A stretch of DNA of 50,772 nucleotides, taken from NCBI GenBank assembly GCA_029261965.1, contig JAJDAH010000098.1, positions 1 to 50,772 on the forward strand, given 5' to 3'. Shown here one piece after another: positions 1 through 50,772 of the stretch (position 1 is the first letter of the stretch; each line of letters opens with the position of its first letter). This DNA is from Polyangiaceae bacterium. GTDB lineage: Bacteria; Myxococcota_A; Polyangia; Polyangiales; Polyangiaceae. The notes below the pieces were generated by a model, which ran no database searches, was not told the origin of the DNA, and saw only the letters and a list, made by a program, of their open reading frames with translations. A program made the translations under genes and the position numbers.

Positions 1-1
1 G

Positions 2-214
2 GAGAAGGCCAAGCGACGGCGTTTCAGCGCAGCGAAGAAGCTGCAGTTCCTTCGGGAGTACGAAGCGACCCCGAAGGGGGAGCGAGGGGCGTACCTGCGC
101 CAGCACGGCCTCTACTCCTCCCACATCGACACGTGGCGCAAGCAGGTGGCGAGCGGCGAGCTGAACGCCCTCGAGCCGAAGAAAGCGCGGTCGGAAGCGC
201 AAACCGCAGCCTGA
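2..214 (+). pseudogene. IS3-type transposase OrfA, C-terminal remnant cut by the window edge
   Basis: An open frame enters from the left edge and stops at 212-214, giving about 70 residues. It is basic at the start (EKAKRRRFSAAKKLQFLREY) and then reads GAYLRQHGLYSSHIDTWRKQ. This is the helix-turn-helix pattern of the small OrfA protein that binds the ends of IS3-family elements. The start lies outside the window. No OrfB follows: the next bases after the stop do not encode an integrase core, so the element is broken or rearranged here. An OrfB tail of a compatible type lies at 6631-6946 on the same strand and could be its lost partner. Family assignment is from motif recognition only. Confidence 0.55.
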
Positions 215-304
215 CCCGGAGAACTCGGGACTCGTTTCGTAAGAACTCGCCGTAGCCCGTCCTGACAAGCCCGAGCGGGCGTGCTGAGGTCGCGTCGCGC
301 AGAG

Positions 305-806
305 ATGGCTCGGCGAACGCGAGAAATCACATCAGTCCGACGGGACGTCGAGCAGCTCGGCGACGGCCCACAACGGCGGTATTCGCCGGACTTGCGGCGG
401 AAGATCGAAGAACTGGCGCGGAACCTGCGCCATGACGGAGCAAGCTTTGCCGTGATCAGCGAGGAGACTCCGACAGTGGCTCGAAGCGCAGCCCGTCCTC
501 AAAAGCACGAGCATCGGCGAGGCCATCCGCTACACGCTCACCTACTGGTCCCGACTGACCCGCTTCCTCGACGACGCGCGGATCCCCCTCGACAACAACC
601 GCACCGAACGAGGGATCCGAGGTCCGGTTGTCGGGCGGAAGAACCACTACGGCTCAAAGTCTCGTCAGGGAACCGAGGTCGCGTCGATCCCGTACTCGCT
701 CGTCGAAACCGCCAAGTTCAACGGCGTCGATCCCGCGAAGTACCTGGCGGACGCTGCGCGTGCGGCAAAGCGCGGCGAAGTGCTCTTGCCGTTGGCGACC
801 AACTGA
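305..806 (+). pseudogene. IS66-family element remnant (accessory ORF start fused to transposase C-terminus, internally deleted)
   Basis: Two pieces sit in different frames. From 305 a short frame (MARRTREITSVRRDVEQLGD, then RRYSPDLRRKIEELARNLR) looks like the small DNA-binding ORF of an IS66-type element. From about 465 to the stop at 804-806 another frame reads RLTRFLDDARIPLDNNRTER, VVGRKNHYGSKSRQGTEVAS and NGVDPAKYLADAARAAKRGE. This is the conserved tail of IS66 transposases and contains the final acidic catalytic residue region (NNRTERGIR). The middle of the transposase, with the first two catalytic Asp residues, is absent. The element is dead. It is a different lineage from the IS66 element at 3189-5229. 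Confidence 0.7.
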
Positions 807-1246
807 CGCTCGTCGCTCACGAAACAGCCTCGGCCGCTGTCAAGACGGGGCGCGGCGAGCTGCTACGTAGAAACGGTAGCCTCACACGAAGGGCACTTCC
901 GTTCTGCAAGCTCCACGCGCGGTCTCCTGCCGGCTCCGAGAACTGGCCATCGGAATCCCGCCCGTGCGAAGTGCACGGCCCAGACTGCGGACGACCGGGC
1001 GGTCGTCCGCGACGGCTCGGAGGTGAAGGTCCGGGCCGTCTCCTTTTCTGAGGCAGCCCTACGCCGCTACGCTGACGCCCTCGGCTCGGACAAGAAATCC
1101 GGGTGCCGCCTAAACCGGCGGATCGACCCCACGCTGCGCGATCGAAACGCCCCGCTCTTGGAGGATCGTTTCCCCTGGAGCCGACAACTCGCAATGCATC
1201 GCCCCGTTGTCAGGGGAGCGCCGATTGATCTATCACCGCGTTGGCC
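807..1246. other. 440-bp stretch with no supported gene
   Basis: Between the IS66 remnant and the orphan membrane gene there are only short overlapping frames on both strands without a recognisable domain, a good ribosome binding site or a consistent coding pattern. It may hold the lost outer end of the IS66 remnant and the promoter of the downstream gene. I could not identify a clear terminal repeat or promoter in it. Confidence 0.4.
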
Positions 1247-3181
1247 ATGTTCCTTGAAGTACTCAGCGTCTGCCTCGCCTTGGCAGCAGCGCAGACAGTC
1301 CTCGCAGGACTCGGCTATTCGGTCGTCTATGCCGCGAGGTACTGGCCCGCGAACGAAGACTCTAGTTCGACCAGCATAAGTGAAGCTATCGCCCATTGTG
1401 CGCTCGTCCTAGCCTGCACAGCTGCCTGCGCGCCTCTGCTGCTGGTCTTGAAGACGATCGCCGACTCCCTCATGTGGGGTGTCGTCGCAGCTGGGGTAGT
1501 TGTCGGACACTGCCTACATGCGCGCCGCAACAGCCAGAAAGCCATAGGTCGAGTACTAGTCTACTTCTTCACGAGTTTTTTCGTGCTCGTCGCGACGCAC
1601 GGCTACTGGCACCAACCGGAAACTCTGCACGACGGAATCGCCGAAGTCCACAACGTGTACTGGGACTACTATCCTCATCTGCAACTCCAGCAGCATCTCG
1701 CTTTCCACCACGAGGGCGGACCAGTATTGGCTCCAGGGGGGTATCCAGCTGCACTTACAAAAAACTCCAACGTAGTGTCCACCTTTTCGTCTCTTCCCGT
1801 CGCGCTCGCGACGCTTGGCGATCCTCGCAACTGGACGTTTTCACTCGCGATGGCGGCCAGTACGTGGGGCGTGCAGTTGATGTTGCTGGCCGTGCTCGCC
1901 ATCCTTCGCGGCACACTGGGGCGCGCATGGTGTGTCGTTGGGGTCGCGATGCTGCTCGTGGGATATCTGGGTGAAATTACCGTTCCCACGCACTGGCTGT
2001 ACACTCACTTTGTTGGTGGCAACAGTGGAGTGTCCATCGCCTTGTTTCTGAGTGTTGTCTGGTTCTGTAGCCCGAGTCCATTTGCGTCGTCGGTGCCGGA
2101 GAAACGAGCCAGACTACTCTTGCTCGCGGCTCCGTGTTTGCTTTGGAGTCGATTGACGTGGGTGCCCTTCTACGGACCGTTTTTACTCTTTTTGTTTTTC
2201 ACCTTGATACGATCACAGGTGGCCATGGGGGATAAGGTCCGAGACGTTCTGCGCCGCGTCGTGCCCAACGTGGTGGTCGCAGCAGGTCTTGCGCTACTCG
2301 TTGTGACGAACAATGACATATTCGGACGCTCGCCAGGGAAGCTTGAACTCGAGACTACGCCGAGTCTAGATCACTACCTCCACTATCTATCGTGGTCGCC
2401 GCGCTACCGCGCCTTCGCAATCGAATTCGCGAGGGGCAACCTGCTGCGCGGAATGGCGTCCGAGGTATTCCTCAACGCTGCCACGGCACTTGCGATCGGA
2501 TATATTGGCCGCTCGAAGACCTTAGGCTGGATCGGCTTCGCAGCACTTTTTTTTCAGAGCGCTGCGATGTTTCTCGTCAAGCCGCTAGGCGAGGCGTTCA
2601 AGTACGGGAGCGGTGAGCCATTGGTCTCGTTTATGATGCTCAGAGAACGGCTTCTGCCCCTACTAGCTGTTCTCTTGCTTCCTTGGAACCGCTTTTCCCT
2701 CGGATGGTTGGAACGATTCTCGAGCAGACACGGGTGGACTCGGCATGCACTACTCACCCCGGGAGTGGTCGTCCTCTGTTCGCTCTCTTGGTTTGGGAGT
2801 GACTCGTTCAAGTACTCCCCAGCCTTCGTCGTTCAGTCTCAGGCGATCACGCAGCTGCGCGCCGCGTGTCACCGTGGAGAAGTTCGCGGAGTATACTGGA
2901 CGGGCCGAGTCCGAGGTCCGAGCGGGAGGTATGCGAAGGGACATCTGCAGCGCTCGTTGATGGCCGCGTACACCGGGTGTCTGAACGTTGGTGAGGAGCG
3001 CTACAGTCACAAGCTCTCGTCCACCGATGCGCGGCTGGAGTTTCAGAAGCTAGGAGATCAAGTCATTCGAGACTGCGGTAGGGAGAGCCGAGCTGGAGCA
3101 CGAATTGACAGTGCCAAACGGGCGTTGAGGGGTGCTCGAATCGCAGTTGCCAGACTGGATGGTCGATGCGCCTGGTGGTGA
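1247..3181 (+). CDS. Orphan polytopic membrane protein, unknown function
   Basis: About 644 residues from the ATG at 1247; a TTG two codons upstream is also in frame. Many hydrophobic segments alternate with short loops (for example VLACTAACAPLLLVL, GVVAAGVVVGH, MLLAVLAILRG, WIGFAALFFQSAAMFLV), giving roughly 10 or more predicted spans. A larger loop after the first spans is rich in His, Tyr and Trp (HGYWHQPETLHDG, VYWDYYPHLQ), as seen in some membrane glycosyltransferases and O-antigen-type proteins. I do not recognise the family. The C-terminal 130 residues are soluble and basic. Its base composition is visibly more AT-rich than the backbone genes (runs of T, mixed third positions), and it is flanked by broken IS elements on the left and an intact one on the right. 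Acquisition by transfer is therefore likely. A role in surface polysaccharide synthesis is only a guess. Confidence 0.7.
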   Translation: MFLEVLSVCLALAAAQTVLAGLGYSVVYAARYWPANEDSSSTSISEAIAHCALVLACTAACAPLLLVLKTIADSLMWGVVAAGVVVGHCLHARRNSQKAIGRVLVYFFTSFFVLVATHGYWHQPETLHDGIAEVHNVYWDYYPHLQLQQHLAFHHEGGPVLAPGGYPAALTKNSNVVSTFSSLPVALATLGDPRNWTFSLAMAASTWGVQLMLLAVLAILRGTLGRAWCVVGVAMLLVGYLGEITVPTHWLYTHFVGGNSGVSIALFLSVVWFCSPSPFASSVPEKRARLLLLAAPCLLWSRLTWVPFYGPFLLFLFFTLIRSQVAMGDKVRDVLRRVVPNVVVAAGLALLVVTNNDIFGRSPGKLELETTPSLDHYLHYLSWSPRYRAFAIEFARGNLLRGMASEVFLNAATALAIGYIGRSKTLGWIGFAALFFQSAAMFLVKPLGEAFKYGSGEPLVSFMMLRERLLPLLAVLLLPWNRFSLGWLERFSSRHGWTRHALLTPGVVVLCSLSWFGSDSFKYSPAFVVQSQAITQLRAACHRGEVRGVYWTGRVRGPSGRYAKGHLQRSLMAAYTGCLNVGEERYSHKLSSTDARLEFQKLGDQVIRDCGRESRAGARIDSAKRALRGARIAVARLDGRCAWW

Positions 3182-3243
3182 CAGAGACGTAACCGTTCAG
3201 CCCCCTGCTTGAGCAAGCGATCTCGGTGTGCGATCGGGACCGC

Positions 3244-3645
3244 ATGACGAACACCAACACGACCCAGGAACTGGCCGAGCGCATCGAACGCCTGGTCCAG
3301 GAACACATCTCGGAAACCCAGGTCGCTGCGCAGGCCGCTGTCGAGCGGGCCTTCGCTCCGACCGGCGGCGCGAAGCGGCACTCGACGCGTCAGCAGCGCT
3401 CGTCGCACCCGAAGCGACGTCGCGGACCGCAGGAGCTCGAGGCGATCGGCGAGCGCTTGTACGAGGCCGTCTGCGCGAAGCCGGGCGAGACGATGGCGGT
3501 GCTGGCGCCGATGGTCGGCGGAACGGCGCGTGAGCTGAATCGACCGATGATGCGGATGAAGCGCGCGGGACGTGTGCGGGTGGTGGGCACTCGCAGCTCT
3601 GCCCGGTATTTTCCGATGGCGAGCGGGGTCCAGGCGGCCGAGTAG
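3244..3645 (+). CDS. IS66-borne passenger protein, small basic DNA-binding-like protein
   Basis: 133 residues from the ATG at 3244; the frame is open a few codons further upstream. The N-terminal 40 residues form an acidic amphipathic helix (TQELAERIERLVQEHI). A basic Ser/Arg/Lys linker follows (TRQQRSSHPKRRRGPQ). The last 70 residues (GERLYEAVCAKPGETMAVLA, ELNRPMMRMKRAGRVRVVG) look like a winged-helix module with a recognition helix and a beta wing. The gene lies wholly inside the inverted repeats of the IS66 element and ends 8 bp before the transposase stop on the other strand. From memory, similar small proteins recur beside IS66 transposases in Sorangium-type genomes, but I could not search. 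A regulator or targeting factor for the element is possible. Confidence 0.65.
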   Translation: MTNTNTTQELAERIERLVQEHISETQVAAQAAVERAFAPTGGAKRHSTRQQRSSHPKRRRGPQELEAIGERLYEAVCAKPGETMAVLAPMVGGTARELNRPMMRMKRAGRVRVVGTRSSARYFPMASGVQAAE

Positions 3646-3653
3646 ACCGTCGC

Positions 3654-5156
3654 TCAAGCGGCGAAGAGCGAAGGTGTGGGACCATCGTCGCGCTGCGCCT
3701 CACAGCATCCGATGAGGAACTCGAACACGTTTCTCTTCTGCTTGCGTGCCGTGTGCGCGACGGTCATCAGGCGTTCGGCGAAGCGATTGCCGCGCTCACT
3801 CTGCGTGCCGAACGAACGCTTCCTCCACAAGACGAACGCGCGCAGCTCTCTTTCGCCGTGATTGTTGGTCGGGTCCACGCCGTCGTGGTCGACGAACATC
3901 CACAGCGCCTGCCTGTGCTCGAGGATGTAGGCGCACGAGCCCGACACGCCCTTGATGTCCGCAGCGGCTGCGCGAGCGAGCACGCCTTCGACCTGCTCCC
4001 GGACCGGAGCCATCCACGCGACGAACTGCGGGCGGCTCATCTTTTCCGCTTGGTAGTCGTGCCACCAATCGAACACGAGGGCGGAGTAGTCGAGTAGCTC
4101 TCGACCGATTCGAGCTTCGGGACCGTCGCGCTCGGAGAACGAAACGAACTTGCGGATGAGGTGGCTCCAGCAGATTCGGCGCCGGTCCATCGCCCAGAAG
4201 TTGAGCGCCTTGGCCCGATCGCTCACCAGGATCCCCTTCAGCGCACCGAAAAGTGGCTGGAGCGTCTTCTTGCTGCCGTCCGAAACGATCTTGAACGCGG
4301 TCGCCGCCTTCGTCGCGATCGTCCACAACGAGAGCAGGGCGCCGGCCTGAAGCCACGTCGTGCCGTCGGTGTGCTTCACGCCGTCCTTGCCGACCTGCTT
4401 CCACACCTCGGCGACCGGCGCCTGGACGGCCTCGCTGATGCGGCCCTCGACGGCGCTGAGTCCACCGAGGGATACCGTCACGCCGAGCACATCGGCGAGC
4501 AGGTCCTGCGTCTTGCGCCGGCTCAGATGGTAGATGCCCGTGAGCATCGCCATGATGGCCATCAATCGGGGCCCGAAGGGCGACGACGGGATTACCGACT
4601 CGTCGTAGGCGGCCCGGGTCCGGTGTCCGCATTTGCCGCAGGTGCAAGCGTGGCGCCGCCACTCCGTCGTGTACGGCTCGACGGGGGGCAGGTCCGTCTG
4701 CTGGTGGCGCATCGGTGACGAGTCCGGCGCCGGTGACAGCGGCTCGAAGCAGTGTTCGCACTCCGATGGATACAGATCGACGAACTTGTTGACCTTGTCC
4801 TCGGGCACGAGACCTCGATGAGCACCTTGGTGTCCGGGTTGGCCGCCGCGTTTGCGCTTCCCCTTGCCCTTCTTCCGCTCGTCCTTGCCCTTGCGCTTCT
4901 TCCGCTGACCCGGTGAGTCGCTGGACGGAGGCAGGTGCGAGTTGCGCGAGTTTTGACCGAGCCGCTCGGTCAGCTCCGCCACCAGCTGCTCGAGCTTCGC
5001 GATGCGCTCGTCCTGCTCGGCGACCCGAGCCTCGAGCCTCGCGACCTCGGCGATGCGCTCGTCCCCGCGCGGCGAGCTCCGCCTCGAGCTCGGCAATCCG
5101 CGCAGTCGCGCCAGTCCGTGGTCACGAGCTACGTGATCCACGAAAGAAATCGTCAT
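3654..5156 (-). CDS. IS66-family transposase
   Basis: 500 residues, the normal length for this family. Order of parts: an N-terminal leucine-zipper-like coiled coil (VARLEARVAEQDERIAKLEQ), a Lys/Arg-rich linker (GKDERKKGKGKRKRGGQPGH), a zinc-binding segment (CEHCFEPL, then CTCGKCGHRTR), and a DDE core. The core shows Asp in KHTDGTTW, Asp in ILVSDRAKALN and Glu in NNHGERELRAF, so it looks catalytically intact. It cuts and pastes the element by recognising the terminal repeats. The first 35 residues are doubtful: in the +1 frame near 5051-5105 the DNA reads RIAELEAELAAR, which continues the coiled coil better. A one-base indel near 5070 may therefore have shifted the original N-terminus. No separate tnpA or tnpB is present in the element. 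Confidence 0.85.
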   Translation of the reverse strand: MTISFVDHVARDHGLARLRGLPSSRRSSPRGDERIAEVARLEARVAEQDERIAKLEQLVAELTERLGQNSRNSHLPPSSDSPGQRKKRKGKDERKKGKGKRKRGGQPGHQGAHRGLVPEDKVNKFVDLYPSECEHCFEPLSPAPDSSPMRHQQTDLPPVEPYTTEWRRHACTCGKCGHRTRAAYDESVIPSSPFGPRLMAIMAMLTGIYHLSRRKTQDLLADVLGVTVSLGGLSAVEGRISEAVQAPVAEVWKQVGKDGVKHTDGTTWLQAGALLSLWTIATKAATAFKIVSDGSKKTLQPLFGALKGILVSDRAKALNFWAMDRRRICWSHLIRKFVSFSERDGPEARIGRELLDYSALVFDWWHDYQAEKMSRPQFVAWMAPVREQVEGVLARAAAADIKGVSGSCAYILEHRQALWMFVDHDGVDPTNNHGERELRAFVLWRKRSFGTQSERGNRFAERLMTVAHTARKQKRNVFEFLIGCCEAQRDDGPTPSLFAA

Positions 5157-5229
5157 GGAAAGGACGAAATTTCTTATGGAATGATCTCGATCACTTACGC
5201 GGCCGTCAGACCCCCGGGTGAACGGTTAC

Positions 5230-6630
5230 TGTGGATCGGTCTCGTGACAAAGGCGGTCTATCCTTCCGCGTGAAAAGCAACACGCAATCCCGTGGTTGGC
5301 GCCACGGGCGGAAGGCAGGCCACCCGATGCTGAGAATAGTCGAAGAAGGCCGATCCGGAAACGAAGAACGTACTGGGCTCGACGAGCTCGCGCGAGAAGG
5401 AGCAAGACGGATTGCTCGTCGCGGCCCTCGAAACGGAGGTGACGCAATACCTCGAGGCGCACCAGGAGCGCGACGAGCAAGGCCATGCGCAGGTCGTGCG
5501 AAACGGGAAAGCCAAGGCCCGGAAGGTGACGACCGGGGCCGGTACCTTCGAGGTCGAGGCGCCGCGAGTCAACGACAAGCGCACCGACGAGGAGGGCGAA
5601 CGTCAGAAATTCACGAGCAAGATTCTTCCGCCGTACATGCGCCGGTCTCCGAAGGTCGCCGAGGTGATTCCGATCCTGTATCTGCGCGGGCTCTCCACCG
5701 GCGACTTCCGCGAGGCGTTACCCGTACTGCTTGGCGAAGATGCAGCGGGACTCTCGCCGACGAACATCGCGCGGCTCACGGCGGTTCGGCAGAAGGAGTA
5801 CGACCAGTTCAATGCGCGCGACCTGAACGACCGGGACTACGTCTACATCTGGGCCGATGGCATCCACTTCAACATCCGGTTGGAGGAGGACAGGCTCTGT
5901 ACGCTGGTAATCATCGGCGTTCGGCCGGACGGGACGAAGGAGCTCATCGCCGTCGAGGACGGCTACCGCGAGAGCACCGAGAGCTGGCTCGGCGTGCTGC
6001 GCAGCCTCGAGCGCCGCGGCATGCAGGCGCCACTCATTGCGGTGGGCGACGGAGCGCTCGGTTTTTGGGGGGCGTTGCGCGAGGTCTACAGCTCGACGCG
6101 CGAACAAAGGTGCTGGTGCCACAAGCTCGGAAATGTCCTCGATGCTCTTCCGAAGCGCCTCCAAGGCAAAGCCAAGAAGGCCCTGCACCAGGCGATGTAC
6201 GCCGAGACGAAGGAGCACGCCGAGGAGGCGCTCGACCGCTTCGTCGCCGACTACGAGGCGAAGTACCCGAAGGCGACAGCGAAGATCGAGAAGGACCGGG
6301 ACGCCATGCTCACGTTCTTCGACTACCCCGCCGAACACTGGAAGCACTTGCGCACGACGAACATCATCGAGTCACCATTCGCCACGGTGCGGCTACGCAC
6401 GAAGGTGACCAAAGGTGCCGGCTCACGCATCAAGGGTCTGACCATGGCCTTCAAGCTGCTCGACATGTCGCAGGCTCGGTGGCGACGCTTGAACGGACAC
6501 GAGAAGCTCCCCCTCGTTCGTGGCGGAGTGAAGTTCGTCGATGGTGCTCAACTCGAAAGGAACAAGGATCTCGATGCGGAGGATGCCGCCTGATCATGCA
6601 TGGTCGATCCACAACATTTGACAATTTCTC
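5230..6630. mobile_element. IS256-family insertion sequence, left end possibly trimmed
   Basis: A nine-base inverted repeat, TGTGGATCG, is found at 5230-5238 and, inverted, at 6605-6613. On the right the IS256-like end continues as ACAACATTTGACAATTTCTC to about 6630. The matching outer part of the left repeat is missing because the IS66 element ends exactly at 5229. The simplest reading is that the IS66 element replaced or cut the outer left end of this IS256 element. The right end joins an IS3-type OrfB fragment, so this IS256 copy had itself inserted into, or next to, an older IS3 element. Confidence 0.5.
5412..6593 (+). CDS. IS256-family (mutator-type) transposase
   Basis: At least 393 residues from a TTG at 5412. 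The family pattern (LGSTSSREKEQDGLLVAALE) starts upstream at about 5352, but the frame has a stop at 5337-5339 and no ATG or GTG after it, so the natural start is unclear or lost. The catalytic triad is visible: Asp in YIWADGIHFNI, Asp in AVGDGALGFWGAL and Glu in TTNIIESPFATVR. The zinc or insertion-domain signature CWCHKLGNVLDALPK lies between the second Asp and the Glu. The core is complete to the C-terminus. The gene fills the IS256 element and is unrelated at close range to the decayed IS256 copy at 6958-7930. Activity depends on whether the shortened N-terminus and left end still work. Confidence 0.8.
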   Translation: MLVAALETEVTQYLEAHQERDEQGHAQVVRNGKAKARKVTTGAGTFEVEAPRVNDKRTDEEGERQKFTSKILPPYMRRSPKVAEVIPILYLRGLSTGDFREALPVLLGEDAAGLSPTNIARLTAVRQKEYDQFNARDLNDRDYVYIWADGIHFNIRLEEDRLCTLVIIGVRPDGTKELIAVEDGYRESTESWLGVLRSLERRGMQAPLIAVGDGALGFWGALREVYSSTREQRCWCHKLGNVLDALPKRLQGKAKKALHQAMYAETKEHAEEALDRFVADYEAKYPKATAKIEKDRDAMLTFFDYPAEHWKHLRTTNIIESPFATVRLRTKVTKGAGSRIKGLTMAFKLLDMSQARWRRLNGHEKLPLVRGGVKFVDGAQLERNKDLDAEDAA

Positions 6631-6946
6631 AGACTTCTTCCACTGGTACAACACCGAGCATCACCACAGCGGCCTGGGCTACCTCACGCCGCAGCAAGTG
6701 CATGAGGGCCGCGCCGAGCAAACTCTCGCCGCGCGCCAAGGCGTCCTGCTACGCGCCTACGAACAGCACCCTGAACGCTTTCCGAACGGACCACCACGCG
6801 TGGCGAGTCCGCCGACCGAGGTTTGGATCAACCCGCCACACCGTGAACGCGACGACCTCAACCCTCCTGCCTCCGGCGTGGTCGTGAAGTCGATCACCCG
6901 CGGCAACATCGAACCGGTTGCAGAGCAACGCTCCACTAATTCATGA
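6631..6946 (+). pseudogene. IS3-family transposase OrfB, C-terminal remnant
   Basis: The frame ending at 6946 reads DFFHWYNTEHHHSGLGYLTP, then QQVHEGRAEQTLAARQ and PTEVWINPP. This is the end of an IS3-type integrase core, after the last catalytic Glu region, and the usual tail of such proteins. The 5' two thirds of OrfB, with the Asp residues, is missing. The break coincides with the right end of the IS256 element. The strand and type agree with the OrfA fragment at the left window edge. Confidence 0.7.
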
Positions 6947-6957
6947 AAACGCGTGTC

Positions 6958-7930
6958 TCAAACTCGTTGACATTTTCCGCGCTTCTCGAGGTTTCGGATG
7001 GCGAGGAAGAGTAGCTTGACGGCGGCCTCGTCCGTGGGGAAGTGGCCGCGGTAGTAGACGAGCTTCGCAGCGTCGAGTTGAGCGACTCGATGGCGTTCGT
7101 CGTGTAGATGATCCTGCGGACCTCCGGCGGGAAGTCGAGGAACGGGGCGATACGCTCCCAATTTGCTCGCTATGAGCCAATCATCGGGTAGCGGGGTTTC
7201 CCACTTGTCTTCGAAGGCCTCGAGCGCGTTCTCTGCGTCGTCCACGACTGGCGGCAGTGTAGATGGGCTTGAGGTCACGGACCACCTCACGTCGGTCCTT
7301 GTAGCTCACGAAGCGCACGGAGTTGCGGATGGCGTGCACGATGCACGTCTGCACGACGGTGTTCGGGAACACCGTCTCGATGGCTTCGGGGAAGCCCTTG
7401 AGCCCGTCGCAGCAGGCGATGAGGATGTCCTCGACGCCTCGGGTCTTGAGACTCGTTGACGACTTTGAGCCAGAACTTCGCTCCCTCGGTTTTGCTCGAT
7501 CCAGATGCCGAGCACCTCCTTGCCGCCGTTCACGTTGACGCCGAGTGCGAGGTAGACCGACTTGTTGCGGACAACGCCTTGGTCGCGGATTTTGACCACG
7601 AGCGCATCAAGGTAAACGATGGGGTAGATCGAAGCGAGCGGCCTCCCCTGCCAGCGGGGGATGTCGTCGGCGAGGTGGCCGTGGATGTCGCGAACCGTCA
7701 TCCCGCGGGCGTACAGCGCGATAATGCGATCGTCGAAGCCGGCCAACCGACGCTCCCGCTTCTTGATGAGTTGCGGCTCGAAGCTGCCTTCTCGGTCGCG
7801 GGGGACGTCGATGGTGGCGTCTCCCTGGTCGGTAAGGACCGTCTTGCTCGTGTAGCCGTTGCGACCGTTGGCCTTGCCGTCTGGTTTCGCACGGCCGCTC
7901 TCGTAGCCGAGGTGCTCGGTGAGCTATCGC
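6958..7930 (-). pseudogene. Decayed IS256-family transposase
   Basis: Read on the minus strand, pieces of one mutator-type transposase lie in order but in different frames. First SGRAKPDGKANGRNGYTSKT and AGFDDRIIALYARGMTVRDI, directly joined to [20 protein letters not shown] and [15 protein letters not shown]. After a frameshift near 7450 comes [20 protein letters not shown]. After another near 7260 comes [16 protein letters not shown], and finally [12 protein letters not shown]. The start is gone, a segment between the GHL of the targeting region and RWQGRPL is deleted, and at least two frameshifts are present. The protein cannot be functional. It is a more distant IS256 lineage than the copy at 5412-6593 and looks much older. 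Confidence 0.75.
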
Positions 7931-8204
7931 GCCGGTCAACTGGGCAAAAACCTCCGAGCGCGACGACGTGCGCAAGACGCTCTTGCTCGACCCTACCGCG
8001 CCATCAGTCTCGGCATCGGGGGGAGCCAGCAGACCTAGCCCTGGACTTCCGGCGCTTACAGCACGGAGGCGTTGAACGGATACCGAGGAACGCGTCGGCG
8101 CTGATCGTCAAGCCGGCGTCAATTAGGATGAACGGAGAGCATCTAGCGGTCGGTCCCAAATCGCTCTTGCTCGACGAGCCGGGGCGCGGTATCCGGGGAG
8201 TCCC
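7931..8204. other. 274-bp spacer with no supported gene
   Basis: The stretch between the decayed IS256 gene and the epimerase has no frame with a recognisable product. It probably holds the missing outer end of the IS256 element and the promoter of the epimerase gene. I found no convincing -35/-10 pair. Confidence 0.35.
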
Positions 8205-9224
8205 ATGCCATTGCCACGAGTGCTGGTTACGGGCGCCTCCGGATGGCTTGGCCGGAGTCTAGTCCAGGCGATTTGTAGCGGTGTACGAAGCGGCCCTGTT
8301 GATCGCCCGCCGGAGCCGGTACGCGTGCTCGTCCTCCCCGGCGAGGACACCGAGCCGATCACGGGCCTCGGTGCTGTCGAGGTAGTGACTGCGGATCTGC
8401 GACAGTCGGGAGTTCCTGTTGAAGCGTGTCGGGGCATCGAGACGCTGTACCACTGCGCCGGGGTTATCCATCCTAGGCGGATCAGTGACCTGTACTCGGT
8501 AAACGTAGATGGCTCCCGAAACATCCTCGACGCTGCGATAGCCGCGAAAGTCCGACGATTCGTTTTCGTGAGTTCGAATTCCCCAGCCGGCGTCAACTCC
8601 AGTCCGACTCGCCTCATGGTGGAAGACGACCCTCCACAGCCCTACCTCAACTACGGGCTGAGCAAGTTGCAGGGCGAGTGGCTCATTCATAGCGCGCATC
8701 GCGCCGGTCGCATCGAAGGTGTCATCGTTCGCCCATGTTGGTTCTACGGCCCCAATCAGCCGCTGAGACAAACGACGTTCTTCAAAATGATCAAGGCCGG
8801 ACACCCTCCCGTGGTCGGCCGCGGCGACAATCTGCGTAGCATGAGCTACGTCGACAATACGGTGCAGGGGCTACTCCTCGCCGGAAGCCTTGAGCGAGCT
8901 GCTGGAGAGACCTACTGGATTGCCGACGCACGGCCGTATTCGTTTATCGAAATTTTGCAAACGGTCGCGCGTCTACTCGATGTCGAGCTGCGACCGCGAT
9001 ATCTGCCGAAACTGGCAGGCGATACCGCGCGCCTCGTCGATTCGCTTCTCCAAATGGCAGGGCTGTACAAGCAAGAGATCCATGTCGCAGGTGAGCTGGG
9101 TGAATCGATAGCCGTGTCGATCGACAAGGCGCGACGGGAACTTGGGTACGAGCCTCAGGTCGAGCTTGAGGAGGGCATGCGTCGTTCGATTCTTTGGTGT
9201 CGAGCCCACGGCGTCGAAATCTAA
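8205..9224 (+). CDS. NAD-dependent epimerase/dehydratase (extended SDR family)
   Basis: 339 residues. The nucleotide-binding motif is at the start (VLVTGASGWLGRSL, residues about 6-19), Asp in VVTADLRQSG follows the third strand, and YHCAGV matches the conserved adenine-side motif. The active site is present as Ser in FVFVSSNSPAG and Tyr-Lys in YLNYGLSKLQGEW (YxxxK). VIRPCWFYGPNQP is the usual substrate-loop motif. The family acts on nucleotide sugars or on sterol-like and dihydroflavonol-like substrates; the substrate here cannot be read from sequence. The gene is followed after 3 bp by a mini-EamA membrane protein, so the pair is probably one operon, perhaps for a modified sugar or lipid of the envelope. 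It sits among transposon remains and is likely acquired. Confidence 0.85.
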   Translation: MPLPRVLVTGASGWLGRSLVQAICSGVRSGPVDRPPEPVRVLVLPGEDTEPITGLGAVEVVTADLRQSGVPVEACRGIETLYHCAGVIHPRRISDLYSVNVDGSRNILDAAIAAKVRRFVFVSSNSPAGVNSSPTRLMVEDDPPQPYLNYGLSKLQGEWLIHSAHRAGRIEGVIVRPCWFYGPNQPLRQTTFFKMIKAGHPPVVGRGDNLRSMSYVDNTVQGLLLAGSLERAAGETYWIADARPYSFIEILQTVARLLDVELRPRYLPKLAGDTARLVDSLLQMAGLYKQEIHVAGELGESIAVSIDKARRELGYEPQVELEEGMRRSILWCRAHGVEI

Positions 9225-9227
9225 TCT

Positions 9228-9584
9228 GTGACTCGCGCCGCTCTTTTCTTCGCTATTCTCACGGTGTTGCTCAACGGCGGAGGCCAATTGTTGCTGCGAC
9301 AGGCGGCGTTGAGCGGAGCCGAACCCACGCGTCCGCTCACGCTCTTGGCGAGCGGATGGTTCCTCTCAGGCGTTGGTAGCTATGGTGTGAGTGTGCTCAC
9401 CTGGCTCCACGTGCTTAGAGATACTCCACTGAGTATCGCAACTCCTTTTATCGCTATCGTTTACGTCGCTGTCCCTCTGGTGAGTCGCCCATTGTTCGGC
9501 GACGTTATTTCTCTGCGGATGGCGCTCGGCATGTTCCTGGTAGTTGCCGGCGTGACCCTGGTTGGGAGTGAGACCTGGGAGTAG
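9228..9584 (+). CDS. Small EamA/SMR-like four-helix membrane protein
   Basis: 118 residues from a GTG at 9228, only 3 bp after the epimerase stop. Four hydrophobic spans are clear: AALFFAILTVLLNGGGQLLL, LLASGWFLSGVGSYGVSVL, IATPFIAIVYVAVPLVS and ALGMFLVVAGVTLVGS. The early GQLLLRQA and the late gain-of-helix pattern GMFLVVAGV fit the EamA/SMR fold, as in ArnE/ArnF-type flippase subunits and small multidrug exporters. Such single-EamA proteins work as dimers. With the epimerase in front, flipping of a lipid-linked sugar is an attractive but unproven role. Confidence 0.75.
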   Translation: MTRAALFFAILTVLLNGGGQLLLRQAALSGAEPTRPLTLLASGWFLSGVGSYGVSVLTWLHVLRDTPLSIATPFIAIVYVAVPLVSRPLFGDVISLRMALGMFLVVAGVTLVGSETWE

Positions 9585-9888
9585 TCGTCCAGCGCAAAGG
9601 CCACTCGGGATCGCCGCGTTCGGTGGGCTCGACGAGGCTCTCGAGCGTCGAGCCGATGCCGGGTCCGTCTCGATGGGCGGCTTGCGCCCGGCACCGGGCC
9701 GACGGATTCGCTGTTGCTGCGGCGGCTCGCTCGGCTTCGCGCCTCGATCTCGCGCAGGTCCTTTGATCCCAGACGCAATCCTCCTTCCTGCGGTTCCGCG
9801 ATCGCCGAGTTGCTCGAGGAGACTCCAGTGCATTGGGCGAGGAGGATCCCGGCGAAGTTCGCAGACGGCGATTCGCCTGCGCTGCGCC
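9585..9888. other. About 300-bp spacer without a supported gene
   Basis: Several overlapping short frames exist on both strands, but none shows a known domain, a ribosome binding site or a consistent coding bias. The right part leads into the promoter and leader of the recombinase unit. It may be a remnant of older mobile DNA. Confidence 0.35.
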
Positions 9889-9917
9889 TTGGCTCGCGCC
9901 AGGCTCTGAGGTATGCT
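9889..9917 (+). promoter_or_regulatory. Candidate sigma70-type promoter of the recombinase unit
   Basis: TTGGCT at 9889-9894, a 17-bp spacer, then TATGCT at 9912-9917. The transcript would start near 9924, run through the hairpin at 9936-9966 and reach the strong Shine-Dalgarno GGGAGGT (9984-9990) just before the GTG at 9997. Pattern match only. Confidence 0.4.
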
Positions 9918-9935
9918 CAGTCGCCAAAACGAAGT

Positions 9936-9966
9936 GCCCCCCGCGTGGCTGGAACCACCGAGGGGC
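9936..9966 (+). promoter_or_regulatory. Leader hairpin upstream of the recombinase unit
   Basis: GCCCC at 9936-9940 pairs with GGGGC at 9962-9966, and an inner GTGG/CCAC stem closes a CTGGAA loop, with one mismatch and one bulge between the two stems. There is no T tract, so it is not a classical terminator. Its place, 30 bp before the start codon and after a candidate promoter, suggests an RNA structure, an attenuator or a protein-binding site controlling the small protein and recombinase. Confidence 0.45.
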
Positions 9967-9996
9967 TTGGCCAGAACCTAAACGGGAGGTCCTGAC

Positions 9997-10281
9997 GTGA
10001 AGACGCGTAGCATCCATCGAATCGCCCTGGAATCCGCCGACGTAGACGTCGGCCGCACCTTCGAGGCCGCCGCCCGAGCCGGAACCGTGCTCGGGGACAT
10101 CGGCGCCGACACGCACGAGGCAGCCACTCGCGACGCCCGCCCCGACGACCTCGACCATCGGGCGACTCGGCTCCGAGGTTGCGTGCTGAGCGCCCTGACG
10201 ACCGCCGTCGACGACGCGGGCCGGCTCGAGCAGCTCGCCGAGATCTGCCTGGTCGCCACCGAGCTGGGGGCTGGCCGATGA
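9997..10281 (+). CDS. Small protein translationally coupled to the serine recombinase
   Basis: 94 residues from a GTG at 9997, preceded by a strong Shine-Dalgarno (GGGAGGT, 7 bp upstream). The sequence is acidic and Ala-rich with predicted helices (VGRTFEAAARAGTVLGDIG, CVLSALTTAVDDAGRLEQLA). It has no Cys pair, membrane span or known domain. Its TGA overlaps the recombinase ATG as ATGA at 10278-10281, so the two are almost certainly made together. Small genes beside large serine recombinases can be directionality factors or other partners, but nothing in this sequence proves that role. Confidence 0.7.
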   Translation: MKTRSIHRIALESADVDVGRTFEAAARAGTVLGDIGADTHEAATRDARPDDLDHRATRLRGCVLSALTTAVDDAGRLEQLAEICLVATELGAGR

Positions 10282-11897
10282 CGAAAGCACTCGCCTACGC
10301 CCGCGTCAGCACGACCGAGCAAGCCCAGGGCATGTCGATCGATTCACAGTTGGACCGCATCCGTGAATACTCCGCGCAACGCGGACTTAAACTCGTCGGC
10401 GAGTACGTCGACCGGGGCGCGACCGGGACCAGCGACGAGCGGCCCGAGTTTCGCCGCATGCTCGAAGTGTTGCTCGGCCCCTCGAACGAAATCGAGGCCG
10501 TGGTGGTCCTGCACACCTCCCGTTTCATGCGCGACGTCGAGTTGGCGCGACGATACAAGCGCGAGCTGCGGCGCCGAGGCGCCCGCGTCCTCGCCGTTCA
10601 ACAAGAGGTCTCGGACGACGCCAACGGCGAGCTCATGGAGGGGATCTACGAGCTGTTCGACCAGCACGAGTCTCGGATCATCGGGATGCGCGCTCGCGCC
10701 GGCATGAAGGAGAACGTCCGTCAGGGCTACTTCAACGGCAGTGTGGCGCCCTTTGGTTTCAAGGTCGTCAAAGTCGCGGGGCCGAACGGCAAGCGCCAGA
10801 AGTCGAAACTCGCGCCCGACGACGCGGAGTGCGAAGTCGTACGCCACATCTTCGACCGCTACCTCGCCGGTGCGGGCGTGAAGACGATGGCCCGCGAGCT
10901 GAACCAGCGGGGCACTGACTACCGGGGCAGGCGCTGGAATCGCGACCTCGTCCTTGGGGTGCTCGGCAACCCTGCGGTCGCCGGCACCTACGAGTGGGGT
11001 CGGAAGGACAGTGGCAAGAGCGAAGCGCCCGTGACCACGAAGGTCGTGGCGATCGTGAGCCCGGCCGCCTTCGAGCGGGCCCAGACACTCCGCGAGAAGC
11101 GCGACCCCGCGCGGAGCAAGGGCGGCGGCACGCACACGACCCAGCTCCTCGGCGGGGGCCTACTCCGCTGCGGCAAGTGCGGTGCCAGCTACCAGTTGGA
11201 AACGTCAGGTAAGTCCCCACACTACCGCTACTACAATTGCCGGGCGTTCTGCCGCGCCGGCCGCGAGGCGTGCTCGGGGTACCGAATCGCGACCAAGACC
11301 CTCGACGAGGCGGTTCTTCGCCACCTCGCCGACGAGCTGTTTACCGAGGACCGGTGCCGGGCGCTTCTCCGGGACCTGACGGGCTCCCAGAGCGAAATTC
11401 GGCGTGAGAAGGCAGAGCGCCGGAAGGCCCTGGAGGAGGAGCTGGCCGGCGTCGGGAGCGCCATCCAACGCTGGTGCGAGGCGTTCGAGTCGGGCACCGG
11501 GCTGGCCGACCTCGGCACCGATCGGCTTCGGACTCTTCGAGACCGTCAGGCCGAACTGACCCAGGCCCTCCAGGAAGCCCGGCCGCCGCCGGCACTGCCG
11601 CCCTACCTCTTCAAGCCAGCGGTCGTCGCGCGCTTCCAAGAGCGCCTACGAGCGGCCCTGCTGGGCGACGACCAGCAGCTCGCCCGCACCTATCTCTCAC
11701 GGTTGGTGGAGAGCATCGAAATCACCGATGGCGACGTTCTGGTTCGAGCTAAGGCCGCCGGTGTCGTCGAGCTCATGGCAGCGAAGGGCGCGAAAGATGC
11801 CGCGGGGCTGGTATCCCAAACCGGAAGGTCAAAAGTTCGTACACACGTCGTACATTGGCACGCCCGGCAGGATTCGAACCTGCGACCAGTGGTTTAG
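10278..11897 (+). CDS. Large serine recombinase (site-specific integrase)
   Basis: 539 residues. The resolvase-type catalytic domain (about residues 4-150) has the nucleophile Ser11 in YARVSTTEQ and conserved Arg residues in VVLHTSRFMRDVE. The recombinase DNA-binding domain follows (AGVKTMARELNQRG, GNPAVAGTYEWG). A zinc ribbon is clear: LLRCGKCGASYQ, then a second Cys cluster in NCRAFCRAGREACSGYR. A coiled coil follows (RREKAERRKALEEELAGVGS). It would integrate or excise the island. The last 14 codons (WHARQDSNLRPVV and the stop) lie inside the tRNA-Arg gene on the other strand, and TAG at 11895-11897 is the complement of bases in the anticodon loop. The native C-terminus has probably been replaced at the junction, or the gene is built to end in its own attachment site. 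Confidence 0.85.
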   Translation: MTKALAYARVSTTEQAQGMSIDSQLDRIREYSAQRGLKLVGEYVDRGATGTSDERPEFRRMLEVLLGPSNEIEAVVVLHTSRFMRDVELARRYKRELRRRGARVLAVQQEVSDDANGELMEGIYELFDQHESRIIGMRARAGMKENVRQGYFNGSVAPFGFKVVKVAGPNGKRQKSKLAPDDAECEVVRHIFDRYLAGAGVKTMARELNQRGTDYRGRRWNRDLVLGVLGNPAVAGTYEWGRKDSGKSEAPVTTKVVAIVSPAAFERAQTLREKRDPARSKGGGTHTTQLLGGGLLRCGKCGASYQLETSGKSPHYRYYNCRAFCRAGREACSGYRIATKTLDEAVLRHLADELFTEDRCRALLRDLTGSQSEIRREKAERRKALEEELAGVGSAIQRWCEAFESGTGLADLGTDRLRTLRDRQAELTQALQEARPPPALPPYLFKPAVVARFQERLRAALLGDDQQLARTYLSRLVESIEITDGDVLVRAKAAGVVELMAAKGAKDAAGLVSQTGRSKVRTHVVHWHARQDSNLRPVV

Positions 11898-11932
11898 AAA
11901 TCCACGGCTCTATCCAGCTGAGCTACGGGCGC
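11856..11932 (-). tRNA. tRNA-Arg (anticodon TCT)
   Basis: 77 bases on the minus strand fold as a full cloverleaf: acceptor GCGCCCG with CGGGCGT, D arm GCTC...GAGC, anticodon loop TTTCTAA (TCT, Arg), T arm GCAGG-TTCGAAT-CCTGC, discriminator G and an encoded CCA. The base pair next to the anticodon loop is A-A, a mismatch. The 3' half overlaps the end of the serine recombinase frame on the opposite strand, which marks it as the probable attachment site for the island to the left. Confidence 0.95.
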
Positions 11933-11999
11933 TTGGGTTCTGGCGAGCCTAGCGCATCACGCCCTGGTCGCCGAGACCGGTCGCGGTACACTGAGCGCA

Positions 12000-12980
12000 A
12001 TGTCCATCGTCTCCGCGGCCGTTCGAGCTTGCCTCGTGTCCCTCACGTTTTCGGTAGCCACCGGCTGTTCGGACAGCTCCACCACCGGGTCGGACGGCGC
12101 GGGCGGCGCTGCTGGTACGACGGGTACCGGCGGCAGCGCTGGTACGACGGGCACCGGCGGTAGCGCGGGCTCGGCCGGCACCTCGGGCGCGGCAGGCGCG
12201 GTGTCGACCGATCTCTTCTCGGAGCCGCGCACCCTCAACATCGCTCACCGTGGGGGCCGGTCTCTCGCTCCCGAGGCCACGTTGCCGGCTTACGAAAATG
12301 CCATGCGTGTCGGTGCCGACGTGCTCGAGATGGATGTGCACGCGACCAGCGACGGGGTGCTCGTCGTCATTCACGACGACACGGTGGACAGAACCACCGA
12401 CGGCACCGGTGCGGTCAAAGACATGACCTTCGCCGAGCTCCGTGCTCTCGACGCGGCTTACGACTTCAGCCCCGACGGGACGACCTTTCCCGAGCGCGGC
12501 AAAGGCATCCAAGTGCCCACTCTCGAAGAGATCCTCGATGCGTTCCCCGAGGGTTGGTTCGTCATCGAGATCAAGCAGTCGGAGCCGAGCATCACGGCGG
12601 AGTTCGCGCAGCTCTTGGCGAACAAGCAGGTCGAGGATCGAGTCGTGGCTGGCTCGTTCGACGCGAACGTGAACATCGAGCTCCGCGCGCTCGCGCCGAG
12701 CTTGCGCACGAGCTTCGGGTTGACGGAGGTCGTGGATTTCTTGTTCCTCGAACCCATGGCCGAGGCTTCCTACGTGCCGCCGGGCGAGTTCCTGCAGGTG
12801 CCCATCGAGCAATCGGGCGTCGAGGTGATCAGTCAGGACTTCGCGGACAAAGCGGCGCGGTTCGATCTCGGCATCCACGCGTGGACCATCAACGATCCCG
12901 CCGACATGACGTGGCTCATCGGCCTCGGCGTCGCCGGCATCATCACCGACGACCCGGCGCTCTTGGCCGAGCAGCTGTAG
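12000..12980 (+). CDS. Lipoprotein glycerophosphodiester phosphodiesterase
   Basis: 326 residues. A signal peptide ends in the lipobox VATGC (Cys23). A Gly/Ala/Thr linker of about 45 residues follows, including a nine-residue direct repeat. The GDPD domain begins at IAHRGGRSLAPEATLPAYE with the catalytic first His and Arg. Metal-binding Glu-x-Asp and the second catalytic His lie in VLEMDVHATSDGVLVVIHDD. Later motifs EIKQSEP and the final AWTINDPADMTWLIGLGVAGIITDDP are typical of the GlpQ/UgpQ fold. It would hydrolyse glycerophosphodiesters at the outer membrane or periplasm. It is transcribed away from the tRNA-Arg and converges with uppS; the 12-bp palindrome AGCCGCGCGGCT (12979-12990) lies exactly between the two stops. 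Confidence 0.9.
   Translation: MSIVSAAVRACLVSLTFSVATGCSDSSTTGSDGAGGAAGTTGTGGSAGTTGTGGSAGSAGTSGAAGAVSTDLFSEPRTLNIAHRGGRSLAPEATLPAYENAMRVGADVLEMDVHATSDGVLVVIHDDTVDRTTDGTGAVKDMTFAELRALDAAYDFSPDGTTFPERGKGIQVPTLEEILDAFPEGWFVIEIKQSEPSITAEFAQLLANKQVEDRVVAGSFDANVNIELRALAPSLRTSFGLTEVVDFLFLEPMAEASYVPPGEFLQVPIEQSGVEVISQDFADKAARFDLGIHAWTINDPADMTWLIGLGVAGIITDDPALLAEQL
12111..12164 (+). repeat. 27-bp tandem duplication in the lipoprotein linker
   Basis: Two near-identical 27-bp units (12111-12137 and 12138-12164) encode AGTTGTGGS twice. They differ only at third codon positions. This shows how the low-complexity linker grows by in-frame duplication. Confidence 0.85.
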
Positions 12981-12989
12981 CCGCGCGGC

Positions 12990-13799
12990 TCAGCTTGCGC
13001 CGGCGCGGGCTCGGGCGCGGTCGAGTGGGTCGAAGCTGTGGCCTTCTTTGACTTGCTCGCTCGTCTTGCCGAAGCGCCGCTCGCGCGACGCGTAGTCTTC
13101 GAGCGCGCTCAGGAAGTACTTCTTGTCGAAGTCCGGCCACATGAACGGCACGAACATCAGCTCGGCGTAGGCGGCTTCGTACAAGAGGAAGTCGCTCACG
13201 CGGCTTTCGCCGCCGGTGCGGATCAGCAAGTCCACGTCGGGCACCTCGCGGGTGCTCATCTCGCGGTGGAAGAACTCCTCGTCGATCTCTTCCGGCAAGA
13301 CGAGGCCGGCGCGGGCCCGAACGGCCAACGCGCGCGCCGCGTCCACGATGTCGCGGCGGCCGCCGTAGGACAGCGCCAGGGTGAGCGTCATCTTGTCGCA
13401 GTCGGCGGTGTACGCCACGGAGTCTTCGACCGCGCGTCGGGCGAAGGTCGGCAGGTCTTCGAGCTCACCCACGACTTTGACGCGAACGCCGTTCTCGCGG
13501 AGCTCCGCCTTCTCTTTCACGGCGAACTCGACCAGCAGCTCCATCAGTCGGTCGATTTCGGGCCGCGGCCTCGCCCAGTTGGCGATGCTGAACGCGTACA
13601 GCGTCAGGTACTCGATGCCCTGCTCGCGGGCGGTGCGCACCGATGCACGCACGGCGCGGGCGCCCTCGGCGTGGCCCTCGGAGCGGTCCAGACCGCGGGC
13701 CTCTGCCCAGCGACCGTTGCCGTCCATGATGATCGCGACGTGCCGCGGCACGTGGCTGAGCTTGCGTTCGCCGTTTCCGTTCCCGTTCGAGCTGGTCAA
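12990..13799 (-). CDS. uppS: Undecaprenyl (isoprenyl) diphosphate synthase
   Basis: 269 residues from a TTG at 13799; the frame stays open to a GTG at 13952, but the extra 51 residues look non-conserved. Homology starts with VPRHVAIIMDGNGRWAEARG, the first conserved cis-prenyltransferase motif with the catalytic Asp. FSIANWARPRPEIDRLM and DLLIRTGGESRVSDFLLYEA match the later conserved regions, and FVPFMWPDFD lies near the end. The enzyme makes the C55 carrier for peptidoglycan and surface polysaccharides. Its 3' end converges with the phosphodiesterase gene. The usual partner genes (frr, cdsA, dxr) are not beside it. The start codon is the main uncertainty. Confidence 0.88.
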   Translation of the reverse strand: MTSSNGNGNGERKLSHVPRHVAIIMDGNGRWAEARGLDRSEGHAEGARAVRASVRTAREQGIEYLTLYAFSIANWARPRPEIDRLMELLVEFAVKEKAELRENGVRVKVVGELEDLPTFARRAVEDSVAYTADCDKMTLTLALSYGGRRDIVDAARALAVRARAGLVLPEEIDEEFFHREMSTREVPDVDLLIRTGGESRVSDFLLYEAAYAELMFVPFMWPDFDKKYFLSALEDYASRERRFGKTSEQVKEGHSFDPLDRARARAGAS

Positions 13800-14068
13800 T
13801 GTCGTCCCTGTCTTTGTGGCCCCGCGGACCGCTTCGCTTGTCCCTGCAGAAGGGTGGCAGAGCCTCTCAAGTATTGTGGGGACCGATTGTGGAGGTTCCG
13901 AGGAAAAAAACCGCTTTCGGGGCGAGCTTCTGGTCTGACTGTCTGAGTTCACTGCCCCTCAAACCCGCTGGGATATCAGGGGTTTAGGTCCACTTCTTGG
14001 CACCCCCAGCGTGACAGTCCTGTGCCACTTCTTCGGTCTTTCTGGCCTCTTCTCCTTGCGGCAGGAGC

Positions 14069-15538
14069 TCAGCCGCGAGCGCCCGCCTCGCGCGCGGCGT
14101 CCGGCGAAGACCCGATGACGCCCCCGGCCGCTTCACGAAGCTGCTCGTCCACTTTGCGGTACGCCGGCGGCAGCGTCAGCCGAAGCTCGACGGTCGGCGG
14201 ACCCGCCGCGGCGAGCTCGATGCGCCCGCGGTGCGACTCGGCCACCGCGCGAACGATCGCCAAACCCAGCCCCGAGCCGCCGTGCTCCGCGCGCGTCGTC
14301 ACGAATCGGCTGAACAGCTTCGGACGCACGTGCTTGGCGACGGCTCCCTCGTTCTTCACTCGCACGACCACCGAGCCAGACTCTCGCCCGACCGAAACCT
14401 CGACGGGGGTACCCGCCTCCGAGTGTACCAGCGCATTGTCCACCAGATTGCCGATCGCGCGCGTCAGCCATTCGGGCTCGCCGCGCACCCGGGTGTCGCC
14501 GTCCGCCTTCACCGTCACTCTCGCCGCGCCGTCGAGCGACTCGGTTGCCGCCGCCGCCAACGCCCCCACCTCCACCGGGTCGAACTCCTCGACGCCGCGC
14601 GCCTCGATGCGCGCCAGGCTCAGCAGATCTTGCAGCAAGCGCTCGATGCGCGCCGTGGACTCGCGGATCCGCGTCACGAAGCGCCTCGCCTGCTCGGGCT
14701 CGTCGATGGCGCCTTCGTCCAGCACCTCGGCGCTCGCGCGGATCGCCGCGACGGGGTTTTTGAGCTCGTGGGAAAGGTCGGCGGCAAACGTTTCGACGAA
14801 GGGGCGGCCTTCGAGCTGGCGCCGCATCGAGTCGATCGATTCGGCGAGCCGCCGCACTTCCCGTCCCGACGCGAGCGGCGGCGACGCGGGCTCTCCTGCG
14901 CTCACTCTCTCACTGAACGCGCTCATCGCTTCGATCGGCGCGGCGATGGCGCGCCCGATCCACATGGCCGCAAGCGCCGCAGCGGCACCCAGCACGAGGC
15001 TGATGACGAGGACCGTCGGCGCAAAGTCCGCGAGCAAGCGCTTGGTCACCACCGTTTCTTTCACCACTCTGACGGCGCCCAGGCGTCGTCCGTCCACGAC
15101 GATCGGCGCCTCGACGTGCACCGTGCCCGGTGTGCCCATCTCGCTCGGATCGCCCGCGGGAAACAGCAGCGCTCCGTCGCCGTCCAAGAGCTCGAGACGC
15201 AAATCGGCGCCGCGCGCTCGCTCCTGCTCGAGCTGCACCGCGATGTCACCGATGCTCGCTTGCTGCCGAACGACTTGACCGCCGATCATGCCGGCAATGG
15301 CGGCGGCTTCGTCTTCGGCGGCGGCGGTCGCCAGCCGAACGGCGCGGGCTTCGACTCGATCGATGACCATCACGCCGAGGCCCGCCGCGAACGTGCCCAC
15401 GATGAGCGCGAGCGCGAGAAACACCTGCATGCGGATCGACATGCCGCGCGCTCGGGCCTGCACGAGCCGCGAGACGATGAACGCGACGAAGAGGATGACG
15501 CCGACGGAAGTCGCGGCGACGACGACGAGCCGAATCAC
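14069..15538 (-). CDS. Sensor histidine kinase, CreC/EnvZ-like
   Basis: 489 residues from a GTG at 15538 whose last two bases start the stop codon of the response regulator. Two N-terminal membrane spans (about residues 3-24 and 38-60) precede a periplasmic sensor region, then a third span (about 174-195) and a HAMP linker (GRAIAAPIEAMSAFSERV). The H box is DLSHELKNPVAAIRASAEVL with phospho-His near 257. N box NLVDNALVHSEAG and G box GGSGLGLAIVRAVAESHRG are intact. It should autophosphorylate and pass phosphate to the regulator encoded upstream. The order regulator-kinase and the extra N-terminal span resemble CreBC, but the signal is unknown. Confidence 0.9.
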   Translation of the reverse strand: MIRLVVVAATSVGVILFVAFIVSRLVQARARGMSIRMQVFLALALIVGTFAAGLGVMVIDRVEARAVRLATAAAEDEAAAIAGMIGGQVVRQQASIGDIAVQLEQERARGADLRLELLDGDGALLFPAGDPSEMGTPGTVHVEAPIVVDGRRLGAVRVVKETVVTKRLLADFAPTVLVISLVLGAAAALAAMWIGRAIAAPIEAMSAFSERVSAGEPASPPLASGREVRRLAESIDSMRRQLEGRPFVETFAADLSHELKNPVAAIRASAEVLDEGAIDEPEQARRFVTRIRESTARIERLLQDLLSLARIEARGVEEFDPVEVGALAAAATESLDGAARVTVKADGDTRVRGEPEWLTRAIGNLVDNALVHSEAGTPVEVSVGRESGSVVVRVKNEGAVAKHVRPKLFSRFVTTRAEHGGSGLGLAIVRAVAESHRGRIELAAAGPPTVELRLTLPPAYRKVDEQLREAAGGVIGSSPDAAREAGARG

Positions 15539-16236
15539 GGCTTTTCCGGCGCCGGCTCGTCCGTCACCCGATAGCCGACCCCACGAACGGTCTCGATGAG
15601 GCCCGGATCGCCGCCGGCTTCCCCGACTTTTCGTCGGAGGGACTTCACGTGGCTGTCGATCGTTCGATCGGTGATGGCGTACCCGTCGCCCCACACGCGA
15701 TCGATGATCTGGGCGCGCGTGTAGACGCGCCCGGTGCTGCCGAGAAGGCTCGCCAAGAGATCGAACTCCACGCGCGTGAGTTCGAGCTGCTGGTCGCCGA
15801 CCCACGCTCGGCGCGTGTCGACGTCCACCCCGAGAACCGAGCCGCCTTCTTCGTTCGTGCGCGCGTCCGGCGCGCGCTGCGACCGCCGAAGGACCGCGCG
15901 CACGCGGGCGACGATCTCGCGTGGCGAAAAAGGCTTGGTCACGTAGTCGTCCGCGCCGGTTTCGAGGGCGGCCACCCGGTCGGCTTCGCTGTCGCGGCTC
16001 GAAAGCACGATGATCGGCGTGCGATTACCGTTGCGGCGCATTTTATCGATCAGGTCGAAACCGCTGCCGTCGGGAAGCATCAGGTCGAGGATGATCAAGT
16101 CGGCGGTGGCCTTCTTGTCGTCCGCTTCGCCGCAAGTGGGCGCAATCGATGCGGTAAACCCGTCTCGTTCGAGCGCGTACGACAGCGATTCGGCAATCGC
16201 CGGCTCGTCCTCCACGACGAGGATGCACTGCGCCAT
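15535..16236 (-). CDS. OmpR/CreB-type response regulator
   Basis: 233 residues; the start at 16236 was chosen because the receiver begins directly at MAQCILVVEDEP. The upstream extension to 16413 is low-complexity and not conserved. The receiver has the acidic pair EDE, phospho-acceptor Asp51 in LIILDLMLPDG and Lys101 in DDYVTKPFSP. The C-terminal winged helix has ELTRVEFDLLASLLGSTGRV and DRTIDSHVKSLRRKVGEAGG, ending IETVRGVGYRV, typical of OmpR/PhoB regulators. It overlaps the kinase gene by 4 bp, so the two are coupled. It diverges from the Gly-rich lipoprotein gene at 16390, with about 150 bp between starts that could hold its operator. Confidence 0.92.
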   Translation of the reverse strand: MAQCILVVEDEPAIAESLSYALERDGFTASIAPTCGEADDKKATADLIILDLMLPDGSGFDLIDKMRRNGNRTPIIVLSSRDSEADRVAALETGADDYVTKPFSPREIVARVRAVLRRSQRAPDARTNEEGGSVLGVDVDTRRAWVGDQQLELTRVEFDLLASLLGSTGRVYTRAQIIDRVWGDGYAITDRTIDSHVKSLRRKVGEAGGDPGLIETVRGVGYRVTDEPAPEKP

Positions 16237-16389
16237 CTCTGCGGCAGAACGTAGCACGCGCGCTCGGCCCGAGGAGCCAACCCTCTCGCGGCTTGCAACG
16301 CCCCCCAAATGGCGCGACCCTATCTCTACGGGCGTGCGCTCTTTTTCTCTCTGACGCGCGGCCCTCGTCCTTCCTGGAGGTTGCTTGAA

Positions 16390-17604
16390 ATGTCCGCCCG
16401 TCCCCATCGCCACGGCATCCTACGCACGGCGTTTTCTCTCTGCGTCATCTCGGCGTTTTCGGTCTCGGCGCTGCAATGCTCCGGCGGGGGAAGTAGCCGG
16501 CAAGACGGTTTTGGCGGCGCGTTCGGTGGTGGCGGCGGCCAGGGCAACGCTGGCGGCGGCGGCGGTCTCGCGGCGGGCGGCGGCGGCGGTCTCGCAGCCG
16601 GCGGCACCGGTGGTGGTCTCGGAGTCGGTGGCGGCCTGCTCGACGCTCAGGGCGGCGTCATGGACGTGTCCATCGACGCCTTCTTCGTCGACGATCCGCC
16701 CGCGCCGGCGTGCAACGGCAACATGAACAACCCGACCAACCCCGGCGGCACGCCGCGGTGCCCGAACGACAAGAACCTCGAAGGCTGCCCGTGCGATCCC
16801 AACCTAGCCATGCCCGCCGCGTGCTGGCCCGGTTTCCGGCGCCACCGCAACAAGGGCGCGTGCGCCGACGGCGAGGCCATGTGCGAGCGCGTCGGCGAGA
16901 ACGACTTCCGCTGGGGCCCTTGCGAAAACTTCAGCGGCATCGACCCGATGACCTACGAGCCGCTCGGCACGGCGGGCGCCGCCGCGTGCGGTTGCTTCAG
17001 CGGTGGGTTCTGGAACATCGCCAACTTGAGCCCGTGTTTCATCTTCACCGGCGGGGCGGGCTCGACGACCGTGTCGAATGCGCTCAACACCGTCCAAGAC
17101 ATGGCCGCCCCGGGCGGCGCGCGCTGTCCCGACGCATCGATGGGTGAAATCGACGCCATGTTGTCCACGCTGCCCACCAAGCCGTTCTCGACGAACGACG
17201 TCATGGCCGACTGTCCAGGCCAGTTCAAGCTCTGCTACACCTTCAAGGCCCTGTCCGCGCCGATGTCCATGCGCATGCCGGACACGGATTGCGAGATGAA
17301 GCAGATCTGCACCGAGTCGCAGTACTCGTTCGATCCCACGACGGTGCCGCCATTCCCGACGGTAGACTTCCCGGTCCTACCCGCGTGGATTACCGATACC
17401 CCGAGCGAGCGCGCTTGCGCCCAAGCGTTCGTCGACAACGGCGGCTACGCCGAAATGAGCGTCGAAGGCCAGAGCGACGAGTGCGACATGGTCGACAAGG
17501 TCTTCCAGACCATCAACTACTGCCCCACCAAGTGCAACGACCCGGCGAACGCCATGGACGCCGAGTGCATCAACTGTTCGAACGGCGCCGGCGCTCCCTT
17601 CTAG
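16390..17604 (+). CDS. Gly-rich secreted lipoprotein with Cys-rich domain, unknown function
   Basis: 404 residues from the ATG at 16390. The signal peptide ends with ALQC (probable lipid-attached Cys). A 70-residue Gly/Ala stretch follows with repeats of the type GGGLAAGG. The mature domain (about residues 100-404) is rich in paired Cys (NLEGCPCDPN, AAACGCFSGGFWN, YCPTKCNDPAN, ECINC), so it should be disulfide-bonded outside the cytoplasm. No catalytic motif was recognised. It shares its low-complexity linker style with the lipoproteins at 12000, 17660, 23365 and 30129. It converges with 17660-18790; a perfect hairpin separates their 3' ends. Confidence 0.8.
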   Translation: MSARPHRHGILRTAFSLCVISAFSVSALQCSGGGSSRQDGFGGAFGGGGGQGNAGGGGGLAAGGGGGLAAGGTGGGLGVGGGLLDAQGGVMDVSIDAFFVDDPPAPACNGNMNNPTNPGGTPRCPNDKNLEGCPCDPNLAMPAACWPGFRRHRNKGACADGEAMCERVGENDFRWGPCENFSGIDPMTYEPLGTAGAAACGCFSGGFWNIANLSPCFIFTGGAGSTTVSNALNTVQDMAAPGGARCPDASMGEIDAMLSTLPTKPFSTNDVMADCPGQFKLCYTFKALSAPMSMRMPDTDCEMKQICTESQYSFDPTTVPPFPTVDFPVLPAWITDTPSERACAQAFVDNGGYAEMSVEGQSDECDMVDKVFQTINYCPTKCNDPANAMDAECINCSNGAGAPF

Positions 17605-17645
17605 GCCGAAACCACCGCCTTCTGAGCCGAACCGCGCGTTCTTGC

Positions 17646-17665
17646 CCGTGACGGGGGCGTCACGG
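17646..17665. terminator. Perfect 8-bp hairpin between convergent genes
   Basis: CCGTGACG-GGGG-CGTCACGG is a perfect stem of 8 bp with a 4-base loop, 42 bp after one stop (17604) and overlapping the stop of the opposing gene (17660-17662). There is no T run on either side, so a factor-dependent or bidirectional stop is more likely than a classical intrinsic terminator. Confidence 0.45.
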
Positions 17666-18790
17666 ACAAACGTCGATCTCATCCGCCGGGCTGCCGTCGG
17701 GCTCGGTGGGGTCGCTGCAGACTCCCTCGCGGCCCGTCGTCATCGTGAACGCCGCGTTGTCGACCGGATTGCAGATGAGGTCGGTGTTGGCGCAATCCGC
17801 GTTGCAGCTGCAAAGCGGAGCACAACTTCCCAAGTCGCCGAAACCGGGGCCACCGTTGTCGATGACTGCGCCGAAGGCGAACAGGCAGAACGCGTCGGCC
17901 GGCCCCGTGCCTGGTCCGTTCCAGCCGCAGCTGCCCTGACCGGAGTTGCCCGCTCCCGTAGTGCATCTCTCCCCGCACATGGAGGTGGTGTTGCCCATCG
18001 TACCCAGCGCGAAGTTGCCGCAGCTTCCGCGACAAGTTTCGGCTCCGCCCGGCGCAGGGGGTAGGCACGGCGCGCCCACCGGGTCGCCGGCACGGGGAGT
18101 CGTGCCGCACAAGCCAGTGGCTGGATCACAGAACAGAGCTCCGCAGTCCGCGTCGGAATTGCACTGAGGGATGCACGCCGGCACCACGACACCGGAGTTG
18201 TCCGTCAAGGGCGAGCAAGCGACATCGGATCTCCCGTGGCACTTGTTGCTGGCGAACGAGGTGAGCGACGTCGGACCGAAGGTGCAGCCCGGTATGCAGA
18301 ACGCGTTGCCGTTGTCGAAGCTCAAACACACCGAGGTCGGATCGAGCGCAGAGCAGCGCTCGAGGTTGCCGGCGCAATCTGCCGTGCACAAACCGCCCGC
18401 CGGGCCCTGTCCGTCGAAGCTTCTCGAGTCAGGCGCCACGCACCCGAGTCCGACACCGCATTCCGCGTCGGTCGTGCAGCTGCGGCCCAGGCGATCGTTC
18501 ACCATCGGCGTTCCGCCGGTCCCGCCGGCGCCGCCAGTCGGGTTGCCGCCTCCAACGCCCCCCGTTCCACCCACGCCGCCGCCCGCGCCGCCGGTGGCCG
18601 ATCCGCCCATCGCGCCGGTTCCCCCCGCACCCGCGCCGCCGGTGCTCGTGCCGCCGGACATTCCACCTGCCCCCGCGGAGGCGCCGCCAGTACCCCCCGC
18701 GGTGTTCTGCGTGTCCGACGTCCCGCCGCACGCGGACGCTCCGCTGATTACCAAGAACAACGCGGACCAGATCCCGACCGACTTCTTCAT
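17660..18790 (-). CDS. Gly/Thr-rich lipoprotein with Cys-rich modules, unknown function
   Basis: 376 residues from the ATG at 18790. The first residues are a signal peptide with lipobox GASAC. A linker of about 75 residues made of TGGAG/GTGG units follows, then a series of short Cys-rich blocks (SCTTDAECGVGLGCV, CTADCAGNLERCSAL, CNSDADCGALFCDPATGLCG, CSCNADCANTDLICNP). The pattern C-x(2-4)-DADC resembles Dickkopf or EGF-like disulfide repeats common in myxobacterial surface lipoproteins. It is probably anchored in the outer membrane and displayed. No enzyme motif is visible. Confidence 0.82.
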   Translation of the reverse strand: MKKSVGIWSALFLVISGASACGGTSDTQNTAGGTGGASAGAGGMSGGTSTGGAGAGGTGAMGGSATGGAGGGVGGTGGVGGGNPTGGAGGTGGTPMVNDRLGRSCTTDAECGVGLGCVAPDSRSFDGQGPAGGLCTADCAGNLERCSALDPTSVCLSFDNGNAFCIPGCTFGPTSLTSFASNKCHGRSDVACSPLTDNSGVVVPACIPQCNSDADCGALFCDPATGLCGTTPRAGDPVGAPCLPPAPGGAETCRGSCGNFALGTMGNTTSMCGERCTTGAGNSGQGSCGWNGPGTGPADAFCLFAFGAVIDNGGPGFGDLGSCAPLCSCNADCANTDLICNPVDNAAFTMTTGREGVCSDPTEPDGSPADEIDVCP

Positions 18791-18861
18791 CCTGTCCCCC
18801 TTCGTGCGACGGTTGCCGCCCGTCGACTTCCGACCTGTCGACGAACTGAATCTTAACCCGC

Positions 18862-20127
18862 TCACCGCGCCGTCGGGGAGTGTGATCGACCAGAGACTGC
18901 CGCAGAAGGTTTTGGGGGTTTTTGGGGGAGCCGCACCGCGACGGTGCGCGTTGCCTCCCGGCCTACGTCGGGGAGCGATGCGGCTCGTTTTCCACGCCGG
19001 GGGCGGTCGTCCCGGCGTCTTTCACGCGGGGGCGGTCGTCCCTCGTACTGCTCGGTCAGGCGGACGAGATCGGCGGTCACGTCGGCGAGCTCGAGCGCGT
19101 GCGAGGGCGCGCTGTGCATCGCGGTGGTCGTCAGCTCGGTGGCGTCGGCGCGAAAGCCGCCGTGGGTGCTGCGCGCGATGTAGCCGCGGTCGACGATGCG
19201 TTTTTGAATGGCGGAGCCGCGTGGGTCCGGCGGCACTGACAAAAAGACGGCGGCGACGAGGATCGAGACTTTCTCGCCGGTGAAGTCTGGCGACTTCGAC
19301 GCCGATGCGGGCCACGTGGTCGAGATCCGCCTCGAGCGCGACGATGAACGGCAGGATGTAGCCCAAGCCGAGGAACATCGCGGCGAGCACGGGTACACGC
19401 CGATGTGCAGAAACATCTCGAGGCGCGGTCCGAACATCTCGAACAGGCCGCGGCCTCGCTCGGACCGAAGCGCGAGGAGCCTCGCGTTCCGCGCTTGGGT
19501 CTCCGCGGCGCTCAGCCCGTGAGCGATCGCCCGTTGGTTGGCGAGCAGCGACTCGCGGCAGTATCCGCAAGTTTCGATGACGTGTCCTTCGGCGATGACG
19601 TTGAGCCCACCGCACACCGGACAGATGACCGTTTCGGCAGCGCCGACCACGCCTTGGCGCACGATCTCGTGAGCCTGCCGTCGGCGGAGCGCCATGTAGC
19701 CGAACACGCCGAAGAAAATCAGCAGACCCGACAGCGCGGATGTGGCGCTGTCCACCGTGCGCTGAGTTTCAGTCGAGACGAGGTCGCTGAACGCGAGCGC
19801 CTTGTCGATCGCGGCGAGCACCAGCATCGGCCCGAACATGATGGCGAGGCCCGAGGCGTCGAACGGCATTTCGGCTCGTTGCAACCGGTGCCGAACGGCG
19901 TCGTTTTCGTGCGCCAGGACTTCGGCGGCTTGCCTGGTGAGGTTCTGCTCGTAGCCGCGAAGCTCGTCGAGGAGCTCGGTGGGGACGGCGCTTTGGTGTC
20001 GGCAGTGCGTGCAGGTGACGACGGGCTCGACCGAGGCGACCGCGATGGGCGCTCCACACGCGTCGCAGTGGATCGTGCGGGCTTCGCCGTGCGGACGGGG
20101 GGTTCGTCCTCGCGGGCCAGCGGTCAC
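18862..20127 (-). CDS. Zinc-ribbon membrane protein with two compensating frameshifts
   Basis: 421 residues from the GTG at 20127, which overlaps the stop of the upstream gene (GTGA). An N-terminal zinc ribbon (IHCDACGAPIAV, VVTCTHCRHQ) is followed by a helix, two spans near FGPMLVLAAIDKALAF and LIFFGVFGYMAL, a second zinc ribbon (VICPVCGGLNVI, ETCGYCRESLL), and a C-terminal domain. Between about 19285 and 19393 the main frame reads Ser/Arg-rich nonsense. The neighbouring frame reads VLAAMFLGLGYILPFIVALE, an obvious membrane segment, and then LDHVARIGVEVARLH. One base appears lost near 19393 and one gained near 19285, so about 35 residues are scrambled. This is either real damage or two base-calling errors. 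Function unknown. Confidence 0.65.
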   Translation of the reverse strand: MTAGPRGRTPRPHGEARTIHCDACGAPIAVASVEPVVTCTHCRHQSAVPTELLDELRGYEQNLTRQAAEVLAHENDAVRHRLQRAEMPFDASGLAIMFGPMLVLAAIDKALAFSDLVSTETQRTVDSATSALSGLLIFFGVFGYMALRRRQAHEIVRQGVVGAAETVICPVCGGLNVIAEGHVIETCGYCRESLLANQRAIAHGLSAAETQARNARLLALRSERGRGLFEMFGPRLEMFLHIGVYPCSPRCSSAWATSCRSSSRSRRISTTWPASASKSPDFTGEKVSILVAAVFLSVPPDPRGSAIQKRIVDRGYIARSTHGGFRADATELTTTAMHSAPSHALELADVTADLVRLTEQYEGRPPPRERRRDDRPRRGKRAASLPDVGREATRTVAVRLPQKPPKPSAAVSGRSHSPTAR

Positions 20128-20729
20128 TGCGGATCGAAAAACGCCGCGAGCAGTCGTGGCCCGGAGCTCCGGAGGCGGTCGAGCTCGGTCGGTGTCGGTT
20201 TCACGCCGGCCCAGTGCATGACGAGACCACCGGGCCGAACCTCGAAGTGACCCGTGAATCCCCATTTTCCGAGCTTGGCGCGCACGGCGGGTGGAAACGC
20301 CGCGGCGGCTTCCGCCGCCGAGGCAGCAAAAGTCGCCATCGCCGCGTCCCACACCGGGTCACCGATTTCCACTCGGGGCGGCGGAGGGTTTTCGAGGAAG
20401 GCCACTCGGGTGTTGAAGTGCTCGCCGCCGCGGGCGGCGGCGCGACGGGTGAAACCCGTGTGCGTGAAGAACAACAGGACGGCGCGATCGAGCGGCTCCG
20501 AGCCGGGCTCGGCGTACCAGGGTTCCGCGATGGTGCCGGTGCCTCCGGGGATCGGCCACGAGACACTGTTGAAGAACGCCGAGGCGCTGACGAACGTGTC
20601 GTTGGGCTCCCACTGACGAAACCAGGATTCGTCCGGGTACTGGGCGTAGATGAGGCCGTGAGTTTTCGCCCAGTTGGCGACGTGCGCCGAACCTGGCGGC
20701 AGGGGAGGGCGCTCTTGGGGTTCGTTCAT
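20124..20729 (-). CDS. Hypothetical protein, unrecognised family
   Basis: 201 residues from the ATG at 20729; the frame is open further upstream but that part is Arg/Pro-rich and overlaps the divergent gene's promoter. There is no signal peptide or membrane span. Trp- and Pro-rich patches (WFRQWEPNDTFVSASAFFNS, VSWPIPGGTGTIAEPWY) and a helical C-terminal half (DAAMATFAASAAEAAAAFPP) are visible. It ends with a 4-bp overlap into the zinc-ribbon gene, so the two are one transcription unit. I cannot assign a function. Confidence 0.7.
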   Translation of the reverse strand: MNEPQERPPLPPGSAHVANWAKTHGLIYAQYPDESWFRQWEPNDTFVSASAFFNSVSWPIPGGTGTIAEPWYAEPGSEPLDRAVLLFFTHTGFTRRAAARGGEHFNTRVAFLENPPPPRVEIGDPVWDAAMATFAASAAEAAAAFPPAVRAKLGKWGFTGHFEVRPGGLVMHWAGVKPTPTELDRLRSSGPRLLAAFFDPQ

Positions 20730-20791
20730 GCGCGGTTCCGAAGGGAAGACTACCTTGACGCCCCGGACACTGCCCGTGCTACCACACGCCC

Positions 20792-22420
20792 ATGTTGGTT
20801 CGAGGCTCGGGGCGCGGCTGGGCCGGCTCGCTCGTGGTATTTTTTCTGCTTGCGGGCGCCGGCTGTGCGTCCGATCCCCCCAATCCCAAGGTCGTCGCCG
20901 AGGACCGCGACGAGGACCGCGCGGCACGCCAGCTCGCCAAAGCGAGGGAGACCAACGACGAGGCGCGCTACCGCCTGTTGATCGAACGCTTCCCCGATAC
21001 CGAAGCCGCTGGCGACGCGCGCCAAGAGCTGGCGACCATCGTCGCGGTGCAAGCCGAAGAGGCGTTCAAGTCTGGGGATCCTCAGACCGCCGAGGCCAAG
21101 GCGGTGGAAGCGAAGATCCACGGAGATCTGGCGACGACGCGCAAGGTCCAAACGATTCTCGATCAGATCGACGATCAGCGTTCCGAGAAGCTCGCCGACG
21201 AAACGGCGGATCTAGCCGTGCAGGGGCGGTGCGCCAGCGCGCTCAAGGCCGTGGGCACCGTCATGCGCAAGAAACCGCGTCAGCGATTTCGGGACGCGGT
21301 CCAGAAGAAGACGCAGACCCAGCTCATCGAGTGTCTGGGTAAGAAGATGGACGCGGCCATCGCCGAGGGCAACGTCGACCAGGCCCGCATGATGCTCGAG
21401 TCGAAGGACGCCACGAGCTCGTTCTCGAACGAGGGCTACAAGTTGGCGAATCTGCGGCTTCAGAAGGCGATCGTTCGGCAGAGCATGGGGGAAATCGACC
21501 CTCTGTTGAATGCTCGGAAGTGGGCGGACGCCATCGGAAAGATCGACGCGCTGAAGGCGAAAGGCACGTTCAACCCGAAGGAGAGAGACGTCGCTTTTTC
21601 GATCATCCAAGACGCCATCCACGGCGTGCTCAAGACGATGGTGGACAAGTCGATGACGTCGAAGACTCCGATCGCCGACTGGGCGGCGATCGAAAAGGAG
21701 GCCGCGTTCGCCCAGTGGAAGGCGCTCCCGGACGACATCGTCGCGGCGAAAAAAATGTTGGACGTGAACATCCAGTGCGAAAAGCTCGGCTGCAAGTACC
21801 AGGCGCCAGCAAAAGCATGGGCCTGGGGCGAGATCCCGGTGCACCCGCGGCGGGATGCGGAAGGTTCGAAGTCCGGGGACATCGCGCACGCCGACGCAAT
21901 TTGGGTGACGGCCAAGAGCAAGACGAAGTGGCTCGTCTCGAAAGAGAAGCCGGAGAAAACGAAGGGTGCCGAGCTCTACCAGAGCGTCGACGGCTGGGCG
22001 CCGGCCGAAAACTTCAAGAAAGTCGATACCGAGACGTGGTTGCCGCCGCGCGAGCAGATGGTGGGTGTTCGGATCTGGGGCCCGCTCTGGGATCAGAAGG
22101 AAAAGAAGGACGAATACATCCTCGGCACGGTCACCAAGGTGGACGGCACGACGCTCACCGTGAAGCGCTTGACGGACTCGAAGGAAACCGATGTCGACTG
22201 GAAAGACATTTTCCTCGGCAACTTTCCGAAGGGGATGAGGGTTTTTGCTTTCTGCATCGACGAGCTCCACCCAGAGGAAGCGAAGATTCTGAAGGTCGTG
22301 AGCCTCAAGGGAGCGAACCCTCGCGTGAAGGTGGATTGCACCAAGGGTAAGAAGACGCGGGTCGAGGTGGGCAGCGGCCTGTCGACGCGGAAGGCTTGGC
22401 TGCCCAAGCGTAAGCCCTGA
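20792..22420 (+). CDS. Large lipoprotein of unknown function
   Basis: 542 residues. The signal peptide ends in LAGAGC, a good lipobox. Residues about 40-260 are helical and repeat-like (ARYRLLIERFPDTEAAGDAR, EEAFKSGDPQTAEAKAVEAK), in the style of TPR or helical scaffold proteins. The C-terminal half is rich in beta structure, Trp and Lys (KLGCKYQAPAKAWAWGEIPV, VGVRIWGPLWDQKEKKDEY, DVDWKDIFLGNFPKG) and could hold small SH3/Tudor-like barrels. No catalytic motif is visible. It diverges from 20124-20729 by 62 bp. It lies 4 bp before the SspB-like gene, with which it is probably co-transcribed. Confidence 0.78.
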   Translation: MLVRGSGRGWAGSLVVFFLLAGAGCASDPPNPKVVAEDRDEDRAARQLAKARETNDEARYRLLIERFPDTEAAGDARQELATIVAVQAEEAFKSGDPQTAEAKAVEAKIHGDLATTRKVQTILDQIDDQRSEKLADETADLAVQGRCASALKAVGTVMRKKPRQRFRDAVQKKTQTQLIECLGKKMDAAIAEGNVDQARMMLESKDATSSFSNEGYKLANLRLQKAIVRQSMGEIDPLLNARKWADAIGKIDALKAKGTFNPKERDVAFSIIQDAIHGVLKTMVDKSMTSKTPIADWAAIEKEAAFAQWKALPDDIVAAKKMLDVNIQCEKLGCKYQAPAKAWAWGEIPVHPRRDAEGSKSGDIAHADAIWVTAKSKTKWLVSKEKPEKTKGAELYQSVDGWAPAENFKKVDTETWLPPREQMVGVRIWGPLWDQKEKKDEYILGTVTKVDGTTLTVKRLTDSKETDVDWKDIFLGNFPKGMRVFAFCIDELHPEEAKILKVVSLKGANPRVKVDCTKGKKTRVEVGSGLSTRKAWLPKRKP

Positions 22421-22424
22421 GCTG

Positions 22425-23348
22425 ATGCCTGCCGAGCTTCCCGACAAGAAGGACGTGTGCCTCGCGCTGCTCGAGAAGGCCAGCGTGTTCGTCCACCTCG
22501 ATCCGCGGAGCGAAGAGGTTCATGTGCCCAAATGGTTCAAGAAGCAGCCGCAGCTGGTGCTTCAGGTGGGGCTGAACATGCCGGTGCCGATTCGAGATCT
22601 CCGGGTCGAAGACGACGCGGTGTCTTGCACCCTGAGCTTCAGCCGGTCGCCGTTTTTCTGCTTCGTGCCCTGGGGCGCCGTCTATGCGCTCGTGGGCGAG
22701 GACGGGCGGGGGATGGTGTGGCCCGAGAGCGTGCCCAAAGAGGTGGCGGCGCAGAGTCAAAAGGCGGCGAAGCCCGCTTCGCCCGGGCTCCGCGTCGTCT
22801 CGGACGACACCGAAACCGAAAACGCTGCGGATGAAAAGTCCGAAGGATCTGCGGACACCGCTGGTTCCGCCGACACCGCTGGTTCCGCCGACACCGCTGG
22901 TTCCGCCGACACCGCTGGTTCCGCCGACACCGCTGGTTCCCCCGACATCGCTGGTTCCGCCGACACCGCTGGTTCCCCCGACATCGCTAGTCCCCCCGAC
23001 ATCGCTGCTTTGGACGACGCCGACGCCTCCGCGGACACCGCGCGGGGAGCCGACCTCGAGGAAACAGCCGTCCCATCGAAGGTTGCTTCACTCGAAGCAG
23101 TGAGCTCCGAGTCGAGCCCCGCGGTCGCCGAGGCCGATGACGGCGCCGGACCGGAGCAGAGCGTGGAACGCGAGAGTCAGCGCCCGAAGCTCGGGTTGGT
23201 TTCGGGCGAGAAGCCGCTCGAGAGCGAGCCAATCAACATGACGCCCATCGACGGCACCTCCGCCGAGAAACCGAGCGAGCCGCCACCCGCCGACTCGGAC
23301 GACAAAGGGAAAAAGAAGCTTCCGCCCTACCTTCGGATCGTCAAATAG
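22425..23348 (+). CDS. sspB: SspB-family ClpXP adaptor with an expanded repetitive linker
   Basis: 307 residues, longer than ordinary SspB (about 160). The N-terminal substrate-binding domain (about residues 5-110) has VFVHLDPRSEEVHVPKWFKK, LVLQVGLNMPVPIRDLRVED and TLSFSRSPFFCFVPWGAVYA, the conserved SspB pattern that holds ssrA-tagged peptides. The final residues KLPPYLRIVK match the short ClpX-binding tail of SspB proteins. Between them is an acidic, unstructured linker of about 190 residues. It includes eight or nine hexapeptide repeats (ADTAGS, residues about 143-196). The adaptor should carry tagged proteins to ClpXP. The long linker is the unusual part. It follows a lipoprotein gene after 4 bp. 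Confidence 0.85.
   Translation: MPAELPDKKDVCLALLEKASVFVHLDPRSEEVHVPKWFKKQPQLVLQVGLNMPVPIRDLRVEDDAVSCTLSFSRSPFFCFVPWGAVYALVGEDGRGMVWPESVPKEVAAQSQKAAKPASPGLRVVSDDTETENAADEKSEGSADTAGSADTAGSADTAGSADTAGSADTAGSPDIAGSADTAGSPDIASPPDIAALDDADASADTARGADLEETAVPSKVASLEAVSSESSPAVAEADDGAGPEQSVERESQRPKLGLVSGEKPLESEPINMTPIDGTSAEKPSEPPPADSDDKGKKKLPPYLRIVK
22851..23012 (+). repeat. 18-bp tandem repeat in the sspB linker
   Basis: Nine in-frame 18-bp units start at 22851, 22869, 22887, 22905, 22923, 22941, 22959, 22977 and 22995. The consensus GCCGACACCGCTGGTTCC encodes ADTAGS. The first units are nearly identical; the last three drift (PDIAGS, PDIASP, PDIAAL). The high identity of the early units means recent expansion, and copy number is likely to vary between strains. 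Confidence 0.95.
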
Positions 23349-23364
23349 CGGATAGCGCCCGAGC

Positions 23365-24099
23365 TCAGGGCGTCGAGCCCGCGGTGCCCGCTACGCCGGC
23401 GGTTCCGCTCGCGCCCGCTGCCGCCGAGCTTCCGCCCGAACCGGTCATTCCCGCGGCGCCCGCAGCGCCGGTCGAGCCCGATGAGCCGCCGGTTCCGGTG
23501 GCGCCGGCGGCACCCGCTGCGCCCGTCGAGCCCGAGGCGCCGGCAGAACCGGTCGAACCCGAAGCGCCCGCGCTTCCCGTCGTTCCCGCTGTGCCGGCCA
23601 CTCCGGCAGCACCCGCAGCTCCACTCGAGCCAGCTGCACCGCCACCACCAGCTGCACCGCCGTCGCCAGCCGCACCGCCGCCGCCAGCCGCACCCGCGGT
23701 CCCGGAACCTGCAGCACCGGCGGTGCCCGCGGCGCCGGATTGGCCGCCGGCCCCGGCGCTGCCCGCGCTTCCGCCTTGACCGCCGCTTTGGCTCACGCAG
23801 CGATAGTCATCGCCCACGATGCGGCATCGGTACCCGGCGACGCACCCGTGAAAGCTGCAGTCGCCCGATTTGCAGATCCCTTGGGGATCGCACGTGCTGT
23901 TTCGTCCGCAGTCCGAGGGCTCCGAGCACTCGGGTTCCGGATCGGACAAGCGGCAGATCCCGGTGGAAAACTCGCAGCGGTAGCCGTCGGCGCACTCGGC
24001 GGAGCTGAAGCACCCCACACCTTCGTCGGGGAAGATCGGACAACCGGACAGGACGAGGGCCATCGGCAGCGGCAGGGCCATGAACAATGCGCGTTTCAT
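23365..24099 (-). CDS. Cys-rich lipoprotein with a Gly/Ala-rich C-terminal tail
   Basis: 244 residues from the ATG at 24099. The lipobox is LVLSGC. Here the Cys-rich part comes first, residues about 20-105 (GCFSSAECADGYRCEFSTGI, CSEPSDCGRNSTCDPQGICK, CSFHGCVAGYRCRIV), with the DkC-x-spacing of Dickkopf/EGF-like modules. The last 135 residues are almost only Gly, Ala, Ser and Thr in GAAG-type units. This order is reversed compared with the other lipoproteins in the window, where the low-complexity part is a linker next to the membrane. The tail has no hydrophobic anchor. Function unknown; outer-surface location inferred. Confidence 0.8.
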   Translation of the reverse strand: MKRALFMALPLPMALVLSGCPIFPDEGVGCFSSAECADGYRCEFSTGICRLSDPEPECSEPSDCGRNSTCDPQGICKSGDCSFHGCVAGYRCRIVGDDYRCVSQSGGQGGSAGSAGAGGQSGAAGTAGAAGSGTAGAAGGGGAAGDGGAAGGGGAAGSSGAAGAAGVAGTAGTTGSAGASGSTGSAGASGSTGAAGAAGATGTGGSSGSTGAAGAAGMTGSGGSSAAAGASGTAGVAGTAGSTP

Positions 24100-24393
24100 C
24101 GCTTTTGCTCCGTTTTGAGACTCTTGGTCCGCAAGAAGGGCCGCCTTTCGATGAGGCGCGAGGACCGTGCCCCCAAGAGCGTAGCAAGCGTCGTGCCCCA
24201 GACAAGGCGACCAGGCCCCCGGGAATCGACTCGAAAAGTGGCGGGCAAGCCGCTGGATCCGGCAGGGAAGCTGGTAGAGAGTGAAGAGGTGTTCACGGGT
24301 GTGCCGTAGTCCCCACGGTGTTCGCCCCGAAAGTGGTAGGACGGACCCCCCCGCGTGTTAGATTTTACGGCCGTTTTTCCGAAGGTGAAGTGA

Positions 24394-26661
24394 ATGGACG
24401 TCCGGTGCGGCCGGTGCGGTACCGAGTACGAATTCGACGATGCCCTGGTGAGCGACCGGGGCACGTCGGTCAAATGCACGAATTGCGGGCACCAGTTCAA
24501 GGTGCATCCGGCGGGTGGAGTGCGCGGCGCGCCAGAGCGTTGGGTCGTTCGGACCGTGCATGGCCGGGAGCTCGTGTACACGTCGCTGCGGGATCTTCAA
24601 AAAGGCATTGCGCAACGGCAGGTTGGACCCGACGACCTGCTCAGCCGATCGGGACACGCCCCGCGCCCCTTGGTCAGCATCGCGGAGCTCGAGCCGTTCT
24701 TTCGATCGAAAACGGGCGTTCAGCCCGTGCAGTCGCCTGGCACCCTCGTCGGGGTCGCGCCGCCGCCGACCTCACCGGGTGGCGCGGGTGCCGCCCCACC
24801 GCGTAACCCGAAGTTCGAGTCGACCCACAAGGCCGAGCCCGCGCCGGCCATCGCCGTGGCTGCTGCGGTAGGCGCCGTGCACGCACCGCCGGAGGCCGCC
24901 GCGCCGGCGCCGCGGGCGGGCACGCTCGCCAGCACCATCGACATGCCCGACGGTGCACCGGAGAAACGGTCGCACACCGCACCGATGGAGCAGCCGGCGC
25001 CCGGTGCGCTCGACGCGCCGCCGGAGTCCGAGCCGCCAACGCTGCCCCGAAACGAGCGACCCGCCGACAAGCGTTCTTCGGCTCCGCCGCCGGTGTCGCC
25101 GCGGCCGGAATCGGATCGCCAACCGCGTCCGCCGCGCGACGACGTGGTGATTCGCGACACGAATCCTCCGATGATGACTCCGACGCCGAGCGACGTGCGT
25201 CAGAGCTACCGCTCCTACGACGACCTCGGGACCGATCCGCGGTTCGTGAGCGGACCGCCACCCTCGCGGCGAGCGAAGTCGCGATGGATCGTCGGTTTGG
25301 TGGTCGTCGGCGCGGTCGCGTTGTTTGCAGGAACCGCCGGGCGGCAATACCTCGAGCGCTTCATCAAGCCCTCCACCGAAGGCGAAACCAAGACGGACTC
25401 TCGGGTCGCCGAGATGATAGAAAAGGGCAACGAGCGGCTCAACGACGGCGATCTCGAGGGAGCCAAAGAGCAGTTCGACAAGGCGACGGCTCTGGCGGAC
25501 CGTGATCCGAAGGCTCGGGCGGCGCTGGCCCGGTTGTCGGCGGCGAGAGCGGACATTCTCTGGCTCAAGCTGAGGTTGCTCGACCCCGAGGCCGAAGACC
25601 TCGTGAAGACGACCCATCACTTGTTGTCCGAGCGCGTGAACAAGGCGGACGTCGCCGCGCGCAAAGCCGCCGAGACCGCGCCGGACGATCCCACCGTTCT
25701 GCGCGCGCGCGTCGACGCCCTTCGGCTCGTCGGCAAAGTCGCTCAGGCGCGCGAGCTCGTGTCGAAGATCTCCGGCAACGCGAGCGATCCGGAAACCGCC
25801 TACGTGCTCGCAGCGCTCGATTTGGCAGAAAAAGAACCGGTGTGGTCGAGCGTGGTGGACCGTTTGCGCACGGCCGCTGCCGGAGAGCGCGGTCTCGGCC
25901 GGGCACGCGGTGCGCTCGTCTATGCGCTCGCGCGCTCGGGCGATGTGGATGAAGCAACAACCGAGCTCGAAAAGATCGAAGCCGCGAAGCGACCGCATCC
26001 GCTGCTCAACGAACTCAAGACGTTCGTGCGGAGATTCAGCGATGCGCGCGCCGATGCCGGCGCTGACGCGGCGCTCGAAGTGGCAGCGGTCGACCCCACG
26101 GCGTTGCCGGTGATTCGCGAGCGGTCTGGCGGCGAGGGTGAGTCGGCGGGTGGGGGCGTCGGCGATTTTCGGGCGCTGCTCAAGAAGGGGGCTCGCGCGC
26201 TCAAGGCTGGCAACTTGGACGAGGCGGAGAGCTACTATCGCGCTGTGCTTGCCGAGCACCCCGGCAACACCGAAGCCATCTCGGGTCTCGGTGACATCGC
26301 GCGGGCGCGAAACGATCCGAAGGCGGCAGAAAAAGAGTACGACCGAGTGCTCGCGAACAACCCGAGCTACCTGCCCGCTCTGATTGCCAAGGCGGACTCC
26401 AAATGGGATGGCGGCGATCGCGCCGGCGCCGTCGCGCTCTATCGCCGGGTGCTGGAACAGGCCGGAGCGAGCTCGTCCTATGGGGCGCGAGCGGCTGCGC
26501 GACTCGCGGAGGCTCGGAAATCCGGCGGCACCAGCCCGAAGCCGCCGGACGATCCGCCGACTGCGCCCGCCCCGGCGCCTGCGCCGGCCCCGGCGCCCGC
26601 GCCCGCGCCCGCGCCGAAACAGCCCGAGATCGACACGACAGATCTGCCTGACTTTCAGTGA
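24394..26661 (+). CDS. Zinc-ribbon/GYF/TPR membrane protein, focal-adhesion-like architecture
   Basis: 755 residues from the ATG at 24394. The N-terminal MJ0042-type zinc ribbon has Cys5, Cys8, Cys28 and Cys31. A GYF-like domain follows at about 48-105 (WVVRTVHGRELVYTSLRDLQ). A Pro/Ala-rich cytoplasmic linker runs to one membrane span at about 295-313 (WIVGLVVVGAVALFAGTAG). The C-terminal part is a TPR array (GNERLNDGDLEGAKEQFDKA, GNLDEAESYYRAVLAEHPGN, KAAEKEYDRVLANNPSYLPA) ending in an Ala-Pro repeat. Zinc ribbon plus GYF before one membrane span is the arrangement of the myxobacterial gliding protein GltJ, but here a TPR region replaces the TonB-like end. It lies 6 bp before sppA. Confidence 0.8.
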   Translation: MDVRCGRCGTEYEFDDALVSDRGTSVKCTNCGHQFKVHPAGGVRGAPERWVVRTVHGRELVYTSLRDLQKGIAQRQVGPDDLLSRSGHAPRPLVSIAELEPFFRSKTGVQPVQSPGTLVGVAPPPTSPGGAGAAPPRNPKFESTHKAEPAPAIAVAAAVGAVHAPPEAAAPAPRAGTLASTIDMPDGAPEKRSHTAPMEQPAPGALDAPPESEPPTLPRNERPADKRSSAPPPVSPRPESDRQPRPPRDDVVIRDTNPPMMTPTPSDVRQSYRSYDDLGTDPRFVSGPPPSRRAKSRWIVGLVVVGAVALFAGTAGRQYLERFIKPSTEGETKTDSRVAEMIEKGNERLNDGDLEGAKEQFDKATALADRDPKARAALARLSAARADILWLKLRLLDPEAEDLVKTTHHLLSERVNKADVAARKAAETAPDDPTVLRARVDALRLVGKVAQARELVSKISGNASDPETAYVLAALDLAEKEPVWSSVVDRLRTAAAGERGLGRARGALVYALARSGDVDEATTELEKIEAAKRPHPLLNELKTFVRRFSDARADAGADAALEVAAVDPTALPVIRERSGGEGESAGGGVGDFRALLKKGARALKAGNLDEAESYYRAVLAEHPGNTEAISGLGDIARARNDPKAAEKEYDRVLANNPSYLPALIAKADSKWDGGDRAGAVALYRRVLEQAGASSSYGARAAARLAEARKSGGTSPKPPDDPPTAPAPAPAPAPAPAPAPAPKQPEIDTTDLPDFQ
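26563..26619 (+). repeat. Ala-Pro dipeptide repeat tract
   Basis: A run of GCGCC/GCCCC hexamers encodes about nine Ala-Pro dipeptides near the C-terminus of the zinc-ribbon/TPR protein. It probably forms a stiff extended spacer in the periplasm. Confidence 0.8.
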
Positions 26662-26667
26662 GCGCCG

Positions 26668-28500
26668 ATGGTGGCTCGGCTCGAACGACTGCTTTGCCTG
26701 ACGCTGGTGATGCTGACGATTGCGGTGGCGTCGGGTTGCGAAGGTCGCGCGAAGATCAGCAAGGCTGACGACGACCCGGCGGCCGACGAAGAGCGCGAGC
26801 CTCGACCCGGTAAGCTCTCGACCTTCGACCTCACCGGGGGCGCTCCCGAAGCGATGGGGGAAGGGGGCTTGTTTGGCATCCCCGCACGGCGGACCTTCGT
26901 CGGACTCGTCCGGTCATTGGAGCGCGTGCGCGAGGACGAGGAGGTCACCGGCCACTACGTCAAGCTCGGTGGGTCGAGCTTGGGTTTCGCCCGCGCCGAA
27001 GAGGTCGGTCGGGAGCTCCACGAGCTCCGGGAGACCAAAAAGCCCGTCGTGTGCCACGCGCACTCGCTTTCGAACTCCAGCGCATGGATGGCGCTTCGGG
27101 GTTGCGACCGGATCTGGCTGAGCCCGACCGGTGACGTCGACACCGTCGGCATCGCCGGGCAGGTCGTTTACTTCAAGCGGCTGCTCGATCGCTTCAAAGT
27201 CCGCGCGGACTTCTTGAAGATGGGTCGCTACAAGAGCTTCGCCGAGACGTTCACTCGTGACGGGCCGACCGAAGAGGCGCGCGAATCACTCGTCGGCACG
27301 CTGCGTTCGCTCCGCTCGAGTTGGCTCGACGACGTCGAGGAGGTGAGCGGCAAGAAAACCCGCGAGGCGATGGAGCAGGGACCGTGGACGCCGGCGGAGG
27401 CCAAGGACCGCGGATTGATCCACGCCATCGGTTTCGAAAGCGACGCGCTCGAAGACGCCAAAGAACGAGCCAATGCGGGAACGACGTCGGTGGGATTCGG
27501 TCGCGGCGCCGAGGCGAGCGGCGCGGGCATCGTCGAGCTCATCCGGGTCATGACGGGGGCGGACGAAGCCACCGGAGGCCGACCGCACATCGCGGTGCTC
27601 ACTTTGAGTGGCTCGATCACGATGGCCGGTGGCGGCTTGTTCAGCCAAGGGGGCATCAGCGCGCAGTCGCTCACCAAGACGCTCCGCCGAGTGGCGAAGG
27701 ACAAGTCGGTCGAGGTGGTCGTGCTCCGAATCGACTCGCCTGGAGGTTCGGCGTTGGCGAGCGATCTGCTCTGGCACGAGCTGGTCGAGCTCAAGAAGAA
27801 GAAGAAGGTCGTGGCGAGCGTCGGCTCGATGGCCGCCAGCGGCGGCTACTACCTCGCGGTAGCTGCCGACAAGATCCTCGCGGAGAGAACGAGCATCGTC
27901 GGGTCGATCGGCGTCGTCGGCGGCAAGTTCTCCATCGGCGAGGCGCTGGATGAATTCGGCGTGTCGAGCGAGACGTTTCCGGCGAGCCCGAAGGAGGGCG
28001 CGGCGGCCCGCGCGGCCTACGTGTCGCCACTCTTGGCCTGGGACGACGCGACACGCGACCGAGTGCGTGCGCACATGCAGAACGCCTACGACGTTTTCCT
28101 TTCACGGGTCTCGGACGGGCGCAGCATGGCCGTCGACGACGTCAAGAAGCACGCCGAAGGTCGCATTTGGAGTGGTGCACAGGGGAAAGACCGCGGACTC
28201 ATCGACGAAATCGGTGGGCTCGGTCGCGCCATCGAAATCGCCCGCGAGCTCGGCGAGCTCGACGAAGAGGCCCCCGTCATCGTCGAAGGCGGTCGCGAAA
28301 CACTGATGGAGACGCTGCTTTTGGGCGAGGGCGCGAGCGCGTCGGAGATCGACTTGGCGCTAGCGCGCTACCGCGCTCGCCAGCCCGTGGGTCTCGAGCT
28401 GTTGGCAGAGCCATTGCGCCCTTACGCCGGCGCGGTCGAGTCCCTCGCCCGCGGCGAAAAAGTACTCGCGGTTCTGCCCTTCGCGTTGCTCGTTCGCTGA
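26668..28500 (+). CDS. sppA: Signal peptide peptidase SppA, 67-kDa type, with lipobox
   Basis: 610 residues, the double-domain length of E. coli SppA. The catalytic dyad is split between the two halves, as in that family: Lys189 in FLKMGRYKSFAETF and Ser391 in VGSMAASGGYYLAVAADKI. The C-terminal half also has VVVLRIDSPGGSALAS and the oxyanion Gly pair. It cleaves leftover signal peptides in the membrane. The N-terminus (LTLVMLTIAVASGC) looks like a lipoprotein signal rather than a plain anchor, which would put the protease on a lipid anchor. It starts 6 bp after the zinc-ribbon/TPR gene, so the pair is one operon. Confidence 0.9.
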   Translation: MVARLERLLCLTLVMLTIAVASGCEGRAKISKADDDPAADEEREPRPGKLSTFDLTGGAPEAMGEGGLFGIPARRTFVGLVRSLERVREDEEVTGHYVKLGGSSLGFARAEEVGRELHELRETKKPVVCHAHSLSNSSAWMALRGCDRIWLSPTGDVDTVGIAGQVVYFKRLLDRFKVRADFLKMGRYKSFAETFTRDGPTEEARESLVGTLRSLRSSWLDDVEEVSGKKTREAMEQGPWTPAEAKDRGLIHAIGFESDALEDAKERANAGTTSVGFGRGAEASGAGIVELIRVMTGADEATGGRPHIAVLTLSGSITMAGGGLFSQGGISAQSLTKTLRRVAKDKSVEVVVLRIDSPGGSALASDLLWHELVELKKKKKVVASVGSMAASGGYYLAVAADKILAERTSIVGSIGVVGGKFSIGEALDEFGVSSETFPASPKEGAAARAAYVSPLLAWDDATRDRVRAHMQNAYDVFLSRVSDGRSMAVDDVKKHAEGRIWSGAQGKDRGLIDEIGGLGRAIEIARELGELDEEAPVIVEGGRETLMETLLLGEGASASEIDLALARYRARQPVGLELLAEPLRPYAGAVESLARGEKVLAVLPFALLVR

Positions 28501-28535
28501 CCCCAACGCGTCTTCGGGGGCTTTGACGATGTTTC

Positions 28536-28563
28536 TTGACGGCCGGACGTTCGAGGGTAGTGT
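28536..28563 (+). promoter_or_regulatory. Candidate promoter of tRNA-Ser
   Basis: TTGACG at 28536-28541, a 16-bp spacer and TAGTGT at 28558-28563, with the tRNA beginning 14 bp later at 28577. Spacing and position fit a sigma70-type tRNA promoter. Confidence 0.5.
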
Positions 28564-28576
28564 CCTACGCCCGCTT

Positions 28577-28671
<95 letters not shown>

Positions 28672-28696
28672 CTGCTGCCCAAACCCCAAAACGCCC

Positions 28697-30127
28697 ATGT
28701 TGCGTCTTCGCCCCGACGTTGCCGAACCGAGCGCTGCGGCGCGGGCCAAGGCGCTCACATTGCTGGGGCGTCGACTCGGGGCGTCCAAGGTCTTGACGGA
28801 CGCCGACGCGTGCGAGCGCTATTCCTCCGACGAGTCGGAAGCAGCGCCGCGCGTGCCAGACGCCGTCGTGCTGGCCGAGAACGAAAACGACATTCTGACT
28901 GCGCTGGCCGTGGCCCGCGAAGCCGAGGTGCCACTCACCCCGCGAGCGGGAGGTACCGGGCGAACTGGCGGTGCGGTTCCGGTGGCCGGCGGCATCGTGC
29001 TGGTGGTGACGGGCATGAACGAGATCAAGGAGATCGATCGCCGCGAACGAATCGCCGTCGTGCAACCCGGTGTGATCCTCACCGACCTGCATGCCGCGGT
29101 CGAAAAAGAGGGCTTGTTCTATCCGCCGGACCCCAATTCGCTCGTGGGGTGCTGCCTGGCGGGCAACGTTGCGGAGAATGCTGGCGGTCCGCGGGCGTTC
29201 AAATACGGCGTGACGCGCGAATACGTGCTTGGTCTCGAGGCGATGCTGATGGGCGGCCAGCGCATCCGCGCCGGCAAGCGCACCGCCAAGGGGGTCACCG
29301 GGTACGACGTCACCGCCACGCTCGTCGGCAGCGAAGGCACGCTCGGCGTGTTCGGCGACATCACGCTTCGCCTCATCCCCAAGCCCGAGAGCGTGATGAC
29401 CCTCATGGTGCTCTTCGACGACGTGCACCAGAGCGGTCGCTGCGTGGGGGAGATGATCGCGGCGGGACTCGTGCCGCGATGCATCGAGCTGCTCGACTCC
29501 GCGACCCTTCAAGCGATGCGCGACGCGGGCAACGCGATAAACCCGGCGGCCGGCGCCATGCTGCTCATCGACGTCGACGGCGACGAGCGCACTTGCGAAA
29601 AACAAGCCGAGCGAGTGGCCGGCGTCTGCGACGATGTCGGCGCGCTAGAGGTGCTGGTGGCCCAGGACGCCGCTCAGCGGGATCGCCTCTGGGCTGCGCG
29701 CCGCGAAATGAGCGTCGCCGTGCGGCGCCTGGCCAAACACAAGCTCGCCGAAGACGTCGTCGTGCCGCGGCGCCGAGTGCCGGAGCTGCTCGACCGCGTT
29801 TACCGCTGCGCGGAGGAGCAGGGAGTGCGGAGCCTCACCTACGGACACGCGGGCGATGGCAACTTGCACTGTAACTTTCTCTGGAACGACGACGACGAGC
29901 TGCCGCGGGTCGACGCTGCCATCGAGCAGCTCTTTCGCGACGTGATCGATCTCGGTGGAACGCTGACCGGCGAGCACGGCGTGGGTGTTCTCAAAGCGCC
30001 GTACCTCCCGCTCGAACAGTCGGCAGAGTTGATCGCGCTCCAGCGCGACATCAAGCGTGTGTTCGATCCCCAGGGACTGCTCAACCCCGGCAAAATCTTT
30101 CCGACCTCGGGCCACGGCCCCTGCTGA
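28697..30127 (+). CDS. FAD-linked oxidase, GlcD / D-lactate dehydrogenase type
   Basis: 476 residues from the ATG at 28697; the frame runs back into the tRNA, but the family begins here. The FAD-binding PCMH domain has PLTPRAGGTGRTGGAVPVAG, the pyrophosphate-loop motif, and then NSLVGCCLAGNVAENAGGPR and KGVTGYDVTATLVGSEGTLG. The C-terminal cap has YGHAGDGNLHCNFLW and LGGTLTGEHGVGVLKAPYLP and ends FDPQGLLNPGKIF, all standard for this family. It oxidises a 2-hydroxy acid such as glycolate or D-lactate. GlcE and GlcF partners are not adjacent, so the electron acceptor is unknown. It converges with the next gene with a single base between stops. Confidence 0.9.
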   Translation: MLRLRPDVAEPSAAARAKALTLLGRRLGASKVLTDADACERYSSDESEAAPRVPDAVVLAENENDILTALAVAREAEVPLTPRAGGTGRTGGAVPVAGGIVLVVTGMNEIKEIDRRERIAVVQPGVILTDLHAAVEKEGLFYPPDPNSLVGCCLAGNVAENAGGPRAFKYGVTREYVLGLEAMLMGGQRIRAGKRTAKGVTGYDVTATLVGSEGTLGVFGDITLRLIPKPESVMTLMVLFDDVHQSGRCVGEMIAAGLVPRCIELLDSATLQAMRDAGNAINPAAGAMLLIDVDGDERTCEKQAERVAGVCDDVGALEVLVAQDAAQRDRLWAARREMSVAVRRLAKHKLAEDVVVPRRRVPELLDRVYRCAEEQGVRSLTYGHAGDGNLHCNFLWNDDDELPRVDAAIEQLFRDVIDLGGTLTGEHGVGVLKAPYLPLEQSAELIALQRDIKRVFDPQGLLNPGKIFPTSGHGPC

Positions 30128-30128
30128 T

Positions 30129-30833
30129 TCAGATGTCGCAGAGACCGTGCGTCGGGTGGCCGATGTTTCTGCAGGGGCTGCTGCAGACGATGTTGCTCCC
30201 TGCAAGCTCGCAGAGCCAGCCGCAGGTGCCCTGGTAGCACTGTTCGTTTTCGTTGCAGCTCGAGTTGTCGCTGCAAGAAGTACCGAGCACGGGGTTGCCG
30301 CCGGGACTGTCGCAGCGGCCGCCGATCGAGTCGATTCGACAGGTCAGGCTGCCCGGGCAATCGAATCCGCCAAAACCGATTTCACTACACGGCTGGCCCG
30401 CCGAGTCCGCCGCGCACAGTCCCGGCACGGTCGAAACCTCGGCGCAGCTGCCGCCGCCGCCCGTGCCGCCCGTGGATGCCCCGCCGGTGCCTGCTCCGGC
30501 GCTGCCGCCGGTGCCCGGAGCTCCGCCTGTGCCCGGCGTTCCACCCGTCCCCGGAGTGCCGCCGGTTCCCGGAGCTCCGCCAGTCGATGGCGCGCCGCCG
30601 GTTCCGCCTGCGCCTCCGGTTGCCGACCCGCCGCCCGTCGCCGCCGTGCCGGCAGATCCACCCGCGCTCGCCCCAGCGGCTCCGCCCGCCCCCGGGGCGC
30701 CACCCATCGGGCCACCGTCGACGCCCGTGCCGCCACCGAAACCGATCTGCGGCGGTCCCAGGCCTTCGGATTGTGCACACGCCGCTGCCAAGAAGACGAG
30801 CGGCACCGAGGCTCGGCGGAACACGGCGCGCAT
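30129..30833 (-). CDS. Gly-rich lipoprotein with Cys-rich C-terminal domain
   Basis: 234 residues from the ATG at 30833, right before the lipobox signal (MRAVFRRASVPLVFLAAAC). About 100 residues of low-complexity linker follow, built from GGAPGTGGTP-like repeats. The last 105 residues are Cys-rich (LCAADSAGQPCSEIGFGGFD, TSCSDNSSCNENEQCYQGTC, GWLCELAGSNIVCSSPC). The architecture is the same as 17660-18790. It is probably exported to the cell surface; the partner or ligand is unknown. Confidence 0.8.
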   Translation of the reverse strand: MRAVFRRASVPLVFLAAACAQSEGLGPPQIGFGGGTGVDGGPMGGAPGAGGAAGASAGGSAGTAATGGGSATGGAGGTGGAPSTGGAPGTGGTPGTGGTPGTGGAPGTGGSAGAGTGGASTGGTGGGGSCAEVSTVPGLCAADSAGQPCSEIGFGGFDCPGSLTCRIDSIGGRCDSPGGNPVLGTSCSDNSSCNENEQCYQGTCGWLCELAGSNIVCSSPCRNIGHPTHGLCDI

Positions 30834-30947
30834 GCTACCGCATCGGTGCGGCGGCGGCACGGCGAACCGTTCAATAACGCTCGCCCCGCGCCGAGCGCCG
30901 GAAACTGGCTCGATCACACCGTTGGTGCGCTAAATTGTCGAAGCGCG

Positions 30948-31721
30948 ATGAACCAACCTCCTCGTCCAGGGCAACCGCCCGCCTCGCAGGCACGCCCGGG
31001 CGCGCTCAACGTCGTCGTCGTCGATGACGACGAGCGCTATCGCGAGCTTGCCGCCGAACCGTTTCGGGCACGGGGAGACGTCGTGCGCAGCTACGCCGAC
31101 GGCCTCGGGGCGCTGAGCCAGTGCCTCACCGATCCCCCGGACGTGATCCTGAGCGACGTGAACATGCCGCGCATGGACGGGTGGCAGTTTCTCAGACTGA
31201 TCCGCGCGCGCCCGCAGCTCGCTGCTATCCCGGTCGTGTTCTTGACTACCCTCGGCGGAGAGGCCGAACGCCTGCTCGGCTACCAGCTGGGCGTCGATGC
31301 CTACATCCCCAAGCCGTACAATCCGCAAGAGATGCTCGTGCGGGTTCATCGCATCGTTCAGCGGTCCAAAGGCTCGCCCGCGGCCGCCGAGCTCGAAAAG
31401 CTTCTCCGCGGCGAGCTCGAGCACGTCGCGCTCTCTTCGCTGCTTTCGTTTTTCGAGGTCGAGCAAAAATCCGGAGTGCTGCTCGTCATCGGTCCCAACG
31501 TCGGCAAAGCCGAGGTGTGCGACGGGCGGGTCTACCGGGCGGAAATCGAAGGCGGCGCTTTCCACAACTCCAAATTCGCCCTCAAGACCATGCTCGATTG
31601 GCGGGAAGGCCAATTCGAGTTCACCCCTGGCCCGGTAGAGGGACCCGACGAAGTGCGGAGCACGATCACGGCGATCTTGCTCAATCACGCTCGCCAGGAA
31701 GACGAAAAAATTCCGAAGTAG
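30948..31721 (+). CDS. Receiver-DUF4388 regulator (PatA-type)
   Basis: 257 residues from the ATG at 30948. The receiver domain has the acidic cluster VVVVDDDER, phospho-acceptor Asp70 in VILSDVNMPRMDGWQ, Thr in VVFLTTLGG and Lys122 in AYIPKPYNP. After about residue 145 a DUF4388 module follows (LRGELEHVALSSLLSFFEVE, KSGVLLVIGPNVGKAEVCDG, LDWREGQFEFTPGPVEGPDE), known from PatA-like proteins of cyanobacteria and myxobacteria. It lacks a DNA-binding or enzymatic output, so it likely acts through protein contacts in a signalling pathway, often motility or development. No kinase gene is adjacent. Confidence 0.88.
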   Translation: MNQPPRPGQPPASQARPGALNVVVVDDDERYRELAAEPFRARGDVVRSYADGLGALSQCLTDPPDVILSDVNMPRMDGWQFLRLIRARPQLAAIPVVFLTTLGGEAERLLGYQLGVDAYIPKPYNPQEMLVRVHRIVQRSKGSPAAAELEKLLRGELEHVALSSLLSFFEVEQKSGVLLVIGPNVGKAEVCDGRVYRAEIEGGAFHNSKFALKTMLDWREGQFEFTPGPVEGPDEVRSTITAILLNHARQEDEKIPK

Positions 31722-31770
31722 CGCCGGCGGACTACGGTACCGCGGTGGTGCTCGAAGCGGAGCCGGCCTC

Positions 31771-31908
31771 GTGACGCCTCAATACTTTTTAACGGTGCAC
31801 GAATCGGCGGCGGTGCAGGGCGATTGGCGATCGCGCCGCTGGGTAGCGGTCGACACTCGTCCGATCGAGCCTGAAGATGGAGCGGTCGTCGCTCGTCGAT
31901 GCTCCTGA
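31771..31908 (+). CDS. Putative small protein, 45 residues
   Basis: A GTG-started frame (first residues TPQYFLTVHESAAVQGDW) ends with a TGA at 31906-31908, 14 bp before the next start. A weak purine-rich site (GAAGCGGAG) lies upstream. It fills most of the 200-bp gap between the regulator and the membrane gene, and its stop lies next to the strong GAGGAGGAGAG ribosome site of the next gene, which would suit translational coupling. No family is recognised and length alone makes it doubtful. Confidence 0.3.
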   Translation: MTPQYFLTVHESAAVQGDWRSRRWVAVDTRPIEPEDGAVVARRCS

Positions 31909-31922
31909 GGAGGAGAGCCAGA

Positions 31923-32486
31923 ATGCCCTATCTTGGAAGCACACTGTTCGTCACGTCGTTGCTCGTGGGGCTCTTCGTGTCGATGACGGCCTATTTTCTC
32001 TTGGTTCGTGCGGTCTGGCCGAGGTTTGCCGAGCGGGTCACCCTGCGCTGGCAGCAACACCCCGTTCGTTCGTTTTTTCTCGGATTGCCAATCGGCGTCG
32101 TGCTCTTCGGAGCGAGCGCGGGCCTCCTGAATCTGCCCGGTGGGGCGAAGGGCATCGGGTTCGTGGCGGCATCGCTGACGGCGGGGTTCACGTTGGCGGG
32201 CATGTCGGGACTGGCGGGCCGGATAGGAGCCGGGCTCGCGAAGCCGAACGACGAGGGGAGCGAGTGGCGTCAAACGCTCCGAGGCGGGGTCGTGCTCGTC
32301 ATCAGCTGCCTCATGCCGCTGCTCGGCTGGTTCCTCATTTTTCCGATCGCGCTCGTCGGCGGTGTGGGTGCTGCGGCCCAGGCTTTGTTCTCCAAGAGCA
32401 AGGCACCCGCTCGGGCGGACCTCGCCCCCCATCTTCAGGTGATCCCAGCGGCTCACGCCGAGCAACAGCGTGCCCAGTCGTCGTGA
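31923..32486 (+). CDS. Small integral membrane protein, unknown function
   Basis: 187 residues from the ATG at 31923, chosen because GAGGAGGAGAG lies just in front. Three or four hydrophobic spans are visible (STLFVTSLLVGLFVSMTAYF, FFLGLPIGVVLFGASAGLL, GFVAASLTAGFTLAGMSGL, GGVVLVISCLMPLLGWFLI). The C-terminal 35 residues are polar. Similar small membrane proteins of unknown role occur before DUF1800 genes in myxobacteria, from memory. It overlaps the DUF1800 start at 32470 by 17 bp, so it is part of that operon. Confidence 0.75.
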   Translation: MPYLGSTLFVTSLLVGLFVSMTAYFLLVRAVWPRFAERVTLRWQQHPVRSFFLGLPIGVVLFGASAGLLNLPGGAKGIGFVAASLTAGFTLAGMSGLAGRIGAGLAKPNDEGSEWRQTLRGGVVLVISCLMPLLGWFLIFPIALVGGVGAAAQALFSKSKAPARADLAPHLQVIPAAHAEQQRAQSS

Positions 32487-33960
32487 TTTTCTAGGCGCCG
32501 CGAGTCTCGGCGCCGCCGCGACCGCTCTCGGCGGGTGCGACTCGGTGCTCGGCGCCGTGAGTCGGCGGCTGGGTGCCGATGTGCCGGACCGGATCGTGGC
32601 GCCCTCGGGCCCCCAGATCGACGACACGCATCACCTACTCGACCGCGCGGCGTTCGGACCGTGGCCGGGGGACGTCGAGCGGGTCAAAAAGCTCGGGGCC
32701 GAGCGTTGGATAGACGAACAACTCGATCCCGAGAGCATCGGCGACGCGGCATGTCGGGTGCGCACGGCGGTCATCGATACGGTGCATCTACCCAGCAGCT
32801 TGCTTTTCGAGGTTCGACCAAAGTGGGTCGAGAAGCAGCTCGTGACCCATACGCTGCTCCAGGCGATCTACTCGAAGCGTCAGCTGAAAGAAGTGATGGT
32901 CAGCTTCTGGACGGATCACTTCAACATCGCCATCGGCAAGTCGCTCTGCCGGCACCTCAAGACCGGCGACGACCGCGACGTCATTCGGCAGAACGCGCTC
33001 GGGAGCTTCCGGCGGCTGCTCGGAGCGAGCGCCAAGAGCGCCGCGATGCTCGTGTACCTCGACGGTCGAGACAACAAGAAGAGCGAGCCCGAAGATCGCC
33101 CGAACGAGAACTACGCACGAGAGCTGCTCGAGCTACACACTCTCGGCGTGCGCGGCGGCTACACTCAAAACGACGTGATGGAGGCTGCGCGGTGCCTCAC
33201 CGGGTGGGTCGTCCGAGAGAAATGGGCCCCGGGCACCGTCGAGTTCGACGCCAAGCGCCACGATGACGGTAAAAAAATCGTGCTCGGCAAAACCATCGCG
33301 GCCGGAGGCGGAGCAAAAGACGTCGACTCGCTGTTGGACGTGCTCGTGGCGCACCCGGCCTGTGGGCGATTCCTCGCGCAGAAGCTCTGCCGATTTTTTG
33401 TTGCCGACGACCCCCCACGAGCGCTCGTCGAACGGGTGGCGGCTGCGTTCGAAAGCTCGGGCGGCGACATTCCGACGCTTCTGCGGACGATATTGACGTC
33501 GGTGGAGTTCCGCGGCTCGAAAGGACAGAAGCTCAAGAGGCCGTTTCGCTACGTGGTTTCGTCGCTTCGCGCTCTCGGCGCGGATGCACACGCCCGAGGG
33601 GAGCTCCAACGATACCTCGAACGGATGGGGCACAAACCATTCCAATACCCGACCCCCGACGGCTACCCGAACGTGGCCGGCGAATGGCTCGCCACCATGC
33701 TCTGGCGATGGAACTTCGCGCTCGCGCTCGCCGAGGGTCGGTTGGGGGACGCGAAGATCGACGTCGACGAGTTGCTCGACGCGCTCGGGGCCGACAAGAA
33801 AAACCCGGTGACGCCGGTCATGCGTCACCTGCTCGGCCGTGATCCGACCCCGGCGGAGCGCGAGGCGCTCGAAGCGTACCTGGCGTCCGAACCGGGACAG
33901 CGCCAACCGCGCCGGGCACTAGCGCTCGCCCTCGCTTCCCCGGCATTTCAGAGGCACTGA
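32470..33960 (+). CDS. DUF1800 family protein with Tat/lipoprotein signal
   Basis: 496 residues from a GTG at 32470 inside the previous gene. The N-terminus has a twin-Arg motif (SRRDFLGAASLG) and then a lipobox (ALGGC), so it may be exported folded and lipidated. DUF1800 features are clear: HHLLDRAAFGPWPGDVERVK, QLVTHTLLQAIYSKRQLKEV, VSFWTDHFNIAIGK, NENYARELLELHTLGV and GGYTQNDVMEAARCLTGWVV. Proteins of this family nearly always pair with DUF1501 proteins; their biochemical role is not established. The next gene is DUF1501 with a one-base overlap (TGATG), so the pair is strictly coupled. Confidence 0.9.
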   Translation: MPSRRDFLGAASLGAAATALGGCDSVLGAVSRRLGADVPDRIVAPSGPQIDDTHHLLDRAAFGPWPGDVERVKKLGAERWIDEQLDPESIGDAACRVRTAVIDTVHLPSSLLFEVRPKWVEKQLVTHTLLQAIYSKRQLKEVMVSFWTDHFNIAIGKSLCRHLKTGDDRDVIRQNALGSFRRLLGASAKSAAMLVYLDGRDNKKSEPEDRPNENYARELLELHTLGVRGGYTQNDVMEAARCLTGWVVREKWAPGTVEFDAKRHDDGKKIVLGKTIAAGGGAKDVDSLLDVLVAHPACGRFLAQKLCRFFVADDPPRALVERVAAAFESSGGDIPTLLRTILTSVEFRGSKGQKLKRPFRYVVSSLRALGADAHARGELQRYLERMGHKPFQYPTPDGYPNVAGEWLATMLWRWNFALALAEGRLGDAKIDVDELLDALGADKKNPVTPVMRHLLGRDPTPAEREALEAYLASEPGQRQPRRALALALASPAFQRH

Positions 33961-35165
33961 TGGGCAAGCGCCGCGAAAAAGAAACGACCCGCCGGCAGTT
34001 CCTCCGGCTCGGCGACGGTAAGAAGAAAGACGTCGTCGTCGTCGTTTTTCTCCGCGGCGCGGCGGATGGCCTGAACCTCGTCGTCCCGCACGCCGAGCCC
34101 AGGTACTACGAGCTTCGGCCCACGCTCGCGGTTCCGCGGCCCGACGACACGAGCGCGGACGACAGCGAGCGAGGTATCGCGCTCGACGACCGATTCAGCT
34201 TTCATCCGTTGCTCTCGCCGCTGCTTCCTTCGTTTCGTGCCGGGGAGCTCGCTGTCGTGCACGCCGTCGGTTCGGACGATCAGACTCGCTCTCACTTCGA
34301 GGCGCAGGATCGCATGGAGCACGCCGGACGCACCGAGGGATCCGAGAGCAGCGGATGGCTCGCACGCTACCTGCGCCAGAGCGGAAGAAAGTCCGGGCTG
34401 TCGTCCGCGGCGATCGGCACCCAGTTGCCCGAGTCGCTCCGCGGTGCGCCGGCGGTGTCCGTTCTTCAGACCCTCGACGACTACCGCTTGGGAAAGGAGC
34501 GAGATCCAGAGCTCGAACGCGCCCTGCGTGCGCTCTATGCCCCCGCGCCCGCCCCCGGGGACGCGCTCGCGCCCGGGGACGCGCTCGCGTCCGCCGGTGT
34601 CGACGCTCTCGGAACTCTCGCGCGGCTCGAGGCCCTCGGCGTCGCGGGCGAGGGCCACCGGGCGGCGTATCGTGACGACAACTTCGCCCGAGGTCTTCGG
34701 GAAGTCGCCCGACTGATTCACGCCGACGTCGGGTTGGAAGCGGCGTCGGTGGATCTCGGCGATTGGGATACGCACTTCGTGCAGGCGAATCTTTTTCCGA
34801 GCAACGTATCCACCCTCGCGCACGGGCTCGCCGCTTTCCGCGAAGATTTGGGCGACACGATGCAACGGGTCACCGTCGTGGTGATGACCGAATTCGGGCG
34901 GCGGGCCTACGAGAACAGCTCGCTCGGCACCGACCACGGCCGCGCCGGCGTGATGTTTCTGATGGGCGGCGCCGTGCACGGTGGCCGGGTAATCACCGAC
35001 TGGCCGGGGCTCGCGGAGGACCAGCTCGAACAACCGGGGGATCTCGCGGTGACCATCGACTATCGCGACGTGCTGGCCGAGCTCGTCGAACGGCGCCTCG
35101 GGGCGGATTCGAGCACGATCTTCCCCGGTCACGAGGCCACGGACCGGGGCGTCTTTCGGAAGTAG
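33960..35165 (+). CDS. DUF1501 family protein
   Basis: 401 residues from the ATG at 33960 that overlaps the DUF1800 stop. The N-terminus has TTRRQFLRLG, a Tat-like twin Arg without a clear hydrophobic core, and then goes straight into VVVVFLRGAADGLNLVVPHA, the DUF1501 start. AVHAVGSDDQTRSHFEAQDR, DLGDWDTHFVQANLF, VVMTEFGRRAYENSSLGTDH and GRAGVMFLMGGAVHGGRV fit an alkaline-phosphatase/sulfatase-like metal site (Asp, His, Thr-Glu-Phe-Gly-Arg). A hydrolase fold is implied, but no substrate is known. An 18-bp tandem duplication (34554-34589) adds one PGDALA unit in a loop. Confidence 0.9.
   Translation: MGKRREKETTRRQFLRLGDGKKKDVVVVVFLRGAADGLNLVVPHAEPRYYELRPTLAVPRPDDTSADDSERGIALDDRFSFHPLLSPLLPSFRAGELAVVHAVGSDDQTRSHFEAQDRMEHAGRTEGSESSGWLARYLRQSGRKSGLSSAAIGTQLPESLRGAPAVSVLQTLDDYRLGKERDPELERALRALYAPAPAPGDALAPGDALASAGVDALGTLARLEALGVAGEGHRAAYRDDNFARGLREVARLIHADVGLEAASVDLGDWDTHFVQANLFPSNVSTLAHGLAAFREDLGDTMQRVTVVVMTEFGRRAYENSSLGTDHGRAGVMFLMGGAVHGGRVITDWPGLAEDQLEQPGDLAVTIDYRDVLAELVERRLGADSSTIFPGHEATDRGVFRK
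34554..34589 (+). repeat. 18-bp tandem duplication inside the DUF1501 gene
   Basis: Two identical copies of CCCGGGGACGCGCTCGCG, in frame, encode PGDALA twice in an Ala/Pro loop. Perfect identity means it is recent. Confidence 0.9.
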
Positions 35166-35174
35166 ACTGCGCTC

Positions 35175-36083
35175 ATGCGCCGATGGCCGCTCCTGTGCGC
35201 GCTCGCGTTCGTGGCGTGCGACGCGGAGCCGACCGTGCGCCCTACCTCTCCGCCAGTCCTTCCTCCGACGAAGGAAGCCCCCGTTCGAACGCGACCGAAC
35301 GCTTCGCCGGATGCCGCCCTTCCGCCCGGGGATACCCTTCCGCCGCTCGTGCAGGAGCCAATCACGGCTCGGTGCAAGAATCTCGATGACCCGAAAAAGA
35401 AGCAGGTAGCGGCGAAGCTCGACGCTGGTCCTTTTCGTGTGCCGGAAGCCCACGACTCCCGCATCCGCGGCGTGGACGTCGGCTCGAAGGCCCCGTGGCG
35501 AGACATTCGCCAGGCGGGCTTCCGGTTTGCGTACGTGCAAGCCGCGTATGGAATCGCCAAGAACGAAGACTTCGAAAGCAACTGGCGCATGGCCAAGGAG
35601 TGCGGGGTGCTCCGAGGCGCGTACCACTTCGTCACTCCAAAAAGAGATCCAAAGGCACAGGCGCGCGTGTTCGCGGAGCTACTTCGAGACGACCCGGGCG
35701 AGCTGCCTCCGTCCGTCGACATCGAGCGCCCGGTCGAGTGCAAAAAAGACGAGTGCTGCGAGCTGACTTGCGCCGAGTGGATCGCGCTCGTCGACGTCTG
35801 GGTGGCTCACGTGGATCGGGCCCTAGGGAGAAAGGCGCTCGTCTACACCATCGAGCCGCATTGGAACCAGTGCCTGTGCGGCACCGAGCGATTCGACGAC
35901 CGTGCGCTGTGGCTCGCCGGTTGGCCGAAGTTCGATTTCCCCGCGAACCTGCGTTTCGGGGGCTGGAAGAAGTGGACGTTCTACCAGCACGCCGGCAACG
36001 TTCGTTTGTCCGGCACGGTGGTCGATCTGAACTTGTTTCGAGGCACCGAGTCGGATCTCGGTGCCCTTGCGGCGCCGCAGTAG
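35175..36083 (+). CDS. Lipoprotein GH25 lysozyme (muramidase)
   Basis: 302 residues. The signal MRRWPLLCALAFVAC ends in a lipobox. A Pro/Thr-rich linker follows, then a GH25 domain from about residue 90. First conserved Asp is in IRGVDVGSKAPWRDIRQAGF, FRFAYVQAAYGIAKNEDFES follows, and the catalytic Asp and Glu pair is in PPSVDIERPV. ALWLAGWP and the terminal VVDLNLF match the ends of the barrel. It should cut the MurNAc-GlcNAc bond, in remodelling or in prey-wall attack. A family-specific insertion with four Cys (VECKKDECCELTCAEW) is present. It begins 9 bp after the DUF1501 stop and could be co-transcribed with that pair. Confidence 0.85.
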   Translation: MRRWPLLCALAFVACDAEPTVRPTSPPVLPPTKEAPVRTRPNASPDAALPPGDTLPPLVQEPITARCKNLDDPKKKQVAAKLDAGPFRVPEAHDSRIRGVDVGSKAPWRDIRQAGFRFAYVQAAYGIAKNEDFESNWRMAKECGVLRGAYHFVTPKRDPKAQARVFAELLRDDPGELPPSVDIERPVECKKDECCELTCAEWIALVDVWVAHVDRALGRKALVYTIEPHWNQCLCGTERFDDRALWLAGWPKFDFPANLRFGGWKKWTFYQHAGNVRLSGTVVDLNLFRGTESDLGALAAPQ

Positions 36084-36197
36084 CCGCACCCTGACGAACG
36101 CTCCGCCCTTCGGCTTTTTTTTCCAAAGTTCGAGACATCGGGAACCCCGGCGCGTGGTCGCTGTCGGACCGAGGAAGACAGCGAGGTGTAAACGATC

Positions 36198-37589
36198 ATG
36201 CGACAGGAAACTCTCGCTCAGGCAGAGCCGACTCCGGGCCCCGCGGGTCAACTGACGTCGGTCATGCGCGCGGCGGTCCAGGCGGGCCCCAAGACTCTCC
36301 GCATCGGCGTGGCGAAGGAGGGGCGCGTCGTGGAAGAGCGTGTCGTTCGCGGCCCGGAGGATGTGACCGTCGGTCAGAGCGAACGAAGCCAGTTCGTGGT
36401 CCGGGCAGCGCAATTGCCTGGCAGCTTTCGGCTCTTTCAGCGAAGCGGACGCCGCTACTATCTCTGTTTCACCGAGCAGATGGTCGGCCGGGTCGCGCTC
36501 GTGGACGGCGTGGTGGACCTGCACCGGTTGAAGGGCAAGGTCGAACGCACCGCCGGCGGCGTGTTCCGCGTTCCTCTCGACGAGTCGTCACGCGGCAAGG
36601 TCGTCATCGGCGATACGACATTCCTCTTTCAATTCGTCGACCTGCCGCCCAGTCAGCCCAAGGCTCAGCTGCCCGCCTCGATGACCCGTGGTGCGGTCGG
36701 CGTGGATTGGCCCACGACCGTCATCGCGGCGGCCTCGTTCATGCTCCACTTTCTCGCTCTCGGGGCGGCGTACTCGGACTGGCTCGATCCCATCATCGAC
36801 CAGAACGTGAACGTCGTCGGGATTGTCGACAGCTTGCCGCGGCTACCGGTTGCGCCGATCGAAACTCCTGAAGAGGGCGTGGACCCGAAACCCTCGACGG
36901 AAGACGCTCCGGCGGCGACGGACGCTCCACCGTCGGCATCGCCCGCCCCGAGCGGCGCGACGCCCGAGCGCATGGCGCCCTCGGCATCGCCGCGCGCCGA
37001 GCTCGAAAAGCTCGGCATCGACATGCTGCGCGCGCTCGCACCGGGTGATGGAATTCGCAAGCTCGAGCGCAGCGAGGTCCCAATGGGCACGCTCGACGAT
37101 GTGGCGCGCCGGAACAATCGCGTTTCGAGCGACAGGGGGCTCGAGCTCGATTCGAGCTCCGGCCCGATCCGCGTCGGGCGTGACAGGACGGCGCTGGCGG
37201 ATCTCGGCAATCGGTCGCGAGGCGACCGCTCGCGCGGCGAGAAACAGGTCGTGGATGCTCCGCGTCCGAAGCCGGGGACCGCTGTGGGCGGTCCGAGCGT
37301 GACCGGGGTCGTGCCGGGCGCCGAAGGGGTCATCGCATCGCTTCGTGGACGGTTCCGCGCTTGTTACAACCGCGAGCTGGCGACGAATCCAGACGCGCGC
37401 GGCACCGTGCGCCTCACCATCCGGGTTGGTACGGACGGAAGCGTGCACGGCGTTTCGGCTCATCAAACGGGCACGCTCGGATCGACGGGGGCTTGCGTGC
37501 AGAGCGCGGCGCGATCGGCGCGATTCCGTGAGCCTGTCGGTGGCAGCGCGGCCGTGGTCGTGCCGGTGAGCTTCTTCCCTCAGCGCTGA
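36198..37589 (+). CDS. FHA-like/TonB-like membrane protein, AgmX/PglI/GltG type
   Basis: 463 residues. The cytoplasmic N-terminal domain (about 31-150) reads KTLRIGVAKEGRVVEERVVR, EDVTVGQSERSQFVVRA and RRYYLCFTEQMVGRVALVDG, an FHA-like fold of the kind found in myxobacterial gliding proteins. One membrane span is at about 172-192 (PTTVIAAASFMLHFLALGAA). A Pro/Ala/Ser periplasmic region follows, and the last 90 residues form a TonB-like AgmX/PglI domain (IASLRGRFRACYNRELATNP, GTVRLTIRVGTDGSVHGVSA, VVPVSFF). Such proteins carry force or signal from the inner membrane to the outer membrane in gliding. No other glt genes are adjacent, so it is a paralog candidate and not a proven GltG. Confidence 0.8.
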   Translation: MRQETLAQAEPTPGPAGQLTSVMRAAVQAGPKTLRIGVAKEGRVVEERVVRGPEDVTVGQSERSQFVVRAAQLPGSFRLFQRSGRRYYLCFTEQMVGRVALVDGVVDLHRLKGKVERTAGGVFRVPLDESSRGKVVIGDTTFLFQFVDLPPSQPKAQLPASMTRGAVGVDWPTTVIAAASFMLHFLALGAAYSDWLDPIIDQNVNVVGIVDSLPRLPVAPIETPEEGVDPKPSTEDAPAATDAPPSASPAPSGATPERMAPSASPRAELEKLGIDMLRALAPGDGIRKLERSEVPMGTLDDVARRNNRVSSDRGLELDSSSGPIRVGRDRTALADLGNRSRGDRSRGEKQVVDAPRPKPGTAVGGPSVTGVVPGAEGVIASLRGRFRACYNRELATNPDARGTVRLTIRVGTDGSVHGVSAHQTGTLGSTGACVQSAARSARFREPVGGSAAVVVPVSFFPQR

Positions 37590-37660
37590 ATTCCGCAGGC
37601 GTTTGCTCGGAGCCCGGCGGAAGAGCTGGCGCTCGGGCCACCTTCCGCATACCGTAAAAG

Positions 37661-37681
37661 GTGGCGTGAGAGGCGCCACCA
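37661..37681 (+). promoter_or_regulatory. 5'-leader hairpin before the FHA-GGDEF gene
   Basis: GGTGGCG-TGAGAGG-CGCCACC is a perfect 7-bp stem with a 7-base loop. It ends 7 bp before the GTG start and directly touches the purine-rich ribosome site AGAGGG. Folding could hide or present the site, so translational control is possible. No known riboswitch was recognised. Confidence 0.4.
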
Positions 37682-37688
37682 GAGGGCC

Positions 37689-38624
37689 GTGGCCAGCGAC
37701 GACGACTTGCACCACTTCGAGGACGATACCGGCGAAGCCACGGCGGTCATCAACATCGACGACGTCAAGGCGGCCGCCGCGAAGATCCGCAAGGACCGGC
37801 GAATGCTCATCCGCATGGATGGCACCAGCGTCGGTCAGGTGGTGTCGCTCGGGGACAAGGTCTGCACTCTCGGTCGGCTCTCGAGCTCGGACGTCTGGCT
37901 CAACGACGACGGCATCAGTCGACGGCACGCGCGGGTCTACTTCGCCGAAGGCGTTCACGTGGTCGAGGACAACGACTCGGCCAACGGCACCTACGTTCAA
38001 GGGCAAAAAATCAACGGGCGCCGCACGCTCCGCGATGGGGACGTCGTCCAGTTCGGTCCGACGGTGATTTTTCGTTATTCGGTCACGGATTCGGACGAGG
38101 AGCAGATGCTCCGCCAGCTCTACGAAGCCGCGGTCCGCGATCCGCTGACCAACGTCTTCAACCGCGAGCACTTCGAAGAACGCATGAAGGTAGAGGTCTC
38201 CTACGCGAAGCGCCACAAGACGGACGTCGCGCTCGTCATGTTCGACGTCGACCACTTCAAGAACGTCAACGATACCTACGGTCATCAAGCCGGGGACGCC
38301 GTGCTCATCAAGATCGCCGAGCTGGCGAGCGCGGGGCTCCGGACCGAGGATGTCGTCGCGCGGTATGGCGGCGAAGAATTTGCTGTCATCCTTCGAGGCA
38401 TCGATCTCGAAGGAGCGGTGCGGGTGGGCGAAAGACTCCGGGTCAGGGTCGCGGCCAAACCCATCGAGGGCAGCGGCCACCAGGTTGCCGTCACCGTGAG
38501 CTGCGGTTGTGCCGTATTGACCGAGTGCCCGGAGCAATCGGTCACGGCGCTCGTCGCAATCGCCGACCGACGCCTGTACGCCGCGAAGCGCGGCGGGCGC
38601 AATCAGGTCGTCTCGATCGACTGA
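37689..38624 (+). CDS. FHA-domain diguanylate cyclase (GGDEF)
   Basis: 311 residues from a GTG at 37689. An FHA domain (about 38-125) has VCTLGRLSSSDVWLNDDGIS, RRHARVYF and NDSANGTYVQGQKINGRRT, with the phosphothreonine-binding Arg, Ser-Arg-His and Asn-Gly. The GGDEF domain (about 140-311) has DPLTNVFNREHFEER, VMFDVDHFKNVNDTYGHQAG and the active site YGGEEF. The inhibitory RxxD site (RTED) lies the correct distance before it. It should make c-di-GMP in response to binding of a phosphorylated partner, as with FHA-GGDEF cyclases of predatory bacteria. It lies 99 bp after the GltG-like gene and may belong to the same surface-motility theme. Confidence 0.92.
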   Translation: MASDDDLHHFEDDTGEATAVINIDDVKAAAAKIRKDRRMLIRMDGTSVGQVVSLGDKVCTLGRLSSSDVWLNDDGISRRHARVYFAEGVHVVEDNDSANGTYVQGQKINGRRTLRDGDVVQFGPTVIFRYSVTDSDEEQMLRQLYEAAVRDPLTNVFNREHFEERMKVEVSYAKRHKTDVALVMFDVDHFKNVNDTYGHQAGDAVLIKIAELASAGLRTEDVVARYGGEEFAVILRGIDLEGAVRVGERLRVRVAAKPIEGSGHQVAVTVSCGCAVLTECPEQSVTALVAIADRRLYAAKRGGRNQVVSID

Positions 38625-38668
38625 CTCGCGGCCAACCAGAGCGCGAGACCGCCGGCGACTGAAGGCCG

Positions 38669-39229
38669 CTATCCGCTCCGTATGAGCTTCGAGCGGTAGT
38701 GTTTCATCTCGGAAATCGACTCGCGAATGTCGAAAAGCGCGTCGTGTGCGCCGTCTTTCGGCTTGCTGTACTCGGCTTCGCGACGCCAGGTTTGAGCGAC
38801 GAGCTTGAGCGATGTGACGTCGAGCATCCGGTAGTGGAGGTAGCCGCCGAGAGCCGGCATGTATCGATCGATGAAACGGCGGTCGTAGCCAATGCTGTTT
38901 CCGGCAAGGATTGCGGGATAGGTGCACCAACCGGCGACGCGTTCGAGCAGGTCGCGCTCGGCGGCGACCACGTCGACGCGGCTCTCTTCGAGGCGCCCGA
39001 GTAATCCGGTCAGGGTGTGCATGTCGCGCACGAACGGCGTCATCTTGTCGAGCGCCGCTTTCGGCTGCCAGACGTCGCAGACGTATTCCTCGAGCGGGTC
39101 GAGGTCCTTGTTGGTGATGATGAGCGCGGCTTGAATGATGACGTTTTCTTCGGGATCGAGCCCGGTCATCTCGAAATCGAGCCAAGCGAGGTTTTCGGAG
39201 CTTTGCTTTCTGGCGACCTTCTTCGACAT
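38669..39229 (-). CDS. orn: Oligoribonuclease
   Basis: 186 residues, the normal Orn length. DEDDh exonuclease motifs are visible: NLAWLDFEMTGLDPE (Asp18, Glu20), AGNSIGYDRRFIDRYMP with the second Asp, and DGAHDALFDIRESI with His and Asp. LHYRMLDVTSLK is the usual dinucleotide-pocket motif. The enzyme degrades two- to five-base RNA to mononucleotides, including pGpG from c-di-GMP breakdown, which makes its place near a GGDEF gene interesting although the two converge. It diverges from the glycosyltransferase by 59 bp. Confidence 0.93.
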   Translation of the reverse strand: MSKKVARKQSSENLAWLDFEMTGLDPEENVIIQAALIITNKDLDPLEEYVCDVWQPKAALDKMTPFVRDMHTLTGLLGRLEESRVDVVAAERDLLERVAGWCTYPAILAGNSIGYDRRFIDRYMPALGGYLHYRMLDVTSLKLVAQTWRREAEYSKPKDGAHDALFDIRESISEMKHYRSKLIRSG

Positions 39230-39288
39230 CGGCGCCCAGCCTAGCAGGCGCCTCGACCCGTGACCTGGGCTGCGGCATCCTTCGCCGA

Positions 39289-40395
39289 ATGCGGATTCTT
39301 TACGGCGTCGTTGGAGAGGGCATGGGGCACGCGACCCGGAGTCGGGTGCTCATCGAGCACCTGGCGACCGCCGGTCACGAAATACGGGTGGTCGTCTCGG
39401 GGCGGGCTCACGGTTTTCTCGTCGACCGGCTCAGGCCGCATTCGAACGTCACCTTGCACGAGATCCACGGGCTCACTCTTCGGTACTTCGACAATCGTGT
39501 CGACCGCAGCGAGAGCTTGTTCGAAAATCTTCGCAAGGCGCCCAAGGGCATCAAGAAAAACGTCGAGGTCTACCGCAAGGTCGCCGAGGAAGGTTTCGAA
39601 GCCGAGTTGGTCATCAGCGATTTCGAGTCGTGGGCCGCGCTCTATGGGCTCAATCGCCGAGTTCCCGTCGTGAGCGTCGACAACATGCAGATCATCAACC
39701 GGTGCCGACACGACGAGGCCATCCGGAAGGCGGGCAGGCTCGACTATCGGTTGGCCAAGCTCGCGGTGAAAATGAAAATGCCCGGGGCGTATCACTATCT
39801 CGTATCGAGCTTCTTTTTTCCCGAGGTTCGGAAGAAGCGCACCACCCTCGTTCCGCCGATCCTTCGCCCGGAAATCCTCGCCGCAAAACGAGAGCCTGGT
39901 GAACATGTGCTCGTCTATCAAACCGCCGCGGGAAACGAGAGTCTGCTCGAAGCGCTGAAGAAACTCCCGTTCGAGTTCCGCGTGTATGGCATGGGAAGGG
40001 AAGGCAAAGATGCGAACGTCGAGCTTCGGCCCTTTTCCGAGACGGCCTTCGTGGACGATTTACGCACCGCTCGCGCCGTCATCGCCGGCGGAGGTTTTTC
40101 GCTGATGAGCGAGGCCGTCACTCTGCGTGTCCCGATGCTGAGCGTTCCGGTCGAGCAGCAGTTCGAGCAGCAATTGAACGCCGCCTATCTGCAACACTTG
40201 GGTTATGGCCGTCACGCGAAACGGCTCGAGCCCGAAGTGATGCTGGATTTCCTCGAGCACGTCGACGAGCACGCTCGCGCGCTGGAAAGCTACGAGCGCC
40301 GTGACAACTCGACGGTTCTCGCGTGCATCGACGAACTCGTGAAGCGGCGGGAAGCCGGCGAAAAGAGACCGTCGAAGCTCGACGCCGGGCGCTGA
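39289..40395 (+). CDS. MJ1255-type glycosyltransferase family protein
   Basis: 368 residues. The start MRILYGVVGEGMGHATRSRV has the Gly-rich loop of GT28/UDP-glycosyltransferase-like proteins. FEAELVISDFESWAALYGLN, VPVVSVDNMQIINRCRH and RAVIAGGGFSLMSEAVTLRV follow, then LSVPVEQQFEQQLNAAYLQH, a full match to the MJ1255/VC2487 pattern. These proteins have a GT-B fold and are usually annotated as putative glycosyltransferases without a known acceptor. No signal or membrane span is visible, so it acts in the cytosol or at the inner membrane face. Confidence 0.85.
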   Translation: MRILYGVVGEGMGHATRSRVLIEHLATAGHEIRVVVSGRAHGFLVDRLRPHSNVTLHEIHGLTLRYFDNRVDRSESLFENLRKAPKGIKKNVEVYRKVAEEGFEAELVISDFESWAALYGLNRRVPVVSVDNMQIINRCRHDEAIRKAGRLDYRLAKLAVKMKMPGAYHYLVSSFFFPEVRKKRTTLVPPILRPEILAAKREPGEHVLVYQTAAGNESLLEALKKLPFEFRVYGMGREGKDANVELRPFSETAFVDDLRTARAVIAGGGFSLMSEAVTLRVPMLSVPVEQQFEQQLNAAYLQHLGYGRHAKRLEPEVMLDFLEHVDEHARALESYERRDNSTVLACIDELVKRREAGEKRPSKLDAGR

Positions 40396-40407
40396 CGGGC
40401 GTGCCGC

Positions 40408-41970
40408 TCAGCCGATGTCGCGAGCGGCAATGTGGGCGGCGTTGAAGCCGCACATGCCGTGCACGCCGGCTCCCGGGTGGGCGTAGCTCGAGCACAAATA
40501 GAGGCGTTCGACCGGCATGCGATAGCGAAAGTACGGAAACACCGGCCGCCAGATCAGCTGCCGATGCCAAGCGTTCGAGCCGCCCCCGAGATCGCCGCCG
40601 ACCAGGTTGGCGTCCATCTTCTCCAAATCCGGTGGGGCGACGATGCGCCGGCCGAGGATCTTCTTCTTGAAGCCTGGGGCCAAACCCTCGATGCGGTCGT
40701 CGACGCAATCGGCGAATCGTTCACGATGTGCGCTCCAGCCGCCTTCGATGGACGGCGGAACGCGGGAGTAGCACCAGAGCGTGTGCTGGTTGCGCGGTGC
40801 GCGGGTGGGATCGGCGAGGCTCTGCTGCCCGACGACCAGATAGGGTTGCTCCGGGAGGTTTCCGCTTCGCACGCGCCGGGTGAACTCGGACAGGTCGTCG
40901 AGGCTCTCGCCGGCGTGCACGACCGCGCTCTTCCGGGCGAGCTCCGAGCTCCACGGCACTGGCCCCGACAGTGCCCAGTCGAGCTTGAAGGTTCCCCACC
41001 CGCGAGGAAATGCACGCATCTTGCCGAGCACCCGTCCCGGCACCGCTTCCGGCGGAAGCAGATCGAGCAGCAAAGACGGGGCGCCGGTGTTCGCCAGGAT
41101 GGCTTCTTTGGCCGCTATCTCGTCTCCGTCGTCGAGCTGGACGGCGCTCGCCCGTCCGCCACGAACCACGATTTTCGAGACGCGACGTCCGAGCTCCACA
41201 CGGCCCCCGTGGCGCTCGACGATGCGCACGAGCGCGTTGGCGATCGATTGTGCGCCGCCCTCGGGCACGGGGTAGCCGCCAGTCGTCGCGGTGAGGCCGA
41301 GCATGTAGCCGAGCGCCGCGCCGAAGCGGTCGTCGGGACCGACGTCGACGTGCAGCGCGAGGCCCGGAAGCACGCGTCGCGCCGCTTCGCTCTCGAACAA
41401 GCGGCTCGAAAAACCGCGACCGCTCGACGTCATGATGCGGATGAGCTTGAGCGCGTTGAGGAAGCCAATGCGGACCATCGGGCCGATGGCGGGCACCGGA
41501 AGCAGGAGCGCGTCGAGCAGTGTCGATTCGATCTTTCCGTGCCAGGCCGCGAGCTTGCGCCAAGCATCGCCGTCGGCGGCGGTGCCGAAGTGCCGAGCCG
41601 TCACATCCGGATCACGGGAGATGCACGCGACGCTCCCGTCTTTGGCGGGATGGCAGCTCTCGAGCTCGGCGTTGCGCCAGACCACGCCCTCTTCTTCGAG
41701 GCGGAGGTGCCGAAAGGCGGGGCTCGGCCGGCCGAACGGAAAAAACGCCGCGCCCACATCGTGGCGGAAACCCGGCAGGGTGCCCTCTTCGGTGCCGACC
41801 GCCCCGCCGGGCCGTTTGGGATTCGCTTCGAGTACGAGCACTTTGAGTCCAATGCCCGCGAGCACGCTCGCTGCGACGAGACCGTTTGGTCCCGAGCCGA
41901 TGACGATGACGTCCGGATCTCGAAGCACGCTCGGGCAATGTAGGGACCCTGGCGCCTCGGGCCAAGCCAC
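40408..41970 (-). CDS. FAD/NAD-binding oxidoreductase, phytoene desaturase (CrtI) / PYROXD2-like
   Basis: 520 residues from the GTG at 41970, or 506 from the GTG at 41928, which sits closer to the conserved start. The dinucleotide motif is DVIVIGSGPNGLVAASVLAG (GxGxxG) followed by VLVLEANPKRPGGAV. The middle has GGYPVPEGGAQSIANALVRI and VELGRRVSKIVVRGG, typical of CrtI-type enzymes. The end is RLYLCSSYAHPGAGVHGMCG, the conserved FAD-binding C-terminal motif. It lacks carotenoid neighbours, so a carotenoid substrate is not supported. It diverges from ruvC. Confidence 0.85.
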   Translation of the reverse strand: MAWPEAPGSLHCPSVLRDPDVIVIGSGPNGLVAASVLAGIGLKVLVLEANPKRPGGAVGTEEGTLPGFRHDVGAAFFPFGRPSPAFRHLRLEEEGVVWRNAELESCHPAKDGSVACISRDPDVTARHFGTAADGDAWRKLAAWHGKIESTLLDALLLPVPAIGPMVRIGFLNALKLIRIMTSSGRGFSSRLFESEAARRVLPGLALHVDVGPDDRFGAALGYMLGLTATTGGYPVPEGGAQSIANALVRIVERHGGRVELGRRVSKIVVRGGRASAVQLDDGDEIAAKEAILANTGAPSLLLDLLPPEAVPGRVLGKMRAFPRGWGTFKLDWALSGPVPWSSELARKSAVVHAGESLDDLSEFTRRVRSGNLPEQPYLVVGQQSLADPTRAPRNQHTLWCYSRVPPSIEGGWSAHRERFADCVDDRIEGLAPGFKKKILGRRIVAPPDLEKMDANLVGGDLGGGSNAWHRQLIWRPVFPYFRYRMPVERLYLCSSYAHPGAGVHGMCGFNAAHIAARDIG

Positions 41971-42036
41971 TCCGCGCCGTTCTCGACGGCGACGGCATTC
42001 TTTCCCTCACCCGCGGAGGCTGCTACTTGAATCCCG

Positions 42037-42597
42037 GTGATTACGGTTGGCATCGACCCCGGAACTCGTCGCCTCGGATGGGGCGTCGTCCGGCGCGACG
42101 GGAACCGGATCCGCCACGTGGCCCACGGGGTCATCGTTCTCGACCCGAAGAAGTCGCTCGCCCAGCGCCTGCATCGAATCGAGCTCGAGCTCGTGCGCGT
42201 GCTCGAAGCGCACCAACCCGACGTCGGGTCGGTGGAAACGCTCTTCTTCCACAAGGATGCCCAAGCGGCGGCGAAGCTCGGGCATGCGCGCGGTGTCGTG
42301 CTCTCCAGTCTCGTCCGCGTGGGCGTCGACGTCGCCGAGTATCAACCGACCCGCGTGAAGCGCACGGTCACCGGTCGCGGCCACGCCGACAAGAGGCAGG
42401 TCGCCGAGATGGTCCGCGCCCTGCTGTCGCTCGACGAAGTTCCGCCTAGCGACGCGGCGGACGCGCTCGCGCTCGCGTTGACCCACCTGCGCCTCGGCCC
42501 CGCCGCCGAAGCAGTCGCTGCTCGGCAGCCCACGGCTCGGTCGCGTCTGCCGGAGGCCCTGCGCCGTCGGCGGTCGAAACCCCGCCGCGCCGTCTGA
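42037..42597 (+). CDS. ruvC: Crossover junction endodeoxyribonuclease RuvC
   Basis: 186 residues from the GTG at 42037. The catalytic acids are all present: Asp7 in VGIDPGTRRLGWGVV, Glu67 in VGSVETLFFHKDAQAAAKLG, and Asp139 and Asp142 in PPSDAADALALALTH. YQPTRVKRTVTGRGHADKRQ is the conserved DNA-contact region. It cuts Holliday junctions at the end of recombination. ruvA and ruvB are not adjacent. The C-terminal 30 residues after the core are basic and Arg-rich. lolA starts 22 bp later, so the genes ruvC-lolA-ogt form a likely operon. Confidence 0.95.
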   Translation: MITVGIDPGTRRLGWGVVRRDGNRIRHVAHGVIVLDPKKSLAQRLHRIELELVRVLEAHQPDVGSVETLFFHKDAQAAAKLGHARGVVLSSLVRVGVDVAEYQPTRVKRTVTGRGHADKRQVAEMVRALLSLDEVPPSDAADALALALTHLRLGPAAEAVAARQPTARSRLPEALRRRRSKPRRAV

Positions 42598-42619
42598 GCC
42601 CGACCACCGATGGTGCCCC

Positions 42620-43285
42620 GTGAATCGGCGTAGCTTCGTTATCTGTTCCGTCGGGTCTCTCGCGACCGTCGGACTCGAAGCGCTGGGCAAGCCGAAAGAC
42701 GACGGCGAAGAAGCTCGGGCCGTCGCGCGGGGGGTTCAGGCCCTCTACGACAAGGCGATCACGTTCGAGTCGAAGTTCCGGCAGCGGTTCCGGCTGCCCG
42801 CTCACAAAAAAATCGAAAACCGAACCGGTCGCCTCTATTTCGAGAAGCCGACTAAGATGAGCTGGGTCTACGATGACGGAGATCGCGTCGCGTCCGACGG
42901 GAAGATCATCAGAATCTTCGACAAGAAGGATCGAACGCTCTACGTCGGGCCGGTCGACCGCAGTCAGTACCCCGCAGCCCTCGCTTTTCTGAGTGGTGAG
43001 GGCAATCTCGAAAAGACCTTCGACCTCGGGCTACTCGACTCGAAGCGTGTGCGCGCCGCCGGCGCCCTCGTGCTCGACTGCACACCCAAGAACCCCACCC
43101 CGGTGTACCAGCGCGTACTGCTCTACGTCGACGAGAAGCAGCATCACGTTCGGCGTGTGCTCATGGTCGACGCGCAGAAGGCCATCAATCGCTTCGACCT
43201 CGTCGAGTCGCGCGTGAACAAGCGGCTGCCGAAAGGGATCTTCACCTTTACGCCTCCGCGGGGAACGCGCATCATTCGGCCGTGA
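42620..43285 (+). CDS. lolA: LolA-like periplasmic lipoprotein carrier
   Basis: 221 residues from a GTG at 42620. The N-terminus has a Tat-like twin Arg (NRRSFVICSVGSLATVG). The mature part shows VQALYDKAITFESKFRQRFR, GRLYFEKPTKMSWVYDDGDR, DGKIIRIFDKKDRTLYVGPV and DAQKAINRFDLVESRVNKRL, the typical LolA half-barrel pattern. It ferries lipoproteins from the inner to the outer membrane, which suits the many predicted lipoproteins in this window. LolB and LolCDE are not nearby. Confidence 0.85.
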   Translation: MNRRSFVICSVGSLATVGLEALGKPKDDGEEARAVARGVQALYDKAITFESKFRQRFRLPAHKKIENRTGRLYFEKPTKMSWVYDDGDRVASDGKIIRIFDKKDRTLYVGPVDRSQYPAALAFLSGEGNLEKTFDLGLLDSKRVRAAGALVLDCTPKNPTPVYQRVLLYVDEKQHHVRRVLMVDAQKAINRFDLVESRVNKRLPKGIFTFTPPRGTRIIRP

Positions 43286-43827
43286 AGCCGCTAGTCGTTC
43301 GTCACGCGACCAAAAGCACGACGATTGGCGAAGTGACGGTTTTCGAGGGGCCGCGCGGTGTGCTCGCGGTCGCCCGAGGCAAAACCGATGCGGCGGCCAC
43401 GGGCGCCAGCATCGAAGAGAAGCTCGGCGCGGAGCTCCGAGTATCGCGACGGCTCGCGTCGCTCGACGAGCTCGTCGAGTACTTTCGCGGCAAACGGCGA
43501 GAGTTTGACGTGCCGGTCGACCTGTCTCTGGTCACGGGTTTTCGCCGCCGAGCGCTTCGGGCGCTCATCAAAGTTCGCTTCGGTCAGCTGGTGACCTACG
43601 GCGAGCTCGCCGCTCGAGCCGGTAGCCCCGGCGGATCCCGCGCCGTTGGTGGCGCGATGCGCACCAACCCCATTCCGTTCATCGTGCCGTGTCACAGGGT
43701 CGTCGCCGCGGACGGCTCCCTCGGTGGATTCACCGGCGGCCTCGACATCAAGAGAAAGCTACACGAACTCGAAGGAATCGAGCCCCGTGCCGGCGGCTGG
43801 CCGACGACGCACAAGAAGACGCGATGA
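43282..43827 (+). CDS. ogt: Methylated-DNA--[protein]-cysteine S-methyltransferase
   Basis: 181 residues from a GTG overlapping the lolA stop (GTGA). The active-site motif NPIPFIVPCHRVVAADG contains Cys137. VRFGQLVTYGELAARAGSPG is the helix-turn-helix, with the arginine finger in SRAVGGAMRTNP. GGFTGGLDIKRKLHELEG is the usual tail. The N-terminal domain is weakly conserved, as in Ogt/AdaB types. It repairs O6-methylguanine by taking the methyl group onto its Cys. It converges with 43840-44307. Confidence 0.93.
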   Translation: MKPLVVRHATKSTTIGEVTVFEGPRGVLAVARGKTDAAATGASIEEKLGAELRVSRRLASLDELVEYFRGKRREFDVPVDLSLVTGFRRRALRALIKVRFGQLVTYGELAARAGSPGGSRAVGGAMRTNPIPFIVPCHRVVAADGSLGGFTGGLDIKRKLHELEGIEPRAGGWPTTHKKTR

Positions 43828-43839
43828 CCGCGCTCGCGC

Positions 43840-44307
43840 TTACTTGATCCAGAAGTGCTTCACGGCCCAGTCGACTTGGGCGGCGTGTTGCTCCATCAGC
43901 TCTTTGGTGCCGCCGGCTTCGTGGATGTAGATGGTGTCATCCGTCACGAAGAGGGTGACGTAGTACAGGTGCGGTCGCCCTTCTTCGTCGTGGCCGAAGC
44001 GGAGCTGAGTGCCGTCGATGCCCTGGGCGGTTTTTACGTCTTTGGTGTCGATGAGCGCGTATCCGCCTTGGTCGCGCATTCGGTTCTCGATGGCCCGCGC
44101 CCAGAAAGCACGTGAGCCTTCGGGATCGTGCTCGATCTCTCGCACGGCGAAGACCAGACCGTCGGCGCTGGCCGCGCGGTAGTCGAAGTCGTCGTAGTCG
44201 TTTTCGATTTCCACGAACTCCGGCGGCGTGGCCGCAGTGAAGCTCTGGCCGCAGGCAGCGGTAGCGGTGGCCACGACGAACGCGCAGAAAAGTTGATTGA
44301 AACGCAT
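43840..44307 (-). CDS. Hypothetical lipoprotein downstream of the DUF4349 gene
   Basis: 155 residues from the ATG at 44307. The signal MRFNQLFCAFVVATATAAC is followed by an acidic Tyr/Asp segment (FVEIENDYDDFDYRAASADG), then a mixed alpha/beta domain with EGSRAFWARAIENRMRDQGG, RPHLYYVTLFVTDDTIYIHE and WAVKHFWIK at the end. No family is recognised. It begins 11 bp after the DUF4349 gene and is probably co-transcribed with it, so a shared envelope role is likely. Confidence 0.75.
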   Translation of the reverse strand: MRFNQLFCAFVVATATAACGQSFTAATPPEFVEIENDYDDFDYRAASADGLVFAVREIEHDPEGSRAFWARAIENRMRDQGGYALIDTKDVKTAQGIDGTQLRFGHDEEGRPHLYYVTLFVTDDTIYIHEAGGTKELMEQHAAQVDWAVKHFWIK

Positions 44308-44318
44308 GACGATATCCC

Positions 44319-45302
44319 TCAGAGCTCGAGGAGTCGGCTCAAACCGAGCGAGCTGAGCCACCCGAACGGCAGGCGGAACTTGGGGTCGATCTTGTCGCTG
44401 GAGCGCGGCGCGAATTCGACGGTGATCGTCGAGAACGCAATGAGCTCGCGGAGCACCTTGAGCCGTCCTTCGAGTCTTTCCATTTCGGTGGTGACGCGCT
44501 CGAGCTCGCGTTGCACGGCGAGCGCCTCCTCGACGTTCTTCGCTTTGCCGAGCAGCTGCTCGAAGCGGTCGCGCACGGCGCGCAGATTCTTCAGCCGAGT
44601 CTGCATGTCGTAGAACTGCTCGGTGACGTCTTGCACGCTGACCTCTCGATGAATCACATCGCCGATCTTGGCGATCGTCTCGAGGGCGTCGTGGTACTTC
44701 TTCGTGGGGATCCGCACGACGATGACGGTGTCGTCGCGTCGAACCAGGTATCCGCCGGCTTCGCGGGCCAGTCGCTCGACCTTGTCGATCGACTTCTCCG
44801 TCTCGAACACGGCGACGTTCAGATGCGCCTTGTAGACGAGCAGCGGCGTGACTTTGCGACGGTCCGTCGAGCTCGCGGCGGTCGCCGACGTCGGTGATTC
44901 CTCCGTGGGTTTGCTCTTTGCTCGCGCCGGTTGTTGTTGCGGCGGCGGCGGGGGCGCGGGGGGGGGTGCTCCGGAGCTGCCGCCGCTGATCTCCACCTTC
45001 TTGGCGATGTCGCGGGTCGTGGCCCGAGCTGGCGCCGGGCTCGGCTCGCTGCGATAGTCCGCGGAGACCGTCCCCTCCATCATCTCGGCTTCGCTGTCGT
45101 CGTAGTCGCCATCCACGGCTCCTGCGGATTGGGGGTAGGCCCCGGGTTCCGCGGGGGACGTGGCGTAGTCTCCGCCCTTGGATTGGCCCGCGGCGCCGCA
45201 TGCCATGGCGAGAAGGGCACAGAGCATGACGGCAACGAGCGGCAACCGTCCGCTTCGGCCGAGAGCAGGTTTTTTCAAGTATTTCGCGTAGAAGCTGACC
45301 AT
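44319..45302 (-). CDS. DUF4349 lipoprotein
   Basis: 327 residues. The signal ends LLAMAC. A Pro/Ala/Ser-rich linker with a PPPAPPPPP tract leads to the DUF4349 domain from about residue 155 (LLVYKAHLNVAVFETEKSID, YLVRRDDTVIVVRIPTKKYH, ALETIAKIGDVIHREVSVQD). A coiled coil follows (LKNLRAVRDRFEQLLGKAKN, ELERVTTEMERLEGRLKVLR) and then a final conserved segment (AFSTITVEFAP). Ordinary DUF4349 proteins have a C-terminal membrane span after this; here the sequence ends RLPFGWLSSLGLSRLLEL, so the span is short or missing. The function of the family is unknown. Confidence 0.85.
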   Translation of the reverse strand: MVSFYAKYLKKPALGRSGRLPLVAVMLCALLAMACGAAGQSKGGDYATSPAEPGAYPQSAGAVDGDYDDSEAEMMEGTVSADYRSEPSPAPARATTRDIAKKVEISGGSSGAPPPAPPPPPQQQPARAKSKPTEESPTSATAASSTDRRKVTPLLVYKAHLNVAVFETEKSIDKVERLAREAGGYLVRRDDTVIVVRIPTKKYHDALETIAKIGDVIHREVSVQDVTEQFYDMQTRLKNLRAVRDRFEQLLGKAKNVEEALAVQRELERVTTEMERLEGRLKVLRELIAFSTITVEFAPRSSDKIDPKFRLPFGWLSSLGLSRLLEL

Positions 45303-45420
45303 TGACCCTCCCGAGGAACGCGGCCGACGCCGGCCATCTTACACCTGGCGGCGATCGGCGCCAGCGGCCGCTTGGCGGCGCCCTGTAACGCTTCGGCGTG
45401 CCGTACCGTATGCGAGGACG

Positions 45421-46272
45421 ATGAGCTGGCGCACGTGGGCTTGGATCGGCGTCCTGTCGAGCATCGGTTGCTCGCGGCCGACCGATACGCGTGCCGAGCT
45501 CGACCGTTCTCCGGTGGCGGCCAGCGAATCACTCCCCGGCCCCGCGCCCCGAGCGAGCAACGCGCCAGCCGCGGCGAAGCGCGCACCGATCGAGGCGGCG
45601 CCGGTGGCGGTCGTGGAGCTCTTCACGTCGGAGGGATGCTCGAGCTGTCCTTCGGCAGACAAAAATCTCGCGGAGATCGCCGAGTCTGCTGGCGACGACG
45701 TGTTCACGCTCTCCTTCCACGTCGACTATTGGAATTACCTCGGGTGGCGCGACCCGTTCAGCGACGCTCGCTTCTCCGCGCGCCAGAGGCGGTACGCTGC
45801 GGCCCGCGACACCCAGCGGGTCTACACGCCGCAGATGGTCGTCAATGGCGCCGCCGAGTTCGTCGGCTCGCGCTCTCGAAAGAGCTCGAGGGCCATCCGA
45901 GACGCCCTGAGCAAACCTGCCACCGCCACGGTCTCTCTCCGGGTCGAGGCTGGGCCGCAGGATCTCGTCGTGCACTACGCGGTGGGCGGAGAGGTGAGCG
46001 GCGCGCTTCTGAACCTCGCCGTCGTGCAATCGCAATCGGGCGTTTCAGTCCCGCGAGGTGAAAACGCCGGGCGCTCGCTGAGTCACGTCGACATCGTGCG
46101 AGTCTTCGAGACCGTTCGACTTTCGACCGAGGCCAAGGGCCGAGAGGTCCTGCTCTTACCGGTAGGCGTCGAGTGGAAACGGGCAGAGCTCGTGGGTTTC
46201 GTGCAGGACGCTCGCACGATGCAAGTCCGCGGCGGCTCGGCGGTTCGGGGCGGCTCGGCGGGAGTTCGATAG
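45421..46272 (+). CDS. DUF1223 thioredoxin-like lipoprotein
   Basis: 283 residues. The signal MSWRTWAWIGVLSSIGC is a lipobox type. After a Pro/Ala linker the DUF1223 domain begins with VAVVELFTSEGCSSCPSADK, where CSSC sits where thioredoxins keep their redox pair. FTLSFHVDYWNYLGWRDPFS and YTPQMVVNGAAEFVGSRSRK are the other family hallmarks. It is probably a periplasmic or outer-membrane redox protein. It diverges from the DUF4349 gene with 118 bp between starts. Confidence 0.88.
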   Translation: MSWRTWAWIGVLSSIGCSRPTDTRAELDRSPVAASESLPGPAPRASNAPAAAKRAPIEAAPVAVVELFTSEGCSSCPSADKNLAEIAESAGDDVFTLSFHVDYWNYLGWRDPFSDARFSARQRRYAAARDTQRVYTPQMVVNGAAEFVGSRSRKSSRAIRDALSKPATATVSLRVEAGPQDLVVHYAVGGEVSGALLNLAVVQSQSGVSVPRGENAGRSLSHVDIVRVFETVRLSTEAKGREVLLLPVGVEWKRAELVGFVQDARTMQVRGGSAVRGGSAGVR

Positions 46273-46339
46273 CGGCGAACGCCGCGGAAACATGGCCGTT
46301 TGGCGCTCGGGTTCCCCGTGGTAGTTCCCGGATCGCTGG

Positions 46340-47299
46340 ATGATCGAGGTCGAGAATCTCACCAAGGACTACGGGACGGTCGTCGCGGTCAAGGACCTGT
46401 CGTTCCGTGTCGGCAAGGGTGAGGTCGTCGGCTTCCTAGGGCCGAATGGCGCGGGCAAAAGCACGACCCTGCGCATCCTCGCTGGATTTCTCGGCTCGAC
46501 CCAGGGCCGCATCACGGTCAACGGCTTCGACATCGAGCAGCGTCCGATCGAAGCGAGAAGCTCGATCGGATACATGCCCGAGGCGTCTCCACTCTATCCG
46601 GAGATGCGTGTCCGGGAGTACCTCGGGTTTCGCGCCCAACTAAAGAAGGTCCCGCGCGCCAAGCGAGCGGATTCGGTCGGGCGAGCCATGCGGCAGGCCG
46701 CGGTCACCGAGATGGCCGACACGTTGATCCTGCATTTGTCGAAGGGCTATCGGCAACGCGTCGGTCTCGCCGACGCGCTCGTCGCTGGGCCGCCGCTCTT
46801 GATCCTGGACGAGCCGACCGCCGGGCTCGACCCCAATCAGATCCGGGAGGTTCGAAGCCTGATTCGCGACCTGGGAAAGGACCACACGATTCTGCTGTCG
46901 ACCCACATCCTGAGTGAGGTGGAGTCGACGTGTGATCGCGCCATCGTCATCGATCGGGGTCGGCTCGTCGCCGAGGGAGCCATCGAGCAACTTCGGGCGC
47001 AGCGCCACTCGAACGTCGTGCGGATAGTGGTCCGAGACGCCGCCGCCGTCGCCGATGCCGCGCTCGAGCAGGTCGAAGGTGTCGACGACATCGACGAGGC
47101 GGAAGGGCGCGACTCCGAGGATGGCCAGCGGGTGCTGTTGATCACTCTGAAGGACGGGGCGGTTCACGGTGACGTCATTCAGGCCGCCGTGTCGGCGCTC
47201 GAAGCCGCCGGCGTCGGTGTTCGGGAGGCAGCGCCGGAAAAAGCGACCCTGGAAGACGTGTTTGCCCAGCTCACCCGGGCCGAGGAGCACGAGGGCTGA
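46340..47299 (+). CDS. ABC transporter ATP-binding protein, GldA-like
   Basis: 319 residues. Walker A is GFLGPNGAGKSTTLR, the Q loop lies near IGYMPEASPLYPEM, the signature is LSKGYRQRVGLADALV, Walker B is LLILDEPTAGLDP and the switch His is in LLSTHILSEVE. The C-terminal 90 residues form the regulatory domain of ABC-2 exporters (VVRIVVRDAAAVADAALEQV). It is the first gene of a four-gene operon with a GldF-like permease, a GldG-like protein and a DUF4340 protein. In Flavobacterium the GldAFG complex is needed for gliding, while in other phyla the same set is annotated as a generic exporter. Confidence 0.92.
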   Translation: MIEVENLTKDYGTVVAVKDLSFRVGKGEVVGFLGPNGAGKSTTLRILAGFLGSTQGRITVNGFDIEQRPIEARSSIGYMPEASPLYPEMRVREYLGFRAQLKKVPRAKRADSVGRAMRQAAVTEMADTLILHLSKGYRQRVGLADALVAGPPLLILDEPTAGLDPNQIREVRSLIRDLGKDHTILLSTHILSEVESTCDRAIVIDRGRLVAEGAIEQLRAQRHSNVVRIVVRDAAAVADAALEQVEGVDDIDEAEGRDSEDGQRVLLITLKDGAVHGDVIQAAVSALEAAGVGVREAAPEKATLEDVFAQLTRAEEHEG

Positions 47300-47303
47300 G
47301 CGC

Positions 47304-48050
47304 ATGACGGGCTTTTTCGCCATCTATCGTCGCGAGATGCTCAGCTTGTGGGTGAGCCCGCTCGCGTGGGTGCTCACGTTCGTCTTTTTGCTGCTGCAAG
47401 GGGCGAGCTTCGCGTGGATGGTCAGCCACTTCGGCAACATGACCGATCTGTCCATCGACCGCGGGCCGGTTCAAGCGTACTTCGGTCAATCGATCTTCCT
47501 CATCGTCACGCTGCTCTTGATCTGTCCGGCGCTCACGATGCGGCTCTTTGCAGAAGAGCGCCGCAGCGGGACCATCGAAGCGCTCTTGACCGCTCCGGTC
47601 ACGCCCGCCGGCGTCGTCGTTGGAAAGTACGCCGCTACCCTCACCACCTACGTGCTGATGTGGGCTCCGACGCTCTTGTACATCGTCATCCTCCGCAACA
47701 CTGGACACGTGGACTGGCTCGTCGTCGCGGCGAGCTACGTCGGCGTGCTCGGCACCGGCGCGAGTTATCTGTCGGTCGGGCTCTTGATGAGCGCGATGAC
47801 GAGGAGCCAGCTCCTCGCGTTTCTGCTCACCTCTTTGGTCGTCTTCGGCTTGTTCATCATCGGCGTCGGCGAATACATTTTCGAGCCGGGCCCGTTCCGT
47901 GAAATCTGCGCGCACGTCTCGGTGCTGACGCAGATGGAGGAGTTCTCGAAAGGCGTCGTCGACGCTCGTCGGCTCGTCTACTTCGCGACGATGATTGTGC
48001 TGCCGCTCTTCATCACCTCGCGGGTCGTCGAGTCGTGGAGGTGGGGCTGA
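47304..48050 (+). CDS. ABC-2 type permease, GldF-like
   Basis: 248 residues from the ATG at 47304, 4 bp after the ATPase stop. Six membrane spans are visible (LAWVLTFVFLLLQGASF, IFLIVTLLLICPALTMRLF, LTTYVLMWAPTLLYIVIL, WLVVAASYVGVLGTGASYL, LLAFLLTSLVVFGLFIIGV and a last one near the end). AEERRSGTIEALLTAPVTPA is the conserved cytoplasmic coupling motif of ABC-2 permeases. Its stop overlaps the next ATG by one base (TGATG), so the GldG-like partner is translated together with it. Confidence 0.9.
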   Translation: MTGFFAIYRREMLSLWVSPLAWVLTFVFLLLQGASFAWMVSHFGNMTDLSIDRGPVQAYFGQSIFLIVTLLLICPALTMRLFAEERRSGTIEALLTAPVTPAGVVVGKYAATLTTYVLMWAPTLLYIVILRNTGHVDWLVVAASYVGVLGTGASYLSVGLLMSAMTRSQLLAFLLTSLVVFGLFIIGVGEYIFEPGPFREICAHVSVLTQMEEFSKGVVDARRLVYFATMIVLPLFITSRVVESWRWG

Positions 48051-49765
48051 TGGCCGGCCCGGCGGTTTCTCTGGAAGAAGCCTCGCGGCGGGTCGCGAGA
48101 CTGCGTGGGCTGACGATCACCGGCGTGGCGGCGGCGGCGGTGATCGCCGTTTGTTGCAATGTGCTCGTGGGCCGCTTCTACAAACGGTGGGATTGGACCT
48201 CCCAGGGGCTCTACACGCTCTCGCACGCCACCCTCGAGACGCTGCACGGTCTCGACGCTCCAATAGACGTCGTCGTCTTCTTGAGCGCGAGCGACCCGCT
48301 GACGGTGAGCGTGCGCCACATGCTCGACGCCTACGGGGCGGAGACCCGCATGCTCCGGCCCAAGTTCGTGGACCCGGACCGCTCGCCGGCGGAGTTCATG
48401 GTGCTGCAGGAGAAGTACGGCATTCGGGTCGAGGGCAAAACCGAGGACGGCCGACTCGTCACTGATGCGGCCCTCGTCGTGTCGAAAGGCAAGAAGCGCT
48501 GGTTTCTGACCGCGGCGGACATTTTTGCTTACGACGACGAAGGTCGGGTCAAGTCCAAGCTCGAGCAGTCGCTCACCGGCGGGATCCGCAACGTCGTCGG
48601 CGAAGAGCGGACGAAGATTTGCTTCACGCAAGGGCACGGCGAGATTTCGAGCGATGACGGCGGCGCTCAAGGGCTCGGCGAGCTCCGGTTTCGCCTGCAG
48701 AAGAACAACTACGAAGCCATCGTGGTCGATCTGGCGCAACCCGAGCGAAACCAGAAGCTGTCGGAATGCGGCCTCATGCTCATCGCCGGGCCCGAGCAAC
48801 CCTTCACGAAAAAGGCTGCAGCCCGCGTCGACAAGTACCTCGTCGGTGGAGGCAACGTCTTTCTTCTCGTCAACCCGATGCTCGACGACGAGATCCGCAT
48901 CATTCCTACCGGGCTCGAAGCGCTCGCTCGAAAGGGCGGCATCGAGCTCGGTGGCGACTTCGTGCTCGAACGCGACGGCAAGCACGTCTTGCCCATCGGC
49001 ATCGGCGAGTCATTTTTTGCGCTGCCCGCGCCGCACGCCATCACCCGCGGGCTCATCGACGAAGTCGAGGACAGCAAGGTTCGGGTTCTCGTGCGCAACG
49101 CACAGAGTCTCAGGCGCAGCAAGGGAGAGCAGCAGCCGGTGAGCTTGCTGTCGACGAGCGGCGAAGCGTTCAGCGTGACCGACATTCGCCCGTTCGTTCA
49201 GGAGGGGGCGCTACTGGAGAAGGGACCGGGCGACGAGCAGGGGCCATTTTCCGTCGCGATGGCCGCAGAGCTTCCGAAACCGGCGGGCTCGGATGCGGCG
49301 CACGGCCCTCGCATCGTGGTCGCAGGGTCGGCGAATCTCGTTTGGGCCGGCAACTGGCGAGATCCGACGACCGTCGGTGATCGTGTGCTGGTGGAGAGCG
49401 CGATTTCGTGGCTCGCGGCGCGGCCGGTGATGGTGGACGTGCCCGAGAAAGCCGCGCAAGAGGCGGGACTTCGGCTGACCGAAGAGTCGATGAGCGACGT
49501 GCTCTTGTACGTTCTGCTCTACCTCCCCGGAGCGACGGTCATTCTCGGTGGCGTCGTGATGTACCGACGGCGGCTCGTAGAGCGACGCTCGCGGCGCGAC
49601 CGCCACGAAAAATCCGCGCCAAAAAGCCGGCCATCGAGCACGGATGGCGACGACGCGGACGAGACCGATTCGAGCGACGACGATTCGAGCGACGACGATT
49701 CGAGCGACCGCGATTCGGACGAGATCGCTTCGAGCGACGGCGACTCGAAAGAGGAGAAGTCGTGA
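48050..49765 (+). CDS. GldG-like auxiliary transport protein
   Basis: 571 residues from the ATG at 48050. One N-terminal span (about residues 19-41) and one near the C-terminus (SDVLLYVLLYLPGATVILGG) frame a large extracytoplasmic domain. WDWTSQGLYTLSHATLETLH, DVVVFLSASDPLTVSVRHML, ICFTQGHGEISS and VDKYLVGGGNVFLLVNPMLD match the GldG/ABC_transp_aux pattern. The tail is a striking acidic Asp/Ser run of about 40 residues with a 15-bp repeat. It pairs with the permease and ATPase upstream. Its stop overlaps the DUF4340 start by 4 bp. Confidence 0.9.
   Translation: MAGPAVSLEEASRRVARLRGLTITGVAAAAVIAVCCNVLVGRFYKRWDWTSQGLYTLSHATLETLHGLDAPIDVVVFLSASDPLTVSVRHMLDAYGAETRMLRPKFVDPDRSPAEFMVLQEKYGIRVEGKTEDGRLVTDAALVVSKGKKRWFLTAADIFAYDDEGRVKSKLEQSLTGGIRNVVGEERTKICFTQGHGEISSDDGGAQGLGELRFRLQKNNYEAIVVDLAQPERNQKLSECGLMLIAGPEQPFTKKAAARVDKYLVGGGNVFLLVNPMLDDEIRIIPTGLEALARKGGIELGGDFVLERDGKHVLPIGIGESFFALPAPHAITRGLIDEVEDSKVRVLVRNAQSLRRSKGEQQPVSLLSTSGEAFSVTDIRPFVQEGALLEKGPGDEQGPFSVAMAAELPKPAGSDAAHGPRIVVAGSANLVWAGNWRDPTTVGDRVLVESAISWLAARPVMVDVPEKAAQEAGLRLTEESMSDVLLYVLLYLPGATVILGGVVMYRRRLVERRSRRDRHEKSAPKSRPSSTDGDDADETDSSDDDSSDDDSSDRDSDEIASSDGDSKEEKS
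49667..49711 (+). repeat. 15-bp tandem repeat in the acidic tail of the GldG-like gene
   Basis: Three in-frame units of GATTCGAGCGACGAC (the third ends CGC) encode DSSDD, DSSDD and DSSDR. They form part of a longer Asp/Ser-rich cytoplasmic or periplasmic tail. Confidence 0.9.
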
Positions 49766-50772
49766 ACCTCGATCGGTCCCAGATGGTGAACGCGGGCCTG
49801 GTCGCGGTGGCCATCGCTCTCGTCATCACGGTTTTTGCGACGTCGGGCAGTGTCACCACCTCGGAAATCGAAGCGCGGAGCGACAACGTGCTCGTCGCTT
49901 TTCGTGAAGACGACATCTCGTACGTGAAGATCGAGCGAGAGGGCGGCGACATCGTGCTCGACCGGCCGACGGTCGACGATGCGGGACTCGGCGATTGGTT
50001 CGTGCGAGAACCCGTCGAAGAAGAAGCCGATCCGGCGGGAATGCAGGCGTATCTCGATGCGCTCCGATTCGCGACCTGGATCCGGCGCGTCGACGACGAT
50101 CAGGTCGATCGAAAGAAGTTCGGCCTCGAGTCGCCTCGGCTCGTGGTTTGGGTCCGCATGGGCAAAATCGGCTACAAGATTCGAGTCGGGGGCGAGGCCG
50201 CTTCCCCGGCAGGATCCTTCTACGTCGAAGTCGCGGGAGAAAACGCGCCGCGGGCCGGCGTCGGCATCGTTTCCAAGACCCTGGTCACCGAGCTCGAGAC
50301 CACCGTCGACTCGTTCCGAGAGCGTTTGCTCGTTCGATACGTTTCTTCGTCGCTCTCCAAGATCGTTCTCGAAGGGCGCGGCGGTACCCGCAAGTTGCGC
50401 GCCACCGAGTGGGACGGTTGGCGGTTCGACGGCCAGTACGGGGACGCTCGAGTGAACCGGGCAGCGCTCGATCGTGTGCTCTTGCAGTTCGCCAGGACCA
50501 GCGCGGATCGCTTCGTGGACGTGTTGGTGGCGGAGAAGGCGCTTGCGGACGCCGACACGGTTCACATCACGCTCATTCACGAAGAGAAGGACCGGCCCAA
50601 GGCGGTCATCGAAGTGGGAGGCGTGTGCCCTACCAGCGAAAACGACGTCGTCGGTTTTCGGCGCGAGCCCGAGCCGGTGGCGGCTTGTGTGCCCCGGAGC
50701 GTGATGGATGGTCTGTCCACCGGCGCAGACGAGCTGCTCGACCGCAATCTTTTTTACATGCGCATCGACGAA
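49762..50772 (+). CDS. DUF4340 domain protein, cut by the window edge
   Basis: 337 residues are visible from a GTG at 49762; the gene continues outside. An N-terminal span (MVNAGLVAVAIALVITVFAT) is followed by a beta-rich extracytoplasmic domain (VLVAFREDDISYVKIEREGG, WIRRVDDDQVDRKKFGLESP, YKIRVGGEAASPAGSFYVEV), the DUF4340 pattern. Such proteins often follow GldG-like genes and are thought to be part of the same exporter complex; their precise job is not known. It overlaps the GldG-like gene by 4 bp. Confidence 0.85.
   Translation, partial: MNLDRSQMVNAGLVAVAIALVITVFATSGSVTTSEIEARSDNVLVAFREDDISYVKIEREGGDIVLDRPTVDDAGLGDWFVREPVEEEADPAGMQAYLDALRFATWIRRVDDDQVDRKKFGLESPRLVVWVRMGKIGYKIRVGGEAASPAGSFYVEVAGENAPRAGVGIVSKTLVTELETTVDSFRERLLVRYVSSSLSKIVLEGRGGTRKLRATEWDGWRFDGQYGDARVNRAALDRVLLQFARTSADRFVDVLVAEKALADADTVHITLIHEEKDRPKAVIEVGGVCPTSENDVVGFRREPEPVAACVPRSVMDGLSTGADELLDRNLFYMRIDE

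Follow-up and report, generated by a model that had tools for sequence, protein, structure and literature searches.

A serine recombinase gene ending inside an antisense tRNA-Arg gene in a Polyangiaceae bacterium, and evidence from relatives for C-terminal tail exchange upon integration

The recombinase gene and its overlap with tRNA-Arg(TCT)

The stretch of DNA analysed here, referred to as the window, is 50,772 nucleotides long and comprises one whole contig (C478) of a fragmented Polyangiaceae genome in 480 contigs. On its forward strand lies a gene for a large serine recombinase, or integrase, of 539 amino acids (10278..11897), called from an ATG at 10278 to a TAG at 11895-11897 and interpreted as an integrated (attL) form. 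Pfam matches comprise a Resolvase catalytic domain (residues 5-150; 10290..10727), a Recombinase domain (residues 183-275; 10824..11102), and a zinc beta-ribbon domain (Zn_ribbon_recom, residues 294-350; 11157..11327), all on the forward strand. An AlphaFold2 model built on 12 sequences (mean pLDDT 73, pTM 0.35) has the catalytic, zinc, and coiled-coil parts as expected, with the coiled coil formed by long helices (residues 357-405 and 414-433) C-terminal to the zinc beta-ribbon. With Resolvase, Recombinase, zinc-ribbon, and coiled-coil parts all present, the protein is a large serine recombinase by domain content, and its predicted activity is catalysis of attP x attB integration. Folded domains end near residue 492 and residues 494-539 have a pLDDT below 50; the element half of the att site is encoded in a low-confidence linker, predicted to be disordered, at residues 494-526 (11757..11855, forward strand). 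Since this region lies past the folded enzyme, attP is probably located in a flexible linker, such that integration would trim the tail and leave the enzyme whole.

A tRNA-Arg(TCT) gene, detected by ARAGORN on the reverse strand (11856..11932), is the putative integration target (attB) and is intact after integration. An earlier note on this DNA had described the recombinase frame as running 14 codons into this antisense tRNA, and our analysis agrees: the tRNA-derived 3' end of the gene (11856..11897, forward strand) consists of 13 sense codons (WHARQDSNLRPVV) and the TAG stop. The stop had also been placed opposite the anticodon loop, and it is indeed the complement of tRNA nucleotides 37, 36, and 35, that is, of A37 and two anticodon bases. 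The att core, TGGCACGCC (11856..11864, forward strand), is common to the element and the tRNA 3' end, and its TGG, the complement of CCA, is the codon of Trp527. Directly before it lies the P half-site (11831..11855, forward strand), made up of the left arm AAAAGTTCGTAC and an inner sequence, in which 24 nucleotides are identical in a paralog on contig C258 of the same genome (68% protein identity). The core copies the native G1:U72 wobble of tRNA-Arg(TCT), which fits a tuning of the element to this tRNA. The possibility that the element itself made the G1:U72 pair was rejected, as the pair is native in relatives without the element.

A 94-amino acid ORF (9997..10281, forward strand) overlaps the recombinase start (ATGA) and is a possible coupled accessory gene; no homolog of it was detected among the relatives tested, including the C258 paralog locus. 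The DNA upstream of the recombinase (9924..10018, forward strand) shows 88% identity to the corresponding DNA ahead of the C258 paralog, and is probably a regulatory region. Further left (window 1-9900) lie an IS66-type transposase (3654-5156, reverse strand), an rve fragment, an NAD-dependent epimerase, and an EamA fragment. The contig begins in an IS-like repeat that is common to contigs C479, C384, C125, and C91, and because it runs into this repeat before reaching the left end of the element, that end is unassembled. A search for a second copy of the tRNA end inside the window gave none, and when an empty syntenic site was sought via the GDPD gene, the best matches had no tRNA nearby.

One reading phase and symmetric att sites in relatives

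The earlier note had suggested asking whether homologous recombinases also end inside a tRNA. They do so in one and the same phase: TGG is the first tRNA codon, read as Trp, in 14 of 14 tRNA-integrated loci with the window included, although these are not independent events, as some came from searches that favour similar C-termini and a number of them are closely related. The loci lie in Myxococcota (including five other Polyangia loci), Sinorhizobium, and phage contigs, and cover at least five tRNA genes for three amino acids (Arg, Asn, and Ser). For example, the targets in other genomes are tRNA-Arg(CCT) for the homolog in G219, tRNA-Asn for those in G224 and G211, and tRNA-Arg(TCG) and tRNA-Arg(CCG) for those in G274. 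The Sinorhizobium meliloti homolog uses tRNA-Arg(CCG), a gut phage scaffold uses tRNA-Asn, and homologs on IMG/VR contigs use tRNA-Ser and tRNA-Asn. From the sequences compared, the overlap of recombinase and tRNA is not due to chance. A resident invertase-like recombinase gene that merely overlaps a tRNA, with no integration involved, would be compatible with the failure to find an attR for the window copy, whose contig ends in an IS repeat. However, the single phase at several tRNAs, the att symmetry, and the defined elements in relatives described below make this very improbable.

Among the integrated loci, the stop codon lies 4 to 43 codons past the TGG. Some loci have it in the T-arm and others in the anticodon loop, and with tRNA-Ser it is reached only at the far end of the tRNA or past it. 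The anticodon-loop stop in the window is therefore incidental, being the first in-frame stop that the tRNA offers. At six loci (L119, L120, L121, L124, L130, and L149), the recombinases end in a tRNA 3' fragment that stops short at the anticodon loop, which would fit later entry of a second island into that tRNA.

A full and an empty site can be compared directly in S. meliloti. On pSymB of strain ml21 (CP140937), a recombinase of approximately 30% identity ends in tRNA-Arg(CCG), while strain ml66 (CP140944) has the empty site. Alignment of the two delimits an element of approximately 38.6 kb (CP140937 413.8-452.4 kb; L042 and L045), with the tRNA restored at one end, that carries a relaxase, a coupling protein, and type I restriction and AbiE-like genes. 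The shared core has 18 bp, TGGCGC(A/G)CCCGA(C/G)AGGAT, and from its mismatches the crossover maps to the sixth base or to its left. Joining the element ends yields an attP with perfect 14-bp inverted arms (14/14), and the recombinase has 546 amino acids in the integrated form (...KWRTRQDSNL) and 557, with a different tail, in the circular form (...KWRAREDETGHSYVIVAPIHF). The 38.6-kb element is missing from most other pSymB records among the matches listed.

Similar geometry was found elsewhere. The core lengths are very short (6 to 18 bp), and the attP symmetry centre coincides with the fifth base of TGGCN, corresponding to tRNA nucleotide 72, in S. meliloti, G219, G211, and the joined window/C465 site; in the phage family discussed below it lies one base further. 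Arm scores are 12-14 of 14 with none of 200 shuffles as good, except in G211 (9/14; 136 of 200 shuffles, and thus not significant alone) and L135 (11/14; 1 of 200). Joining the P half of the window to the P' half on contig C465 gives an attP that is symmetric at 13 of 14 positions (0 of 200 shuffles). A short core together with symmetric attP arms is therefore found in S. meliloti, in the C173 copy of G219, in the phage integrases L132, L138, and L139, and in the combined window and C465 halves, and weakly in G211. None of the attL sites tested for symmetry was significant, and neither were the arms of L128, L129, and L143, tested as attP forms of the tRNA-Ser/Arg families. These data also bear on the idea that a tyrosine-integrase island created the tRNA junction and that the serine recombinase is only its cargo. 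tRNA 3' ends are typical sites of tyrosine integrases, and the tRNA fragments at L119-L121, L124, and L130 are cut at the anticodon loop, as by a second island. Yet the arms are of the symmetric serine type and are centred on the junction, the cores are only 6 to 18 bp, and the crossover near nucleotide 72 is away from the anticodon loop, so that we regard this origin as very improbable.

Tails at the far ends of the elements

The other half of the att site was traced within the window's own genome. The sequence ahead of the core, AAAAGTTCGTACACACGTCGTACA, recurs without change in the C258 paralog, and around it 13 of 14 identical residues share their codon versus 52% in the rest of the gene (P ~0.001). 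The corresponding inverted arm, GTACGAACTTTT, occurs at C465:13838 and C258:34886, each time directly after ACGCC, and past this arm the recombinase frame encodes a tail of approximately 110 amino acids; both contigs run on into C393 via a 72-bp overlap. At C258:10898, a third, diverged copy marks the left end of a 23,856-bp element that is bounded on the right by the C258 recombinase, with the tail in the recombinase frame. C465 is a candidate neighbour. As the left end of the window's element is unassembled, we infer the long tail of this element from the C465 and C258 half-sites, and the tail swap in it is likewise presumed.

Altogether, the tail was found at eight loci, with residue conservation starting soon after the att core. 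Six of the eight tails alone match the Pfam ParB helix-turn-helix (HTH) domain (best E 1.1e-5), and a tail profile weakly matches ParB and Spo0J structures. Between C258 and C465/C393, dN/dS is 0.20 in the fusion frame versus 1.4-1.7 in shifted frames, and the tail is therefore under selection as a protein, read in the frame used in the circle. In G211, where the recombinase ends in tRNA-Asn, a repeat search with the attL core gave no attR; the site was located via the HTH tail, which lies on the same strand at a distance of 25,305 bp and is in frame from TGG CTC. This element measures 25,305 bp. In G219, one copy is split (C9, in tRNA-Arg CCT) and another is unsplit (C173). Their DNA is alike through TTGGCGCCCC, after which C9 enters the tRNA and C173 continues into the other arm and the HTH tail. 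C173 is the only unsplit copy in Polyangia; its attP arms are intact, and it is a remnant because the N-terminal part of the enzyme is missing. As the tail lies in the recombinase frame at the other end of the element (C258, G211) or in an unsplit copy (G219), attP lies inside the recombinase gene.

The ends of elements often carry HTH proteins, and the tail could be an independent left-end gene that is in frame by accident; the GTG codons in the C258 tail might indeed start a shorter protein. This is improbable given that conservation begins soon after the att core, that the tail is in frame in C258, C465, G211, and G219, with C173 a continuous fusion, and that the G211 tail has no possible start earlier than codon 50, inside the HTH region.

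On C258 (L073 and L052), both left-end half-sites (10845-10900 and 34815-34872) are preceded by the same sequence of approximately 50 bp (GGCGTGGCACCGG...GCGAAGCGAAGCGAAGC), and the elements seem to be in tandem at a repeated or decayed target. On C465 (L051, ~13660-13815), the P' half-site has immediately to its left two degenerate antisense tRNA-Arg-like units in tandem. In each, a hairpin replaces half of the anticodon arm, and they may be debris of repeated integrations.

A phage family was found in both states. The integrases of IMG/VR contigs L131, L136, and L137, which are 93% identical to L132 over the integrase, end in tRNA-Asn sequence at 523 amino acids, whereas those of L132, L138, and L139 continue across an attP, with arms of 11 bp, and reach 540 amino acids. 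The unsplit members of this tRNA-Asn family, L132, L138, L139, and L135, end in LVKAA, LRKAA, LRIAA, and LRLAA, respectively, and the prophage forms lose the -AA end. These ends resemble ssrA-type degradation signals, which have been described for mycobacteriophage repressors and integrases (PMC8092301), although we draw no more than a resemblance. The HTH tail is not found everywhere: a search in phages and plasmids gave no match, and the long forms of S. meliloti and the phages carry tails that are short and unrelated. There may, therefore, be no single tail function.

Proposed mechanism and relation to known systems

We consider it likely that the window gene codes for the integrase of a mobile element that has entered tRNA-Arg(TCT) at its 3' (CCA) end, that attP lies within the integrase gene itself, in a flexible linker past the conserved serine-integrase domains, and that the C-terminal tail is exchanged upon integration. 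In the excised circle, the gene would read across attP into the other end of the element, giving in this family a long form with a ParB-type HTH tail of approximately 110 amino acids. The integrase gene would then be cut when attP recombines with the tRNA end, the exchange being centred within 1-2 nucleotides of tRNA nucleotide 72. The integrated enzyme would keep all catalytic domains and exchange its tail for a few antisense-tRNA residues, up to the first in-frame stop, and the tail would be left at the far element end without a 5' part until excision restores the long form. The form of the protein would thus depend on integration state.

In relatives, the split gene, attP arms, att sites, and tail exchange are shown by sequence comparison, with the gene continuing through attP into the other element end in S. 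meliloti, C258, G211, G219, and the phage family. The earlier note's proposal that each integration re-makes the C-terminus is thereby upheld in these relatives, and the window's element presumably behaves likewise. The note had further expected excised and integrated forms to carry different tails; the forms do differ, but the excised one probably carries an HTH domain of approximately 110 amino acids and not simply a short alternative tail. As evidence against the proposal, the note had named close homologs in which a conserved C-terminus extends past this point in the absence of a tRNA. Such unsplit copies do exist, yet they support the model because they represent this gene in its attP state and have kept their attP arms.

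The likeliest role of the exchange is altered activity, stability, or DNA binding of the integrating versus the resident enzyme, and it may thus regulate the enzyme. Alternatively, attP may sit at the 3' end of the gene for compactness, with a tail that has no role and any tRNA stop sufficing. This neutral reading overlaps with our explanation of the anatomy, since it concerns only the function of the exchange. It is in keeping with integrated tails that vary from 4 to 43 codons, with long-form tails that vary among families (HTH, short, or -AA ends), and with every conserved domain preceding the tail. Against it are the purifying selection on an HTH tail present at eight loci and the -AA ending of four distinct phage long-form tails, and we consider it rather unlikely, if a serious contender. 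It is tempting to speculate more broadly, and only tentatively, that there is a widespread class of bacterial serine integrases with attP in the linker, in which tRNA insertion detaches a C-terminal regulatory module (HTH in Polyangia, an ssrA-like -AA end in one phage family), so that the form of the protein would itself sense integration state and set direction or lifetime.

Individual parts of this arrangement are not unprecedented. In Myxococcus phage Mx8, attP lies inside int, and integration gives int a new 3' end and alters specificity (PMC6070905), much as proposed here. That Mx8 Int might itself be a serine enzyme was rejected by its match to tyrosine-integrase families (Phage_int_M, E 2.7e-6). 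The suicidal integrases of archaeal SSV-type elements likewise have attP in int, mostly tRNA targets, a gene split between the element ends, and a translated att site, and such self-disrupting recombinases have been called exclusive to archaea (PMC8371274). Both differ from the window enzyme in being tyrosine rather than serine recombinases, and whereas the SSV split separates the catalytic domain, here all domains lie upstream of attP and the catalytic part stays intact. In mycobacteriophage integration-dependent immunity, attP also lies in a coding gene and integration removes a C-terminal -AA degradation tag (PMC8092301), but there it is the repressor gene that is cut, and the integrases belong to the tyrosine class.

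Serine recombinases at tRNA genes have been reported as well. phiRSM uses one at the 3' end of tRNA-Ser, in reverse orientation, with a core (TGGCGGAGAGGGT) that, as here, begins with the CCA complement (PMC3816273). Its enzyme, however, is reported as resolvase/invertase-like (small), and its attP lies between ORF14 and ORF15, with no tail exchange described (PMC3816273). The serine recombinases of mycobacterial AICEs integrate at tRNA-Leu, a use of tRNA genes that was called rare for serine enzymes; unlike in the window's family, the passages of that report considered here describe neither attP within the gene nor tail exchange (PMC3218068). According to the Islander report, no serine recombinases using tRNA genes were known (PMC4383910). 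We found no report in the open-licence literature that combines tail exchange through attP in int with a serine recombinase at a tRNA, and the combination of serine integrase, tRNA target, and tail exchange looks new. Among the relatives, the arrangement occurs in bacteria and phages that are not related to one another.

Genome insertion is a common application of serine integrases, and the control of their direction is a central question. An integration event that itself edits the enzyme would touch on this question, and the pairs of long and short genes make the role of the tail directly testable. For annotation, recombinases ending in ...DSNLRP... should be viewed as attL forms and not as the full-length enzyme.
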